From: Gallionellaceae bacterium
GTDB taxonomy: Bacteria > Pseudomonadota > Gammaproteobacteria > Burkholderiales > Thiobacillaceae
Assembly: GCA_028714875.1 (NCBI GenBank)
Contig: JAQTLN010000013.1
Span: 52,380 to 116,379, forward strand
Length of the DNA stretch: 64,000 nucleotides
Reading direction: 5' to 3'
Shown in pieces: positions 1 to 64,000 of the stretch (its first letter is position 1; every line of letters begins with the position of its first letter). A program made the position numbers and the translations under genes. A model generated the notes under the pieces. That model was given only the letters and a program-made list of their open reading frames with translations. It was not told the DNA's origin and searched no databases.

Positions 1-1257
1 CCGCTGCTCACCTTCCAGTTGCTGGCGCTGCTGTCCGGTGTCGGCGGCGGCAACTTCGCCTGTTCCATGTCCAATATCAGCACCTTCTTCCCGAAGCGGT
101 TGCAGGGCACGGCGCTGGGCATGAATGCCGGCCTCGGCAACTTCGGCGTCACCACGATGCAGATTCTGATCCCGCTGGTGATGACCGCCGGCGTGTTTGG
201 TGCCATCGCCGGTGACCCCATGGTCCTGGCCAAGGACTCCGGCTGGATCTTCGGCAAGATTACCGCCGGCACCATGACCTGGATTCAGAATGCCGGCTTC
301 GTCTGGCTGCTGTTCCTGATTCCGCTGGCCTTCCTCGGCTTCTTCGGCATGAACAACCTGCTGGTCATCTCTCCGAAGATCGGCGGCACCATCGCCGCCT
401 TCATCAAGGTGCTCTGGCTCTACGGCCTGGCCTTTCTCACCGCCATCGTCGGCCTCTATCTCTACCTGCCGGCTCCGACCGGTTTGGGCCTGCTCAACAT
501 GTGGGTGGCGCTGCCGCTGATCATCGCCGCGACCCTGCTGGTCATGAAGCTCGCCGCCTTCGGTGAAATGAAGGCCAACATCGACAAGCAGTTCGCCATC
601 TTCAAGAACAAGCACACCTGGTCCATGACCGCGCTGTACATCGTCACCTTCGGTTCGTTTATCGGCTTCTCCATGGCCGTGCCCCTGTCCATCAAGGTGA
701 TCTTCGGCGACATGCACATTCTGGATGCCGCCACCCATACCTGGACCCACGTCAAGAACCCGCACGGTCCTTCCGCGCTGACCTACGCCTGGATCGGCCC
801 CTTCGTCGGCGCCCTGATCCGCCCGGTCGGCGGCTGGATATCCGACAAGGTGGGCGGCGCGATCGTCACCCAGATCATCTCGGTGGTCATGGTCGCGGCT
901 TCCGTCTATGCCGGCTACATCATGATGCAGGCCTACCAGTCGGCCACCCCCGAGGTGTTCTTCATGCCCTTCCTGATCACCTTCGTGGTCCTGTTCGCGG
1001 CTTCGGGTATCGGCAACGGCTCCACCTTCCGCTCCGTCGGCGTGATCTTCGACCGTCAGCAGGCCGGCCCGGTGCTGGGCTGGACCTCCGCCGTGGCTGC
1101 TTACGGCGCCTTTATCGCCCCCGAGGTGATCAAGACCCAGATCAAGGCTGGCACTCCGGAAATGGCCATGTACGGCTTCGCGGTGTTCTACGCCCTGTGC
1201 CTGATCATCAACTGGTGGTTCTACCTGCGCAAGAACTCTGAAATTCGCAATCCGTAA
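1..1257 (+). CDS. narK: NarK-type nitrate/nitrite MFS transporter (5' truncated by window edge)
   Basis: Open frame from base 1; GGGNFACSMSNISTFFPKRLQGTALGMNAGLGNFGV motif typical of NarK; directly upstream of narG. Confidence 0.9.
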   Translation, partial: PLLTFQLLALLSGVGGGNFACSMSNISTFFPKRLQGTALGMNAGLGNFGVTTMQILIPLVMTAGVFGAIAGDPMVLAKDSGWIFGKITAGTMTWIQNAGFVWLLFLIPLAFLGFFGMNNLLVISPKIGGTIAAFIKVLWLYGLAFLTAIVGLYLYLPAPTGLGLLNMWVALPLIIAATLLVMKLAAFGEMKANIDKQFAIFKNKHTWSMTALYIVTFGSFIGFSMAVPLSIKVIFGDMHILDAATHTWTHVKNPHGPSALTYAWIGPFVGALIRPVGGWISDKVGGAIVTQIISVVMVAASVYAGYIMMQAYQSATPEVFFMPFLITFVVLFAASGIGNGSTFRSVGVIFDRQQAGPVLGWTSAVAAYGAFIAPEVIKTQIKAGTPEMAMYGFAVFYALCLIINWWFYLRKNSEIRNP

Positions 1258-1264
1258 CAAACCA

Positions 1265-1354
1265 TAGGTTGGGTTAAGCGCGGGGTTCGCGCCGTAACCC
1301 AACAGCATCTGGCAAGAACGTTGGGTTACGCGATGAAGCCGCTAACCCAACCTA
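1265..1354. repeat. Intergenic inverted-repeat element (TAGGTTGGGTTA...TAACCCAACCTA) between narK and narG
   Basis: Outer arms taggttgggttaagc / gctaacccaaccta and inner arms gtaacccaa / ttgggttac. Confidence 0.7.
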
Positions 1355-1388
1355 CGAAACCTACGCAAGCCGCAACAAGGAGAGTTTC

Positions 1389-4300
1389 ATGAGTCACTTT
1401 CTCGACCGCCTGACCTACTTCACCCACCCGCGTGAGCCGTTCTCCGGTGGCCACGGCGTGATGACCATCGAAGACCGCAAGTGGGAAGACGCTTATCGCA
1501 ACCGCTGGCGCCATGACAAGGTGGTGCGTTCCACCCACGGCGTGAACTGCACCGGCGGCTGTTCCTGGAAAATTTTCGTGAAGAACGGCCTGGTGTCGTT
1601 CGAGATGCAGCAGACCGACTACCCGCGCACCCGCGACGATCTGCCCAACCATGAGCCGCGTGGCTGCCAGCGTGGCGCCAGCTTCTCCTGGTATCTCTAC
1701 AGCCCGCACCGGATCAAGCATCCGATGATTCGTGGCCGCCTGCTCGACCTGTACCGCGCCGAGCGTCGTACCGGCAAAGACCCGGTGGAGGCCTGGGCGG
1801 CGATCCAGGCCGACCCGGCCAAGCGTCTGAAATACACCAGCGTGCGCGGCCTCGGCGGCTTCGTGCGGACCAACTGGGACGAGATCACCGAAATCGTCGC
1901 CGCCGCCAACGTCTACACCATCAACAAGTGGGGTCCGGACCGCATCTACGGTTTCTCGCCGATTCCCGCCATGTCGATGATTTCCTACGCCGCCGGCAGC
2001 CGTTACCTCAGCCTGATCGGCGCCGCCTGTGGTTCCTTCTACGACTGGTATTGCGATCTGCCGGCCGCCAGCCCGCAGACCTGGGGTGAGCAGACCGACG
2101 TGCCGGAAGCGGCCGATTGGTACAACTCGACCTACCTGATCATCACCGGCGCCAACCTGCCGATGACCCGCACGCCGGACGCGCACTTCGCCATCGAGAC
2201 CCGCTACAAGGGCACCAAGATCGTGTCGATGGCGCCGGACTACGCCGAATACGTCAAGTTCGCCGACCTCTGGATGCCGGTGAAGCAGGGTACCGACTCC
2301 GCCGCCTTCCTGGCCATGGGCCATGTCGCCTTGCGCGAGTTCTACATCGACAAGCAGATTCCCTACTTCCAGGAATACGCCCGCAAGTACACCGACCTGC
2401 CGATGCAGGTGGTACTGCGCGAGCATGAAGGCGGCTACGTTACCGACCGCAACCTGCGCGCCTCCGACCTGGGCGGCATGAATGAAACCAACAACCCAGA
2501 GTGGAAAACCATCGTCTGGGACGAGATGTCCGGCGCTTTCGTGGTGCCCAACGGCTCGGTCGGCTTCCGCTGGGGTGAGGAGGGCAAGTGGAACCTGCTG
2601 GAGAAGCAGTCCAGCCAGGCCGATATGTGCGCTGAACTCACCTGCCAGGGCAAGGACGGGGTGGAAATCGTCTCGGTCGCCTTCCCCCACTTCACCGAGG
2701 ATGAGCCCAATCTGCTTTCGCGCAACGTCCCCGCGCGCCGGGTGAAACTGGCCGACGGCACGGAAGCGCTGGTCACTTCCGTGTTTGATCTGCAAATCGC
2801 CCAATACGGTATCGACCGCGGTCTCGGCGGCGGCAATGTCGCCAGTTCCTACGACCAGGCCGATGTCGCCTACACCCCGGCCTGGGCCGAAAAGGTCACC
2901 GGCGTCAAGCGCGCCGACCTGATCCGCACCGGCCGCGAGTTCGCCGACAACGCCGCCAAGACCAAGGGCAAGTCCATGGTCATCATGGGCGCGGCGATCA
3001 ACCATTGGTATCACAACGACCTGTCTTACCGTTCGATCATGAACTTGCTGCACATGTGCGGTTGTGTCGGCCAGAGCGGCGGCGGCTGGGCGCACTACGT
3101 GGGCCAGGAAAAGCTGCGTCCGCAGGCCGGCTGGGCACCGATCGCCTTCGGTCTCGATTGGCACCGTCCGCCGCGCCAGATGAACTCCACTTCCTACTGG
3201 TATTTCCACACCGATCAGTGGCGCTACGAAGCGGTCAAGGCCGACGATCTGCTGTCCCCCGCCGGCAAGAACCGCAACAAAGGTTATTCCCTGGCCGACT
3301 ACAACGTGGCCGCCACCCGCATGGGCTGGCTGCCATCCGCGCCGCACTTCAACCGCAATCCGCTGGAACTGGCCGCCGAGGCTGCCAAGGCCGGCGCGAC
3401 CGATGAAGCCGGCGCGGCCAAGTACATCGCCGAGCAACTCAAGTCCGGCGCCCTCGATGTGTCCTTCGCCGACCCGGACAACCCGGTCAACTGGCCGCGC
3501 AACCTGATCGTCTGGCGCGCCAACCTGATCGGCACTTCCGCCAAGGGCCATGAATACTTCTTGAAGCACCTGCTGGGCGCGCAGAACGGCGTCCTGCACG
3601 AGGGCGGCGACGGCAACAACTGCAAGGAAGTGAAGTGGCACGAGAAGGGGCCGACCGCCAAGCTGGACCTGATGGTGGACATCAACTTCCGCCTCAACTC
3701 CACCGGCGCCTACTCCGACATCATCCTGCCCACCGCGACCTGGTACGAGAAGCACGACCTCAACACCACGGACATGCACCCGTTCATCCACCCGCTGAGT
3801 GAAGCGGTGAGCCCGGGTTGGGAATCGAAGTCCGACTGGCAGATCTTCAAGCACATCGCCAAGGCCTTCTCGAAACTGGCCGCCAAGCACCTGGGCACCA
3901 AGAAGGATCTGGTGGCGCTGCCGATGCAGCACGACTCGGCCTTCGAAATGGCGCAGCCGCTGGGCCAGGTGAAGGACTGGAAGCGCGGCGACTGCGAGCC
4001 GATCCCCGGCAAGACCATGCCGCTGATCAAGCTGGTGGAGCGCGATTTCGCCAGCACCTACAACAAGTTCATCGGCCTGGGCCCCTTGATGGTCAAGCTG
4101 GGCAACAACATCAAGGGCATCGACTGGAACACCGAGCAGGAATACAACGAGCTCGCCAGCCTCAACCGCACGGTGAAGGAGCCCGGTGTCTCGCAAGGCA
4201 TGCCGTCCCTGGAAGAAGACATCGCGGTGTGCGATTCGGTGATGCGCATGGCGCCGGAAACCAACGGCGAGGTGGCGCACAAGTCGTGGTCCGCCCTGTC

Positions 4301-5141
4301 GAAGAAAACCGGCATCGACCACCACCACCTCTACGCCGGTCGCCACGAGGACAAGATCACCTTCCGCGACATCCAGGCGCAGCCGCGCAAGATCATCACC
4401 GCGCCGACCTGGTCCGGGATCGAGTCGGAGCATGTGTCCTACACGGCGGGCTACACCAACATCCACGAGCACATTCCCTTCCGTACCCTGACCGGCCGCG
4501 CCCACTTCTACCAGGATCACGAGTGGTTCCTAGATTTCGGCGAAGGCTTCTGCACCTTCCGTCCGCCGGTGGACATGAAGGCCAAGGAAAAGGTGCCGGC
4601 CAGCGTGCTGAAGAAACCACACCTGACCCTGTCCTGGATCACGCCGCACTCCAAGTGGGGCATCCACTCCACCTATCAGGACAACTTGCGCATGCTCAAC
4701 CTGTTCCGCGGTGGTCCTTATGTGTGGATCTCCGAGGATGACGCGAAGTCGGTGGGCATCGCCGACAACGACTGGGTCGAAGCCATCAACGCCAACGGCG
4801 CCACCATGGCAAGAGCGGTGGTGTCGCAACGGGTGCCGCGCGGCATGGCGATGATGTACCACGCCCAGGAAAAGAACGTGAACGTGCCCGGCAGTCCCTC
4901 CACGGGAAAACGCGGCGGCATTCTCAACTCGGTCACCCGGGTCATCGTCAAGCCCACCAACATGGTCGGTGGCTATGTGCAACTCGCCTACGGCTTCAAC
5001 TACTACGGCACGGTGGGCTGCCAGCGCGACGAAGTGGTGGTGCTGCACAAGGTCGAGGATCAGAACATCGACTGGCTGGAGCGGCCGTTGACACCGGAAC
5101 GGGAAGCGCAGTTGAACCCGCCGGGTGTGGGGCCGAAATGA
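1389..5141 (+). CDS. narG: Respiratory nitrate reductase alpha subunit
   Basis: 1250 aa; HGVNCTGGCSWKIFVKNGLVSFEMQQTDYPRTR N-terminus, molybdopterin oxidoreductase; operon with narHJI. Confidence 0.97.
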   Translation: MSHFLDRLTYFTHPREPFSGGHGVMTIEDRKWEDAYRNRWRHDKVVRSTHGVNCTGGCSWKIFVKNGLVSFEMQQTDYPRTRDDLPNHEPRGCQRGASFSWYLYSPHRIKHPMIRGRLLDLYRAERRTGKDPVEAWAAIQADPAKRLKYTSVRGLGGFVRTNWDEITEIVAAANVYTINKWGPDRIYGFSPIPAMSMISYAAGSRYLSLIGAACGSFYDWYCDLPAASPQTWGEQTDVPEAADWYNSTYLIITGANLPMTRTPDAHFAIETRYKGTKIVSMAPDYAEYVKFADLWMPVKQGTDSAAFLAMGHVALREFYIDKQIPYFQEYARKYTDLPMQVVLREHEGGYVTDRNLRASDLGGMNETNNPEWKTIVWDEMSGAFVVPNGSVGFRWGEEGKWNLLEKQSSQADMCAELTCQGKDGVEIVSVAFPHFTEDEPNLLSRNVPARRVKLADGTEALVTSVFDLQIAQYGIDRGLGGGNVASSYDQADVAYTPAWAEKVTGVKRADLIRTGREFADNAAKTKGKSMVIMGAAINHWYHNDLSYRSIMNLLHMCGCVGQSGGGWAHYVGQEKLRPQAGWAPIAFGLDWHRPPRQMNSTSYWYFHTDQWRYEAVKADDLLSPAGKNRNKGYSLADYNVAATRMGWLPSAPHFNRNPLELAAEAAKAGATDEAGAAKYIAEQLKSGALDVSFADPDNPVNWPRNLIVWRANLIGTSAKGHEYFLKHLLGAQNGVLHEGGDGNNCKEVKWHEKGPTAKLDLMVDINFRLNSTGAYSDIILPTATWYEKHDLNTTDMHPFIHPLSEAVSPGWESKSDWQIFKHIAKAFSKLAAKHLGTKKDLVALPMQHDSAFEMAQPLGQVKDWKRGDCEPIPGKTMPLIKLVERDFASTYNKFIGLGPLMVKLGNNIKGIDWNTEQEYNELASLNRTVKEPGVSQGMPSLEEDIAVCDSVMRMAPETNGEVAHKSWSALSKKTGIDHHHLYAGRHEDKITFRDIQAQPRKIITAPTWSGIESEHVSYTAGYTNIHEHIPFRTLTGRAHFYQDHEWFLDFGEGFCTFRPPVDMKAKEKVPASVLKKPHLTLSWITPHSKWGIHSTYQDNLRMLNLFRGGPYVWISEDDAKSVGIADNDWVEAINANGATMARAVVSQRVPRGMAMMYHAQEKNVNVPGSPSTGKRGGILNSVTRVIVKPTNMVGGYVQLAYGFNYYGTVGCQRDEVVVLHKVEDQNIDWLERPLTPEREAQLNPPGVGPK

Positions 5142-5273
5142 TCGGATCGAAATGAATTTCTCCCCTTTCCCGGAGGGAGAGGGGATTCAAAGGGTTTAAC
5201 CGCCAGGGTTCAGAGGTTACGGGTCTCATGGCTGGGTCGTCGCTTCCCGAGGGCCCTGGTGGTTAACAAGATA

Positions 5274-5342
5274 CGTAGGGCGGAACGCGAAGCGGTTCCG
5301 CCGCATGGATCGGCGGATCGCCTTTCAGGCATTCGCCCTACG
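5274..5342. repeat. Intergenic inverted-repeat element (CGTAGGGCG...CGCCCTACG) between narG and narH
   Basis: Terminal arms cgtagggcg / cgccctacg. Confidence 0.6.
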
Positions 5343-5354
5343 AAGGAGATTGAA

Positions 5355-6902
5355 ATGAAAGTCAGAGCGCAATTCGCATTCGTTTTCAACCTGGATAAAT
5401 GCATCGGTTGCCACACCTGTTCCGTGACCTGCAAGAACGTGTGGACCAACCGCAAGGGCGTCGAGTACGTCTGGTTCAACAACGTCGAGTCCAAGCCCGG
5501 TATCGGCTATCCCAAGGACTGGGAAGACCAGAAGAAATGGCGTGGCGGCTGGGAATTGAAAGACGGCAAGCTGCAACTGAAATCCGGCTCCAAGATGGCC
5601 CGCCTGGCCAATATCTTCGCCAACCCGGACATGCCGGAAATCGACGATTACTATGAGCCGTTCACTTTCGATTACGCGCACCTGCAGAACGCGCCGTTGT
5701 CGGAAGCCGCGCCCACCGCGCGCCCGGTGTCGCAGATCACCGGCGACAAGATGGAAAAGATCACCTGGGGCCCGAACTGGGAAGACGACCTTGCCGGCGA
5801 GTTCGAGAAGCGCTCCAAGGACCGCAACATGCACAACCTGGAGAAGGAGATCTACAAGCAGTTCGAGAACACCTTCCACATGTATCTGCCGCGCATCTGC
5901 AACCACTGCATCAACCCGGCCTGCGTCGCCGCCTGCCCATCCGGCTCGATGTACAAGCGCGAGGAAGACGGCATCGTGCTGGTGGACCAGGACAAGTGCC
6001 GCGGTTGGCGCATGTGCATCTCCTCCTGCCCGTACAAGAAGGTGTATTACAACTGGGAATCGGGCAAGGCCGAGAAGTGCATCGGCTGCTACCCGCGCGT
6101 CGAATCCGGCATGCCGACGGTGTGCTCCGAGTCCTGCGTCGGCCGCATCCGCTACAACGGCATCATGTTGTATGACGCCGACAAGATCGAGCAGTTGGCC
6201 TCGGTGCCCAACGAGCAGGATTTGTATCAGGCCCAGCTCGACATCTTCCTCGACCCGAACGACCCCGACGTCATCGAAGCCGCGCGTCGTGACGGCATCC
6301 AGGAAGACTGGATCGAAGCCGCGCGGAAATCGCCCATCTACAAGATGGCTGTGGACTGGAAGATCGCCTTCCCGATGCACCCCGAGTTCCGCACCCTGCC
6401 CATGGTCTGGTACGTGCCGCCCCTGTCGCCGGTGCAATCGCACATTGACCAGGGCGGCCTGTCTTCCGATCCGGGCAGCGTCATCCCGCCGGTGGAAAAT
6501 CTGCGCCTGCCGGTGAAATACCTGGCCAACCTGCTCACCGCCGGCAAGGAAGCGCCCATCGTCCTCGCCCTGAAACGGATGATCGCGATGCGCGCCTACC
6601 AGCGTTCCATCCACGTCGAAGGCAAGGCCGATACCCGCGCCCTGGACGAGATCGGCATGAGCGAGGAAATGGCCCTGGAGATGTACCGTTACCTGGCCAT
6701 CGCCAACTACGAAGACCGCTTCGTGATTCCTTCCGGCCACGAAGAAGTCCGACTGGATGATTTCTACGCCTTCCAGGGCCAGAACGGCTTCACCTTCGGC
6801 AACGATTCCTCGCCCGGCATTTCCGCGAATTCCCTGTTCCCGGAACGGCGCAAGGAAACCGTGGAATCCCGCGATCCGGCCCCGTCCGCCGACGAGCGTT
6901 AA
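5355..6902 (+). CDS. narH: Respiratory nitrate reductase beta subunit
   Basis: MKVRAQFAFVFNLDKCIGCHTCSVTCKNVWT and CRGWRMCISSCPYKK Fe-S motifs; ATG 5355 preceded by aaggagat. Confidence 0.97.
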   Translation: MKVRAQFAFVFNLDKCIGCHTCSVTCKNVWTNRKGVEYVWFNNVESKPGIGYPKDWEDQKKWRGGWELKDGKLQLKSGSKMARLANIFANPDMPEIDDYYEPFTFDYAHLQNAPLSEAAPTARPVSQITGDKMEKITWGPNWEDDLAGEFEKRSKDRNMHNLEKEIYKQFENTFHMYLPRICNHCINPACVAACPSGSMYKREEDGIVLVDQDKCRGWRMCISSCPYKKVYYNWESGKAEKCIGCYPRVESGMPTVCSESCVGRIRYNGIMLYDADKIEQLASVPNEQDLYQAQLDIFLDPNDPDVIEAARRDGIQEDWIEAARKSPIYKMAVDWKIAFPMHPEFRTLPMVWYVPPLSPVQSHIDQGGLSSDPGSVIPPVENLRLPVKYLANLLTAGKEAPIVLALKRMIAMRAYQRSIHVEGKADTRALDEIGMSEEMALEMYRYLAIANYEDRFVIPSGHEEVRLDDFYAFQGQNGFTFGNDSSPGISANSLFPERRKETVESRDPAPSADER

Positions 6903-6904
6903 CA

Positions 6905-7016
6905 CTCCCCTCCCCCTCCGGGAGGGGCCGGGGGAGAGGGAACGCGACCCGATCAAGCGACATCGCCTGATCAGCCGCCCGTCCCTCACCCCGGCCCTCT
7001 CCCGGAGGGAGAGGGA
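6905..7016. repeat. Dispersed CT/GA-rich palindromic repeat between narH and narJ
   Basis: ctccccctccgggaggggccgggggagaggga ... ccctcaccccggccctctcccggagggagagggag; near copy at 58474-58577. Confidence 0.7.
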
Positions 7017-7034
7017 GCAAACCAGGAGAACACC

Positions 7035-7574
7035 ATGTTCTACAAAGTCTTATCCAAATTGCTCGATTACCCGGACGAGGCCATGATGGCGGCCATCCCG
7101 GAACTGCGCGTTGAAATCAAGCGCGGTTTCGAGGCCGCCGAATGGCTGGTGCTGGATCGCTTTCTCAATCATCTGGAAAGCCTCGACCTGACCGATGTGC
7201 AGGCGGCCTATGTGCAGACCTTCGACCTCACCCCGGAACATGCCCTGAACCTTACCCACCACTTGTTCGGCGACGACAAGAACCGGGGTCCGGCGCTGAT
7301 CGACCTGTCCGTGTTTTACAAGGAATACGGCCTGGAGATGGTGACAAAAGATGCGGCGGCGAATGAAGACGCCAGCAACGAGATTCCGGACTATTTGCCG
7401 CTGATGCTGGAATTCGCCACCTATCTCGAGCCGGAGGAGGCGCGTCTCTTCCTGTCGCAGTGGGCCAAGATATTGAATCAGCTCGCCAGCAACCTGGAAG
7501 AAGCGCTAAGCCCCTACGCCCCCCTCATCCGCCTCGTCGAACAACGCAGCCTGCTGGTCAAGGCCGCTGCCTGA
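7035..7574 (+). CDS. narJ: Nitrate reductase molybdenum cofactor assembly chaperone
   Basis: MFYKVLSKLLDYPDEAMMAAIPEL...; position between narH and narI. Confidence 0.94.
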   Translation: MFYKVLSKLLDYPDEAMMAAIPELRVEIKRGFEAAEWLVLDRFLNHLESLDLTDVQAAYVQTFDLTPEHALNLTHHLFGDDKNRGPALIDLSVFYKEYGLEMVTKDAAANEDASNEIPDYLPLMLEFATYLEPEEARLFLSQWAKILNQLASNLEEALSPYAPLIRLVEQRSLLVKAAA

Positions 7575-7588
7575 AAGGAGTACAGATC

Positions 7589-8278
7589 ATGGACCTGCAT
7601 CAAATTGTCTACGGGGTTTATCCCTACCTCTGTCTGGTCACCTTCGTGCTGGGGAGCTGGATACGTTTCGACCACGAGCAATACACCTGGAAAAGCGATT
7701 CCAGCCAATTGCTCTCCAAGAACGGCATGCGTCTGGCCAGCAACTTCTTCCATATCGGGGTGATCGCGATCTTCTTCGGCCACTTCGTCGGCCTGCTGAC
7801 GCCGCACAGCGTATTTACGGCGCTGGGCGTGTCCGACATGGCGCACCAGGGTATCGCCATCCTGGCCGGCGCGATCTTCGGCACGATGGCCCTGATCGGC
7901 GGTATCGGCCTGTGGCTGCGGCGCATGCTGAACAAGCGGGTGCGCGCCGCCAGCCGCTGGATGGACATCAACATCCTGGGCTGGATCCTGCTTACCCTGG
8001 TGATGGGACTGTCCACACTGCCTTTCTCCATCGGCCACGCCGAACACGGCGATGCTACCGTGATGCTGCGTCTGGCTGAATGGGTGCAAAGCGTGGTCAC
8101 GCTGCAACCCAACCCGGAACTGCTGCGCAACGTCGATACCGTGTTCAAGATGCACATCTTCCTGGGCATGAGCGTGTTCCTGTTCTTCCCCTTCACCCGC
8201 CTGGTTCACATCTGGAGCGCGCCGGTCGGCTACCTGTTCCGCGCCTACCAGATCGTTCGCGCCAAGCGTCCGGCGTAA
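7589..8278 (+). CDS. narI: Respiratory nitrate reductase gamma subunit (cytochrome b)
   Basis: VYPYLCLVTFVLGSWIRFDHEQYTWKSDSSQLL...; membrane protein; ATG 7589 after aaaggag. Confidence 0.95.
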   Translation: MDLHQIVYGVYPYLCLVTFVLGSWIRFDHEQYTWKSDSSQLLSKNGMRLASNFFHIGVIAIFFGHFVGLLTPHSVFTALGVSDMAHQGIAILAGAIFGTMALIGGIGLWLRRMLNKRVRAASRWMDINILGWILLTLVMGLSTLPFSIGHAEHGDATVMLRLAEWVQSVVTLQPNPELLRNVDTVFKMHIFLGMSVFLFFPFTRLVHIWSAPVGYLFRAYQIVRAKRPA

Positions 8279-8440
8279 AGGGACCGTGATCGATTCTCCC
8301 GGCGGCCATGGGTTGCGGTATGGTCGCTCGGGATGAATTGACAATGATCATGGTCGACGATCGGCCAGTCGCCGATCCTCCATACCTGAGAAAACCATTC
8401 AAGTATCTTCCACAACCCTTTTGAATTGCAGGAGGCCATC

Positions 8441-8869
8441 ATGCGTTTCGACCCGAAAGCTGCCTTGCACGTTAAAAAAGTCAACTACCGGGAAGATGCC
8501 CGCGACAGTACCAGCCCCTACGCCATCTACACCTGTTCGGTGCGGGTCGATGGTCAGGAAGTGCTGACCGACCAGGAGGGCTACATCCTCGACATGGACG
8601 CCTGGAGCGAGGGCTTTGCCCAGGCCCAGGCCGACAAGGAAGGCCTTGAGTTGACCGACGAGCATTGGCAGGTGATTCACTTCATCCGCGAGTTCTACGA
8701 GGAGCACAGCGTCCAGGCCCAGGTCCGCGACATGGTCAAACACTTCCGCGAAGTCTGGGGCCCGGAGCACGGCAACAGCCGTTACCTGCACGACATCTTC
8801 CCCATGGGCGGCCCACAGAAACAGGGCAACCGCGTCGCGGGGGTACGCAAGACCAAGGGTGAGCACTGA
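8441..8869 (+). CDS. DsrC/TusE-family protein without canonical C-terminal cysteines
   Basis: ELTDEHWQVIHFIREFYEEHSVQAQVRDMVKHF...YLHDIFPMGGPQKQGNRVAGVRK fits DsrC/TusE fold; ggagg before ATG 8441. Confidence 0.85.
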   Translation: MRFDPKAALHVKKVNYREDARDSTSPYAIYTCSVRVDGQEVLTDQEGYILDMDAWSEGFAQAQADKEGLELTDEHWQVIHFIREFYEEHSVQAQVRDMVKHFREVWGPEHGNSRYLHDIFPMGGPQKQGNRVAGVRKTKGEH

Positions 8870-8892
8870 TCCTTACACAACGAGTGAAAAGA

Positions 8893-8919
8893 AAAACGGG
8901 CCTACCTGGCCCGTTTTTC
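8893..8919 (+). terminator. Rho-independent terminator downstream of the nar/dsrC-like operon
   Basis: aaaaacgggcctacctggcccgttttt stem-loop with T-tract. Confidence 0.8.
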
Positions 8920-8992
8920 ATGGGTGAACCGCCGGGCCGGCCACGATCGACCGTTTCGTCCCAGATGCAGCGGCTGATTCAGCTGTGTCGAG

Positions 8993-10201
8993 TTACTGGC
9001 AAACCTGTTGCATGCTGAAGGAGAGCAAATTGGTGCTGTTGATGGCTTCCATGCCACTGGAGATCAGCCAACGCAGTGCCTTGGTCGGAGGAGGGGTGAT
9101 GCCGACCAGTTCGGTGGGGCATTTGAACGTTAGAACATACAGCGGCCTTTCGCCGGTCGGATAGACCTTCGTGATGCTCGGGAGGATGTCTATGTCCGGT
9201 GATGGCAGGTGGGGCTCTGGCAGGTAATTCCTCAAGCTGTTGAATATCTGGTGCAGCTCGGTGGCCGCCGCCGGGTTGGACGCGGCGGGTGTTTGATTGA
9301 ATGCCGCCTGGCTGGGCTGGCTGAATGAGGGCAGCGAGGGCAGGGCGAACATGATGCCGCTAAGCAGCTGGCCAAGGCTTTCGCCCGGGTTGAACGCCGC
9401 ATAGGGCTGGCTGTAGGCCGCGTTGTAGGCCAGATAGGGGTTGGTCGATCGCGCGATGATCGTGTCGGCCTTCCGCGGTTGAGCTCGCGCGTTGGCCGCG
9501 ACTCCGGTATTCCAGGGATTGCTGGGCGGGGTGGTCACAGCAACCGCCGGGGCGGCATGAGCGGCAACCGGAGCCTGCTCCGCGACCACGGGGGCTTTCT
9601 CGGTAACGACAGGAGCCTTCTCCGCGACCACTGGAGATTTCTCGACCACAACCGGGGTTTTCTCGGCGACCACCGGGGCACTGGCCGCGACGGAGGTCAG
9701 CGTCAATGATTTGCTCAGGATCAACGGGGCGGCGGGCGTGGCGGGAATGTTCTTGGGAACCTCGGGGCTCGATACTTTGGCCGTCATGACTTTGCTGGCC
9801 GCCAAGGGAGTGGTAACGATTGCCGCTGGGACGGCGGGGGCGACGGCCACAATGGGGGGGGGGGTTACGGTCGCCGTGGTTGCGGCGGGCAAATAGACAT
9901 TTGGTTTCGCGACAACGGGAGCTGTCGAGCTGGGCAGATAGGCATTCTCGGCAACAACCGGCGCCACCACGCTGACTGACGCCTGAGCGACAGGTTGCGC
10001 CGTGACGTGATATTTCCTGGCCTTTTTCTGCGCGGTTTTAGCTCTTCTGGGCGATTTCTTGGCTTTCTTGTGTGTGGCGCCGGCTGAGGACTTGCTCAGC
10101 TCTTCATTCACTGGCACATCGCTGCTCACGGCCGCGCTACTGTTGAGCAACGCTGCGGAGGCGATGATTAGGCAACTCAGGAGTTGAGGTAATGCTTTCA
10201 T
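8993..10201 (-). CDS. Secreted/envelope Ala-Val-Pro-rich repeat protein of unknown function
   Basis: 402 aa; signal peptide; Lys/Arg-rich segment; VVAEKxPVV repeats; C11 homopolymer in the coding strand. Confidence 0.65.
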   Translation of the reverse strand: MKALPQLLSCLIIASAALLNSSAAVSSDVPVNEELSKSSAGATHKKAKKSPRRAKTAQKKARKYHVTAQPVAQASVSVVAPVVAENAYLPSSTAPVVAKPNVYLPAATTATVTPPPIVAVAPAVPAAIVTTPLAASKVMTAKVSSPEVPKNIPATPAAPLILSKSLTLTSVAASAPVVAEKTPVVVEKSPVVAEKAPVVTEKAPVVAEQAPVAAHAAPAVAVTTPPSNPWNTGVAANARAQPRKADTIIARSTNPYLAYNAAYSQPYAAFNPGESLGQLLSGIMFALPSLPSFSQPSQAAFNQTPAASNPAAATELHQIFNSLRNYLPEPHLPSPDIDILPSITKVYPTGERPLYVLTFKCPTELVGITPPPTKALRWLISSGMEAINSTNLLSFSMQQVCQ

Positions 10202-10364
10202 GTGGCCGTCCTTGAAAAATCGGTTGCCCGACGCATTATCGACTGCTGTCGGAGTAAGTCAGACATATTGCATCAAGATGACCTGTCTGGGCTGTACGGG
10301 TTCCCCATGTTGTCGATAAGTGTTCATGGATATCGCGACAAAGGGCATTCTCGCCACACATTTA

Positions 10365-11102
10365 TTACCACGTCGCGGCACGGCAACCCGTGGCGTCGCA
10401 AACGAGATAACCACCGACCAGATCGTACCAGTCCGGCAACACCCAGCGCTCGCAAGGTTTGCCGTCGACGTGGTGGCTATGCCGGGCGGGTCGGTGAGTG
10501 TGGCCGTGGATGATGCGGCTTACCGCATGCCGGCGGAATGCCTCGGCAATGGCCAGCGGGTTCACGTCCATGATTTCCGGGCGTTTTCCGGCCTTGGCCA
10601 GTTCGCTGCGTTCGCGCAAGGCGGCGGCGATGGCGTGGCGTTCCGCCAGCGGTTTGTCGAGGAAATCGGCGCGCCAGGCCGGTTCCCGTATCTGTGCGCG
10701 TAACGCCTGATATTGCGCGTCGTCCGTGCACCAGGCGTCGCCATGCGCGAGCAGGGTGGCGGTGCCATACAGGTCGATGCGGGTGGGGTCTTCCAGCAGG
10801 GTCAGGCCGGCGGCGCGGGCGAGATCGGGGCCGACGAGAAAATCGCGGTTGCCGGGCAGGAAGTAGATGGAGACGCCGCTCTGGGAGACGCGTTTCAGGT
10901 CGGACGCGATCTCGGCGTGGAACGGCAGGATTAGATCGTCGTCGCCGACCCAGGCCTCGAATAGATCGCCCAGGAGGTAGAGGGCTTCGGCGTGGATCGC
11001 TTTCTGGTCGAGAAAGCGCCGGAACGACAGGGCGGCGCCGGGGCGTTCCGGGGTGAGATGCAGATCGGAAAGAAACAGGGTGGCCGAAGCCACTTGAGGC
11101 AT
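10365..11102 (-). CDS. lpxH: UDP-2,3-diacylglucosamine diphosphatase
   Basis: LFLSDLHLTPERPG, YLLGDLFEAWVGDDD, LPGNRDFLVG, IHGHTHRPARH metallophosphoesterase motifs. Confidence 0.93.
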   Translation of the reverse strand: MPQVASATLFLSDLHLTPERPGAALSFRRFLDQKAIHAEALYLLGDLFEAWVGDDDLILPFHAEIASDLKRVSQSGVSIYFLPGNRDFLVGPDLARAAGLTLLEDPTRIDLYGTATLLAHGDAWCTDDAQYQALRAQIREPAWRADFLDKPLAERHAIAAALRERSELAKAGKRPEIMDVNPLAIAEAFRRHAVSRIIHGHTHRPARHSHHVDGKPCERWVLPDWYDLVGGYLVCDATGCRAATW

Positions 11103-11110
11103 GGCGGTGT

Positions 11111-11725
11111 TCAGCCCTCCACAACCTCGGCTGTTTCGATGATGACGTTTTCCACCGGCACATCCTGATGGCCTGCGCGCATGCCGGTACGCACCTTGCG
11201 GATGCGGTCGACGGTGTCCTGGCCTTCGCTGACTCGGCCGAACACGCAATAGCCGTAGCCTTGGGCGGAAGGCTCGCGGAAGTTGAGGAAGTCGTTGTTC
11301 GAGAGGTTGATGAAGAACTGGCTGCTGGCGGAATCGGGGTCGGGCGTGCGCGCCATGGCGATGCTGTAGGCGACGTTCTTGAGGCCGTTGTCGGCTTCGT
11401 TGCGAACCGGCGCGCGGGTGGCTTTCTGCTCCATGTCGGCGGTGAAGCCACCACCCTGGATCATGAAACCGTCGATCACACGGTGAAAAATTGTGCCGTT
11501 GTAGTGGCCGTCACGCACATATTGCACGAAGTTGGCGACAGTCTCGGGGGCGGCTTTTGCGTCCAGTTCCAGGGTGATGGGGCCGAAGTTGGTTTGCAGT
11601 TTGATCATGGTGTGGGCTCGGTTGGGTTGCTTGGAGGCGGCGGATTTCGGTGCCGCGAAGCTCGCGGCGGTGAAAGAGAGCAGGCAAAAGGCCAGGATGA
11701 AGCGAGTCAGGTTTCGGGTCGGCAT
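11111..11725 (-). CDS. ppiB: Peptidyl-prolyl cis-trans isomerase, cyclophilin type, exported
   Basis: FGPITLELDAKAAPETVANFVQYVRDGHYNGTIFHRVIDGFMIQGGG; N-terminal signal peptide. Confidence 0.93.
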   Translation of the reverse strand: MPTRNLTRFILAFCLLSFTAASFAAPKSAASKQPNRAHTMIKLQTNFGPITLELDAKAAPETVANFVQYVRDGHYNGTIFHRVIDGFMIQGGGFTADMEQKATRAPVRNEADNGLKNVAYSIAMARTPDPDSASSQFFINLSNNDFLNFREPSAQGYGYCVFGRVSEGQDTVDRIRKVRTGMRAGHQDVPVENVIIETAEVVEG

Positions 11726-11729
11726 AAGG

Positions 11730-12992
11730 TCAGCGTTGCGCGAGTCGGGTGGGTAATTCCGAGGTTTTTTCCATGACGATTCGCCAATGGCCCGCGTCCA
11801 GCTGCCAATAGAGGCGTTTGCGGCTGACGCTGGAAAGCCGGTCGCTGCTGTAGCGCTGGGTGAATTCGGCATAGGCCATGGGTTTGCCATCCTCAACGCC
11901 CGGGTAGAGGAACAGGCTGATGTCCTCCAGTTCAACCTTGATCCAGGTTTTGTCGGTGATGTTGCGGCGTTTGTTTTCCGACCAGACGCGGCCTTCGCCA
12001 TTCAGGAAGTCACTGGCGTAATGGCCCAGGAAACGGTCCGCTTCACGTTCCTGCCAGCTCGCCTGCCAGGACTGGAGTTGCGCCAGCAGGTCGTTTCTGG
12101 CCTGTTCCCAGGATTCGCGGTCGATCCAGTCGGTGCGATCGGCCAGCACAACGGGTGTGGCGCCCGGCTGTACCCAGCGGCTGATTTCCTTCAGGTCGGG
12201 ATTGGTCACCACCACGCAGCCGTCGCTGGAGCGGGGCGGGCGGCTATAGGTGTCGGAAGGCACGCCATGCAGCCAGATGCCGTGGCCGCTGCGGCCCTGG
12301 GTGCGGTCCCATTCGTTCGGGTAATCCAGCGGGAAGGCGCCTGCGCCATAGAGGTCGGCCAGGCTTTTGCGCGGAAGTTCCCGCGCGATCTGATAGATGC
12401 CCATCGGTGTGCGCTTGTCGCCTTCCGTGCGCTTGTCGGTGCCGTTCTTGCCGATGGTCATATAGAAGTCGGCTTTCAGGCGCGGCTCGCCATTCACGTT
12501 CTCGAACAGGTAGAGGCGGGCGCGCGAGGCGTCGGCGAGCAGGGCGTATTTCTGCTCGGCCGCGAGTTGCAGTATCTGGCGTGGCAGGAGGGCCGGGTCG
12601 GGCTGGTCGATATAACGCAGCAGGCGCACACGCGCTTCGTCGCGCAGATCGGACAAGGATTGCGCGGAAGTCGCCGAGCGGGATGTCATCGTGCCGATGC
12701 CGGAAAGCGGGCGTGAGCGCGCCATCAGCAGATCACCCTTGATCAGGTGGGCAAGCTTGAAATCGGGGCGCAGCGAGATGACCCGGTTGACTTCCCGCAG
12801 GGCGTCATCGAGACGATTGCTGCGGATGTCCTGTAGCGTTTTGGCAATCAGTCCATCGGGTGAAGGCAGATAGCGCGCCATGTCGGCGCTGGCCACCAGG
12901 ATGGGTGCCTCGCTGTTGGCTCCGGCCAGACCGGGCAGAGCGGTCAGCAGAACCAGTGCGAGAGTGGATAGCCATTTGCCCATGTGTTTCAA
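11730..12992 (-). CDS. L,D-transpeptidase (YkuD/ErfK-like) with C-terminal NTF2/SnoaL-like domain
   Basis: HGIWLHGVPSDTYSRPPRSSDGCVVVTNPDL catalytic motif; signal peptide; NTF2-like C-terminus. Confidence 0.88.
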   Translation of the reverse strand: MKHMGKWLSTLALVLLTALPGLAGANSEAPILVASADMARYLPSPDGLIAKTLQDIRSNRLDDALREVNRVISLRPDFKLAHLIKGDLLMARSRPLSGIGTMTSRSATSAQSLSDLRDEARVRLLRYIDQPDPALLPRQILQLAAEQKYALLADASRARLYLFENVNGEPRLKADFYMTIGKNGTDKRTEGDKRTPMGIYQIARELPRKSLADLYGAGAFPLDYPNEWDRTQGRSGHGIWLHGVPSDTYSRPPRSSDGCVVVTNPDLKEISRWVQPGATPVVLADRTDWIDRESWEQARNDLLAQLQSWQASWQEREADRFLGHYASDFLNGEGRVWSENKRRNITDKTWIKVELEDISLFLYPGVEDGKPMAYAEFTQRYSSDRLSSVSRKRLYWQLDAGHWRIVMEKTSELPTRLAQR

Positions 12993-14041
12993 CGCTCCTC
13001 GACGATTTTCCAGGCGTCGCCCTGTTTTTCCAGGACCAGGGTTTTCATGCCCTTATCTTTATAGGTGTTGGAGGTATAGCGCTGCGTAAAACTGACTTTG
13101 GCGCTGTCGCCTTGCAGTTTGATCTTGATCCGGTCCAGTTCCACCTTGATGAATTCCGGGCGGGTGACGCGGGCTTTCCGCTCGGTTTCCCATTCCGCGC
13201 GATCGCTCCCGCCGGGCACCTGGAAGTTCTTGCTGTAGAAGGCCAGATAGCCTTCGGCATCGCGCTGGCTCCATACATCGGCCCAGGCATGGACGGTACG
13301 TTCGATCTCCACGTTGGGGTCGATCGCCACGGCGGCTGTTTCGGCGGGTTTGCTCGCCGCCGCCGGCACGACCTGAGGCTTGGCGGCCTCTTCGACTTTG
13401 GCGGGCGCGGCGGGACGAACCTGCTCGGTCGGGGCTGTGGTGGCCTGCGTGAGCTGGCTGGTTTTCGTCGTGCCGGTCTTGGCGGGGGCTTTGCTCTTGC
13501 CCGCGTCCACCACATGCGTGGGACTGAACAGATCGCGGATCATCGCCAGCTTGGTCAGCGCCGAAGTGTTCGACTTGTCCAGTTGCAAGGCTTTGTCGTA
13601 GGACTGCGAGGCCATCTTGGCATAGATGTCGCCCAGGTTTTCATGCGCGGTGGCATAGCTGGGGTGCGTGCGGATAGCCATTTCCAGGCTGTTCTTGGCA
13701 CGATCGTACTGGGCCTGCGCGGCATAAAGCACGGCCAGGTTGTTGTAGGGCTCGGGCAATTCCGGGTAATCCTCGGTGAGGTCGGCAAAGACCTTGACCG
13801 CGTCGTTGTAGCGGTTCAGTTCGGTGAGGATCAGGCCCTTGAGGAAACGCCCCTGAGCATCTTTCGGATTGGCGGCCAGGAAGGCATTGACCTTCTCCAG
13901 CGCGGCGGGGTTGTTGCCTTGCCGGAACGCCTGGTTGGCGTCCTGGACGTTGGGGGCGGCGGCATGAGCCACCGAGGCGGCGGGAAGCCAGGCAAGAAGG
14001 AGGGCGACGGGTAAGACGCGGGAGAAACGGGATGTGACCAT
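12989..14041 (-). CDS. TPR-repeat protein with C-terminal NTF2/SnoaL-like domain
   Basis: TPR pattern (AFRQGNNPAALEKVNAFLAANPKDAQGRFLKGLIL...); C-terminus resembles that of the neighbouring L,D-transpeptidase. Confidence 0.8.
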   Translation of the reverse strand: MVTSRFSRVLPVALLLAWLPAASVAHAAAPNVQDANQAFRQGNNPAALEKVNAFLAANPKDAQGRFLKGLILTELNRYNDAVKVFADLTEDYPELPEPYNNLAVLYAAQAQYDRAKNSLEMAIRTHPSYATAHENLGDIYAKMASQSYDKALQLDKSNTSALTKLAMIRDLFSPTHVVDAGKSKAPAKTGTTKTSQLTQATTAPTEQVRPAAPAKVEEAAKPQVVPAAASKPAETAAVAIDPNVEIERTVHAWADVWSQRDAEGYLAFYSKNFQVPGGSDRAEWETERKARVTRPEFIKVELDRIKIKLQGDSAKVSFTQRYTSNTYKDKGMKTLVLEKQGDAWKIVEER

Positions 14042-14163
14042 GTGTGCTAAGCTTTTCGCGGTTTTGCAGGTGATGGAGGGAGCCTCCAGGCCGCGCGAAT
14101 TCTAGCCCCCGCAGGGCACATTTCAAAATTCCTCCCCCGCCTTTCCCCCCTTCCGATCAAGCC

Positions 14164-15825
14164 ATGAGCGATCCCGCACCCGTTCAGCATTTCATCCGCT
14201 CCATCATCGAAGCCGACCTGGCCAGCGGCAAACATGCCGCCATCGCCACCCGCTTCCCACCCGAACCCAATGGCTATTTACACATCGGCCACGCCAAATC
14301 GATCTGTCTCAATTTCGGCCTGGCCCTCGATTACCAGGGCACCTGCAACCTGCGTTTCGACGACACCAACCCGGAAAAAGAAACCGAGGAGTACGCCAAC
14401 GCCATCCAGGAAGACGTGCGCTGGCTGGGCTTTGGGTGGAACGGTGAGGTGCGCTGGGCTTCCGACTATTTCCAGGCGCTGTATGACTACGCGGAAGAAT
14501 TGATCGGCAAGGGCCTGGCCTATGTCGATGACCTGACGCCAGAGGAAATGCGTGAATATCGCGGCACCCTGACCCAGGCGGGACGCGAAAGCCCCAATCG
14601 CGACCGCGCGCCGGCGGAAAATCTCGACCTGTTCCGGCGCATGAAGGCGGGCGAATTCGCCGATGGCTCACGCACCCTGCGCGCCAAGATCGACATGGCC
14701 AGTCCCAATATCAATATGCGCGACCCGGTGATCTACCGGATCAAGCGCGCGCACCACATCCGCACTGGCGACCAGTGGTGCATCTACCCGATGTACGACT
14801 ACACCCACTGTATTTCGGACGCGCTGGAGCGCATCACCCATTCTCTGTGCACCCTGGAATTCGAGGATCACCGCCCGCTCTACGACTGGGTTCTAGATCA
14901 ACTCTCGGTGCCCTCGCATCCGCGCCAAATCGAGTTCTCGCGCCTGGAGCTGCACTACACCGTCACCAGCAAGAGAAAGCTCAACCAGTTAGTGATGCAG
15001 CACCATGTCGATGGCTGGGACGACCCGCGCATGCCCACCATCCACGGCATGCGCCGGCGCGGCTACACCCCCGCCGGCATCCGCGAATTCGCCCGCCGCA
15101 TCGGCATTTCCAAGAGCGACAACGTGATCGACATGGCCGTGCTGGAAGGCTGCATCCGCGAAGACCTGGAAACTCGAGTGCCGCGCGTGATGGCCGTGCT
15201 CAACCCGATCAAGGTCGTGCTGAGCAACTACCAGGAAGGCGTGACTGTGGCGCGCAGTGCCGGCTTCCACCCCAATCACCCGGAATTCGGCGAGCGTGGC
15301 GTGCCGATCGGCCAGGAAATCTGGATCGAACAGGATGATTTCGCGGAAAACCCGCCCGCCGGCTGGCAGCGCCTCACCCTCGGCGGCGAAGTACGCCTGC
15401 GCTACTCCTACGTCATCAAGTGCGAAGAAGTGGTGAAGGACGCAGCCGGCAACATCGTCGAACTGCGTTGTTCCATCGACCACGAAACCCTGGGCAAGAA
15501 CCCTGTCGGCCGCAAGGTGAAGGGCGTCATCCACTGGGTTTCCGCCGCGCATGCGACGGCGATCGAAGCGCGCCTGTATGACCGCCTGTTCCTCGACGCG
15601 GAACCGGACAGCCACAAAGACCGCGACTTCCTGGAATTTCTCAACCCCGATTCCCTGAAAGTGGTGAATGGCTGGGCCGAAGCCTGCGTCGCTCAAGCCG
15701 AACCGGAAACCCGCTACCAGTTCGAACGCCTCGGCTACTTCTGCGCCGACCGCTACGACCACCAGTCCGGCGGGCGAATGGCGTTCAACCGCACCGTCAC
15801 CCTGAAGGATTCCTGGAGCAAGTAG
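14164..15825 (+). CDS. glnS: Glutaminyl-tRNA synthetase
   Basis: [29 protein letters not shown] motif; [11 protein letters not shown]. Confidence 0.97.
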
Positions 15826-15833
15826 CCCAACTC

Positions 15834-15985
15834 GCTCCCACGCTCCAGCGTGGGAGCAGTTCTTGGACGCTCCAGCGTCCAGAAGACCATACGACCATGA
15901 TGCTGGAGCGTCGAAATGGCGTTCCCACGCAGGAGCGTGGAAACGAGGTCGGGGACTTGCCCGGCTCCCACGCTTCAGCGTCCCG
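15834..15985. repeat. REP-like palindromic repeats (cluster 1, glnS/RAYT intergenic)
   Basis: gctcccacgctccagcgtgggagc, gacgctccagcgtc, ttcccacgcaggagcgtgg. Confidence 0.85.
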
Positions 15986-16516
15986 TCACCAGCGCGTCTC
16001 CACCTCCAGCAATCCCGGCAGACCGGCGTAGTTGCGGGCGCTGGAATAGCGCCAGTGAATGGGGTCGTCGACATAGCCTCGCACTACCGGGTTGTTGGGC
16101 AGGTAATCCAGCTTCTGCCGCATCATGGTTTCGCCCTGGATCAGTTGCGGGTGGGAGCCTTCCTGCCAGACCTGGTGTTCCCGGTCCGTCTTGTGTCGGG
16201 CTTTGTGGAAGGCCAGCAGGTCGAGGGCCGGGGATTGGATGGCGGTCATCCGCTCGACGATGCGGCCGGCGGTGTAAGACTTGAAACTGGCCATCGCCTT
16301 GCCCAGTTCGTCGCCGCTGGCGATCAGGTGGCAGTGGTTCTCCAGCAACATATAGCCGTAAAGCACGATGCGGCCTTCGTCCTGGAGGTGGCGCAAGCTG
16401 TCGAGGACGATGCGGGCGTTTTCCGGCTGGGCGAACAGAGGCAGCCATTGCAGCACCGTGCAGGTCAGGAAGTGCGGGGACTGGGGTTCGTGGATTTGGT
16501 AACGGCTGCGTCCCAT
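15986..16516 (-). mobile_element. rayT: REP-associated tyrosine transposase (RAYT, Y1_Tnp/IS200-like)
   Basis: LLENHCHLIASG HxH motif, QKLDYLPNNPVVRGYV and WRYSSARNY signatures; flanked by REP-like palindromes; ATG at 16516. Confidence 0.9.
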
Positions 16517-16573
16517 GATTGTTCTCGTATCGGTTTGCGGCGACTGTACTGGACGCTGGGGTATGGGCACCAC

Positions 16574-16691
16574 ACTCGTTCCCACGCTCCGGCGTGGGGA
16601 CGCTGTTTAGACGCTCCAGCGTCGTGATCGTATGACCTTCGGGACGCTGGAGCGTCCAAGACCTGCTCCCACGCAGGAGCGTGGGAGCGAG
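16574..16691. repeat. REP-like palindromic repeats (cluster 2, upstream of RAYT)
   Basis: ttcccacgctccggcgtgggga, gacgctggagcgtcc, ctcccacgcaggagcgtgggagc. Confidence 0.85.
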
Positions 16692-16792
16692 ATGCGCGCG
16701 GTGCCGGCTTCCAGGCGTGACCGGGCGCAATGCGGTGTGTATATTCGCCAGCGACCGCACCCGGGCGGACCTGGGCAACTCATCTCATCCCC

Positions 16793-18184
16793 ATGACCAC
16801 ACTGACCCTGCACAACACCCTCACCCGCAAGAAAGAAGTCTTCGTCCCCCTCACGCCCGGCCAGGTGCGCATGTATGTCTGCGGCATGACCGTGTACGAC
16901 TACTGCCACCTCGGCCATGCCCGCGTGCTGGTGGTGTTCGACATGATCACCCGCTGGCTACGCGCTTCCGGCTATGACGTGAACTATGTGCGCAACGTCA
17001 CCGACATCGACGACAAGATCATCAAGCGTGCCTTCGACAATGGAGAAGCCTTCACCGCGCTCACTCAGCGTTTCATCGATGCCATGCACGAAGACGGCGC
17101 CGCCCTCGGCGTGCTGCCGCCGGACCATGAGCCGCGCGCCACCGAATATGTCGGCAAGATGCTGACCATGATTCAGACTCTGATCGAGCGCGGTCATGCC
17201 TACGCGGCCGGAAACGGCGATGTCTATTACTCGGTCGGCAGCTTCCCCACCTACGGTCAGCTCTCCGGGAAAACGCTGGAAGACCTGCGCGCCGGTGAGC
17301 GGGTCGAGATCGACCCGTACAAGCGCGATCCGATGGACTTTGTGTTGTGGAAAGCCGCCAAGCCGAATGAGCCCGCCTGGACCTCGCCCTGGGGCGACGG
17401 CCGCCCAGGCTGGCATATCGAATGCTCGGTCATGGGCAGCGACCTGCTCGGCGCGCATTTCGACATTCACGGTGGTGGCCAGGATTTGCAGTTTCCACAC
17501 CACGAAAACGAAATCGCCCAGAGCGAAGGCGTGCACGACTGCAAATTCGTCAACTACTGGCTGCATAACGGCTTTGTCCGCGTCGATGACGAAAAGATGT
17601 CCAAGAGCCTGGGCAACTTCTTCACTATCCGCGAAGTGCTGGAAAAATATGACGCCGAAGTGGTGCGCTTCTTCATCCTGCGCGCCCATTACCGCAGCCC
17701 GCTGAACTACTCCGACCATCACCTGGACGATGCCAAGGCCGCGCTGAACCGGCTCTATACCGCTTTGCGGAACGTCGTTCCCTCTCCCCGGGATGGTGAG
17801 GGGAGTGTGGATTGGTCCGCCCCACAGCCCGCCCGCTTCAAGGAAGCGATGGATGACGACTTCAACACCCCGGAAGCCATGGCCGTCCTGTTTGACCTCG
17901 CCGCCGAAGTGAACAAAAGCCGCGATCCCGTCCAGGCCGGGCTGATGAAAGCCCTGGGCGGTGTGCTCGGTCTGTTGCAACGCGACCCGGAAGCCTTCAT
18001 GCAGGCCGGCCCCGGCGCCGCCGGCGACTACTCTCCCGAACGCATCCAGAGCCTGATCGACGAACGTCTCGCCGCCCGCAAAGGCAAAGACTTCAAACGC
18101 TCCGACGCCATCCGCGATGAACTGAAAGCCGCCGGCATCGTGTTGGAAGACGGCGCACAGGGGACGACCTGGCGGCGGGAGTAG
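16793..18184 (+). CDS. cysS: Cysteinyl-tRNA synthetase
   Basis: [45 protein letters not shown] (KMSKS). Confidence 0.97.
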
Positions 18185-18189
18185 GGCGG

Positions 18190-18290
18190 CTTTTTCCCCC
18201 CTTTTTCAAAGGGGGGGGTAGGGGGGATTTCTGAGGCGGCGGCTCAGGCAAACGTTGCTAAATCCCCCTTTGGGAAAGGGGGACGCCACT
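18190..18290. repeat. Inverted repeat of AAATCCCCCT...AGGGGGATTT type
   Basis: ccccccttttttc.. / ggggggggtaggggggattt and aaatccccctttgggaaaggggga. Confidence 0.6.
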
Positions 18291-18300
18291 TCACAAAGCC

Positions 18301-19032
18301 TCAGAAGGTTTTTTGCTCCGGAATCCCGGATGTCTTCAGATAGAGGTTGCGGCGTTTGCCGCCGGAGATCGGGATGCGCGTGGCTTTGAGGGCGGGGTAG
18401 TTCTCGGGGTTGGCCAGCGCCTGTGACCATTTCAGCGCGGTTTCCGGGTCCAGCGCCTTCTTGATGAGGTCCTGGGTCTTCGGGTGGAAGGGCGCCGACA
18501 GCCATTTGCCCAGGGTGTCCGGGCTGAGGGCCGTCGCCAGCAGATTCCAGCTACGCGCGTCGGTGGGCAACATCACCCAGCGCATCAAGCGGCCGGGGTC
18601 GAACAGAATGGCGTCGACGGCGGTGTAGAAGTCCGGCTCCGCCGCCGCCCTGGCCCACTTGTCGTAAATCTCCGGGTCGGTCCATTCCAGGAAGTTCTTC
18701 GGCGTGCCGGGGTCGAGCAGGGTGGACAGGCTGCGCACATAGGATTGCGGGTCGAGGCCGCGACGGCCGAATTCCAGCCAGATGCCGGGGTCGCTGAACA
18801 CTTCCAGCCACTGTAGGAAATTGCGTGGCGCCTTGAATGCCCAGCCGCTGGTCGTCAAATCCGTGCACCGGTCGGCCCAGCGGGTGACGCTGGGCGAAGG
18901 GGACAGGGGCGCGGGGGAAACCCCGGTGGGTCCGGTGTCGGCGGCCAGAGCCAGGTTCGCGCAAAGCAGGCCGGCGGCCAGAAGCGTTGTTTTCACAAGG
19001 GATGCGGAAGTGACAAACGGGAGGGGTGACAT
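18301..19032 (-). CDS. Exported protein of unknown function with internal W/DP-containing repeats
   Basis: Signal peptide (TLLAAGLLCANLALA); recurring W...DPxxW blocks across 243 aa. Confidence 0.6.
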   Translation of the reverse strand: MSPLPFVTSASLVKTTLLAAGLLCANLALAADTGPTGVSPAPLSPSPSVTRWADRCTDLTTSGWAFKAPRNFLQWLEVFSDPGIWLEFGRRGLDPQSYVRSLSTLLDPGTPKNFLEWTDPEIYDKWARAAAEPDFYTAVDAILFDPGRLMRWVMLPTDARSWNLLATALSPDTLGKWLSAPFHPKTQDLIKKALDPETALKWSQALANPENYPALKATRIPISGGKRRNLYLKTSGIPEQKTF

Positions 19033-19199
19033 GTCAGGCGGAAATAAGTTGCGGTAACGCGGACGGAAACAGAGTGCGGTGCCGCCAGATGGCGGCGAGA
19101 TTACCGCCGTTATCGCGCCGCCGGGCAGTCATTTCTTTCCGGCCCCGAGCAAGGTCCGACAGGCTGCCAGCCGCGTGGTTATCCGCGCCGGCACAGGTG

Positions 19200-21443
19200 T
19201 TACGCCACACCCAGCAGCCGCTCGAACTCCCGCAGCGGCACCGGCCGGCTGAACAGGTAACCCTGGTAGGCGATGCAGCCGTACTGGTCGAGACGTTCGA
19301 GCTGGGCTTCGTTTTCCACGCCTTCGGCGATGACATCAAGGCCGAGGGTGCGGCCCATGGTGATGATGGTCTGGACGATGGCGGCGTCGTTGGCGTCGTG
19401 GGCGAGGTCGCGCACGAAAGAGCGGTCGATCTTGAGTTGGTCCAGCGGCAGGCGCTTGAGGTAGGAGAGCGAGGAAAATCCGGTGCCGAAGTCGTCCATC
19501 GAGAAGCTGATGCCGATGGCCTGTAGTGCTTGCATGCGGGTGATGCTGTCGGCGACGTTGTCGATCACCAGGCTTTCGGTGAGCTCGATCTTGAGCCGGG
19601 TAGGGTCGATGTCGTAGTCATCCAGCATGGCTTTCATGTCGGCGACAAAGCCGGGTTGTCTGAACTGGCGCGCGCTGACGTTGACCGCCAGACGCAGATC
19701 GCGGGTGGCGGGGTTGCCCGACCACGCCTTGATCTGGGCGCAGGCGGTTTGCATGACCCAGCGGCCGATGGGCAGGATCAGCCCGGTTTCTTCCGCCAGG
19801 GGGATGAAGATGTCCGGGCCGATCATGCCGCGTTCCGGGTGCTCCCAGCGCAGCAGAGCCTCGGCGCCGATGATGCGGCGCTTGCTGTCGATTTGTGGCT
19901 GATAGTGCAGGTACAACTGGCGCCGTTTCAGGGCGCGGCGCAGGTCGGCTTCCAGGGCGCCGCGTTCGTCCATCGCGGCCTGCATGGCGGGGTTGAAGAA
20001 GCGCAGGGTGTTGCGGCCGGCGTTCTTGGCTTGATACAGCGCCAGGTCGGCCTGTTTCAGCAACGATTCGATGCTGTCGTCGTGGCCGTGGAACAGGGTG
20101 ACGCCGAAGCTGGCGGTGCAGTGGAACTCGCTCTTGGCGAGGTCGTAGGGCAGGGCGAGGGCATCGCGCAGTTTTTCACCCACCTGGCGGGCCTGGATGG
20201 CGGCCTCGTCGGCGCAGTCGCTCAGGTCTTCCAGGAGCAGGACGAATTCATCGCCACCGAGGCGGGAAACGGTGTCATCCAGGCGCGAAACGGTATCGCA
20301 TTCGCGCAGGGTGATTTGCAGGCGGCATGCCACTTCGGTCAGCAACTGGTCGCCTACGGCATGGCCGCGGGTGTCGTTGAGGGTCTTGAAGTTGTCCAGG
20401 TCGAGGAACAGCACCGCGCCGTGGTGGTGATTGCGGCTGCTGCTCGCCAGCGCTTGCGCCAGGCGGTCATAGAGCAGGCGGCGGTTGGGCAGTTGCGTGA
20501 GCGGGTCGTAATAAGCGAGACGGTGGATTTCCGCTTCCGCCTCGCTGTTCTGGGTGATGTCGGAATAAGTGCCGACATAGTGGCTGATCTCGCCGCCCGG
20601 CTTGGCGACGGCGGTGATGGTCAGCCACTCGGCGTGGATCTTGCCGTCCTGGCGCCGATTCCATATTTCTCCCTGCCAGAAGCCCTTGTCCTGGATGGTG
20701 GACCACATGTGTCGGTAGAAGTCGCTGTCGTGGCGGCCGGAGTGCAGCAGCGCGGTGGTCTTGCCGATGGCTTCCTTGGCCGAGTAGCCGGTCAGCCGGG
20801 TAAAGGCCTGGTTGACGCGAACGATGATGCCGTCGGCATTGGTCACGATCATGCCCGCTTGCGACTCGAAGGCGATGGCGGTGATGCGCAAATCTTCCTC
20901 GGCCTTCTTGCGTTCCGTGATGTCGTTGACGCTCACCACGACCAAGCGCTCGTCGCCCAGTTGCAACGGACCCAGACCGATTTCGACGGGAAATTCGCCA
21001 CCATCGGTGCGCAGGCCATAGAAGTCTCCGCCGGCCATGCCCATGATGCGGTGCCGCGCTGGGCGTTCCGAATCGTTGCGGGAATCGCGGTGGGCGGCGC
21101 GGAAACGTTCGGGTATCAGGTCCTCGATGGTCAGTCCGGCCATGCACCCCATGGGGTAGCCGAACATGGCTTCGGCGCGGGCATTGGCCTGGGTGATGCG
21201 GCCATGTTGGTTCATTACCAGCATGGCGACTGGCGCGGCGCGCAGAATCAGGTGGGCGCTCGCCTCGCTTTCCCGCAAGGCGGCCTGGGAAACTTCCAGG
21301 GCGGCATGGGTTAGTCGCAGGGTTGTGTTTTGCGCTTCCAGTCGTTCCTGATTTGCCTGGAGTTCATGCAGGCGCGCGTCGACCGGGCAAGCCGGTGTTC
21401 CCGGCAGATTGCAAAGCGCGCCGGCGGGGCGAAGTCCGGCCAT
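19200..21443 (-). CDS. PAS-PAS-GGDEF-EAL cyclic-di-GMP signalling protein
   Basis: Tandem PAS; RLGGDEFVLLLEDL (GGDEF); EALLRWEHPERGMI and DDFGTGFSSLSYLKRLPLDQLKIDRSF (EAL). Confidence 0.95.
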   Translation of the reverse strand: MAGLRPAGALCNLPGTPACPVDARLHELQANQERLEAQNTTLRLTHAALEVSQAALRESEASAHLILRAAPVAMLVMNQHGRITQANARAEAMFGYPMGCMAGLTIEDLIPERFRAAHRDSRNDSERPARHRIMGMAGGDFYGLRTDGGEFPVEIGLGPLQLGDERLVVVSVNDITERKKAEEDLRITAIAFESQAGMIVTNADGIIVRVNQAFTRLTGYSAKEAIGKTTALLHSGRHDSDFYRHMWSTIQDKGFWQGEIWNRRQDGKIHAEWLTITAVAKPGGEISHYVGTYSDITQNSEAEAEIHRLAYYDPLTQLPNRRLLYDRLAQALASSSRNHHHGAVLFLDLDNFKTLNDTRGHAVGDQLLTEVACRLQITLRECDTVSRLDDTVSRLGGDEFVLLLEDLSDCADEAAIQARQVGEKLRDALALPYDLAKSEFHCTASFGVTLFHGHDDSIESLLKQADLALYQAKNAGRNTLRFFNPAMQAAMDERGALEADLRRALKRRQLYLHYQPQIDSKRRIIGAEALLRWEHPERGMIGPDIFIPLAEETGLILPIGRWVMQTACAQIKAWSGNPATRDLRLAVNVSARQFRQPGFVADMKAMLDDYDIDPTRLKIELTESLVIDNVADSITRMQALQAIGISFSMDDFGTGFSSLSYLKRLPLDQLKIDRSFVRDLAHDANDAAIVQTIITMGRTLGLDVIAEGVENEAQLERLDQYGCIAYQGYLFSRPVPLREFERLLGVA

Positions 21444-21665
21444 GATCTAGCTGGCCTTGTGGGCCGGGGTGGCCCATCCACAGACGATGATGTGAACCGC
21501 AAACATGTTCCGCTCCCTATTCCCGGTTCACCAACGCGCGCGGCAAATCGGAATCAGACAAAGCGGGACAGTTTTTTGGGTCCCGGGGTTACAGACAAAC
21601 TCGATACGGCGAATGCCTCTATCGGCCAACCTTTATCGGCAATGCGACGTAAATCTTTAACCGTA

Positions 21666-21727
21666 GGGCCGCGGGATGTGGTGAGGAGCGAACCGCATCG
21701 TTCGTACCTCACCACATCCCACGGCCC
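21666..21727. terminator. Long inverted repeat downstream of the ANTAR regulator
   Basis: gggccgcgggatgtggtgagg / cctcaccacatcccacggccc, 20 of 21 pairs. Confidence 0.45.
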
Positions 21728-21728
21728 G

Positions 21729-22280
21729 CTACTCCGGGCAAGTCCCCGTTTCCACCATCGCGCGCGCGATGCTTTCCAGTTTGAGCGAGCGGTCTCGGGC
21801 ATGTTTGCGCAAGCGTTCGAAGGCGGCCTGCTGATCGAGGTTCCAGGCGCGCATGGCGATGCCGACCGCCGTGCCGATGCTGCGGTTGCTCTGAAGCGCC
21901 GCGCGCAGGCCGTCGAATTCCAGGGAACGAGCCAGCGCGGCGCGCAGCATGGGTACGATGCGCGGCACATCGAGGGGCTTGATCAGATAGCCCAGCGCCC
22001 CGAGCTTCACCGCCTGTTGCACCAGTTCTTCATCGTCATAAGCGGTGAAGAACAGGAACGGCACCGTCGTTTCAGCGCGCAGGCGCCGCGCCAGTTCCAG
22101 ACCATCGAGGCCGGGCATGCGGATGTCGAGCAGGGCCAGGTCGGGTCGTTCGCTCTGGCACAGCGCCAGCGCGCGCGGGCCGTCGCGCGCCTCGACCACT
22201 TCGAAGCCGGCCTCGCGCAAGCCCTCGACCAGGGTGAACAGCACGACGCGGTCATCATCGGCGACCAGCAGTTTTGCCAT
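21729..22280 (-). CDS. ANTAR-domain response regulator (NasT/AmiR-like RNA-binding output)
   Basis: MAKLLVADDDRVVLFTLVEGLREAGFEVVEA receiver; C-terminal AWNLDQQAAFERLRKHARDRSLKLESIARAMVE fits ANTAR. Confidence 0.85.
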   Translation of the reverse strand: MAKLLVADDDRVVLFTLVEGLREAGFEVVEARDGPRALALCQSERPDLALLDIRMPGLDGLELARRLRAETTVPFLFFTAYDDEELVQQAVKLGALGYLIKPLDVPRIVPMLRAALARSLEFDGLRAALQSNRSIGTAVGIAMRAWNLDQQAAFERLRKHARDRSLKLESIARAMVETGTCPE

Positions 22281-22281
22281 G

Positions 22282-23361
22282 TCATATTCCTTTACGCGTA
22301 ATCGCCTGCACCACCGGGGCTTCCAGGCGTAGATGGGTGGTAAGCAGGTCGGCGGCATCCCGAGTAACAGACAGGTACGCGCCGCGTTCCGGCAACAGGG
22401 AGTTCACCAGGCGCAGGCCGGTCCGCAGGTCCGCACTGGTGCTCAGGTCGAACATCTCGTTCTCGGCCGAGGTGTTGCGAATGACGATATGAGCGTGCTC
22501 GCCATCGGCGCCAACGCTGACTTGCGGCGCGGCGGCCTGTTCCGGGGAATGTTTGACCGCATTGAGGATGAGTTCATTCAGGATCAGGGCGACGGCCACG
22601 GCTTCGTCGCGATTGATTTGTACCGGCTGGAACGAGGCGTGTTCGTTCTCGATGTGAAACTCGACTGCCCGTTGTGTCTGTTCCGACACGGTCAGGCAGA
22701 TATGCCTGACCGTGTCGCACAGTCGGATGGCCTCGTCCGGATCGGCGCTTTGCAGGCCATGCACCACGGCGATGGCGTGCACCTGGGTGATGGCCTTGTC
22801 CAGATGCGGGTCGAGTTCCAGGAATTTGCCCAGTTCCCGGCGCAGCAGGCCGACCACGCTTTGCAGGTTGTTCTTGATGCGGTGATGCACCTCGCGCACC
22901 AGGACTTCACGCTGCTTTTCCATGTCGGCCAGGCGTTGTTGTTCCAGTTGCTTGCGCGCGGTGATGTCGAGGGCGGCAAAACTCACGCCGCGTGAGAGAT
23001 CAGCCGGGTCTATCGGTACCGAGGAAAGCAGGATGTGGAGGATGGCGCCGTCTTTCGCTTGCCAGCGGGTTTCCACCACGCCGATGCCACGTTGCGCGAT
23101 CTGGGCGTATTTCTCTCGGCCGACATGATCGTATTCCGCCGCGCCGGGATAGAGCAGCCGCGTCGGTTGCCCGATCAATTCCTCTGATGAATAGCCGGTC
23201 AGCGCGGTCATGGCCGGGTTGACCGATTGAATGACGCGGTCGATGGTCAGGCCGATGCCCGCGGGAGAGGCTTGCAGGATGCCGCGCATTTGCGCCTCGG
23301 CGGGACAGCATCCCGCCTGGTTCTGTGCACGCCGTTCGATGCCGTTCCAGGGTTGTTCCAT
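22282..23361 (-). CDS. Soluble PAS-domain sensor histidine kinase (HisKA_2 type)
   Basis: PAS region; LVREVHHRIKNNLQSVVGLLRRE H-box; ends 1 nt before the ANTAR regulator ATG. Confidence 0.88.
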   Translation of the reverse strand: MEQPWNGIERRAQNQAGCCPAEAQMRGILQASPAGIGLTIDRVIQSVNPAMTALTGYSSEELIGQPTRLLYPGAAEYDHVGREKYAQIAQRGIGVVETRWQAKDGAILHILLSSVPIDPADLSRGVSFAALDITARKQLEQQRLADMEKQREVLVREVHHRIKNNLQSVVGLLRRELGKFLELDPHLDKAITQVHAIAVVHGLQSADPDEAIRLCDTVRHICLTVSEQTQRAVEFHIENEHASFQPVQINRDEAVAVALILNELILNAVKHSPEQAAAPQVSVGADGEHAHIVIRNTSAENEMFDLSTSADLRTGLRLVNSLLPERGAYLSVTRDAADLLTTHLRLEAPVVQAITRKGI

Positions 23362-23553
23362 TCCGCCTCATTCCCATGCCCGTCATGGGCCGGCTGCAAA
23401 AAATACCTGATTACCCTGATACAAACCAGGGGTAAATCAGTAAGCGGCCGGGCTTTCAGGGCGCAACGCCGGCCCGGCAGGCACGGGGAAAAGGCTAGAA
23501 TAGCGCGGTTTTTTGCCCCGCCTGTTTTGCTCGCAACGAGCCACCTTGACACC

Positions 23554-24936
23554 ATGCCCCGATCCGATTCCAACCCGATGACTTCCACCGAACGCCGCGC
23601 CGCCATTTCCCTGGCCGGCATATTCGGGCTGCGTATGTTGGGCATGTTCCTGATCCTGCCGGTGTTCGCGCTGTACGCCAAAACCCTGCCCGGCGGCGAC
23701 GACCACACCCTGATCGGCCTCGCCCTGGGCATGTACGGCCTGACCCAGGCGATCTTGATGATTCCCTTCGGCATGGCTTCGGATCGTTTCGGGCGCAAGC
23801 CGGTGATCATCGTCGGTCTGGTGATCTTCGCCCTGGGCAGCTTTTACGCGGCGAACGCCACGGACCTCTGGGGGGTCATGATCGGCCGCGCGCTGCAAGG
23901 CGCGGGCGCCATTTCAGCGGCGCTGACGGCGTTGCTGGCGGACCTGACGCGCGAGGAAAAACGTACCCAGGCGATGGCCATGATCGGCAGCACCATCGGC
24001 CTGGCCTTCGCCGTTTCCCTGGCGACGGGGCCGGCGTTCTATCACTGGATCGGCGTGCCCGGCATGTTCGCCATGACCGGCGTGCTGGCGCTGCTGGCGA
24101 TTCTGGTGGTCAAGTTCGTCACGCCCAACCCTGGCAAGACCGCCTTCCACTCGGACGCCGAAGCCAATCCGGCGCGGCTGGGCGATGTCATGCGCAATGT
24201 CGAACTGTTGCGCCTGAACTGGGGCATCTTTTCCCTGCACGCGGCGCAGATGGCCATGTTCATCGTCGTGCCCTTCGCCCTGGTGCGCGGCGGCCTGGAT
24301 GCGCAACACCACTGGCAGGTCTACCTGCCGGTGCTGCTGGCGTCCCTGGTGCTGCTGGTGCCGGTCATCATCTATGGCGAAAAGCGCGGCGAACTGAAAA
24401 AGGTGTTCGTGGCCGCCATCGCCCTGATGTTCGTCGCCCAGATCGGCCTGGCCTTTTCCATGCACCTGTTCTGGGGCGTTGTGGCGGCGCTGTTCATCTA
24501 CTTCGTGGCTTTCAACATCCTGGAAGCCAGCCTGCCTTCGCTGGTTTCCAAAATCGCCCCGCCCGAGGCCAAGGGCACGGCGATGGGCGTCTACAACACC
24601 TCACAGGCGCTCGGCATGTTCTTCGGCGGCCTCGTCGGCGGCTGGCTGGCGCAACACCAGGGCTTCGCCGCCGTGTTCGCGTTCTGCGCCGGGTTGATGG
24701 GAATCTGGTTGTTGCTGGCCGCGCGCATGGTGCCGCCGCCGCGCGTGAAAACCCAGATGTTCCACGTCGGCGCGCTGAGCGCCGACGAGGCGCAGCGCCT
24801 GGCGAGCAAGCTCACGGTATTCGTCGGCGTGGAAGCGGTGACCGTGTTGCCGGAGGAAGGCTCTGTGCTGCTCAAGGTGAGCCAGAACGGTTGGGATGAG
24901 GAAGGCGTGAAACATTTACTGCAAGGAGGACATTGA
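23554..24936 (+). CDS. MFS transporter, YajR-like with C-terminal small domain
   Basis: GLALGMYGLTQAILMIPFGMASDRFGRKPVI; soluble tail KLTVFVGVEAVTVLPEEGSVLLKV. Confidence 0.9.
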   Translation: MPRSDSNPMTSTERRAAISLAGIFGLRMLGMFLILPVFALYAKTLPGGDDHTLIGLALGMYGLTQAILMIPFGMASDRFGRKPVIIVGLVIFALGSFYAANATDLWGVMIGRALQGAGAISAALTALLADLTREEKRTQAMAMIGSTIGLAFAVSLATGPAFYHWIGVPGMFAMTGVLALLAILVVKFVTPNPGKTAFHSDAEANPARLGDVMRNVELLRLNWGIFSLHAAQMAMFIVVPFALVRGGLDAQHHWQVYLPVLLASLVLLVPVIIYGEKRGELKKVFVAAIALMFVAQIGLAFSMHLFWGVVAALFIYFVAFNILEASLPSLVSKIAPPEAKGTAMGVYNTSQALGMFFGGLVGGWLAQHQGFAAVFAFCAGLMGIWLLLAARMVPPPRVKTQMFHVGALSADEAQRLASKLTVFVGVEAVTVLPEEGSVLLKVSQNGWDEEGVKHLLQGGH

Positions 24937-25434
24937 ATGGCTTCGGTGAACAAGGTGATCATTATCGGAAACCTCGGAAAAGACCCCGAGATGCGCTATA
25001 TGCCCAGCGGCGATGCCATCGCCAACCTGCGCATCGCGACGACCGACAAGTTCAAGGATCGCAATGGCGAAATGCAGGAAGCGACCGAATGGCATTCGGT
25101 GGCGTTTTTCGGCAAGACGGCCGAAATCTGCGGCCAGTATTTGAAGAAGGGAAGCCAGATCTACGTGGAAGGCAGCCTGCGCACGCGCAAGTGGCAAGAC
25201 AAGGACGGCAATGACCGCTACACCACCGAGATTCGTGGCGACCGTATGCAGATGCTGGGTGGCCGAGGCGGCGGCGGTGGCGGTGGTGGCATGGCCGACT
25301 ACGACGCGCCGCCGATGGACAGCGCCCCGCGCGGCAAACCGTCGGGCGGTACCGGCGGCGGGTCTTCGAGTGGTTCTTCAGGGGCTTCCTCGGGCGGCGG
25401 CTTCGGGGATATGGACGACGATATTCCGTTTTGA
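24937..25434 (+). CDS. ssb: Single-stranded DNA-binding protein
   Basis: [39 protein letters not shown]; Gly-rich linker and DDDIPF acidic tip. Confidence 0.97.
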
Positions 25435-25492
25435 AACGGGCCGGGACGAGCGCTGTTTTCCGCTCCTCCCGCGAAGCTTCCAACAGCCGCGG

Positions 25493-25527
25493 AGCCCGGC
25501 GCTCTCACAGGGAGCGCCGGGCTTTTT
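25493..25527 (+). terminator. Rho-independent terminator after ssb
   Basis: agcccggcgctc tcacagg gagcgccgggct ttttt. Confidence 0.8.
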
Positions 25528-25589
25528 GCTGGCGAGGCGGATTGATCGGGGTTCACGCGCCATCGCCACGTTTTCTGCCGACCTCTCAT

Positions 25590-25659
25590 GTAGCGCGGGC
25601 GTCTCGCCGGCATCTACCTACTGATCAGGCCCACGAAGCCGGCGAGACGCCCGCGCTAC
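25590..25659. repeat. Perfect 22-bp inverted repeat, ssb-fliK intergenic
   Basis: gtagcgcgggcgtctcgccggc / gccggcgagacgcccgcgctac with a 26-nt spacer. Confidence 0.8.
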
Positions 25660-25748
25660 CCGCTGTCCTCGGCTAATGGCCGATCCGGGAGAATCCGAGG
25701 CCGGCATGAAACCTGCTAATAAGCCACCCGGATGAACCGGAGAATTTC

Positions 25749-26810
25749 ATGGCTGATTTCATGACCGTGCTGGCGGCTTCCCAGAAACAGGCCACAGGTG
25801 GCAAACCGACCAACCTACTGGCAAGCCTGTTGCCTGAGGGTTTGTTTGGTAGCGTGTTGTCGGCAAAACTCGATCCGTCGCTGGATGTGGCTGCCCTGCC
25901 GGCTCTGCCTCCGGCCTTGCCCGCGGCGCTGGCTGATGGGCTTTCCGCTCCGATCAAGCCGGGAGGCAAGAAGGCGGCGGTTGAGGCGGATACGAACCTG
26001 ACTGCCGAAGCTCAGGTTGCCGTTCTTCCCGCGATCATCGACAAGAATGTCGGTCAGCGAGCGCAATTGGAGGAGGTCCGTCCGAGCGCCGCCGGCGTGT
26101 CACGCGACCCGATGGCGGCGGCAAGTTCTGCCGGTTCCGGCGTGGCGCGGGGGCAAGAGTTGCCGGTTGTCGATCGCCCACGGTTGATGGTCGGTTCGGA
26201 AGGCGCGAGCGTGGCAACAGTGAGCGCGGCAACTGCGAGCGCCGCCACGGCAGCCACGCCGCTGCTGGCGGCCGCCACCGATACGCCGCTCGATGCGTCG
26301 CCAGCGACGGACATGACAGGTGTGCATGCCGCGCGTCACTTGGGTCAATTCGAACAGGTCGTGCGTGCCCCTGAGTCCCGTGTGCAGGTGGCGCTCGAAA
26401 CCCCGGTGCGCGGCCAGGCTTTCCCGGCCGAGTTTTCCGAGAAGGTCGTCTGGCTGGCGGGACGCCAATCGCAGTGGGCGGATATGTCGTTGAATCCGCC
26501 GCAACTGGGTGCCATCGAAGTGCGTCTTTCTCTTTCCGGAGGCGAGGCCGGGGCGCAGTTCTTCTCGCCGCATCCCGCTGTGCGTGATGCCATCGAGGCG
26601 GCTTTGCCCAGGTTGCGTGAATTGATGGCTCAGGCCGGCATTGCCCTGGGCGACGCGCAAGTCCGCGATGAGGCCTTCGCGCGGCGCGAATCGGGTGCCT
26701 CAAATCAGAACGGCGGTGGCAATGCAAATCCCGGAGAAACAGCGTTCCCGGGCGCGCCTATTGCCATGCATACCCGCGCGGGCCTCGGCCTGGTGGACCT
26801 CTACGTTTAA
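25749..26810 (+). CDS. fliK: Flagellar hook-length control protein
   Basis: C-terminal WADMSLNPPQLGAIEVRLSLSGGEAGAQFFSPHPAVRDAIEAALPRLRELMAQAGIALGDAQV; upstream of fliL. Confidence 0.88.
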   Translation: MADFMTVLAASQKQATGGKPTNLLASLLPEGLFGSVLSAKLDPSLDVAALPALPPALPAALADGLSAPIKPGGKKAAVEADTNLTAEAQVAVLPAIIDKNVGQRAQLEEVRPSAAGVSRDPMAAASSAGSGVARGQELPVVDRPRLMVGSEGASVATVSAATASAATAATPLLAAATDTPLDASPATDMTGVHAARHLGQFEQVVRAPESRVQVALETPVRGQAFPAEFSEKVVWLAGRQSQWADMSLNPPQLGAIEVRLSLSGGEAGAQFFSPHPAVRDAIEAALPRLRELMAQAGIALGDAQVRDEAFARRESGASNQNGGGNANPGETAFPGAPIAMHTRAGLGLVDLYV

Positions 26811-26843
26811 CTCCCTTTAAGTCCCGATTCTCAAGAAATCTCC

Positions 26844-26873
26844 GCGCCTTCCGATAAACACGTTGGAAGGCGC
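26844..26873. terminator. Stem-loop after fliK
   Basis: gcgccttcc gataaacacgtt ggaaggcgc; no strong T-tract. Confidence 0.4.
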
Positions 26874-26978
26874 TTGCCTTCGCGCTTGGCGTGTCGTAAT
26901 AAAGAACTTAAGCTTTTTTCACGAACACGCTGTTTTTGTGTGATATTTTGTTTGTAATAGCAATTGGAGAGAGACCCT

Positions 26979-27509
26979 ATGTCCAAGGAAGCAGCCGCCC
27001 CAGCCGAAGGCGAAGCGCCCAAGAAGAAAAGCAAGTTGCTCATCATCATCATCGCGGTGCTCGCCGTCGTGTTGATCGGTGGGGGCGCGGGTGCTTATCT
27101 GTTGCTGTCCAAACCGTCGGCCGAGAAGAAGGCCAAGGCGGGGCATGGCGATGAAGAGGCCTCCGCCGATGACGAGGAAGACGGCGACCACGAGGAAGGC
27201 CATCCGGTTTACGAGAAGTTGGAAACCTTCACCGTCAACCTGGCCGACCAGGAGTCCTATCTTCAGACCGAAGTGCAATTGATGGTGGCGGATGCCAAGG
27301 TGCAGGAAAAGCTCAAGATGCACATGCCCGAAGTGCGTGATGCCCTGATTCGCCTGTTGTCCAGCAAGACCGCCGAGGAGTTGGCGCAGCCGGAGGGCAA
27401 GGACAAGCTCGCCCAGGAAGTTCAGAAGGCCGTGAATGATGTTCTCGGCGTGAAGAAGAAGTCCAAGGGTGTGAAGAAAGTGCTGTTCGCGGCCTTCATC
27501 ATCCAGTAA
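26979..27509 (+). CDS. fliL: Flagellar basal body-associated protein FliL
   Basis: Single TM helix, YEKLETFTVNLADQESYLQTEVQLMV; followed by fliM. Confidence 0.93.
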   Translation: MSKEAAAPAEGEAPKKKSKLLIIIIAVLAVVLIGGGAGAYLLLSKPSAEKKAKAGHGDEEASADDEEDGDHEEGHPVYEKLETFTVNLADQESYLQTEVQLMVADAKVQEKLKMHMPEVRDALIRLLSSKTAEELAQPEGKDKLAQEVQKAVNDVLGVKKKSKGVKKVLFAAFIIQ

Positions 27510-27530
27510 GGGCGGACGGCGGAGGCGCTC

Positions 27531-28529
27531 GTGGCTGACGACATCCTTTCCCAGGAGGAAGTTGACGCTCTGCTGCGCGGGGTGACCGGTGAGCCCGACG
27601 ACGCGGCGGCCGAGGAGGGCGGCGCTGGCGTTCGGGCTTATGACATCGGTCGCCAGGAACGCATCGTGCGTGGGCGCATGCCCACGCTGGAAATCATCAA
27701 TGAGCGCTTCGCGCGCAATTTCCGCGTCGGCCTGTTCAATCTGATCCGCCGTAGCGCGGAGATTTCCGTGGGGCCGGTGACGGTCATCAAGTACAGCGAG
27801 TTCGTGCGCAATCTGGTGGTTCCCACCAACCTGAACATGGTGCACATGAACCCGCTACGCGGCACCGCGCTGTTCGTGTTCGACCCGAACCTGGTGTTCC
27901 TGGTGGTGGATAACCTGTTCGGTGGTGATGGGCGTTATCACATGCGTGTGGAAGGACGTGATTTCACGCCGACCGAGCAGCGCATCATCAGAAAGATTCT
28001 GGAGGTCGCCTTCGAGGAAATGAAAAAGGCCTGGGAAACCATTTACCCGGTCGACTTCGAGTATGTGCGTTCGGAAATGAACACCCAGTTCGCCAACATC
28101 GCCACGCCGACCGAAGTGGTGGTGGTCAGCACCTTCAACATTGAACTGGGCTCCGGCGGCGGCGATTTCCACGTATGCATGCCCTACAGTATGATCGAGC
28201 CGATACGCGATCAGCTCTCCAGCACGATGCAGGCCGACCGGGCCGAGCTGGACGAGCGTTGGGTGTCGCAGATGTCTCTACAGGTGCAGGACGCGGAAGT
28301 GGAACTGGTCGCGAATCTCGGCCAGGCACCCGTGACCCTGCGCCAGATTGTCGATCTCAAGGTGGGTGATGTGATCTCCCTGGATGTTCCGGAAGCGGTG
28401 GTGGCTCAAGTCGATGGCGTGCCGTTGTTCCAATGCCATTACGGCCAGAAGAACGGACAGTTGGCCCTCAAGGTCGACCGTGTGCTGCAAGGGCAGGATC
28501 GCCTGGCCTGCGTCGGGAGCAAACGATGA
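27531..28529 (+). CDS. fliM: Flagellar motor switch protein FliM (GTG start)
   Basis: MADDILSQEEVDALLRGVTGE; ERIVRGRMPTLEIINERFARNFR. Confidence 0.97.
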   Translation: MADDILSQEEVDALLRGVTGEPDDAAAEEGGAGVRAYDIGRQERIVRGRMPTLEIINERFARNFRVGLFNLIRRSAEISVGPVTVIKYSEFVRNLVVPTNLNMVHMNPLRGTALFVFDPNLVFLVVDNLFGGDGRYHMRVEGRDFTPTEQRIIRKILEVAFEEMKKAWETIYPVDFEYVRSEMNTQFANIATPTEVVVVSTFNIELGSGGGDFHVCMPYSMIEPIRDQLSSTMQADRAELDERWVSQMSLQVQDAEVELVANLGQAPVTLRQIVDLKVGDVISLDVPEAVVAQVDGVPLFQCHYGQKNGQLALKVDRVLQGQDRLACVGSKR

Positions 28530-29038
28530 GCGAAGACGCGCAAAAGCAGGAAGACATTTCCGCCGATGACTGGGCGGCCGCGCTGGCCGAGCAAGAGACG
28601 GATGCCCCGGCCGATGCCGCCGCCGACGCGGGCATGGATGATTGGGCCGCAGCCCTGGCGGAACAGGATGTCGTCGATAAAGCCGCCGCGGAGGCGCCCG
28701 CCATGGCGGCGGATACTGGCGCGCTCAAGGCGCCGATATTCCAGAACTTCGATAGCGACAAGGTAGCGCCCGCCGCCAACAACCTCGATCTGATTCTCGA
28801 TATTCCGGTTCACCTCACGGTGGAACTGGGCCGCACCAAGATCGCCATCCGCAACCTGTTGCAACTGGCGCAAGGTTCCGTGGTGGAACTCGACGGCCTG
28901 GCCGGCGAACCGATGGATGTGCTGGTCAACGGCTGCCTGATCGCCCAGGGCGAAGTGGTGGTGGTCAACGACAAGTTCGGCATCCGCCTCACCGACATCA
29001 TCAGCCCGGCCGAGCGCCTGCGTCGGATCAACCGATGA
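28526..29038 (+). CDS. fliN: Flagellar motor switch protein FliN
   Basis: LDIPVHLTVELGRTKIAIRNLLQLAQGSVVELDGLAGEPMDVLVNG; ATGA overlap with fliM. Confidence 0.97.
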   Translation: MSEDAQKQEDISADDWAAALAEQETDAPADAAADAGMDDWAAALAEQDVVDKAAAEAPAMAADTGALKAPIFQNFDSDKVAPAANNLDLILDIPVHLTVELGRTKIAIRNLLQLAQGSVVELDGLAGEPMDVLVNGCLIAQGEVVVVNDKFGIRLTDIISPAERLRRINR

Positions 29039-29454
29039 AGCGGCTTTTTTTGGCCGCCGTGCTGCTCGCCAGCCCGGCCTGGGCGACCGGCAACCCCACC
29101 GCCGCGCCTCCCGCCCTTTCCACGGGTAGCGTGCTGTTCCAGGGTCTGCTCGGCCTGCTCATCGTGTTGGCGGCCATGATGGTGTTCTTCTGGTTCATGC
29201 GCCGTTTTTCCCCCGGCCAGACCGGCGCGCAGGGCGTGGTCAAGGTGGTGGGCGGGGTCATGCTGGGCACGCGGGAGAAACTGGTGGTGGTGGAGGTCGG
29301 TGATACCTGGCTGCTGCTGGGCGTCGGCGGTGGTCAGGTGAACGCCCTCCACAGCCTGCCACGTCCCGAGGGGATAAGCGCCCCGGCCCCGCACGACCCC
29401 CTGTCGGGCTTCTCCGACAAGCTCAAGGAAGTGCTACGCAGGCGTGAGGGGTGA
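29035..29454 (+). CDS. fliO: Flagellar biosynthetic protein FliO
   Basis: Small membrane protein between fliN and fliP; VVKVVGGVMLGTREKLVVVEVGDTWLLLGVG. Confidence 0.9.
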   Translation: MKRLFLAAVLLASPAWATGNPTAAPPALSTGSVLFQGLLGLLIVLAAMMVFFWFMRRFSPGQTGAQGVVKVVGGVMLGTREKLVVVEVGDTWLLLGVGGGQVNALHSLPRPEGISAPAPHDPLSGFSDKLKEVLRRREG

Positions 29455-30221
29455 AGGCGTTGAGTGTGAGTAACGTAGGGTGTGGTCTGCGTGGCCTGAT
29501 CGCCCTGACGCTGGTTTTGTTTCCGCTCGCCGCCCTGGCCGCGCCCGGCATTCCCGCTTTCTCCAGCACGCCGGGGGCGGGCGGCGCCACCAACTACACT
29601 TTCAGCATCGAAGCCCTGCTGCTGCTGACGGCGCTGACGTTCCTGCCGGCCGCGCTGTTGATGATGACCTCGTTCACCCGCATCGTCATCGTGCTGTCGC
29701 TGCTGCGCCAGGCGATGGGCACCATGCAGGCGCCGCCCAATCAGGTGATCGTCGGCCTGTCGCTGTTCCTCACTTTTTTCATCATGGCGCCGGTGTTCGA
29801 CAAGATTTACGAGACCGCCTGGAAGCCATATTCCGATAACCAGATTTCCCTGGTGGTCGCGGCGGATCGCGGCGTCCAGCCGCTCAAGTCCTTCATGCTC
29901 AAGCAAACCCGGCAGGAAGACCTGGCCCTGTTCATTCGCCTGGCCAAGGTGCCGCCCCTGGCCGGCCCGGAGGACACCCCGCTCAAGGTGCTGGTGCCCG
30001 CCTTCGTCATCAGCGAACTGAAAACGGCGTTCCAGATCGGTTTCATCGTTTTCATCCCGTTCCTGATCATCGATATGGTGGTGGCCAGCGTGTTGATGTC
30101 GATGGGCATGATGATGCTCTCGCCCATGCTGGTGTCGTTGCCGTTCAAGATCATGTTGTTCGTGCTGGCGGATGGTTGGGGGCTGTTGATTTCCTCGCTG
30201 GTGCAGACTTTCCAGATATGA
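29451..30221 (+). CDS. fliP: Flagellar biosynthetic protein FliP
   Basis: TALTFLPAALLMMTSFTRIVIVLSLLRQAMGTMQAPPNQV. Confidence 0.97.
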   Translation: MKALSVSNVGCGLRGLIALTLVLFPLAALAAPGIPAFSSTPGAGGATNYTFSIEALLLLTALTFLPAALLMMTSFTRIVIVLSLLRQAMGTMQAPPNQVIVGLSLFLTFFIMAPVFDKIYETAWKPYSDNQISLVVAADRGVQPLKSFMLKQTRQEDLALFIRLAKVPPLAGPEDTPLKVLVPAFVISELKTAFQIGFIVFIPFLIIDMVVASVLMSMGMMMLSPMLVSLPFKIMLFVLADGWGLLISSLVQTFQI

Positions 30222-30466
30222 GCGCCGCCGCCCGGCCGCCCGAAGGCGGCGCTCCCCCTCCCTCGGGGAGGAAGTCGCGCCAGCGACAGGAGGGTAGTCA
30301 TATGAGCGCCGCCGCCCGGCCGCCCGAAGGCGGCGCTCCCTCTCCCTCGGGGAGGAAGTCGCGCCAGCGACAGGAGGGTAGTCATATGAGCGCCGCCGCC
30401 CGGCCGCCCGAAGGCGGCGCCCACCTCCCTCGGAGAGGATGCCGCGCCAGTGACAGGAGGCTAATC
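30218..30466 (+). repeat. Three tandem 84-bp repeats between fliP and fliQ
   Basis: Units start at ATG 30218, 30302 and 30386; units 1-2 near-identical, unit 3 diverged; each ends with a Shine-Dalgarno-like caggagg. Confidence 0.95.
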
Positions 30467-30472
30467 CAGTGA
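30218..30472 (+). CDS. Putative 84-aa repeat ORF bridging fliP and fliQ
   Basis: MSAAARPPEGGAPPPSGRKSRQRQEGSH x3 in frame; ATGA overlap with fliP stop, GTGA overlap with fliQ start; coding status unproven. Confidence 0.3.
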   Translation: MSAAARPPEGGAPPPSGRKSRQRQEGSHMSAAARPPEGGAPSPSGRKSRQRQEGSHMSAAARPPEGGAHLPRRGCRASDRRLIQ

Positions 30473-30738
30473 CCCCCGATACCGTCATCGCCATTGTCCG
30501 CCAGGCCCTGGAAGTGGCCATGCTGGTGGCCGGGCCGCTGCTGCTTGCGTCGTTGCTGATGGGGCTGCTGGTGAGCATTTTTCAGGCCGCCACGCAGATC
30601 AACGAAATGACCCTTTCCTTCATTCCCAAGCTGCTGGTGATGTTCGTGGTGCTGGTGGTGATGGGGCCGTGGGCGCTGCAATTGCTGGTGGACTACGTCG
30701 CCCGCCTGTTCGGCAGCATCCCGACCCTGGTGGGCTGA
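30469..30738 (+). CDS. fliQ: Flagellar biosynthetic protein FliQ (GTG start)
   Basis: MTPDTVIAIVRQALEVAMLVAGPLLLASLLMGLLVSIFQAATQINEMTLSFIPK. Confidence 0.97.
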   Translation: MTPDTVIAIVRQALEVAMLVAGPLLLASLLMGLLVSIFQAATQINEMTLSFIPKLLVMFVVLVVMGPWALQLLVDYVARLFGSIPTLVG

Positions 30739-31523
30739 TGTTCACCCTGTCCAGTACCGACCTGGACGCGCTCCTGGTCCTGTTCTTTTTCCCCTTCGTT
30801 CGCATCCTCGCCTGGGTGCGGTTCGACCCGTTGCTGGGCAATCACGCGGTGCCCATGCGCATGCGGGTGGTGCTGGCGCTGGTATTGACCGTGGCCATCG
30901 CCCCCATCCTGCCCGCCGCGCCACAGGTGGCGCTGGTATCCGGCGAAGGCCTGATGGTGCTGTTGCAGCAGATCGCCATCGGCGCGGTGCTCGGCTTCTC
31001 GCTGCGCATCGTATTCGGCATCGTCGAAGTGGCCGGAAACTTCATGGGCATGCAGATGGGCCTGTCGTTCGCCACCCTGTTCGATCCCATCAACGGCGCG
31101 CAGACGCCAGTGGTTTCGCAATTCCTGGTGCTCGCCACCACCCTCATCCTGTTTTCCTTCAACGGCCATCATTTGGTCATCGCCGCCCTGGCACAGAGTT
31201 TTGTCGAGGTGCCGGTCGGCAGTACGCTCACCGCGCCGGGATTCGCCGCCGTGGCGCACTGGGGTGGCGTCATGTTTTCCACCGGCCTGCATATCGCCCT
31301 GCCGGTGACCGCCGCCTTGCTCGCCACCAACCTCACCATCGGCATGATGTCGCGCGCCGCGCCGCAACTGAACATTTTCGCCATTGGTTTTCCCCTCACC
31401 CTCGGCGCCGGTTTCCTGGTGCTCTACTTCACCCTGGCCTATCTGCCGGCACAACTCGACCGCATCTGGTTGCAGGCGCTGCAGGCCGGGATGAGCGCCA
31501 TGCGCGGCGTGGCGGGGCAATGA
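30738..31523 (+). CDS. fliR: Flagellar biosynthetic protein FliR
   Basis: FPFVRILAWVRFDPLLGNHAVPMRMRVVLALVLTVAIAP; follows fliQ. Confidence 0.96.
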   Translation: MFTLSSTDLDALLVLFFFPFVRILAWVRFDPLLGNHAVPMRMRVVLALVLTVAIAPILPAAPQVALVSGEGLMVLLQQIAIGAVLGFSLRIVFGIVEVAGNFMGMQMGLSFATLFDPINGAQTPVVSQFLVLATTLILFSFNGHHLVIAALAQSFVEVPVGSTLTAPGFAAVAHWGGVMFSTGLHIALPVTAALLATNLTIGMMSRAAPQLNIFAIGFPLTLGAGFLVLYFTLAYLPAQLDRIWLQALQAGMSAMRGVAGQ

Positions 31524-32038
31524 CCACCTGGTTCAACATGAACGCCTCGGCCTGGGTTCAGCGCTGGGCCAGCCTGATTCCAGCCGATGGAAGCGTGCTC
31601 GATTTGGCTTGCGGTGGCGGCCGTCATGCCGTCTATCTGGCGGGGTTGGGGCATGAAGTCGTCGCCGTGGATCGTGATCTGTCCCTCGCGGCCGTGGTGC
31701 GCGGCACGCCGGGAATCACCTGGCGTCAGGCTGATCTGGAAGGCGACGCCTGGCCTTTCCCCGGCGACACCTTTCTCGGCATCGTCGTCACCAACTATCT
31801 GCACCGCCCCCTGTTCGAGCTACTCCTCGCCGCGCTCGAACCGGGCGGCGTCCTGATCTACGAGACCTTCAGCCTAGGCCAGGCCAAATACGGCCGCCCG
31901 CGCAACCCGGCGCACTTGCTGCTGCCCGGCGAATTGCTGGAAATGGCGCGGGGCAAACTGAACGTGCTGGCGTACGAGGATGTCGAGGAAGCAGAGCAAC
32001 GACGCTGCGTGCAAAGGCTTTGCGCCGTGAAAGCATGA
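31520..32038 (+). CDS. Class I SAM-dependent methyltransferase
   Basis: VLDLACGGGRHAVYLAGLGHEVVAVDRD. Confidence 0.85.
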   Translation: MTTWFNMNASAWVQRWASLIPADGSVLDLACGGGRHAVYLAGLGHEVVAVDRDLSLAAVVRGTPGITWRQADLEGDAWPFPGDTFLGIVVTNYLHRPLFELLLAALEPGGVLIYETFSLGQAKYGRPRNPAHLLLPGELLEMARGKLNVLAYEDVEEAEQRRCVQRLCAVKA

Positions 32039-32080
32039 GTTTCGGCTAAAATCGCCGCTTTTCCAGATTCCCTAATAGCC

Positions 32081-32956
32081 ATGTTTACCGGCAGTCTCGT
32101 CGCACTCGTTACACCCATGCTGCCCGATGGCGGCCTGGACATGCCCCGTTTCCGGGCGCTCATCGACTGGCATATCGAGCAGGGCACGGATGGCCTGGTC
32201 ATCGTCGGCACCACGGGTGAATCGCCCACGGTGGATGCCGATGAACATTGCCTGCTGATCCGAACCGCCGTCGAACAGGCCGCCGGCCGCGTTCCGGTGA
32301 TTGCCGGCACCGGCGCCAATTCGACGCGCGAAGCTATCGAATTGACCCGTTGCGCCAAGGAAGCCGGCGCGGCGGCGGGCCTCTCGGTGGCGCCGTACTA
32401 CAACAAGCCGACCCAGGAAGGCCTGTTTCAGCATTTCAAGGCCATCGCCGAGTCGAGCGACCTGCCGTTGATTCTCTACAACGTGCCAGGCCGTACCGTT
32501 TCCGATATCAGCAACGACACCGCTCTGCGTCTGGCCGCTTTGCCCGGCGTGATCGGCATCAAGGACGCCACCGGCAACATCGAGCGTGGTTCCGATCTGA
32601 TCAAGCGCGCCCCGGCCTCGTTCGCCGTCTACAGCGGCGACGACGCCAGCGGCATGGTGCTGATGCTGTTGGGCGGCAAGGGCGTCATTTCGGTGACCTC
32701 CAACGTGGCGCCGCGTCTGATGCATGAAATGTCCGTGGCGGCGATGTCCGGTGATCTGGCGCGCGCCCGCGAAATCAACTTCCGCCTGCTTGGCCTGCAC
32801 CAGAAACTGTTCGTGGAAGCCAACCCCATTCCCGTGAAATGGGCGCTGGCTGAAATGGGCCATATCGGCCTTGGCATCCGTCTGCCCCTCGTTCCCCTGT
32901 CCGCGCCGCATCACGACACTTTGCGCCACGCCCTGAAAGAAGCCGGTTCCCTGTGA
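32081..32956 (+). CDS. dapA: 4-hydroxy-tetrahydrodipicolinate synthase
   Basis: [53 protein letters not shown]. Confidence 0.97.
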
Positions 32957-32967
32957 GGTTGCCCGTT

Positions 32968-34098
32968 ATGCGTCATACCGTTGTTCTCGTTGCCCTGGCG
33001 CTCGCCGCTGGTGGTTGTTCCGTATTCGAAGGCAAGAAGATCGACTACAAGTCGCAAGGCAGCCTGCCGCCGCTGGAGGCGCCGCCGGATCTGGTGATGC
33101 CCGCCGGTGACAATCGTTTTGCCGTGCCGGATATCAATCCGACCGGAGCCGCCACTTTCTCCGCCTACGACCGGGAACGCGCCGGCAAGCCGAAAAGCGC
33201 GAGCGAGCAGGCCTTGTTGCCCAAGGTCGACAAGGCCAGCATCGAACGCGCCGGCACGCAGCGCTGGCTGGTGGTGCAGGCGCCGGCCGCCGAGGTGTGG
33301 CCGGTGGTCAAGGACTTCTGGCAGGAAATGGGTTTCCTCATCACCCTGGAACAGCCCGACGCCGGCGTGATGGAAACCGATTGGGCGGAAAACCGCGCAA
33401 AAATTCCCCAGGAAGGCATCCGCAAGTGGTTGGGCAAGGCGTTGGACAGCTTCTACTCCACCGCCGAGCGCGACAAGTTCCGCACCCGCCTGGAGCCGGC
33501 CGCCGATGCCAAGGGCACCGAGATCTATGTCAGCCATCGCGGCATGACCGAGGTGTTCGAGGGTACCCAGGCCGGTGGCGATCAGGGCCAGGGCCGCACC
33601 ATATGGCAGCCGCGCCCGAGCGACCCGGAACTGGAGGCGGAAATGCTGCGCCGTCTGATGGTGCGTTTCGGTGTCGAAGAGTCGCGCGCCCAATCGCTGT
33701 TGGCCGAGAAGGCCGCGCCGCCGCGCGCCACCCTGAGCAAGGCACCGGATGGTCTGGCCACGCTGGCGTTGCCGGAAGCCTTCGACCGCGCCTGGCGCCG
33801 GGTTGGCCTGGCGCTGGATCGTATCGGCTTCGCCGTGGAAGACCGTGACCGTGCCGGCGGCGTTTATTACGTGCGTTACGCCGATCCGGAAGCCAACACC
33901 AAGAAGGAAAAAGGTTTTCTGTCCAAACTGGCGTTCTGGAGCAGTGACGACGCCAAGTCCAAGGCTTTGAAGTATCAGGTGAAATTGTCGGGCTCCGGCG
34001 AAAGCACCCGCATCGGCGTGTATATGGAAGACGGCAAGCCGGCCAACAACGAAACCGGCACCCGCATCGCCAGCCTGCTTTACGAGCAGTTGAAGTAG
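32968..34098 (+). CDS. bamC: Outer membrane protein assembly factor BamC (lipoprotein)
   Basis: Lipobox LAAGGCS; IDYKSQGSLPPLEAPPDL; downstream of dapA. Confidence 0.92.
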   Translation: MRHTVVLVALALAAGGCSVFEGKKIDYKSQGSLPPLEAPPDLVMPAGDNRFAVPDINPTGAATFSAYDRERAGKPKSASEQALLPKVDKASIERAGTQRWLVVQAPAAEVWPVVKDFWQEMGFLITLEQPDAGVMETDWAENRAKIPQEGIRKWLGKALDSFYSTAERDKFRTRLEPAADAKGTEIYVSHRGMTEVFEGTQAGGDQGQGRTIWQPRPSDPELEAEMLRRLMVRFGVEESRAQSLLAEKAAPPRATLSKAPDGLATLALPEAFDRAWRRVGLALDRIGFAVEDRDRAGGVYYVRYADPEANTKKEKGFLSKLAFWSSDDAKSKALKYQVKLSGSGESTRIGVYMEDGKPANNETGTRIASLLYEQLK

Positions 34099-34865
34099 TG
34101 CTTCGCTTCGCCAGTCTGGGTAGTGGCAGTAAAGGCAACGCCTGGGTGGTGCAAGCCGGTCGGACCACGGTCATGGTGGATTGTGGTTTCGGCCCGCGCG
34201 AGGCGGCGCGGCGTCTCGCCCGCCTCGGCCTGGAGGCGGAAGACCTGGATGCCATCCTGGTGACCCACGAACACAGCGATCATGGGCGCGGGGTGGCCAA
34301 GCTGGCGCTCAAGGCGCGTTGCCCGGTGTGGCTCAGCCACGGTTGCCACGCCATGCTGGAAGCGGTGGGCGCCGCGCCGGTGGCGGCGAACATCCTCGCC
34401 GGCCATGAGGCCTTCGATCTGGGTGACTTGCGGGTGACACCCTACCCGGTGCCGCACGACGCGCGCGAGCCGGTGCATTTCGCTTTCTCCGATGGCGCCC
34501 GTCGTTTCGGCCTGCTGACCGATGCCGGCCATGTGACGCCGCATATCGAGGCGGTGCTGAGCGGTTGCGATGCCTTGGCGCTGGAATGCAATCACGATGT
34601 GGCCATGCTGCGCGCGGGCACTTATCCGGAGGCGTTGCAGCGGCGCATCCTCGGGCCTTATGGCCATCTCGACAATGCGGCGGCGGCGGCCCTGCTGGCG
34701 CGCGTTGGGGGGGCGGGGCTCACCCATGTGGTGGCCGCGCACCTTTCTGAACATAACAACGCGCCCGAATTGGCCCGCGCCGCCTTGGCCGGGGCGTTGG
34801 GCTGCGAAGATGCCTGGGTCGGCGTCGCCGACCAGGAAACGGGACTGGACTGGCGGGAAATCTGA
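34098..34865 (+). CDS. MBL-fold metallo-hydrolase (YycJ-like)
   Basis: LRFASLGSGSKGNAWVVQAG; TPEHSDH-type motif THEHSDHGRGV. Confidence 0.9.
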   Translation: MLRFASLGSGSKGNAWVVQAGRTTVMVDCGFGPREAARRLARLGLEAEDLDAILVTHEHSDHGRGVAKLALKARCPVWLSHGCHAMLEAVGAAPVAANILAGHEAFDLGDLRVTPYPVPHDAREPVHFAFSDGARRFGLLTDAGHVTPHIEAVLSGCDALALECNHDVAMLRAGTYPEALQRRILGPYGHLDNAAAAALLARVGGAGLTHVVAAHLSEHNNAPELARAALAGALGCEDAWVGVADQETGLDWREI

Positions 34866-36277
34866 TGGAAGTTGGCGAAAACACAGCCGCGGCACTGGAA
34901 GTCGCAACCACCTTCGCGGAACTCGGGCTCGCGCCCGAAATTCTGCGCGCGCTCGACGACATGGGCTACAGCATTCCCACGCCGATTCAGAAACAGGCCA
35001 TCCCCCTGGTGCTGGCCGGGCGCGACCTGATGGCGCAGGCGCAGACCGGCACCGGCAAGACCGCCGCCTTCGCTTTGCCGTTGTTGCAGAAAATGGTCGC
35101 GCACGCCAACACCAGCGCTTCGCCGGCGCGCCATCCGGTGCGCGCCCTGGTGCTCACCCCGACGCGGGAACTGGCGATCCAGGTGCACGAAAGCGTGGTC
35201 GACTACAACAAGAACCTGCCCCTGCGCAGCACCGTGGTGTTCGGCGGTGTCGACATGAAAGCGCAGGAAGCCGAGTTGCGCGGCGGCGTGGAAATCCTGG
35301 TCGCCACACCCGGCCGCCTGCTCGACCACGCCGGCAGCAATATGGTGAAGCTCTCGCAAGTGCAGTTTCTGGTGCTGGATGAGGCGGACCGCATGCTGGA
35401 CATGGGCTTCATGCCCGATCTCAAGCGCATCCTCAACCTGTTGCCGACGAAACGGCAGACCCTGCTGTTCTCCGCCACCTTCGATGACAGCATCGTCGGT
35501 CTCGCCAAGAGCTTCCTGCAGAACCCCCTGAAAGTCGAAGTCGCCCGCCGCAACACCGCCGCCGAACTGGTGGAACAGGTGGTGCACAGGGTGCGCGAGG
35601 ACGACAAGATGGATGCCTTGTTGCAGGTTCTCAAGGCGCGCGAGATCAGCCAGGCGCTGGTGTTCACTCGCACCAAGATCGCCGCCGACAAACTCGGGCG
35701 ACGCTTGCAGAAGCGCGGCGTGCCGACCGGCATCATCCACGGCGACAAGGCCCAGGTGGAACGCCTGGCCGCCCTTGATGGCTTCAAACAGGGCAAGGTG
35801 CAACTGCTGGTGGCCACCGACATCGCCGCGCGCGGTCTTGACATCGTCGATCTGCCCTGCGTGTTCAACTTCGAACTGCCTTACGCGGCCGAGGACTATG
35901 TTCACCGTATCGGCCGCACCGGGCGCGCCGGCGCTTCCGGCCTCGCCATCTCCCTGGTGTCGCCCGAGGAGGAACGGCTGCTGGTCGCCATTCGCAAATT
36001 CATCAATCGCGATCTGGTCGAAGCGCCTTTGCCTGCCATCGCGCCGCCACGCGCGGTTGCGGTGGCGCGGCCTGTCGCGGTGGCCATGAAGCCTGACGTG
36101 GAACAGTCTGACGTGGAACAGCCGGACGCGGAGCGGCAGCCTCGCATGGCACGGTCACGCCGGGAACCGGTCTGTGCCTTGCTGCTGCCGCCGGTGAATG
36201 TGGCACAGCCGGTGGCGGAGGTGGTGGTAGAGGCGGTGGTGGCACCCGCGGCGACACAGCCCAATCAGATCGCATGA
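34865..36277 (+). CDS. DEAD-box RNA helicase (RhlE-like)
   Basis: AQTGTGKTAAF, PTRELAIQV, DEADRMLDMGF, HRIGRTGRAG motifs. Confidence 0.96.
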   Translation: MEVGENTAAALEVATTFAELGLAPEILRALDDMGYSIPTPIQKQAIPLVLAGRDLMAQAQTGTGKTAAFALPLLQKMVAHANTSASPARHPVRALVLTPTRELAIQVHESVVDYNKNLPLRSTVVFGGVDMKAQEAELRGGVEILVATPGRLLDHAGSNMVKLSQVQFLVLDEADRMLDMGFMPDLKRILNLLPTKRQTLLFSATFDDSIVGLAKSFLQNPLKVEVARRNTAAELVEQVVHRVREDDKMDALLQVLKAREISQALVFTRTKIAADKLGRRLQKRGVPTGIIHGDKAQVERLAALDGFKQGKVQLLVATDIAARGLDIVDLPCVFNFELPYAAEDYVHRIGRTGRAGASGLAISLVSPEEERLLVAIRKFINRDLVEAPLPAIAPPRAVAVARPVAVAMKPDVEQSDVEQPDAERQPRMARSRREPVCALLLPPVNVAQPVAEVVVEAVVAPAATQPNQIA

Positions 36278-36600
36278 GCCTGGAGGGGTTGCTGCTGATT
36301 CTGCTGGCCGCGCTGGCGTGGTTCTGGTGGGATAGTCTGCAAAAGCGCGAAATTGCCCTCACCGCCGCGCGCCTGGCCTGCGAACGCGCCGGGGTGCAGT
36401 TCCTCGATGCCAGCGTGGCGCTGCGCAAGCTCAAGCTGCGCCGTGATTCCAACCAGCGCGCCCGCTTCTACCGCGAATACGCCTTTGAATACTCTATCGA
36501 GGGCGACGACCGGCAACCTGGATGGGTCTGGCTTCTGGGCGCGCGGGTGGTCAATGTCACCCTGGTTGAACAGAACAACGTGGTGCCGTTCAACTCCTGA
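36274..36600 (+). CDS. Small membrane-anchored protein (DUF3301-like)
   Basis: N-terminal TM helix; CERAGVQFLDASVALRKLKLRRDSNQRARFYREYAFEYSIEGDDRQPGWVWLLG. Confidence 0.75.
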   Translation: MSLEGLLLILLAALAWFWWDSLQKREIALTAARLACERAGVQFLDASVALRKLKLRRDSNQRARFYREYAFEYSIEGDDRQPGWVWLLGARVVNVTLVEQNNVVPFNS

Positions 36601-36684
36601 GGCGATTTACCGCGATGGATTGACCGCCGCGCCGGTCGGCATACAACATGCTTGTATTCCACGTCGCCACCAACCTGCTTCAGT

Positions 36685-37356
36685 ATGTCTCCTTCCGATC
36701 TGGGCGCCATCTGGCTGACCCTTAAACTCGCCAGTGTCACCACCGCGCTGTTGCTGCTCATCGGCACCCCCATTGCCTGGTGGCTGGCGCGCACGCCTTC
36801 CTTCTGGAAAGGCCCGGTGGGAGCCGTGGTGGCGCTGCCCATCGTGTTGCCGCCGACGGTGATCGGTTTCTATCTCCTGGTGGTGATGGGACCCAACGGC
36901 CCGGTCGGACATTTCACCCAGTCGCTCGGCCTGGGCGTGCTGCCCTTTACCTTTGCCGGGCTGGTGGTGGCCTCGGTTTTTTACTCGCTCCCCTTCGTGG
37001 TGCAGCCGTTGCAGAACGCTTTCGAGGCGATCGGTGAGCGTCCGCTGGAAGTGGCGGCCACGTTGCGCGCCTCGCCGCTGGATACCTTTTTCAGCGTGGT
37101 GCTGCCGCTCGCGCGCCCCGGTTACCTCACCGCCACGGTGTTGGGATTTGCCCACACCGTCGGAGAGTTCGGCGTGGTGTTGATGATCGGCGGCAATATT
37201 CCCGACGAGACGCGGGTGGTTTCGGTGCAGATCTACGACCACGTCGAGGCGATGGAATATGCCCAGGCGCACTGGCTGGCGGCCGGCATGGTGGCGTTTT
37301 CCTTCCTGGTGTTGCTGGCGCTGTATACCCTCAACCCGAGCGGGAGACGGCGATGA
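36685..37356 (+). CDS. modB: Molybdate ABC transporter permease
   Basis: [62 protein letters not shown]. Confidence 0.93.
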
Positions 37357-38456
37357 ACACGATTCATGTCCGCTTCAAGCTGGCTTACCCCGGTTTTTCC
37401 CTGGATGTGGATCTGGATATTCCCGGCATCGGCGTCACCGTTCTGTTCGGCCATTCCGGCTCCGGCAAAACCACGTTGTTGCGCTGCGTGGCCGGGTTGC
37501 AGCCGGTCGCCGAGGGCGAATTGGTGGTGAACGGCGAGGTCTGGCAGGACGCCACGACCACCTTGCCCACGCATCGACGTCCCATCGGTTATGTGTTTCA
37601 GGAAGCCAGCCTGTTCGCCCATCTCGATATCCGCCGCAATCTCGAATATGGCCTCAGGCGGGTGCCGGAGGCGCGGCGTCGGGTGGGCCTGAAGCAGGCG
37701 ATCGACTTGCTCGGCATCGGTCATCTGCTCGATCGCATGCCCGATCGTTTGTCGGGCGGCGAGCGCCAGCGCGTGGGGATAGCCCGCGCGCTGGCGGTGA
37801 GCCCGGAAATCCTGCTGATGGATGAACCTCTGGCGGCGCTCGATCTGGCGCGCAAGCAGGAAATCCTGCCTTATCTGGAGCGTCTGCACGACGACCTGGA
37901 AATTCCGGTGCTCTATGTCAGCCATTCGCCCGACGAGGTCGCGCGCCTAGCCGACCATCTGGTGGTGATGGAGCAGGGCAGGGTGGTGGCCAGCGGCGGC
38001 CTTACCGAGACACTGGCGCGCCTGGATTTGCCCATACGCCTGGGCGAGGATGCCGGTGTGGTGCTCGATGGTGAGGTCGTGGAAATCGACGCCAACTGGC
38101 ATCTGGCGCGTGTTCGGGTCGGTAGCGGACAGGCGGACAGTCATCCGGGTGGACCCGTCAGCCTGTGGGTACGCGACAGCGGCCACCCGGTCGGCCACCG
38201 TGCCCGCGTTCGCATCCTGGCGCGCGATGTCAGCCTGGCGCTGGACCGGCATGACGATTCCAGCATTCTTAATACTTTGTCCGCTACCGTGGTGGAAGTG
38301 GCAGACGATACCCATCCGGCACTTTCCCTGGTGCGGCTGGATGTCGGCGGCGCGCCGCTGGTGGCACGCCTCACCCGGCGTTCCGTCTGTGGGCTTGATC
38401 TGTTGCCGGGCAAACTGATCTGGGTGCAGATCAAGGCGGTCGCGCTGATCGGCTGA
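37353..38456 (+). CDS. modC: Molybdate ABC transporter ATP-binding protein with MOP/TOBE domain
   Basis: [13 protein letters not shown] Walker [17 protein letters not shown]-terminal molybdate-binding-like domain. Confidence 0.94.
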
Positions 38457-38587
38457 ATGCTGCTCGGGGAAATTGTGCGGTTGCAGCATTCGCGGTACGC
38501 TTACGGCCATTCGTACCATTTCAGTGCACGCCACGTTGTGCCATTCCCAGCAATTTCACCAGGACCAACCTCTCCACAGGATTCATC

Positions 38588-39448
38588 ATGAGCGACATCG
38601 AGTTCGAGCAAGGCGTCAACGAGACCACCGAGGCTATCGTTCAGGCTTCCACTCGCATCACCCCCGAAAGCACAGCGGAAGTCCGTCAGATCGTGCTGCG
38701 CGTCAACGAACCGGCTTTCTATTTTTTGGAGGGCCAAAGTATCGGCGTGCTGGTACCGGGGCCGCATCCCTTCGGCAACAAGAGTCATCACCGCTACTAC
38801 ACCATCGCCAATGCCAAGGGCGACGACAGCGGCGTCGAACTGGAGTTGTTGGTGCGACGTTGTTTCTACATCGACGAAGTCTCCGGCGAGGAGTATCCCG
38901 GCATTGCGTCGCAACTTCTGTGCAATGCGCGCGTGGGCGACAGGATCACCCTGACCGGTCCGTATCGCAGCCCATTCCGCATTCCCGCCGACAAGAACAG
39001 CAATCTGCTGATGCTCGGCACCGGCACCGGCATCGCGCCGTTCCGCGCCTTCCTGCGCCGCGTCTACGAAGAGCGGAACGACTGGGGCGGCAAGGTCCGC
39101 CTCTATTTCGGCGCTCGCACCGGGACCGATCTGCTCTACATGAATGATCTCAACAACGATCTGGCCAACTACTACGATCAGAAAACCTTTCAGGCCATCC
39201 AGTCGTTGAGCAAAGGCGTGCTCAGCGACGCCGCCGATGCCTTGCGCGACGGCGTGGAAGCCCATGCCGAGGAAGTCTGGGATCTGGTGTGTTCGCCCAA
39301 CACCCATGTCTATCTGGCCGGTATGAAGAAAGCCGCCGACCAGTTCAATACCGGCATGGCCAAACTGGCTGGTTCTGATGAACAGTGGCAGGTGATCAAG
39401 CAGGGCTTGGTTGACGATCGTCGCTGGTCCGAGTTGACCTACATCTGA
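38588..39448 (+). CDS. Ferredoxin/flavodoxin-NADP+ reductase-like protein
   Basis: HHRYYTIANA FAD motif; LMLGTGTGIAPFRAFLRRVYEE NAD(P) motif. Confidence 0.85.
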   Translation: MSDIEFEQGVNETTEAIVQASTRITPESTAEVRQIVLRVNEPAFYFLEGQSIGVLVPGPHPFGNKSHHRYYTIANAKGDDSGVELELLVRRCFYIDEVSGEEYPGIASQLLCNARVGDRITLTGPYRSPFRIPADKNSNLLMLGTGTGIAPFRAFLRRVYEERNDWGGKVRLYFGARTGTDLLYMNDLNNDLANYYDQKTFQAIQSLSKGVLSDAADALRDGVEAHAEEVWDLVCSPNTHVYLAGMKKAADQFNTGMAKLAGSDEQWQVIKQGLVDDRRWSELTYI

Positions 39449-39450
39449 TC

Positions 39451-40068
39451 ATGCCACTGCCAGCGCTGACACCCAACGAAGCCCGTGTTCTCGGGGTGCT
39501 GATCGAGAAATCGAAAACCACACCAGACGCCTACCCGCTGACGGTGAACAGCCTCACCGCCGGCTGCAACCAGAAGACCTCGCGCGACCCGGTGATGAAT
39601 CTCTCGGAGGCCGAGGTGCGGGCGACGCTGGAAGAACTGCGTGGCCGTACTCTGATCATGGAAAGCTATGGCGCTTCCGGGCGGGTGCTGCGTTATGCCC
39701 ATAACTTCGGCAAGGTCTACGGCCTGCCCGGCGCCGCTGTCGATCTGCTCGCCGTGCTCATCCTGCGCGGGCCGCAGACCGCGAGCGAATTGCGCGCCAA
39801 CTGCGAGCGTTTGCACCACTTCGCCGATGCCTCGGCGGTGGAGGGTTACCTGGATGAACTGGCAAGCCGGGAGTCCGGCGCCCTGACCTTGAAACTGCCA
39901 CGCCAGCCTGGCGCGCGGGAACAGCGCTGGGCCCATCTCGTCTGTGGTGAACCGGTCGTGATGCCTGTCGCGGCGCCGCTTGCCACATCCGATCAGGAAG
40001 AACGGGTCGCCCGTCTGGAACAGGAAGTCGCGGAACTGCGCGCGCTGCTGGAATCGTTGACTTCTTAG
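39451..40068 (+). CDS. YceH-family protein (DUF480)
   Basis: LTPNEARVLGVLIEKSKTTPDAYPLTVNSLTAGCNQKTSRDPVMNLSEAEV. Confidence 0.93.
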   Translation: MPLPALTPNEARVLGVLIEKSKTTPDAYPLTVNSLTAGCNQKTSRDPVMNLSEAEVRATLEELRGRTLIMESYGASGRVLRYAHNFGKVYGLPGAAVDLLAVLILRGPQTASELRANCERLHHFADASAVEGYLDELASRESGALTLKLPRQPGAREQRWAHLVCGEPVVMPVAAPLATSDQEERVARLEQEVAELRALLESLTS

Positions 40069-40130
40069 GCCCGGTAGATGGGTTGAGCGATAGCGAACCC
40101 ATCAATCTCACTCAAGCCATCTTACGACTG

Positions 40131-41024
40131 CTACCCGCGCAGATTGCGCAGATGGTCGTGATAGCGGGCGCGATAGAGCAGGCGACGGTGTTCCGGGTGA
40201 TCGCTGAAACCGGAGCGGGTGTGCAGAACGTTGTTGCAGATCACGCCCATGCCGGGTTGCAGGCCGAGGCTGAAAGCACCCGCTGGTTTGCTGGCTAGGA
40301 GTGCGTCGAGCGCCCGCACGGCGGCCAGCGTGGCGGCATCTTGTTTCCAGGCGATACTCTTGGTGCGGGCGGTATAGCGCAGATGCAATAACCCGCTATC
40401 GACCAGGAAAGACGGGCCGGCTTCGTCGGGGCGCGCCACGCCTAGTTCGTCGGTACGCGCCGGAATGGTCATCGCGTCGTCGGCCATGAGGGCGCGGATG
40501 TGCGCCGGGTCGGCATCGCGCAGGGCGATATAGGCAAGTTCGTGGTCGTACAGGTCGTTGATGCCCCCTTCGTCGGCGGCACGCACGCAGTGCAGCGCCA
40601 TCGCCCAGATGCGCCGCACGGGTGGGTTGTAGTAGCCGTCGGTATGCCAGCGGATCGGCTTGTGGGTGTAGGGGATGAATTCGCCGCGCTTCTGGCCGTC
40701 TTCGTCGTGCGGAGTGAGGCTGGAAATGCCGTCTTCGTCCGCCAGCCAGTTGGCGTCCAGATGGGTCAGGCCGAATTGCGCGGCGAGCAAGGCCAAGGCT
40801 TCCTTGTCCTCGGATTCGCCCAGATCGGTGGCATAGATCGCCATGTTGGCCTTGGCGATCAGCCGCCAGATGGCCTGGTATTCGTCATCGCTCAGGTTGG
40901 CGGGGTCGCGCACCTTGACGATGAGGTCTTCGCCACGCGTCGGATAATCCGCCAGCTTGGCGGCGCGCCAGGCCTGGTAGCCGGCCTCGTTGTCGGGGTG
41001 AAAGGGGGAGTCGGCGGGGATCAT
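40131..41024 (-). CDS. TauD/TfdA-family dioxygenase
   Basis: IRWHTDGYYN (HxD) and GVICNNVLHTRSGF...HRRLLYRARYHD distal His/Arg motifs. Confidence 0.85.
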   Translation of the reverse strand: MIPADSPFHPDNEAGYQAWRAAKLADYPTRGEDLIVKVRDPANLSDDEYQAIWRLIAKANMAIYATDLGESEDKEALALLAAQFGLTHLDANWLADEDGISSLTPHDEDGQKRGEFIPYTHKPIRWHTDGYYNPPVRRIWAMALHCVRAADEGGINDLYDHELAYIALRDADPAHIRALMADDAMTIPARTDELGVARPDEAGPSFLVDSGLLHLRYTARTKSIAWKQDAATLAAVRALDALLASKPAGAFSLGLQPGMGVICNNVLHTRSGFSDHPEHRRLLYRARYHDHLRNLRG

Positions 41025-41093
41025 GGCGCGAGGAAGGGTAAGTGTGATGGGGCGCGCAGCTTGCTGTGATTCGGCTGGTGCCGCCTTGATCTT

Positions 41094-41687
41094 TTACTTG
41101 CCGTCGTCTTCGCTGGGCGGCGGGTAGAAGCCGTCCATGTTTTTCTTCACCATGCCCAGCATCTCGGGCATTTCGATATCCATGATCTGGTCCTGGATCC
41201 AGGTCTGGTCGGTTTGCTCCATGACCTCGCGGATTTGCAGCGAGAGGAAGCGCAACGCGGGGAAGCCGGGTTTGTCATCCGGGAAGTCGAAAGACGAGTA
41301 GTCGCCCATGCGCCGGTTGGTCAGCTCGATAAAACCAGCCTGATAGTCGTAGTCCGGGTCTTTCTCGCCGCCGGTGGCTTCGATGATGTTTTCTTCCATG
41401 ATCTCTGCCAGGCGCACGCCCACCGCGCTGACCACGTCCTGGCGCAGTTCGTCATCCATGCGGTTGAAGGCCAGGCGGTCGACGTAATGGACGAGAAAAC
41501 AGGCCATTTCGCCGATGATGCGGAAGCCGCGTTGCGGCGTGATGATGTCGAAATCGGCTTTGGACAGGTTGTCGATGGTGCGGTCGCACAGGCGCCAGAT
41601 GGTGGAGGCGAGGACGGTGGCGACCTCGGTTGGATCGCGCTGTTCGCCATCCTTCTTGAACCAGACGGTTTTGACTCTGAGTGCCAA
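41094..41687 (-). CDS. Conserved protein of unknown function in the dsr-linked operon (probable TTG start)
   Basis: ORF runs to 41732 but ggagaataaccTTG at 41687, just past the upstream gene stop, is a plausible start; acidic helical protein. Confidence 0.7.
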   Translation of the reverse strand: MALRVKTVWFKKDGEQRDPTEVATVLASTIWRLCDRTIDNLSKADFDIITPQRGFRIIGEMACFLVHYVDRLAFNRMDDELRQDVVSAVGVRLAEIMEENIIEATGGEKDPDYDYQAGFIELTNRRMGDYSSFDFPDDKPGFPALRFLSLQIREVMEQTDQTWIQDQIMDIEMPEMLGMVKKNMDGFYPPPSEDDGK

Positions 41688-41689
41688 GG

Positions 41690-42538
41690 TTATTCTCCGG
41701 TGGCGATGGGTCTGGCGGGATCGCGTATCCATTCGCTCCAGGAGCCGGGGTAGAGGCGCGACCCGGCCAGGCCGGCGACTTCCATCGCCAGCAGGTTGTG
41801 GCAGGCGGTGACGCCGGAGCCGCAGGAATGGATGACCTGCCAGGGCGCGCGGCCTTTCAGCAAGGACTGATAGTTTTCGCGCAACGCCTCGGGCGGCAGG
41901 AAAGTGCCGTCGATGTCGAGGTTCTCGTCGAACGGCCAGTTGATGGAGCCGGGTATGTGCCCGGCGACCGGGTCGAGCGGCTCGAATTCGCCGCTGAAGC
42001 GACGGTCTGGTCGCGCGTCGATGATCAGCGCGTCGCCAGTTCGCGAGGCGCGCAGCACCTCGTCGGCGTCGACGATCTGGCTGTGTTCCGGCAGGCAGGC
42101 GCAGTTGCCTTTACGAGTAACGGGCAATGCGGCCGTTAGTGGGCGCTTTTCCTTGCGCCACTTGGGTATGCCGCCGTCGAGCAGGGCGGCGCCGGGGTGG
42201 CCGAGCCAGCGCAGCATCCACCACAGGCGTACTGCCATGGCGCCATAACTGTCGTCGTACACGACGACCTGCTTGTTGACACCGACGCCCCAGGCGCAAA
42301 GCTTTTTCGCCAATTCCTGGACATCAGGTAGTGGGTGGCGGCCCCTGCTGTCGGTGATCGGCGCGGACATGTCTTCTTCGAGATGAACGTAGCGCGCGCC
42401 GGGAATGTGTTCTTTGAGATAGGCCTGACGACCGGCTTCCGGATCGGTCAGCGTGAAGCGGCAGTCGAAGACGATCCAGTCGGGATCATCCAGGTGAGCG
42501 GCCAGGTCTTCGGTTGTAACCAGGGTGTTGATGAACAT
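41690..42538 (-). CDS. Thiosulfate/3-mercaptopyruvate sulfurtransferase-like protein (double rhodanese)
   Basis: WIVFDCRFTLTDPEAGRQAYLKEHIPGARYVHLEEDMS; active-site-like VIHSCGSGVTACHNLLAM. Confidence 0.94.
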   Translation of the reverse strand: MFINTLVTTEDLAAHLDDPDWIVFDCRFTLTDPEAGRQAYLKEHIPGARYVHLEEDMSAPITDSRGRHPLPDVQELAKKLCAWGVGVNKQVVVYDDSYGAMAVRLWWMLRWLGHPGAALLDGGIPKWRKEKRPLTAALPVTRKGNCACLPEHSQIVDADEVLRASRTGDALIIDARPDRRFSGEFEPLDPVAGHIPGSINWPFDENLDIDGTFLPPEALRENYQSLLKGRAPWQVIHSCGSGVTACHNLLAMEVAGLAGSRLYPGSWSEWIRDPARPIATGE

Positions 42539-42632
42539 GGAAGCGTGATGCGTGAGGGGGGGTAGGCGAAAGGCGGGAAGGGTGGGGCGGCAAGGCTTCG
42601 CGCCTTACGCCTCACACCTTGTGCCTCACGGA

Positions 42633-42965
42633 TTAGTAACCGCCCTTGCCGAAGGGCTTGGTCAGTCCGGCCACTTTGGCGGACTGGCGGTTGGGTTGCA
42701 GGGGGAACAGTTCATACAGTACTTTTTTCCAGTCGACACTGTCGTCCTCGTCGTTGAGGTCGGCGACCATGTTGCGGAAATTGGGGGTCTGACCGTCTTC
42801 CTGGTATTTGCGACGCATGAAATTGATGACCTGCCAGTGCGCGTCGGTCAGGGTGATATTTTCAGCTTCGGCGATCACCGGAACGATTTCTTCGCTGAAG
42901 TTGGCTTCCAGCAGGAAACCATCGTCATCCACTTCGAGTTCTTCGCCGTTCAGTACATAGCCCAC
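42633..42965 (-). CDS. DsrC-family paralogue without cysteines (RspA-type)
   Basis: LEVDDDGFLLEANFSEEIVPVIAEAENITLTDAHWQVINFMRRKYQEDGQTPNFRNMV...; C-terminus VAGLTKPFGKGGY instead of IAGLPKPTGCI. Confidence 0.9.
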   Translation of the reverse strand: MGYVLNGEELEVDDDGFLLEANFSEEIVPVIAEAENITLTDAHWQVINFMRRKYQEDGQTPNFRNMVADLNDEDDSVDWKKVLYELFPLQPNRQSAKVAGLTKPFGKGGY

Positions 42966-43010
42966 AGTTTTCTCCTATTTCACGAGTTAAAAAATATGGC
43001 CGTCCGGTGT

Positions 43011-43664
43011 TCAGACGGTCGAAACTTCTTTGATCGATTTGTGCGGTATGAAGATGCCGCAGCCCCAGGCGCGATGCAGTCCCAGGCCCGATTCCTGCAC
43101 GGCCAGTGAATGCACCATGCTGAGGTCATGCAGCATCAATGTGTGGCCGCTGATCTCACCTTCGGGTGTCAGCATTTTACGTTGCAAGCCCGGTATCAGT
43201 CCGCATTGGATTCCCAGTTCATCAAGTTTTCGTCGCACCTCAACCAGAATCATGGCTTCATCGGCATCACCGAGGGTCACGAAGTGGGAATACAGCGTGC
43301 CAAATGGCGTCAGGTTTTTCTCTTTCAAGGGGCCGATAACAAGATTCCCCGCGCCTGGGTTGATGCTCTGGCCGACCAGCGCATGCGCCGCCTCCAGGCG
43401 TTCTACCGGAAGGCGCAATACCAGTTTTACCCTCCTATTGATCACCAGATTGGCATTGCGCCCACTCGGGGCGCCATGGACCGGATGTATGCCAGCCACA
43501 GGCGTATCGGCTAGCCAGGGAAGATGGCGCAACACTTCAGCGTAGAGCGCGGGGCCGTGGTCAGCCGGGATTTCCCCCCCTGATAAGTCGTAGTAAAGGT
43601 CCAGCACTTTGGGTGTGAACTTCATGTCTTTCACGGCGTCCCATTCCGGGTTGTACATGCGCAT
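43011..43664 (-). CDS. Cas6/Cmx6-like RAMP-superfamily protein (putative RNA-binding or endoribonuclease)
   Basis: IPADHGPALYAEVLRHLPWLAD, IHPVHGAPSGRNANLVINRRVKLVLRLP, C-terminal Gly-rich loop ESGLGLHRAWGCGIFIPHKSI. Confidence 0.78.
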   Translation of the reverse strand: MRMYNPEWDAVKDMKFTPKVLDLYYDLSGGEIPADHGPALYAEVLRHLPWLADTPVAGIHPVHGAPSGRNANLVINRRVKLVLRLPVERLEAAHALVGQSINPGAGNLVIGPLKEKNLTPFGTLYSHFVTLGDADEAMILVEVRRKLDELGIQCGLIPGLQRKMLTPEGEISGHTLMLHDLSMVHSLAVQESGLGLHRAWGCGIFIPHKSIKEVSTV

Positions 43665-43667
43665 GGA

Positions 43668-43910
43668 TCAGTCCTCGGCGGTCGGGGGAGTGGAGTCGGC
43701 GGCCAGTGGCGTGGCCCACTTCAACATTTCTTCCGCCCAGTATTTAGCGGTTGTGGGGTCGACGTCGAAAATGGTGAAACGGGCGCCGCGTTCCCGAATC
43801 CGCAGGCGTAGCATCGGCGTGCCGCCTGCTTCATAGCACGCCTCCTGCAACTCGATTTCCTGGTTGCCGAAGGGGTTGCGAAACTTGGTGAGGGATGTGA
43901 TTTGGTCCAT
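43668..43910 (-). CDS. Small protein of unknown function (80 aa), first gene of the Cas6-like/DsrC-like operon
   Basis: MDQITSLTKFRNPFGNQEIELQEACYEAGGTPMLRLRIRERGARFTIFDVDPTTAKYWAEEMLKWA; stop 3 nt before the Cas6-like ATG. Confidence 0.75.
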   Translation of the reverse strand: MDQITSLTKFRNPFGNQEIELQEACYEAGGTPMLRLRIRERGARFTIFDVDPTTAKYWAEEMLKWATPLAADSTPPTAED

Positions 43911-43989
43911 GGGGTGTTAGTATATTCCAATACATTAATTATCTGACAAGGATTGTCGGGTATTAACGTATCAGATGGGTCGGGGCTTA

Positions 43990-44029
43990 GTAGTACTCAA
44001 CCTACCCGATCGGGTAGGTTGAGTACTAC
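43990..44029. promoter_or_regulatory. Perfect 40-bp palindrome in the dsrA divergent intergenic region
   Basis: gtagtactcaacctacccga|tcgggtaggttgagtactac, 20 of 20 pairs, no spacer. Confidence 0.85.
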
Positions 44030-44188
44030 CCGACTGAAAGACCGGGTTACCCCCTCGGAATGATGGTGGACTGGATTAGCACTCCCTAATATGTATTCAC
44101 TCGTCCCGTACGAGCGGACTGCCAACGGGCAAGTGCGGTAAGTTTGTGACGACATGGTGTTGTTCAAGACTTCAAGGAGAAAAGACAG

Positions 44189-45490
44189 ATGGCTAAGCAA
44201 ATGATTGATACGCCGAACCTGGACGAGCTCGAGACCGGCCCTTGGCCCTCGTTCGTTACGGGTCTGAAGCGCCTGGCTAAAGACAACGACATGATGGTCG
44301 ACCTGATGGGCCAGTTGGAGACTTCCTACCAGACCCGCTTCGGCTATTGGAAAGGCGGTACCGTTGGTGTGGTGGGCTACGGTGGTGGCGTGATTCCGCG
44401 CTTTACCGAGCTGAAAGACGAGAACCATAAGCCCCTGTTCCCCGAGGCGGCCGAGTTCCATACCCTGCGCATCATGCCGCCCGCCGGCATGCATTACACC
44501 TCCGACCTGCTGCGTCAGATGTCCGACGCCTGGCTGGAAACCGGTGGCTCCGGCCTGATCGCTTTCCACGGCCAGTCTGGCGACATCATGCTGCAAGGCA
44601 TCAAGACCAACGACGTGCAGCGTGCTTTCGACAAGTTCAATGAAATGGGCTTTGACCTGGGTGGCGCCGGCCCCGCTTTGCGCACCTCCATGTCTTGCGT
44701 CGGCGCCGCGCGTTGTGAAATGTCTTGTTATGACGAAGCTCGCGCGCTGCGCATCGTCATCAACAACAACCTGGACGATATGCATCGCCCGTCCCTGCCG
44801 TACAAGTTCAAGTTCAAGTTCTCCGGCTGCCCAAACGACTGTATGAACTCCATTCAGCGTTCCGACATGGCTACCATCGGCACCTGGCGCGACAACATTC
44901 GCGCCGACGAGAAGCTGGCGCGTGATTGGTATGCGGCGCACAGCATGGAGGACACCATCAATATGGTCGTCAACCATTGCCCGACAAAGGCCATCCAGCT
45001 CAAAAAGAACGATGGCGCGGCCGCCGCTGAAGGCGTTACCAAGGTGGTGCTGTCGGATGAGAATTGCCTGGAAATCGACAACCACAACTGCGTGCGTTGC
45101 ATGCACTGCCTGAATGTCATGCCTGGCGCGCTCCTGCCCGGTAAAGACAAGGGTGTCACCATCCTGGTCGGCGGCAAGAGTGTGCTGAAGATTGGCGCCA
45201 CGATGGGTACCGTGGTGATTCCGTTCATGAAGCTTGAGTCGGACGAAGATTTTGAACGTCTGAACGATCTGTCCCGTTCCATGCTCGACTTCTTCGCTGA
45301 AAATGCGCTGGAGCATGAGCGTACCGGCGAGATGATCGAACGTATCGGCCTGGTTAACTTCCTGGAAGGCATTGAGCTGGAGATTGATCCCAACATGATC
45401 AGTTCGCCGCGCTCCAATCCTTATGCTCGCATGGATGGTTGGGACGAGGAAGCGGCCAAGTGGTTCGAGCGCAAGCAGGCCGCCGCCTGA
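44189..45490 (+). CDS. dsrA: Dissimilatory (reverse-type) sulfite reductase alpha subunit
   Basis: MIDTPNLDELETGPWPSFVTGLKRLAKDN; siroheme/Fe-S and ferredoxin motifs; followed by dsrBEFHC. Confidence 0.98.
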   Translation: MAKQMIDTPNLDELETGPWPSFVTGLKRLAKDNDMMVDLMGQLETSYQTRFGYWKGGTVGVVGYGGGVIPRFTELKDENHKPLFPEAAEFHTLRIMPPAGMHYTSDLLRQMSDAWLETGGSGLIAFHGQSGDIMLQGIKTNDVQRAFDKFNEMGFDLGGAGPALRTSMSCVGAARCEMSCYDEARALRIVINNNLDDMHRPSLPYKFKFKFSGCPNDCMNSIQRSDMATIGTWRDNIRADEKLARDWYAAHSMEDTINMVVNHCPTKAIQLKKNDGAAAAEGVTKVVLSDENCLEIDNHNCVRCMHCLNVMPGALLPGKDKGVTILVGGKSVLKIGATMGTVVIPFMKLESDEDFERLNDLSRSMLDFFAENALEHERTGEMIERIGLVNFLEGIELEIDPNMISSPRSNPYARMDGWDEEAAKWFERKQAAA

Positions 45491-45577
45491 TTTAATGGTC
45501 GCTCCGAGGGTGGCCCAGGTGGCCCCCTCGTGAGCAAGTCGCAGATGATTTAACGATTTCACCCTTTGGAGATAGCA

Positions 45578-46651
45578 ATGGCTGAAAGAACACACCAGAC
45601 CATTGAATCCGGTGCACCGGATCCGATGCCCTACATGCACCCTGTGATGAAAGACAATTATGGGAAGTGGGTGTTTCACTCACATCCCAAGCCGGGCGTG
45701 CTTTACCACCGTGCCGAAAATGGCGCCGAAGTATGGACTGTCAAGGCCGGCACCCAGCGCCAGATGGACCACTACACCATCCGCAAGCTGGCCGATATCG
45801 CCGACCAGTTCGCCGACGGCTACGTGCGTTTCACCACCCGTTCCAATATCGAATACATGGTCACCGACCAGACCAAGGTCGAGCCCCTGATCAAGGCGCT
45901 GAGTGAAGGTGGCTTCCCGGTCGGCGGCACCGCCAACTCGGTATCCATGATCGCCCACACCCAGGGCTGGCTGCACTGCGACATCCCGGGTACCGATGCT
46001 TCCGGCGCCGTCAAGGCCCTGATGGACGAGTTGTACGAAGAGTTCATCAAGTGCGAGATGCCCAACCGCGTCAAGCTGTCCACCTCCTGCTGCGAGATCA
46101 ACTGTGGCGGCCAGGCTGACATCGCCATCGTGATCCAGCACACCAAGCCGCCCAAGATCAATCATGATCTGGTTGCCAACGTGTGTGAGCGTCCTTCCGT
46201 TGTCGCTCGCTGCCCGGTGGCCGCTATCCGTCCCGCGCTGGTGAACGGCAAGCCTTCCCTGGAAGTCGATGAGAAGAAATGCATCTGCTGTGGCGCCTGC
46301 TTCCCCCCGTGCCCCCCGATGCAGATCAACGATCCCGAGCATTCCAAGTTCGCGATCTGGGTTGGCGGCAAGAACTCCAACGCCCGTTCCAAACCTACTT
46401 TCCACAAACTGGTCGCCGCCGGCATCCCGAACAACCCGCCGCGTTGGCCCGAGGTCAGCGAGATCGTCAAGAAAATTCTTGGTGTCTACAAGGCTGATGG
46501 TCGCCCGTGGGAACGCATGAACGACTGGATCGACCGTATCGGTTGGCCCGCCTTCTTCGAGAAGACCGGACTGCCGTTCACCAAGTATCACATCGACAAC
46601 TGGCGTGGTTCCCGTACCAACCTGAACGCTTCCACGCATATCCGCTTCTGA
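45578..46651 (+). CDS. dsrB: Dissimilatory (reverse-type) sulfite reductase beta subunit
   Basis: LSTSCCEINCGGQADIAIVIQHTKPP; KKCICCGACFPPCPPM; ggaga before ATG 45578. Confidence 0.98.
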   Translation: MAERTHQTIESGAPDPMPYMHPVMKDNYGKWVFHSHPKPGVLYHRAENGAEVWTVKAGTQRQMDHYTIRKLADIADQFADGYVRFTTRSNIEYMVTDQTKVEPLIKALSEGGFPVGGTANSVSMIAHTQGWLHCDIPGTDASGAVKALMDELYEEFIKCEMPNRVKLSTSCCEINCGGQADIAIVIQHTKPPKINHDLVANVCERPSVVARCPVAAIRPALVNGKPSLEVDEKKCICCGACFPPCPPMQINDPEHSKFAIWVGGKNSNARSKPTFHKLVAAGIPNNPPRWPEVSEIVKKILGVYKADGRPWERMNDWIDRIGWPAFFEKTGLPFTKYHIDNWRGSRTNLNASTHIRF

Positions 46652-46717
46652 TTGCGACCCGGCCTCGGAGGCATCGGGGCCGGACCAATTTGGATATTCG
46701 GAGATAGGGATATTTAA

Positions 46718-47077
46718 ATGAAAATCGGCATTATGGTTAGTGAAGGGCCGTACAACCACCAGGCAAGCGATACCGCGTATCTGTTTGCCAGGACGGCCAT
46801 CGAAAAAGGGCACAAGGTTCCGCGCGTGTTTTTCTATCACGACGGGGTGAACAACTCGACCAAGCTTACCCAGCCTCCCCAAGATGACCGCAACGTGGTC
46901 AATCGTTGGTCCAAACTGGCGGAAGAGCATGGTGTGGACTTGGTGGTGTGTATTGCCGCCGGCATGCGCCGCGGCATCACTGACGACATCCTGGCTCCCG
47001 GATTCCGTATTTCCGGTCTCGGCCAATTGGTGGAAGCCGGCATCCAGTGTGACCGTCTGGTCACCTTCGGCGACTGA
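46718..47077 (+). CDS. dsrE: Sulfurtransferase subunit DsrE
   Basis: MKIGIMVSEGPYNHQASDTAYLFARTAIEKGH; VVCIAAGMRRG conserved Cys. Confidence 0.96.
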   Translation: MKIGIMVSEGPYNHQASDTAYLFARTAIEKGHKVPRVFFYHDGVNNSTKLTQPPQDDRNVVNRWSKLAEEHGVDLVVCIAAGMRRGITDDILAPGFRISGLGQLVEAGIQCDRLVTFGD

Positions 47078-47088
47078 GGGGTATCTAG

Positions 47089-47487
47089 ATGAGCGACATG
47101 ATGGATGACATGGAAGGCGGCGAAGGCGTCGTCAAGAAGTTCATGTTCGTAAACCGCAAGGCGCCACACGGCACCATCTACGCCCTCGAGGGACTGGAAG
47201 TGGTGTTGGTCTCGGCGGCCTTCGACCAGGACGTGAGCATGGTGTTTGCCGACGATGGTGTTTATGAACTGATCAAGGGCATGAACACCAAGGGTATCGA
47301 GGTCAAGGATTTCTCCAAGACCTACCGCGCCCTGGATGGTTACGACATCGAGAAGCTATACGTCGAGAAGGCATCCATGGATGCCCGAGGCTTGACTGAA
47401 GCCGATCTGATCGTGGACGTGACCGTGCTCGACAGCGCCGAGATGGCCAATCTCATGGCTGAGCAAGACGTCGTTATCAGCTACTGA
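47089..47487 (+). CDS. dsrF: Sulfurtransferase subunit DsrF
   Basis: DsrE-fold; VNRKAPHGTIYALEGLEVVLVSAAFDQDVSMVFADDGVY; order dsrEFH. Confidence 0.95.
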   Translation: MSDMMDDMEGGEGVVKKFMFVNRKAPHGTIYALEGLEVVLVSAAFDQDVSMVFADDGVYELIKGMNTKGIEVKDFSKTYRALDGYDIEKLYVEKASMDARGLTEADLIVDVTVLDSAEMANLMAEQDVVISY

Positions 47488-47498
47488 GGGAGACGAAG

Positions 47499-47798
47499 AT
47501 GCTGCATATCGTTAACAAATCGGCCACGGAACGCAATTCTCTTGAGAGTTGTCTGCGTATGGCCACGAAGGGTTCCGCTGTATTACTGATCGAGGATGCC
47601 GTTTATGCGGCGACCAAGGGTGGTGTGGCGGCGGCGCAAATCCAGGCAGCCATGGCTGACCTTCAGATTTATGCCCTCGGTCCCGATCTCGATGCGCGCG
47701 GTATGTCCGCTCGTGTTCTGGACGGGGTAAAAGTCGTGGATTACGGCGGTTTTGTTGATCTCGTTACCGAGACCAACGCCTGCCAGTCCTGGTTGTAA
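47499..47798 (+). CDS. dsrH: Sulfurtransferase subunit DsrH (TusB-like)
   Basis: MLHIVNKSATERNSLESCLRMATKGSAVLLIEDAVYAA. Confidence 0.95.
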   Translation: MLHIVNKSATERNSLESCLRMATKGSAVLLIEDAVYAATKGGVAAAQIQAAMADLQIYALGPDLDARGMSARVLDGVKVVDYGGFVDLVTETNACQSWL

Positions 47799-47818
47799 TT
47801 TTTTTTAAGGAGTGCGCT

Positions 47819-48154
47819 ATGCCTATGGTTGAAGTTGCCGGTAAATCTTTTGAAGTCGACGAGGAAGGCTACCTGACCAATCTGGCCGATTGGAACCAGG
47901 ACATCGCTGGATATCTGGCTCAGGAAGAAAAAGTTGAAATGACCGATTCCCATTGGGAAGTCGTCAACTTCCTGCGCGAGTACTACGACGAGTACCAAAT
48001 CGCCCCCGCTGTGCGCGTGCTGACCAAGGCGATCTCCAAGAAGCTGGGCGCGGACAAGGGCAACAACAAGTATCTGTACGAGTTGTTCCCCTATGGCCCC
48101 GCCAAGCAGGCTTGCAAGATCGCCGGTCTGCCCAAGCCGACCGGCTGTATCTGA
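47819..48154 (+). CDS. dsrC: DsrC, canonical sulfur carrier with C-terminal two-Cys arm
   Basis: C-terminus YELFPYGPAKQACKIAGLPKPTGCI. Confidence 0.98.
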   Translation: MPMVEVAGKSFEVDEEGYLTNLADWNQDIAGYLAQEEKVEMTDSHWEVVNFLREYYDEYQIAPAVRVLTKAISKKLGADKGNNKYLYELFPYGPAKQACKIAGLPKPTGCI

Positions 48155-48266
48155 TCAATTTCGGTTGATCCCCGGCGGGCTCCGGCCCGTCGGTTTCGAG
48201 ATTTCTGCTCGTGTTCCGGGGATGTCCGGGACGTAATGAGTTGTTCTGCCTGAAGCAGAGGAACGG

Positions 48267-48998
48267 ATGACTACGCTTACGCTTTTCTATATTGGCCTGT
48301 ATTACTTCGCCGCAATCGTGTTGATTGGCGGTGTGGCCTATCGCATTGCCGAGTACAGCCGCACCCCGGCCCCTCTCAAGATTCCCACCACGCCCGCTCC
48401 GACTACCAATAGCGGCGTGGCGATGCGCATGGCGCGCGAAGTCGTGCTGTTCGAGTCCCTGTTCAAGTCCAATAAATGGATCTGGGTCTTTGGCTGGATG
48501 TTCCATGTCGGCCTGGCCATGGTTCTGCTGCGCCATGTGCGCTATTTCCAGGAACCTATGTGGTTCGTGGTCGAGTTTGTCCAGCCCTATGGCAAGTACG
48601 CCAGTTTTGCGATGGTCGCCGGTTTGCTTGGCCTCTGGGCGCGCCGTTTCCTGGTCGACCGTGTGCGTTATATCTCCACCCCATCCGACCACCTGATGCT
48701 GGCGCTCCTGATCGGCATCGGCGCGTCGGGCATGATGATGACTTTCGTCTCCCATACCGACATCGTCGCGCTCAAGGGTTTCGCCCTCGGTCTGGTGACC
48801 TTCGACTGGCAGCCGCTGCCCAATGATGGCCCGCTGCTGGTGCATCTGTCTCTGGTGGCGCTGTTGATGATCATCTTCCCCGTGAGCAAGTTGCTGCACG
48901 CGCCGGGCATCTTCTTTAGCCCGACCCGCAACCAGGCAGACAACCCGCGCGAAACCCGCCTGATCGCCCCTTGGGCGGCGGCGGCCGAGCGTAAGTAA
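48267..48998 (+). CDS. dsrM: DsrM membrane cytochrome b subunit
   Basis: NarI-like membrane protein between dsrC and dsrK. Confidence 0.95.
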   Translation: MTTLTLFYIGLYYFAAIVLIGGVAYRIAEYSRTPAPLKIPTTPAPTTNSGVAMRMAREVVLFESLFKSNKWIWVFGWMFHVGLAMVLLRHVRYFQEPMWFVVEFVQPYGKYASFAMVAGLLGLWARRFLVDRVRYISTPSDHLMLALLIGIGASGMMMTFVSHTDIVALKGFALGLVTFDWQPLPNDGPLLVHLSLVALLMIIFPVSKLLHAPGIFFSPTRNQADNPRETRLIAPWAAAAERK

Positions 48999-49050
48999 GG
49001 ATAAGTCCGGCACCGTCCGAGACAACCAACGAGATACGCAAGGAGCAACT

Positions 49051-50574
49051 GTGGCTGGTCCTGAATTCGAAGTCCCCAAACTGACGGAATACACCGACGT
49101 CCCCAAGATCAAGGAAGGGGCGATGGCACACGTCAAGTCCTTTCCCGCCGCCGAGGGCAGTCAGACCTTTCTGGGCTATCCGTGGACGTTGACCGAGGAT
49201 TGGCAAGAACGCGCGATCAACAAGATGGGCGACTTGCTCGGCAAGTACCGCAGCCTTCGGGTATTCATGGACGCCTGCGTGCATTGCGGCGCCTGTACCG
49301 ACAAGTGCCATTATTTCCTGGGTACGGCTGATCCGAAGAACATGCCGGTTGCTCGCCAGGATCTGATGCGCAAGGTATACCGTCGCTATTTCACCCTTCC
49401 CGGCAAGATCGCCCCGTGGTTGGTGGGCGCGGAAGATCTCACGAAAGAAACCCTGGACGACTGGTACAGCTATTACCACCAGTGTTCCGAGTGCCGTCGC
49501 TGCTCCGTGTTCTGCCCTTACGGCATCGACACGGCTGAAATCACCATGGCCGGCCGAGAGATTCTCAACACGGTGGGCATGGGCCAGAAATATTCCAGCG
49601 AGATACTGACCAAAGTTCAGAAGATCGGTAACAACCTCGGCCTGCCTGGCCCGGCATTGGAAGACACGTTGTTGGGTCTGGAAGAAGACATCGAGCTGGA
49701 TACCGGTGTGCCGGTGAAGATTCCGCTTGATGTAAAAGGCGCGGAAATTCTCCTGATTACACCCTCCGCCGACTTCTTCTCGGAACCGCACGTTGAATCC
49801 CTGATCGGCTACGCCAAGGTATTCCACGCAGCCGGCGCGTCCTGGACACTTTCCACGCACGCGTCCGAGGCAGGCAACTTCGGCCTGTTCAACGGCAACT
49901 ACGAGGTCATGAAGACCGTTGCCATGCGGATTCGCGATGCCGCGCTGGAACTGGGCGTCAAACGCATCATCGTGGGTGAGTGTGGCCATGCCTGGCGTGT
50001 CGCCTATAGCTTCTGGAACACCCTGACCGGTATCGGCTACGGTGGTAACGACCCGTTCTCGATTGAACTGCAAAGCCAGCTCGATTCACGCTACCCGCAG
50101 CCTATGCATATCTGCGAGTACACCTGGGACTTGATCGAGAAGGGCACGCTCAAATTCGACAAGTCGCTGAATGATGATCGCGTCATCACTTTCCACGACT
50201 CCTGTAACGTGGCGCGGGGTTCCCGCATGGGTGATGAACCCGGTGGCCAGTTCACCATCCCACGCAACATCATCCGCGCGGTCGCCAACAATTTTTACGA
50301 TATGGCGCCCGAGACAATCGGAGAGGCGACTTTCTGTTGTGGCGGCGGTGGCGGCGTATTGACCGATGACTTGATCGAGGTGCGTGTGAAGGGTGCTTTG
50401 CCCCGCATGAACGCGTTCAACAATGTGGTGCAGAACAACGGCGTGAATTTCCTGGGCCTGATCTGCGCGATCTGCAAGGCGCAATTCACCAAAGTAATAC
50501 CGTATTACGGATTCGACCGGAGCATGGTCGGCGGCGTGCATCAGCTCGTCAGCACGGCCATCAAGCTGGATTAA
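49051..50574 (+). CDS. dsrK: DsrK, HdrD-like Fe-S protein
   Basis: ACVHCGACTDKCHYF; SECRRCSVFCPYGID; CCGGGGGVLTDD CCG domain. Confidence 0.97.
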   Translation: MAGPEFEVPKLTEYTDVPKIKEGAMAHVKSFPAAEGSQTFLGYPWTLTEDWQERAINKMGDLLGKYRSLRVFMDACVHCGACTDKCHYFLGTADPKNMPVARQDLMRKVYRRYFTLPGKIAPWLVGAEDLTKETLDDWYSYYHQCSECRRCSVFCPYGIDTAEITMAGREILNTVGMGQKYSSEILTKVQKIGNNLGLPGPALEDTLLGLEEDIELDTGVPVKIPLDVKGAEILLITPSADFFSEPHVESLIGYAKVFHAAGASWTLSTHASEAGNFGLFNGNYEVMKTVAMRIRDAALELGVKRIIVGECGHAWRVAYSFWNTLTGIGYGGNDPFSIELQSQLDSRYPQPMHICEYTWDLIEKGTLKFDKSLNDDRVITFHDSCNVARGSRMGDEPGGQFTIPRNIIRAVANNFYDMAPETIGEATFCCGGGGGVLTDDLIEVRVKGALPRMNAFNNVVQNNGVNFLGLICAICKAQFTKVIPYYGFDRSMVGGVHQLVSTAIKLD

Positions 50575-50579
50575 GGGCC

Positions 50580-50598
50580 GCCCGGCCTTGGGCCGGGC
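50580..50598 (+). promoter_or_regulatory. GC-rich hairpin in the dsrK-dsrL spacer
   Basis: gcccggcc ttg ggccgggc; no T-tract. Confidence 0.5.
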
Positions 50599-50677
50599 GC
50601 GCATGGATTAAACACGCGTTGGGCAAGCGTAATGTCAAGCGGTATTGCCGCACGATTCTTGAGATAGGAGAGCGAAG

Positions 50678-52636
50678 ATGTCGGTCACTTCCAAAGACGT
50701 AAAGAAAACTGAGGGCGTTTCGTGGCGTCGTTACAAGGACGGCGAGAAGGAAGGGCAGTACAAGCGCGCCCAGGAAAAGATTTTCCAGGCGAGCTGGAGC
50801 CACAAGTGCCCTGAGTATGTGCATTCCACCCCGCCTTGCCAGGGTTCCTGCCCGGCTGGCGAGGACATCCGGGGCTATCTCAACATCGTTCGCGGCATCG
50901 AGAAGCCCACTGGCGGCCAGAGCTGGCAGGAATACGCGTTCCGTCGTCTCACTAGCGCCAATCCCTTCCCCGCCGTCATGGGCCGTGTCTGCCCGGCTCC
51001 TTGCGAATCCGGCTGCAACCGGAACCAGGTGGAAGAGAACGTCGGTATCAACTCGGTCGAGCACTTCCTCGGTAATTGGGCGCTGGAAAACAACATCGGC
51101 TTCGAGATGCCCGCCACTGAAAGTGGCAAGAAAATCGCGATCATCGGCGGTGGTCCCGCCGGCCTGGCCGCCGCTTACCAGCTGCGTCGCATGGGCCACG
51201 GCTGCACGATATTTGACGACCACGCCGAACTCGGCGGCATGATGCGCTATGGCATCCCCGGCTTCCGCACCCCGCGTCAGGTTCTAGACGGCGAGATCAA
51301 GCGCATCATCGACATGGGTGTCGAGACGCGTCTGAACACCCGTATCGGCACCGACATCAGCATGGAGCAGATCGAGAAAGACTACGATGCCGTGCTGATC
51401 GCTCTGGGTGCCCAAGGTGGTCGTACTCTGCCGGTTGATGGCGCGGATGCCCCCAACTGCGTTCCCGCCACCGCTTTCCTGCGCGCCTTCAACGAAGGCC
51501 GCCTACAGCATGTCGGCAACAAGATCGTGGTTATCGGTGGTGGTGACACCTCCATCGACGTGGCAACCGTCGCCCGTCGCCTGGGCAAGGTCACCAATGC
51601 CTCCACCACTGATCTGCCGGAAATGGTTCTGGCTGGCCATACCGCGCACGACGTCGCCAGCATTTCCGCTCGTATGGGTGTTGAAGTGGTGCTGATTTCC
51701 CGCGCCACCATCGACAAGATGGCCGCCAACAAGCACGAAGTCGAGCAGGCCAAAGCCGAAGGCATCGAAATCATCGGTGGCGTGACGCCTATCGCCGTGA
51801 TCAAGGATGCTTCCGGCCGTGCCACCGCCCTGCGTGTGGCCGAATTCGAGATGGTCGGCAAGGAAACCAAGATCAAGGAAGGCACCGAATTCGACATCAC
51901 CGGTGACCTGATCGTGTCCGCCATTGGTCAGGCCGTCGACTTCACGGGTCTGGAAAGCTTCAACAACAACAATGGCCTGATCCGCGCCGACAAGAACTAC
52001 CGTTTCCCCAACAAACCGAACATCTTCGTTGCCGGCGACGTGATCCGCCCGCACCTGCTGACTACCGCTATCGGCCATGCCCGCATCTGCGCCGATGGTA
52101 TCGACGCCTTCCTGAAGGGCGAGGAGCTGGATCGTCGTCCCAAGGTTGACGTGGCGCACTGGGATCAGGTGCGCAAGTGGGTCGAAACCGGCCATGAGTA
52201 CAAGGAACACCACGGCCAGGTAACGGGCAGCGACTCCTGGAAGGACGTTCTGCACAACTTCGACGACCGCTCCGGCCGCTACGTGATTCCGTCCACCGAA
52301 ATGTTCCTCGGCCACTTCCTGAACGTCCCGCGCAATCAGCGTGGCGTGACCACGCTGGACAAGGACTCCGCCCTGGGCAACTTCGAAGATCGACTGCACG
52401 CCCTGGACGAGAAGCAGACCGTCGCGGAAGCCAAGCGCTGCATGTCCTGTGGCCTCTGCTTCGAGTGCGACAACTGCGTGATCTATTGCCCGCAGGTTGC
52501 AGTTTTCAAGGTCAAGAAGAAAGACAACCCCACCACCGGCCGTTATGTGGATACCGACTACACCAAGTGCATCGGATGTCACATTTGTGCCGAAGTGTGC
52601 CCGACCGGCTACATTCTCATGGGCATGGGCGAGTAA
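50678..52636 (+). CDS. dsrL: DsrL, NAD(P)H:acceptor oxidoreductase (GltD-like with C-terminal ferredoxin)
   Basis: IAIIGGGPAGLAAAYQLRRMGHG; CMSCGLCFECDNCVIYCPQ...CIGCHICAEVCPTGY. Confidence 0.97.
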   Translation: MSVTSKDVKKTEGVSWRRYKDGEKEGQYKRAQEKIFQASWSHKCPEYVHSTPPCQGSCPAGEDIRGYLNIVRGIEKPTGGQSWQEYAFRRLTSANPFPAVMGRVCPAPCESGCNRNQVEENVGINSVEHFLGNWALENNIGFEMPATESGKKIAIIGGGPAGLAAAYQLRRMGHGCTIFDDHAELGGMMRYGIPGFRTPRQVLDGEIKRIIDMGVETRLNTRIGTDISMEQIEKDYDAVLIALGAQGGRTLPVDGADAPNCVPATAFLRAFNEGRLQHVGNKIVVIGGGDTSIDVATVARRLGKVTNASTTDLPEMVLAGHTAHDVASISARMGVEVVLISRATIDKMAANKHEVEQAKAEGIEIIGGVTPIAVIKDASGRATALRVAEFEMVGKETKIKEGTEFDITGDLIVSAIGQAVDFTGLESFNNNNGLIRADKNYRFPNKPNIFVAGDVIRPHLLTTAIGHARICADGIDAFLKGEELDRRPKVDVAHWDQVRKWVETGHEYKEHHGQVTGSDSWKDVLHNFDDRSGRYVIPSTEMFLGHFLNVPRNQRGVTTLDKDSALGNFEDRLHALDEKQTVAEAKRCMSCGLCFECDNCVIYCPQVAVFKVKKKDNPTTGRYVDTDYTKCIGCHICAEVCPTGYILMGMGE

Positions 52637-52642
52637 ATAAGG

Positions 52643-53110
52643 ATGAATGGCATGGCGAGAGTGGCCAACCTGCCCGGTCTGGGCAAATGGTTCCGCCTCG
52701 CCGTCTGCCTTGGCGCGGTGGCCTTCATGGCCATCCCGTCGATGCAGGCGGTGGCGGGAGTCGATCTGCCCAAGCTGGAACACGGCAAGGGCGACAAGTG
52801 TGTAGACGAGGAGGACTATATCCGTCGTAACCACCCTGATCTGCTCAAACACCATCGTGACGACACGTTGCGCAAGGGCATCCGCACGACGAAGTACAGT
52901 CTGAGGAAATGCGTGGAATGTCACGCGGGCAGCAAAACCGGCAGCGTGGCCTCCTCCAAGGAAGACTTCTGCGTTGCCTGCCACAGCTACGCCGGCGTCA
53001 AGCTGGACTGTTGGGACTGCCATGCCACCAAACCGGGCAAGCGCCCTGTCAATCAGACCGCGCAACCCTCGTTATCTCCTCTCATGCCCTCCCACGGAGG
53101 CAGCCAATGA
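52643..53110 (+). CDS. dsrJ: DsrJ triheme cytochrome c
   Basis: Signal peptide/TM plus CVECH, CVACH and CWDCH heme motifs. Confidence 0.96.
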   Translation: MNGMARVANLPGLGKWFRLAVCLGAVAFMAIPSMQAVAGVDLPKLEHGKGDKCVDEEDYIRRNHPDLLKHHRDDTLRKGIRTTKYSLRKCVECHAGSKTGSVASSKEDFCVACHSYAGVKLDCWDCHATKPGKRPVNQTAQPSLSPLMPSHGGSQ

Positions 53111-53850
53111 GTGATTCCATGAACACCAAGCAAGAAGACCGTCGCGAGTTTCTCAAAGCGGGTGCTCTGGTCGCCGGCGTCACACTCGGCCCCGGCGTGC
53201 TGTTCTATGGCGTGGCGCATAGCCGCGCGCCCGAAGAGGGCGCTTCCAGCAATCAACGTTGGGGCATGTTGATCGACACCACCAAGTGTGGCGACGGTTG
53301 TAATGACTGCGTCACCGCCTGCAACACGGAAAATGGCCTCTCCGGCCACACTGGCCCGCAGGATAGCCAGTGGATACGCAAGGTGGACATCAAGGATCTG
53401 CGCACCGGCTACGTGCAAAGCCTCCCCATGATGTGCCAGCACTGCGAGAACCCGCCGTGTGTGGATGTTTGCCCGACCGGCGCTTCGATGAAGCGTGCCG
53501 ACGGCATCGTTCTGGTCGATCGTCATAGCTGTATCGGCTGTCGCTACTGCATGATGGCCTGCCCGTACAAGGCGCGCTCGTTCGTGCACGAACCGCTCAC
53601 CGACCAGAACCCGGAAGTTCCACGCGGTAAGGGCTGCGTCGAATCCTGCACCTTCTGCGTGCAACGCGTGGATCGTGGCGAGCAGCCGGCCTGTGTTGAG
53701 GCATGTGACGCCAAGGGCCACAAGGCGATGATATTCGGCGACCTCAAGGATCCGGAAAGCGAGGTTTCCAAGGCGCTCAAGTCCACCGACAGTGTTGAGG
53801 TCAGAGCCGATCTGGCACTCAATACCGGCGTTCGTTACCAAGGGATTTAA
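53107..53850 (+). CDS. dsrO: DsrO periplasmic Fe-S protein
   Basis: RREFLKAGALVAG signal peptide; multiple 4Fe-4S Cys motifs. Confidence 0.96.
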   Translation: MSDSMNTKQEDRREFLKAGALVAGVTLGPGVLFYGVAHSRAPEEGASSNQRWGMLIDTTKCGDGCNDCVTACNTENGLSGHTGPQDSQWIRKVDIKDLRTGYVQSLPMMCQHCENPPCVDVCPTGASMKRADGIVLVDRHSCIGCRYCMMACPYKARSFVHEPLTDQNPEVPRGKGCVESCTFCVQRVDRGEQPACVEACDAKGHKAMIFGDLKDPESEVSKALKSTDSVEVRADLALNTGVRYQGI

Positions 53851-53853
53851 GAC

Positions 53854-55071
53854 ATGGCACAGCAACTCTGCATCAACCAAGGCGAGTGCCGCACCGGGCA
53901 GTTCATTTCCCTGCTCGCGTTAGGCGGACTGGTGATTCTCGGCGCGCTGTATGCCTTTTTTACCCTGGAGCACCATGGTCACATCCTCACCGGGATGACC
54001 AACCAGATCGTCTGGGGCCTGCCGCACGTGTTCGCGGTGTTCCTGATCGTCGCCGCCTCCGGCGCGCTCAACGTGGCATCCATTGGGTCGGTGTTCGGCA
54101 AACAGGTCTACAAATCCCGCGCGCCGCTATCCGGCATGCTGGCACTGGCGTTGCTGGCGGGTGGACTGGCTGTGCTGGTGCTCGATCTGGGTCGTCCGGA
54201 TCGCCTGATCGTGGCCATGACCCACTACAACTTCAAGTCCATCTTTGCCTGGAACATGATCTTCTACAACGGCTTCTTCGCCATTGTCGGTCTGTACCTG
54301 ATTACCCTGATGGATCGCCGTCTGAAGATGTGGTCGAAACCGGTTGGTTATATGGCGTTCTTCTGGCGCTTGTCGCTGACCACCGCCACCGGCTCCATCT
54401 TCGGCTTCCTGGTGGCCCGCGCGGGATATAACTCCGCGTTGATCGCGCCGATGTTCGTCATCATGTCGTTTGCTTACGGTCTGGCGGTTTTCATGGTGGT
54501 GCAATCGTCCATGTATCGCTGGAATGGCATCAAGCTGGACGAGGGCGTCCGCCGTCGCATGAAGAACCTGCTCGCGGTTTTCGTGGGCGCGTCGCTGTAC
54601 TTCACCGTCGTGTTCCACCTGACCAACCTGTATTTCGCCAAGCAGTGGGAATTCGAGCGCTTCATCCTGCTGGACGGTGGCATCTACACCACGGTGTTCT
54701 GGGTGGGCCAGGTAATTATTGGCGGCATCGTGCCTCTGATTCTCCTGTTCATGCCTCGCTCCAAGGATGCGCAGAGCATGTGTTTCTGCTTCCTGGCGCC
54801 GTTGCTCGTCATTCTTGGCGGTATCGCGCAGATGTACGTCACCATTGTTGGTGGTCAGGCATTCCCGTTAGTCATATTCCCCGGCCATGAAGTCCAGAGC
54901 AGCTTCTATGACGGTATTGTCAATGCCTACAGCCCAAGTGTTTACGAGTGGTTGCTGGGTATGGGTGGGGTCGGCATCACCTTTGTGCTGACTGTGGTTG
55001 CCGTTCGTGTATTCAAGTTCATGCCGCAGGATGATTTCCAGACCCTGCAGTCGCGCAGAAGCACGGACTGA
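53854..55071 (+). CDS. dsrP: DsrP NrfD-family membrane protein
   Basis: Polytopic NrfD/PsrC-like; follows dsrO. Confidence 0.96.
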   Translation: MAQQLCINQGECRTGQFISLLALGGLVILGALYAFFTLEHHGHILTGMTNQIVWGLPHVFAVFLIVAASGALNVASIGSVFGKQVYKSRAPLSGMLALALLAGGLAVLVLDLGRPDRLIVAMTHYNFKSIFAWNMIFYNGFFAIVGLYLITLMDRRLKMWSKPVGYMAFFWRLSLTTATGSIFGFLVARAGYNSALIAPMFVIMSFAYGLAVFMVVQSSMYRWNGIKLDEGVRRRMKNLLAVFVGASLYFTVVFHLTNLYFAKQWEFERFILLDGGIYTTVFWVGQVIIGGIVPLILLFMPRSKDAQSMCFCFLAPLLVILGGIAQMYVTIVGGQAFPLVIFPGHEVQSSFYDGIVNAYSPSVYEWLLGMGGVGITFVLTVVAVRVFKFMPQDDFQTLQSRRSTD

Positions 55072-55091
55072 ACAAGCCAGCGCCTGTTATC

Positions 55092-55126
55092 GCAAAAAGC
55101 CGACAAGATTAGTCGGCTTTTTGCTT
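55092..55126 (+). terminator. Rho-independent terminator between dsrP and dsrN
   Basis: gcaaaaagccgac / gtcggctttttgc stem-loop. Confidence 0.8.
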
Positions 55127-55147
55127 TCACGCCGGTAAAATCTCGCC

Positions 55148-56524
55148 ATGCCTCACCTCTACCTCTCCGCCGCCCACAAATCTTCGGGTAAAACCACGCT
55201 TACCTTGGGTCTCTGCCGAGCACTGCGCAATCGTGGCTTGAAGGTGCAGGCATTCAAGAAAGGGCCGGACTATATCGATCCGATCTGGCATGGCCTGGCG
55301 GCCGGGCGCCCCAGCTACAACCTCGACTTCCACATGATGCGCGAGGCCGAGATCGAGGCCTTGTTCGCGCGCCATGCCGGGGAGGTGGACGTCAGCCTGA
55401 TCGAAGGTAACAAGGGGCTTTACGACGGCATGGATGTGGAAGGCTCCAACAGCAACGCCGCGCTGGCCAAACTTCTGGGAGCGCCGGTGGTGCTGGTACT
55501 CGACACCATAGGCATGACGCGCGGCATCGCGCCTCTGATCCTCGGTTACAAGGCCTTTGATCCGGCGGTGAACATCGCCGGCGTCATTCTTAACAAGGTG
55601 GGTGGGCCGCGCCATGAAGGCAAGTTGCGCGAGGTCATTACTCGCTATACCGATGTGCCGGTCCTGGGTGTGGTCTACAAGAGCGAGCAAATGGCCATCG
55701 CCGAGCGCCACCTTGGACTGGTGCCGGGGAACGAGGCGGTGGAGGCGGATGCCCGCGTCGAAGCCATTGCCAGCCTGGTTGCCGCGCAGGTGGATATCGA
55801 CCGTCTGCTGGAGATCGCCGCGCAGGCCAACGCGCCTCGCCCGCCACAGGCGAAACGGATGGGGCAGGGCGGACCGCGTATCGCCTATGCGCACGATCGT
55901 GCTTTCGGTTTCTACTACCAGGAAGACCTCGACACCCTGTTGGACGCCGGAGTCGATCTGGTGCCCTTGAATACACTACTGGACACACGCTTGCCCGACG
56001 TGGATGGCCTCTTGTTGGGCGGTGGTTTTCCCGAGATGTTCATCGAGGCACTGGCGGCCAATAGCAGCCTGCGCGATGACATCGCCCGCCAGATCGAAGC
56101 CGGACTACCGGTCTATGCCGAGTGCGGCGGCCTGATGTTTCTGGCGCGCTCGCTTCGCTGGGGTGAAAGGCGGGGTGAGATGGTCGGCGTCTTGCCCGGT
56201 GACGTGGTCATGACCGATCGCCCCGTCGGCCGCGGTTACGCGGAACTGGAGGAAACGGCGGATGCGCCCTGGACCCCTCGCTCTGAAACGATACCCGCGC
56301 ACGAATTTCATTACTCGCACTTGGAAAACCTGCCCAGCGGCCTCAACTACGCTTACCGCGTGAAACGTGGACACGGCATGGACGGGCAGCGTGATGGTTA
56401 TGTCTATCGCAATCTGCTCGCCGCCTACTGCCATCGACGCGGTTCCGGCGAACGCGGCTGGATTGCGCCTTTCCTGGAGAAAGTGCGTGTGTACTCCCGC
56501 TCCCTCAATCGCTTGGCTGCTTGA
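55148..56524 (+). CDS. dsrN: DsrN, cobyrinate a,c-diamide synthase-like (siroheme amidation)
   Basis: SAAHKSSGKTTLTLGLCRALRNRGLKVQAFKKGPDYIDP; PVYAECGGLMFL glutaminase motif. Confidence 0.93.
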   Translation: MPHLYLSAAHKSSGKTTLTLGLCRALRNRGLKVQAFKKGPDYIDPIWHGLAAGRPSYNLDFHMMREAEIEALFARHAGEVDVSLIEGNKGLYDGMDVEGSNSNAALAKLLGAPVVLVLDTIGMTRGIAPLILGYKAFDPAVNIAGVILNKVGGPRHEGKLREVITRYTDVPVLGVVYKSEQMAIAERHLGLVPGNEAVEADARVEAIASLVAAQVDIDRLLEIAAQANAPRPPQAKRMGQGGPRIAYAHDRAFGFYYQEDLDTLLDAGVDLVPLNTLLDTRLPDVDGLLLGGGFPEMFIEALAANSSLRDDIARQIEAGLPVYAECGGLMFLARSLRWGERRGEMVGVLPGDVVMTDRPVGRGYAELEETADAPWTPRSETIPAHEFHYSHLENLPSGLNYAYRVKRGHGMDGQRDGYVYRNLLAAYCHRRGSGERGWIAPFLEKVRVYSRSLNRLAA

Positions 56525-56586
56525 CGGCCCTTGGCCTGACGCTTCTTAACCTGGGGTACGGCCCCGCTACTGTAAGGAAACGAATC

Positions 56587-56955
56587 ATGATCAGTTTGAC
56601 CAAAGAAGCCGCCGCGCAAGTTCGCGCCTCCGCGCAAGAAGGCGGAGCCGACAATATGGCGCTGCGTATCGCCGCCCGCGTCAACCAAGCCGGCATGCTG
56701 GAGTTCGGCATGGGCTTCGACGACGAGCGCAGCAACGACACCATCGTCGACTCGTGGGGTGTGACCCTGCTGGTCAACGCCGAAAGCGCGGCGATGCTGG
56801 ACGACGTTACCGTCGACTTTTCCGAGGTGTCTCCCGGTGAACACCGTTTTGTATTCATGAAGGCCAGCGCCCAGGAAGGCGGTTGCAGCACAGGCGCCAG
56901 CAACAGCGGCGGTGGCTGCGGCGGTTGCGGTAGTGGCGGTGGTTGCGGCTCTTGA
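56587..56955 (+). CDS. dsrR: DsrR, A-type (IscA-like) protein with Gly/Cys-rich tail
   Basis: MISLTKEAAAQVRASAQEGGADNMALRIAARVNQAGMLEFGMGFDDE; tail CSTGASNSGGGCGGCGSGGGCGS; follows dsrN. Confidence 0.9.
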   Translation: MISLTKEAAAQVRASAQEGGADNMALRIAARVNQAGMLEFGMGFDDERSNDTIVDSWGVTLLVNAESAAMLDDVTVDFSEVSPGEHRFVFMKASAQEGGCSTGASNSGGGCGGCGSGGGCGS

Positions 56956-57024
56956 ACAACCCTATTCGGTTGGGAGCGCTCCGCTTTTCCCAACCTGCCC
57001 CAAGCAACTTTTAACTGGTTCGCA

Positions 57025-58464
57025 ATGGACTACTTACCGATTTTCCTCGACCTGCGTGGTCGCAAGGGCCTGGTGGTGGGCGGTGGTGACACCGCCGCGC
57101 GCAAGGCGTCGCTTATGCTCAATGCCGGCGCCTGGGTGCACGCGGTTTCGCCCGCGCCGCTGTCGGATGCCTTCAAGGAGCTGGCCGGAAGCGATCGCCT
57201 GGTCCCTATCGAAGCCGACTTTCAGGAAAAGCATCTGGACGGCGTGGATGTGGTGTTCGCCGCCAGTGACGACGACAGCCTGAACAAGGCCGTGCATGAC
57301 GCCGCGCGTGCCCGTCATATCCCGGTGAACGTGGTGGACAAGCCCGAGGTGTGCTCCTTCATCATGCCTTCCATCATCGACCGTTCGCCGGTGATGGTGG
57401 CGGTGTCCAGCGGCGGCGAAGCGCCGGTGCTCTCGCGCCTACTGCGCGCCCGCCTGGAAACCCTGATTCCCGCCGGTTACGGCCGCCTCGCCGCCATCGC
57501 CGGTCGTTTCAAGAAGTCGGTGCGCGGCAAGTTCGGGACCACCGAGCAGCGACGCAAATTCTGGGAAAAGGCTTTTCTTTCGCCGATCGCGGAAATGGTG
57601 TTCGCCGGCCGTGAACAGGAAGCCGAGGCCAGCCTCCAGGCCATGCTGGATGCCACGGGCACCGCGCCGGATACCGGCGAGGTCTATCTGGTCGGCGCCG
57701 GCCCCGGCAACCCTGATCTGCTTACCTTCCGCGCCTTGCGTCTGATGCAGCAGGCCGATGTGGTGGTCTACGACCGTCTGGTTTCGCCGCCCATACTCGA
57801 CATGTGCCGGCGCGACGCCGACCGCTTCTATGTCGGCAAGGAGCGTGACAACCACGCCGTGCCGCAGGACGAAATCAACATGGTGCTGGTGCGTCTGGCC
57901 AAGGAAGGCAAACGGGTGCTGCGCCTGAAAGGCGGCGACCCGTTCATCTTTGGTCGCGGTGGCGAGGAAATCGAAACCTTGCGCGAGCATGGTGTGCCGT
58001 TCCAGGTGGTGCCGGCGGTGACGGCCGCGGCGGGCGTGGCCGCCTATGCCGGTATTCCACTCACTCACCGCGACCATGCTCAGGCACTTGTCCTGGTTAC
58101 CGGCCATCTCAAGGACGGCAGCATGGACCTGGATTGGGACATGCTTTGCCGTCCGCGCCAGACCATCGTCATCTACATGGGCCTGAAAGGACTGGTAACG
58201 CTGTGCGATGAGATGAAAAAGCACGGCATGCCAGCCGATACCCCCGCCGCCATCGTGCAGCAAGGCACCACGCTGAACCAGAAGACGGTTACCGGCACGC
58301 TGGACACTTTGCCGACGCTGGCGGCCAAGGCCGAACTGAAGCCACCGACCCTGATCATCATCGGCAGCGTGGTCAGCTTGCATGCCAAGCTCAACTGGTT
58401 CAATCCGGAACCGGCCGCGGACGACCACTGGCATACCCCGCTGGATCGGCCGGCGAGCATGTAG
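57025..58464 (+). CDS. cysG: Siroheme synthase (trifunctional CysG)
   Basis: MDYLPIFLDLRGRKGLVVGGGDTAARKA; VYLVGAGPGNPDLLTFRALRLMQQADVVVYDRLV. Confidence 0.97.
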   Translation: MDYLPIFLDLRGRKGLVVGGGDTAARKASLMLNAGAWVHAVSPAPLSDAFKELAGSDRLVPIEADFQEKHLDGVDVVFAASDDDSLNKAVHDAARARHIPVNVVDKPEVCSFIMPSIIDRSPVMVAVSSGGEAPVLSRLLRARLETLIPAGYGRLAAIAGRFKKSVRGKFGTTEQRRKFWEKAFLSPIAEMVFAGREQEAEASLQAMLDATGTAPDTGEVYLVGAGPGNPDLLTFRALRLMQQADVVVYDRLVSPPILDMCRRDADRFYVGKERDNHAVPQDEINMVLVRLAKEGKRVLRLKGGDPFIFGRGGEEIETLREHGVPFQVVPAVTAAAGVAAYAGIPLTHRDHAQALVLVTGHLKDGSMDLDWDMLCRPRQTIVIYMGLKGLVTLCDEMKKHGMPADTPAAIVQQGTTLNQKTVTGTLDTLPTLAAKAELKPPTLIIIGSVVSLHAKLNWFNPEPAADDHWHTPLDRPASM

Positions 58465-58473
58465 CGCCTTTCT

Positions 58474-58577
58474 CCCCTCCCCCTCCGGGGGAGGGGCCGG
58501 GGGAGAGGGAGCGAAGCTGGCCTGATCGACGCGGGTTCCCTCACCCCGGCCCTCTCCCGGAGGGAGAGGGAGCAAAC
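58474..58577. repeat. Dispersed CT/GA-rich palindromic repeat (near copy of 6905-7016)
   Basis: tcccctccccctccgggggaggggccgggggagagggag ... ccctcaccccggccctctcccggagggagagggagcaaaccag. Confidence 0.75.
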
Positions 58578-58580
58578 CAG

Positions 58581-60377
58581 ATGGCTCGCGACCACGCCCG
58601 TTCCGATTCCATGACCCCGCACACCACCACTGGCCAGTGGCGGGCGGCGTGGTCGTTGGCGCCTTATGTCTGGCGCTACAAAGGGCGGGTGCTGGCGGCG
58701 TTCGCGTTGTTGTTGTGCGCCAAACTGGCGAATGTCTCGGTGCCCCTGGTGTTGAAGGAAATCGTCGACCGCGTCGGCCATATCGACGCATCGACTCTGG
58801 CCCTGCCGATACTTTTCGTCGTCCTCTACGGCCTCCTGCGCTTCGGCAACACCGCCTTTACCGAACTGCGTGACGCGTTGTTCGCGCGCGTTCTGCAACG
58901 CGCCATGCGCGGCGCCATTCACGACGTCTTCAAACATCTGCACGCGCAATCCCTGCGCTTTCACCTGGAGCGCCACACCGGTGGCCTGGCGGTGGACATC
59001 GAGCGCGGCGCCCGCTCAATCCGTTTTCTGATCAACTTCACCCTGTTCAACATCGGCCCCACGCTGCTGGAAATCCTCATGGTGGCCGGCATCCTGTTCT
59101 TCAAATACGACCCCTGGTTTGGCGCCATTACCCTGGTGACGCTGGCGGTCTACCTCGCCTTCACCATCAGCATCACCAATTGGCGCCTGCAATACCGTCG
59201 CGCCATGAACGAGAGCGACTCCCGCGCCAACGCGCGCGCGGTGGACAGCTTGCTCAACTACGAGACGGTGAAGTATTTCAACAACGAACAATACGAGTCA
59301 GACCGCCTCAAGGCCGATCTCCGGCGCGCCGAGGACGCCACGGTACAGAGTGAGATTTCTCTTGCCTGGCTCAACGCCGGACAGGCATTCATCATCGCCG
59401 TGGGGGTCACCGCCATGATGGGTCTGGCCACCAAAGGCGTGGCGGAAAAGAGCATGACCATCGGCGATCTGGTGCTGGTCAATGCCTATTTGATCCAGTT
59501 GTTCATCCCACTCAACTTTCTCGGCACCATCTACCGGGAAATTCGTAACGCACTCACCGACATGGAAAAACTGTTCGGTCTGTTGCACCGGCCGCCGGAA
59601 ATCGTCGATGCGCCGGACGCGCCGGAGCTGCGGGTGATCAAGGGTGAAGTGTGTTTCGAGCGGGTCGGTTTTGCCTACGATCCCCGACGGCCGATTCTGG
59701 ACGAGGTCAGCTTCAGCATCCCCGCCGGCCGCAAGTTGGCGGTGGTGGGAGCGAGCGGGGCGGGGAAGTCGACGCTCTCGCGCCTGTTGTTCCGCTTCTT
59801 TGATGTCGGCGCCGGGCGCATCCTGATCGACGGCCAGGACATCCGCCAGATCACCCAGGCCAGCCTGAGAAAGCAGATCGGCATGGTTCCCCAGGACACC
59901 GTGCTGTTCAACGACAGCCTCTACCACAACATCGCCTATGGCCGCCCGGATGCCGCTCGCGCCGAAGTGCTGGAAGCCGCGCGCGCGGCAAGTCTGGATA
60001 GGTTCATTGCCAGTCTGCCGGATGGCTACGACACGGTTGTCGGTGAACGTGGACTGAAGCTTTCGGGTGGGGAGAAACAACGCGTGGCCATCGCCCGCGC
60101 GATTCTCAAGAACCCGCCCATCCTGGTGTTCGACGAAGCCACGTCGTCGCTGGATACGGCCACGGAACAGGCCATCGGCCAGGAACTCGCGCGCATTTCG
60201 GAGAACCGCACCACGCTGGTGATCGCCCACCGCCTTTCGACCGTGGTGGATGCCGATGAGATTCTGGTGCTGGAAGGTGGCCGCATCGTCGAGCGTGGCA
60301 GCCATGCCGCGCTGCTGGCGGCGGAGGGGCGCTATGCCGCCATGTGGCGGTTACAACTCAGGGAAGAAGACACTTAG
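58581..60377 (+). CDS. ATM1/HMT-like ABC exporter (fused permease-ATPase)
   Basis: LRFHLERHTGGLAVDIERGARSI; GASGAGKSTLSRLLFRFFD Walker A; LSGGEKQRVAIARAIL. Confidence 0.92.
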   Translation: MARDHARSDSMTPHTTTGQWRAAWSLAPYVWRYKGRVLAAFALLLCAKLANVSVPLVLKEIVDRVGHIDASTLALPILFVVLYGLLRFGNTAFTELRDALFARVLQRAMRGAIHDVFKHLHAQSLRFHLERHTGGLAVDIERGARSIRFLINFTLFNIGPTLLEILMVAGILFFKYDPWFGAITLVTLAVYLAFTISITNWRLQYRRAMNESDSRANARAVDSLLNYETVKYFNNEQYESDRLKADLRRAEDATVQSEISLAWLNAGQAFIIAVGVTAMMGLATKGVAEKSMTIGDLVLVNAYLIQLFIPLNFLGTIYREIRNALTDMEKLFGLLHRPPEIVDAPDAPELRVIKGEVCFERVGFAYDPRRPILDEVSFSIPAGRKLAVVGASGAGKSTLSRLLFRFFDVGAGRILIDGQDIRQITQASLRKQIGMVPQDTVLFNDSLYHNIAYGRPDAARAEVLEAARAASLDRFIASLPDGYDTVVGERGLKLSGGEKQRVAIARAILKNPPILVFDEATSSLDTATEQAIGQELARISENRTTLVIAHRLSTVVDADEILVLEGGRIVERGSHAALLAAEGRYAAMWRLQLREEDT

Positions 60378-60381
60378 CCCG

Positions 60382-60651
60382 TCAGCGACGACGGAACTGG
60401 CTTGCCGGTTTCGGGCCGGTAGCGGCGCGATCGTCACGATGGCGGAAGCTGATGCGCGCCTTGGTCAGATCGTAGGGGGAGAGTTCGAGCGTGACGCGAT
60501 CACCCGCCAGGATGCGGATGTGGTGCTTCTTCATCTTGCCGGAGGCGTAGGCGGCAACTTCCATGCCGTTATCCAGCGTCACCTTGAAGCGGGTGTCAGG
60601 CAACACCTCTTTAACGACGCCTTCCATTTCGATCAGTTCTTCTTTGGCCAT
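60382..60651 (-). CDS. infA: Translation initiation factor IF-1
   Basis: [67 protein letters not shown]; extended basic C-terminus. Confidence 0.94.
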
Positions 60652-60975
60652 GCGTAATCTCCTGCACCTTGCCAGTAAGGCAAGGGAGTGTTGAAAAGGG
60701 CTTGGAGACTAACACGCCGGGCAGTCCGCGCCCCCCGATATTTTCCGTCACGGCCCGCGTGCAAAGCGGTTTGTTGCGCGGGCCGGCAACCTTGTTGGCC
60801 AGGGTTTTCTAATTTTGGCGGGATAGGCATTGGCGGACACAAGCTGCCCCCAGTCGACAGCTGAGAAAAATGACAGGTTTGTAATCTTCGCGTCAGCTTC
60901 GTGTTGGTGTGTGTTGGTCACTATGCGGGGCATCGGCGCACGGCCATGAGGCCGCGCCAGCCACGGAGGAGCGCA

Positions 60976-62388
60976 ATGACCACACACCCACTCAAACTCC
61001 CGGTCCTGTTGCTGGGCGTCACCGTTCTCGGGGGGTGCGCCTCCTTCAGCCCGGACGGCGGCCTCGGAAAAGTGGCGGACATCACCCGCGAGCGTATGGC
61101 GATCGCGCCGGAGCCCACCCGCACGGAACAGGATTCCGCCCGCGTCGCGGACGAGGTGAAACGCCTGCTGGCGGAACCCTTGAACGCCGACAGCGCGGTC
61201 AAGATTGCCATCCTCAACAATCGCGGCCTGCAAGCCAGCATGGCGGGCTTGGGCATCGCCGAGGCTGATCTGGTCCAGGCCGGCCGACTGCACAACCCCG
61301 GTTTCAGCTTTACCCGCCTGGCGGGCGGCGGCGATGTGGAGTTGGAGCGGAAGTTTCTGTTTGATCTGATGGGGCTGTTCACTCTCTCCACGCGCAGCGA
61401 GATCGAGCGGCGCCACTTCGAAGCGACCCAGCTTGCCGTGGCCGGCGAGACGCTGCGTCTGGCGCAAAGTACGCGCCAGGCCTATTTCGCGGCGGTGGCG
61501 GCGCGCCAAGCCACGAAATATCAGGAACAAGCCGGCAGTGCCGCCGAGGCCGCCGCCGATCTGGCGAAACGCATGGCGGACGTGGGCAATTTCAGCAAGC
61601 TGCGGCAGCAACGCGAGCAGTTATTCCATGCCGAGATGGGCGCCGAAGTGGCGCGCGCCAGGCAGAACGAGGCCAACGCGCGCGAACGCCTGATCCGGCA
61701 ACTGGGGCTCTCCGGCGCACAGCGCAACTTCACCCTGCCCGAGCGTTTGCCCGACCTGCCCGCCAGCCCGATGCCCGAGCAGAACATCGTGCGGAAGGCC
61801 CTGGAAAGCCGTCTCGATCTGCGTATGGCCCGGCTGGAAATCGAGGGCCTGGCCAAGAGCCTGGGCCTGACCAAATCCACCCGTTTCGTCAACGTGCTGG
61901 ACGCCAGCTACCTGAACAAGAGCGCGACCGGTGGCCCGCACATGCGCGGCTACGAGATCGAACTGGTATTGCCCATCTTCGACTGGGGCGACGCGCGCAC
62001 CGCCAAGGCCGAAGGCCTCTACACCCAGGCCATGCACCAGGTGGCCGAAACCGCCGTGAACGCGGAATCGGAAGTGCATGACAGCTATGGCGCCTACCGC
62101 ACCGCCTTCGATCTGGCGCGGCGTTACCGCGACGAAATCGTGCCGCTCAGGAAGAGCATCTCCGAGGAAACCATGCTGCGCTACAACGGCATGCTGATCG
62201 GGGTCTGGGAGCTTCTGGCCGACGCGCGCCAGCAGGTAGCCAGCGTCAACGCCGCGATCCAGGCTCAGAAGGATTTCTGGGTCGCGGAAAGCAATCTGCA
62301 AATGAGCCTGAACGGCAACGGCGCCGGCGCCATGACTTTGTCCACCGCCGAATCCACCGCGTCCGGCGCCGCCGGCGGCGGCCACTAA
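60976..62388 (+). CDS. TolC-family outer membrane efflux lipoprotein
   Basis: Lipobox VLGGCAS; OEP-type helical repeats; upstream of the multicopper oxidase. Confidence 0.88.
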   Translation: MTTHPLKLPVLLLGVTVLGGCASFSPDGGLGKVADITRERMAIAPEPTRTEQDSARVADEVKRLLAEPLNADSAVKIAILNNRGLQASMAGLGIAEADLVQAGRLHNPGFSFTRLAGGGDVELERKFLFDLMGLFTLSTRSEIERRHFEATQLAVAGETLRLAQSTRQAYFAAVAARQATKYQEQAGSAAEAAADLAKRMADVGNFSKLRQQREQLFHAEMGAEVARARQNEANARERLIRQLGLSGAQRNFTLPERLPDLPASPMPEQNIVRKALESRLDLRMARLEIEGLAKSLGLTKSTRFVNVLDASYLNKSATGGPHMRGYEIELVLPIFDWGDARTAKAEGLYTQAMHQVAETAVNAESEVHDSYGAYRTAFDLARRYRDEIVPLRKSISEETMLRYNGMLIGVWELLADARQQVASVNAAIQAQKDFWVAESNLQMSLNGNGAGAMTLSTAESTASGAAGGGH

Positions 62389-62400
62389 AAGGAGAACCCC

Positions 62401-63768
62401 ATGGATCGTCGTCAATTTCTGCGCGGCACGGGAGCTGCCGTATTGGGTGCCGGACTGGTCAGCAAGGCCGGGGCCGCCAGCCTGCCCGAAGCTCCCATCT
62501 TCACCAACCCCGCCACCCAACCACCCCTGCATCCCAGCGAGGGGCGGCCCTATAACCCGGTGGTGACGCTCAACGGCTGGTCGCTGCCCTGGCGCATGAA
62601 GGACGGCGTCAAGGAATTCCATCTGATCGCCGAGCCGGTGGTGCGCGAGCTGGCGCCGGGCATGACCGCCAACCTGTGGGGCTACAACGGCTCCAGCCCC
62701 GGCCCCACCATCGAGTGCGTGGAAGGCGACCGGGTGCGCATCTTCGTCACCAACAAGCTGCCCGAGCGCACCGCCGTGCACTGGCATGGCATCGTCCTGC
62801 CCAATGGCATGGATGGCGTCAGCGGCTTGACCCAACCGGCGATCCAGCCGGGCAAGACCTTCGTCTACGAATTCGAGATGAAGCGCTCCGGCACCTTCAT
62901 GTACCACCCCCATGCCGACGAGATGGTGCAGATGGCCATGGGCATGATGGGCCTGCTCATCGTCCATCCCAAAGACCCGGAATTCATGCGTGTGGACCGC
63001 GATTTCGCGTTCCTGCTCAACGCCTTCGACATCGACCCGGGCAGCTACACGCCGAAGATCAACACCATGCTGGACTTCAATATGTGGTGCTGGAACAGCC
63101 GCGTGTTTCCGGGCATCGACCCGCTGGTCTGCCGCACCGGCGACCGGGTACGCATCCGCTCCGGCAACCTGACCATGACCAACCACCCGCTGCACCTGCA
63201 TGGCGTCAATTTCGAGGTGACCGGCACTGACGGCGGCTGGATACCGCCATCCGCGCGCTGGCCGGAAGTGACCACGGACGTCGCCATCGGCCAGATGCGC
63301 GCTTTCGAGTTCCTCGCCGACAACCCCGGCGACTGGGCCTTCCACTGCCACAAATCGCACCACACCATGAACGCCATGGGCCATGACGTGCCGACCATGA
63401 TCGGCGTCGATCAGCGCGAGATCAGCAAAAAGATCAGCAAGCTGCTGCCGGATTACATGGAAATGGGCTCCGCCGGCATGGCGGAAATGGGCGACATGGA
63501 AATGCCCCTGCCCGACAACACCCTGCCCATGATGACCGGCCAGGGGCCGTTCGGCGCGGTCGAGATGGGCGGCATGTTCTCCGTGGTGAAAGTGCATGAC
63601 GACGTGAAACCCGGCGACTACAGCGACCCGGGCTGGTATCCGCACCCTCAGGGCACGCAAGCCTACGAGTGGACCGGCGAACCGTTGCCGAGCGAACGCC
63701 AGGCCGGCCCCGACGCCGACGCGCACACCATGAACGCGATGAAACCGTCCGGCCATCATCACCAATGA
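62401..63768 (+). CDS. Tat-exported multicopper oxidase (CopA/CueO-like)
   Basis: RRQFLRGTGAAVLGAG; Cu motifs HWHG, HPH, HPLHLHG, HCHKSHHTMNAM; Met-rich C-terminal segment. Confidence 0.94.
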   Translation: MDRRQFLRGTGAAVLGAGLVSKAGAASLPEAPIFTNPATQPPLHPSEGRPYNPVVTLNGWSLPWRMKDGVKEFHLIAEPVVRELAPGMTANLWGYNGSSPGPTIECVEGDRVRIFVTNKLPERTAVHWHGIVLPNGMDGVSGLTQPAIQPGKTFVYEFEMKRSGTFMYHPHADEMVQMAMGMMGLLIVHPKDPEFMRVDRDFAFLLNAFDIDPGSYTPKINTMLDFNMWCWNSRVFPGIDPLVCRTGDRVRIRSGNLTMTNHPLHLHGVNFEVTGTDGGWIPPSARWPEVTTDVAIGQMRAFEFLADNPGDWAFHCHKSHHTMNAMGHDVPTMIGVDQREISKKISKLLPDYMEMGSAGMAEMGDMEMPLPDNTLPMMTGQGPFGAVEMGGMFSVVKVHDDVKPGDYSDPGWYPHPQGTQAYEWTGEPLPSERQAGPDADAHTMNAMKPSGHHHQ

Positions 63769-63769
63769 A

Positions 63770-63822
63770 CTCGTTCCCACGCTACAGCGTGGGAACGCCG
63801 TCCAGACGCTCCAGCGTCATAC
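63770..63822. repeat. REP-like palindromes (third cluster)
   Basis: gttcccacgctacagcgtgggaac and gacgctccagcgtc, same family as around the RAYT gene. Confidence 0.85.
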
Positions 63823-63892
63823 GAAGGCCTCTTCGGGAGCAAGCAAGCTTAGGGTGGAAAGCAGGCGGGGCCGGAGCCCCGGGGTTCGACAG

Positions 63893-64000
63893 TTAATCCG
63901 ACAACTCCTTGATTTCGTTAAACACGAATTCAAAACGCTCCACTACAACAGGGTCAACTGCTGCGTGGCGACCGGTTTTTTTACCCTGAGGGCACTGAAC
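63893..64000 (-). CDS. Possible C-terminal end of a CDS entering from beyond the window
   Basis: Minus frame open from window end to TAA: VQCPQGKKTGRHAAVDPVVVERFEFVFNEIKELSD. Confidence 0.35.
   Translation of the reverse strand, partial: VQCPQGKKTGRHAAVDPVVVERFEFVFNEIKELSD

Follow-up and report, generated by a model that had tools for sequence, protein, structure and literature searches.

Two described CRISPR settings lie closest to the protein analyzed here. The type I-MYXAN (I-B) Cas6/Cmx6 proteins of cyanobacterial plasmids, such as pSYLB of Synechocystis 6714, are encoded beside cas3, cas7 and cas5 and usually cas1-cas2, and the Cas6 of the type I-B CAST Cascade (8fcj/8fcu) acts within Cascade with crRNA. 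The DevTRS genes of Myxococcus are a precedent for CRISPR genes that are bound to a host programme. DsrC, the other protein family of concern here, carries sulfur on its C-terminal cysteines (...GLPKPTGC[IV]). We have analyzed a 64-kb stretch of DNA (the window) in which a Cas6-like gene is found in an operon divergent from dsrA. The features of this locus are:

40131..41024, minus strand: TauD-like dioxygenase, at the end of the operon (PF02668, 3e-18); recurs in related loci
41094..41732, minus strand: g212, a conserved protein with an uncertain start codon; recurs in related loci
41690..42538, minus strand: two-domain rhodanese / mercaptopyruvate-sulfurtransferase-like protein, MST (PF00581; PRK11493-like match below cut-off)
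42633..42965, minus strand: cysteine-less DsrC/TusE paralogue ending GKGGY (PF04358, 5e-30; C-terminal comparison)
43011..43664, minus strand: Cas6/Cmx6-family RAMP protein, 217 aa (PF09559, TIGR02807, PDB 8fcj_B, AlphaFold2 and Foldseek)
43668..43910, minus strand: DUF6967 protein, 80 aa, 3 nt upstream of the Cas6-like gene (PF22295, 1e-27)
43990..44029, no strand: 40-bp perfect palindrome, core CTACCCGATCGGGTAG, between the divergent operons
44189..45490, plus strand: dsrA, divergent from the Cas6 operon (TIGR02064, 490.8 bits over cut-off, matching genome position)
47819..48154, plus strand: canonical DsrC with both C-terminal cysteines (GLPKPTGCI), working counterpart of the GKGGY-ending paralogue

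A preliminary description of this DNA had placed the 217-aa ORF in the Cas6/Cmx6 family on the basis of motifs near its two ends, without giving its strand. The ORF is present on the minus strand (43664→43011), both motifs occur in it, and the plus-strand reading of the same interval contains four stops. Its family membership is now solid. The full Cas6/Cmx6 domain is covered above the curated cut-offs, with 168 bits (E 2e-49) for the Pfam accession PF09559 Cas6 (cut-off 26.7) and 141.7 bits for the NCBIfam model TIGR02807 cas6_cmx6 (cut-off 98.85), and six PADLOC Cas6 models match as well. The single solved relative found by phmmer is 8fcj_B, the Cas6 of type I-B CAST Cascade (E 1.4e-16). An AlphaFold2 model built from 26 homologues (pLDDT 88.7, pTM 0.83) was searched with Foldseek, as the preliminary description had suggested; the best match was 8fcu_B, also a type I-B CAST Cas6, at TM 0.83, followed by Pyrococcus Cas6 at TM ~0.6 and then Cse3. 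By predicted model and structural match, the protein has the ferredoxin-like RAMP fold of Cas6.

In a phylogenetic tree, Cas6 proteins associated with dsr form a clade apart from the Cmx6 proteins of CRISPR systems, with support of 100/99. E136 is found in 107/107 members of the dsr clade and 0/8 CRISPR Cmx6 proteins, R78 in 106/107 and 1/8, and K209 in 106/107 and none of the eight. Median dN/dS values of 0.25 and 0.17 in two groups of dsr-associated Cas6 indicate that the gene is under purifying selection. The window protein contains the Gly-rich loop GxGxxRxxGCGxFxP, and within the dsr clade G193, G195, R198, G201-C202-G203 and P207 are near-invariant and the basic positions R77, R78, K80, R84, R198 and K209 are retained. 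Judged by its retained RAMP fold, its loop and these basic positions, the protein probably binds RNA. His60 aligns with the GIHP histidine of CAST Cas6 and would lie near the position of the catalytic histidine of Pyrococcus Cas6. It is present in 69/107 members of the dsr clade and is also missing from I-MYXAN members; since it is replaced by F, L, Q, R or I in the remainder, about a third, cleavage is not assured.

The neighbours named in the preliminary description, namely a small gene 3 nt upstream, a DsrC paralogue and a sulfurtransferase, are all in place, the last being the rhodanese/MST gene, and dsrA flanks the operon divergently. The DsrC paralogue is unusual. It belongs to the same family as DsrC and TusE (PF04358) and ends in GKGGY in place of the cysteine motif, and neither of the redox cysteines of the C-terminal arm is present. 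Cas6-linked paralogues generally end in GLPKPFGKGGY, with KGGY in 66/67 and KAGY in one; the terminal cysteine is present in 0/67, and five have a cysteine at the upstream position. Because the terminal cysteine is missing, these proteins (KGGY-DsrC) cannot perform the known sulfur-transfer chemistry of DsrC. KGGY-ending DsrC paralogues form a class tied to the Dsr pathway, and a second example lies at 18294-18620 of a Candidatus Thioglobus locus (L057). The rhodanese and TusE-like genes of the operon recall the Tus proteins of tRNA thiolation, and an adaptor that hands RNA to a sulfur relay of MST and the DsrC-like protein might be imagined; we consider this very unlikely, as the terminal cysteine is gone from the DsrC-like partner and MST, frequent as it is, is missing from many Cas6 operons.

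The adjacent DUF6967 protein has a predicted beta4-alpha fold (AlphaFold2, pLDDT 87). Its best Foldseek matches are Pur-alpha and a PC4 homologue, with probability ~1 but weak E values of 0.03-0.14, and by this predicted model it looks like a PUR/PC4 nucleic-acid-binding domain. This resemblance, together with the Gly-rich loop and the six basic positions retained in Cas6, argues against a RAMP fold that has given up RNA and now serves as a scaffold for proteins only (KGGY-DsrC, DsrAB). Such a scaffold would fit the private invariant residues, the strict DsrC-like partner and the unconserved catalytic histidine, but on balance we regard it as unlikely. No family match above cut-off was obtained for g212 in profile searches.

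The preliminary description had proposed a survey of dsr neighbourhoods for conserved linkage, and this linkage was found in a sample of 300 genomes of the window's order. A clear dsrA is present in 64/300, and Cas6 occurs in 58/64 genomes with dsrA and 0/236 without; every Cas6 carrier (58/58) thus has dsrA (Fisher p 1e-55, no phylogenetic correction). Fisher tests ignore phylogeny here and below, and many of the sampled genomes are incomplete MAGs. The Cas6-positive genomes are spread over 14 families, and Cas6 tracks dsrA in several mixed families. All 58 loci were read and display one architecture, DUF6967-Cas6-DsrC-like(-MST)(-g212)(-TauD), nearly always divergent from dsrA; dsrA lies 4.7 kb away in one genome and tauD intervenes in two. 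The DsrC-like gene directly follows Cas6 in 58/58 loci, while DUF6967 was undetected in a few. Two genomes (G241 and G271; L065, L066) have a dsrA profile score of ~598 bits, against ~500 bits elsewhere, and a rearranged operon with tauD beside dsrA, several DsrC paralogues and Cas6 still present.

A distant Cas6 member in Candidatus Thioglobus (L057) provided the entry point to a second order. The Cas6-like gene is found in 49/83 genomes of this order, 47/49 of which have dsrA or a dsrA fragment; four genomes with dsrA have no Cas6. The gene is not linked to dsr here: in the loci fetched, rnc is its divergent neighbour and a gene for a SoxW-like thioredoxin follows it. The pairing with KGGY-DsrC is nevertheless maintained, the paralogue being present in 48/49 Cas6-positive and 1/34 Cas6-negative genomes and lying 6-10 kb from Cas6 in most fetched loci. 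Several Cas6-positive genomes are single contigs of 1.0-1.2 Mb without Cas1 and are probably of clam-symbiont type; in the smallest of them the soxW-like gene is decaying and the Cas6 reading frame is intact. Six genomes with dsr in the window's order and four in the Thioglobus order have no Cas6, and the Dsr pathway can therefore do without it. The pairing of Cas6 with KGGY-DsrC is strong but not absolute, since three genomes keep KGGY-DsrC alone (two dsr-positive genomes of the window's order, where the paralogue is elsewhere, and one of the Thioglobus order). Co-occurrence of this kind is unable to separate direct interaction from a shared pathway.

As had been claimed, the window contains no CRISPR-like array, and profile searches of the window matched no other cas genes near the Cas6-like gene. 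The only spaced repeat listed in the window is at 30216-30390, where three tandem copies of a GC-rich unit of ~84 bp lie between fliP- and fliQ-like ORFs. The preliminary description had called for a genome-wide CRISPR search; the array scan covered the window and the fetched contigs of the genome. Contig 1 of the same genome encodes a complete type I-E CRISPR-Cas system (cas3, cse1, cse2, cas7, cas5, cas6e and cas1, with subunit names assigned from ORF sequence and order) whose array has more than 80 repeats at a period of 61 bp (L063 13357-20000, L064 1-626). The Cas6e of this system is a different Cas6 from the window protein, and the cognate array and cas genes that accompany a functional CRISPR Cas6 are missing at the window locus. 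Failure to find a Cas6 fold, or an array elsewhere in the genome with matching repeats and without conserved dsr linkage across genomes, were the findings named beforehand as damaging to the exaptation reading; the fold was recovered, and the array is served by its own Cas6e. Cas1 is found in 18/58 Cas6-positive and 96/242 Cas6-negative genomes of the window's order (300 genomes, p 0.23), and with no Cas1 enrichment a tie between the Cas6-like gene and CRISPR content was rejected. Thus, although an array exists in this genome, an ordinary CRISPR Cas6 working on it in trans is largely refuted and hardly credible, given the type I-E Cas6e and the fact that Cas1 was unseen in 40/58 Cas6-positive genomes of the order and in most of the second order.

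Several candidates for an RNA target were considered. The palindrome at 43990-44029 has a fold z of -4.2 and a conserved core; outside this core, its arms differ between close relatives in a compensatory way. Around the palindrome are additional CTACCC half-sites and a TTACCCCATCGGAATGATGG...CTAATATG stretch that is also conserved, and a conserved TAATAT element is read as the -10 of dsrA. The palindrome was rejected as a Cas6 target: it lies upstream of TAATAT, and the motif TACyCC-N4-GGGTAG also occurs in Cas6-less dsr loci. On both counts it is more likely an operator, and the region is probably a dsr operator/promoter and not a Cas6-specific element. The dsrA-B and dsrB-E intercistronic hairpins, which are common near the window, were also rejected, since in many Cas6-positive lineages the dsr intercistronic gaps are <25 nt and therefore hold no hairpin. 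Rfam gave no match at 40-57 kb of the window, and folding of intergenic alignments, which were gapped, yielded nothing useful. No conserved RNA target emerged from the palindrome, the intercistronic hairpins, Rfam or intergenic folding. These results bear on the possibility that the protein is an active endoribonuclease, which would treat one particular hairpin the way Cas6 treats CRISPR repeats, cleaving it within a small RNA, dsr mRNA or the mRNA of its own operon, and would so set transcript stoichiometry. The preserved fold and Gly-rich loop, the majority of members with His60 and the hairpins of many near loci are in keeping with it, but with the substitutions at His60 and the hairpin-free lineages it appears doubtful, if worth retaining. 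The preliminary description had envisaged an exapted protein acting on dsr transcripts. Exaptation stands, with a Cas6 fold, a conserved dsr association and independence from CRISPR; dsr RNA is no more than a candidate substrate, as genomes of the Thioglobus order carry the gene away from dsr, the palindrome occurs in Cas6-less loci and the hairpins are often absent.

We favour, with some reserve, an exapted Cmx6-type Cas6 that has become a fixed Dsr accessory and an RNA-binding regulator, with KGGY-DsrC as its partner or state sensor. A Cmx6-type RAMP protein would have left CRISPR and become fixed as an accessory of Dsr sulfur oxidation. Its retained RAMP RNA face would bind structured cellular RNA, and it would act as a regulator and not as a guide-RNA nuclease; the unconserved His60 and the cysteine-less partner point to a regulatory role that perhaps involves no cutting. 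KGGY-DsrC would report DsrAB/DsrC status and thereby provide a coupling between sulfur-oxidation status and RNA handling. The translationally adjacent, PUR/PC4-like DUF6967 protein may assist in the betaproteobacteria. More tentatively, and with somewhat less than even confidence, the Cas6-like protein and KGGY-DsrC (with the PUR/PC4-like protein in betaproteobacteria) may form a non-CRISPR ribonucleoprotein or RNA-regulatory module through which RNA control is linked to Dsr sulfur-oxidation status and which is kept in genomes of ~1 Mb.

Family membership, and the automatic naming of such proteins as Cas6/Cmx6 by profiles, is already known. To the extent that the open literature was searched, the novelty lies in an entire Cas6 clade that has a fixed place in Dsr sulfur oxidation outside CRISPR, with a partner of its own; no published description of a dsr-linked Cas6 clade was found there, and a paper on Dsr evolution mentions neither Cas6 nor CRISPR (PMC11406059). 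Lone cas genes are commonly written off as remnants; here a Cas6 clade is bound to one energy pathway, not to immunity, in two orders and even in ~1 Mb genomes. That nearly all sampled sulfur oxidisers of these orders carry Cas6 without its CRISPR system and beside a DsrC-like partner bereft of its working cysteines suggests recruitment to another, probably RNA-binding, job in sulfur oxidation. If this is true, a CRISPR RNA protein has been exapted for metabolism, the Dsr pathway gains an unrecognised component and an unrecognised class of DsrC, and "CRISPR-associated" labels on the dsr clade mislead CRISPR censuses. Regulation of dsr becomes a testable question with named genes.

Compared with the known systems, the window protein shares its Pfam and NCBIfam family and the G-rich C-terminal loop with I-MYXAN Cas6/Cmx6, at 26-32% identity. 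The dsr clade differs from the latter as a monophyletic group of its own with the private residues R78, E136 and K209, and its genes lie beside dsr or alone. One Gloeobacter plasmid (L077 9974-18580) has a Cmx6-type Cas6 with neither cas3 nor cas1; the genes around it are two of the PAPS-reductase family and others that lack annotation, and the locus is possibly type IV-like or novel. The CAST Cas6 is the closest solved structure and has the GIHP histidine motif in common, but the window locus has no Cascade genes. DevTRS likewise differs from the lone Cas6, in that an entire cas operon is involved and the host programme is development; in the dsr clade a single RAMP protein is tied to sulfur metabolism.
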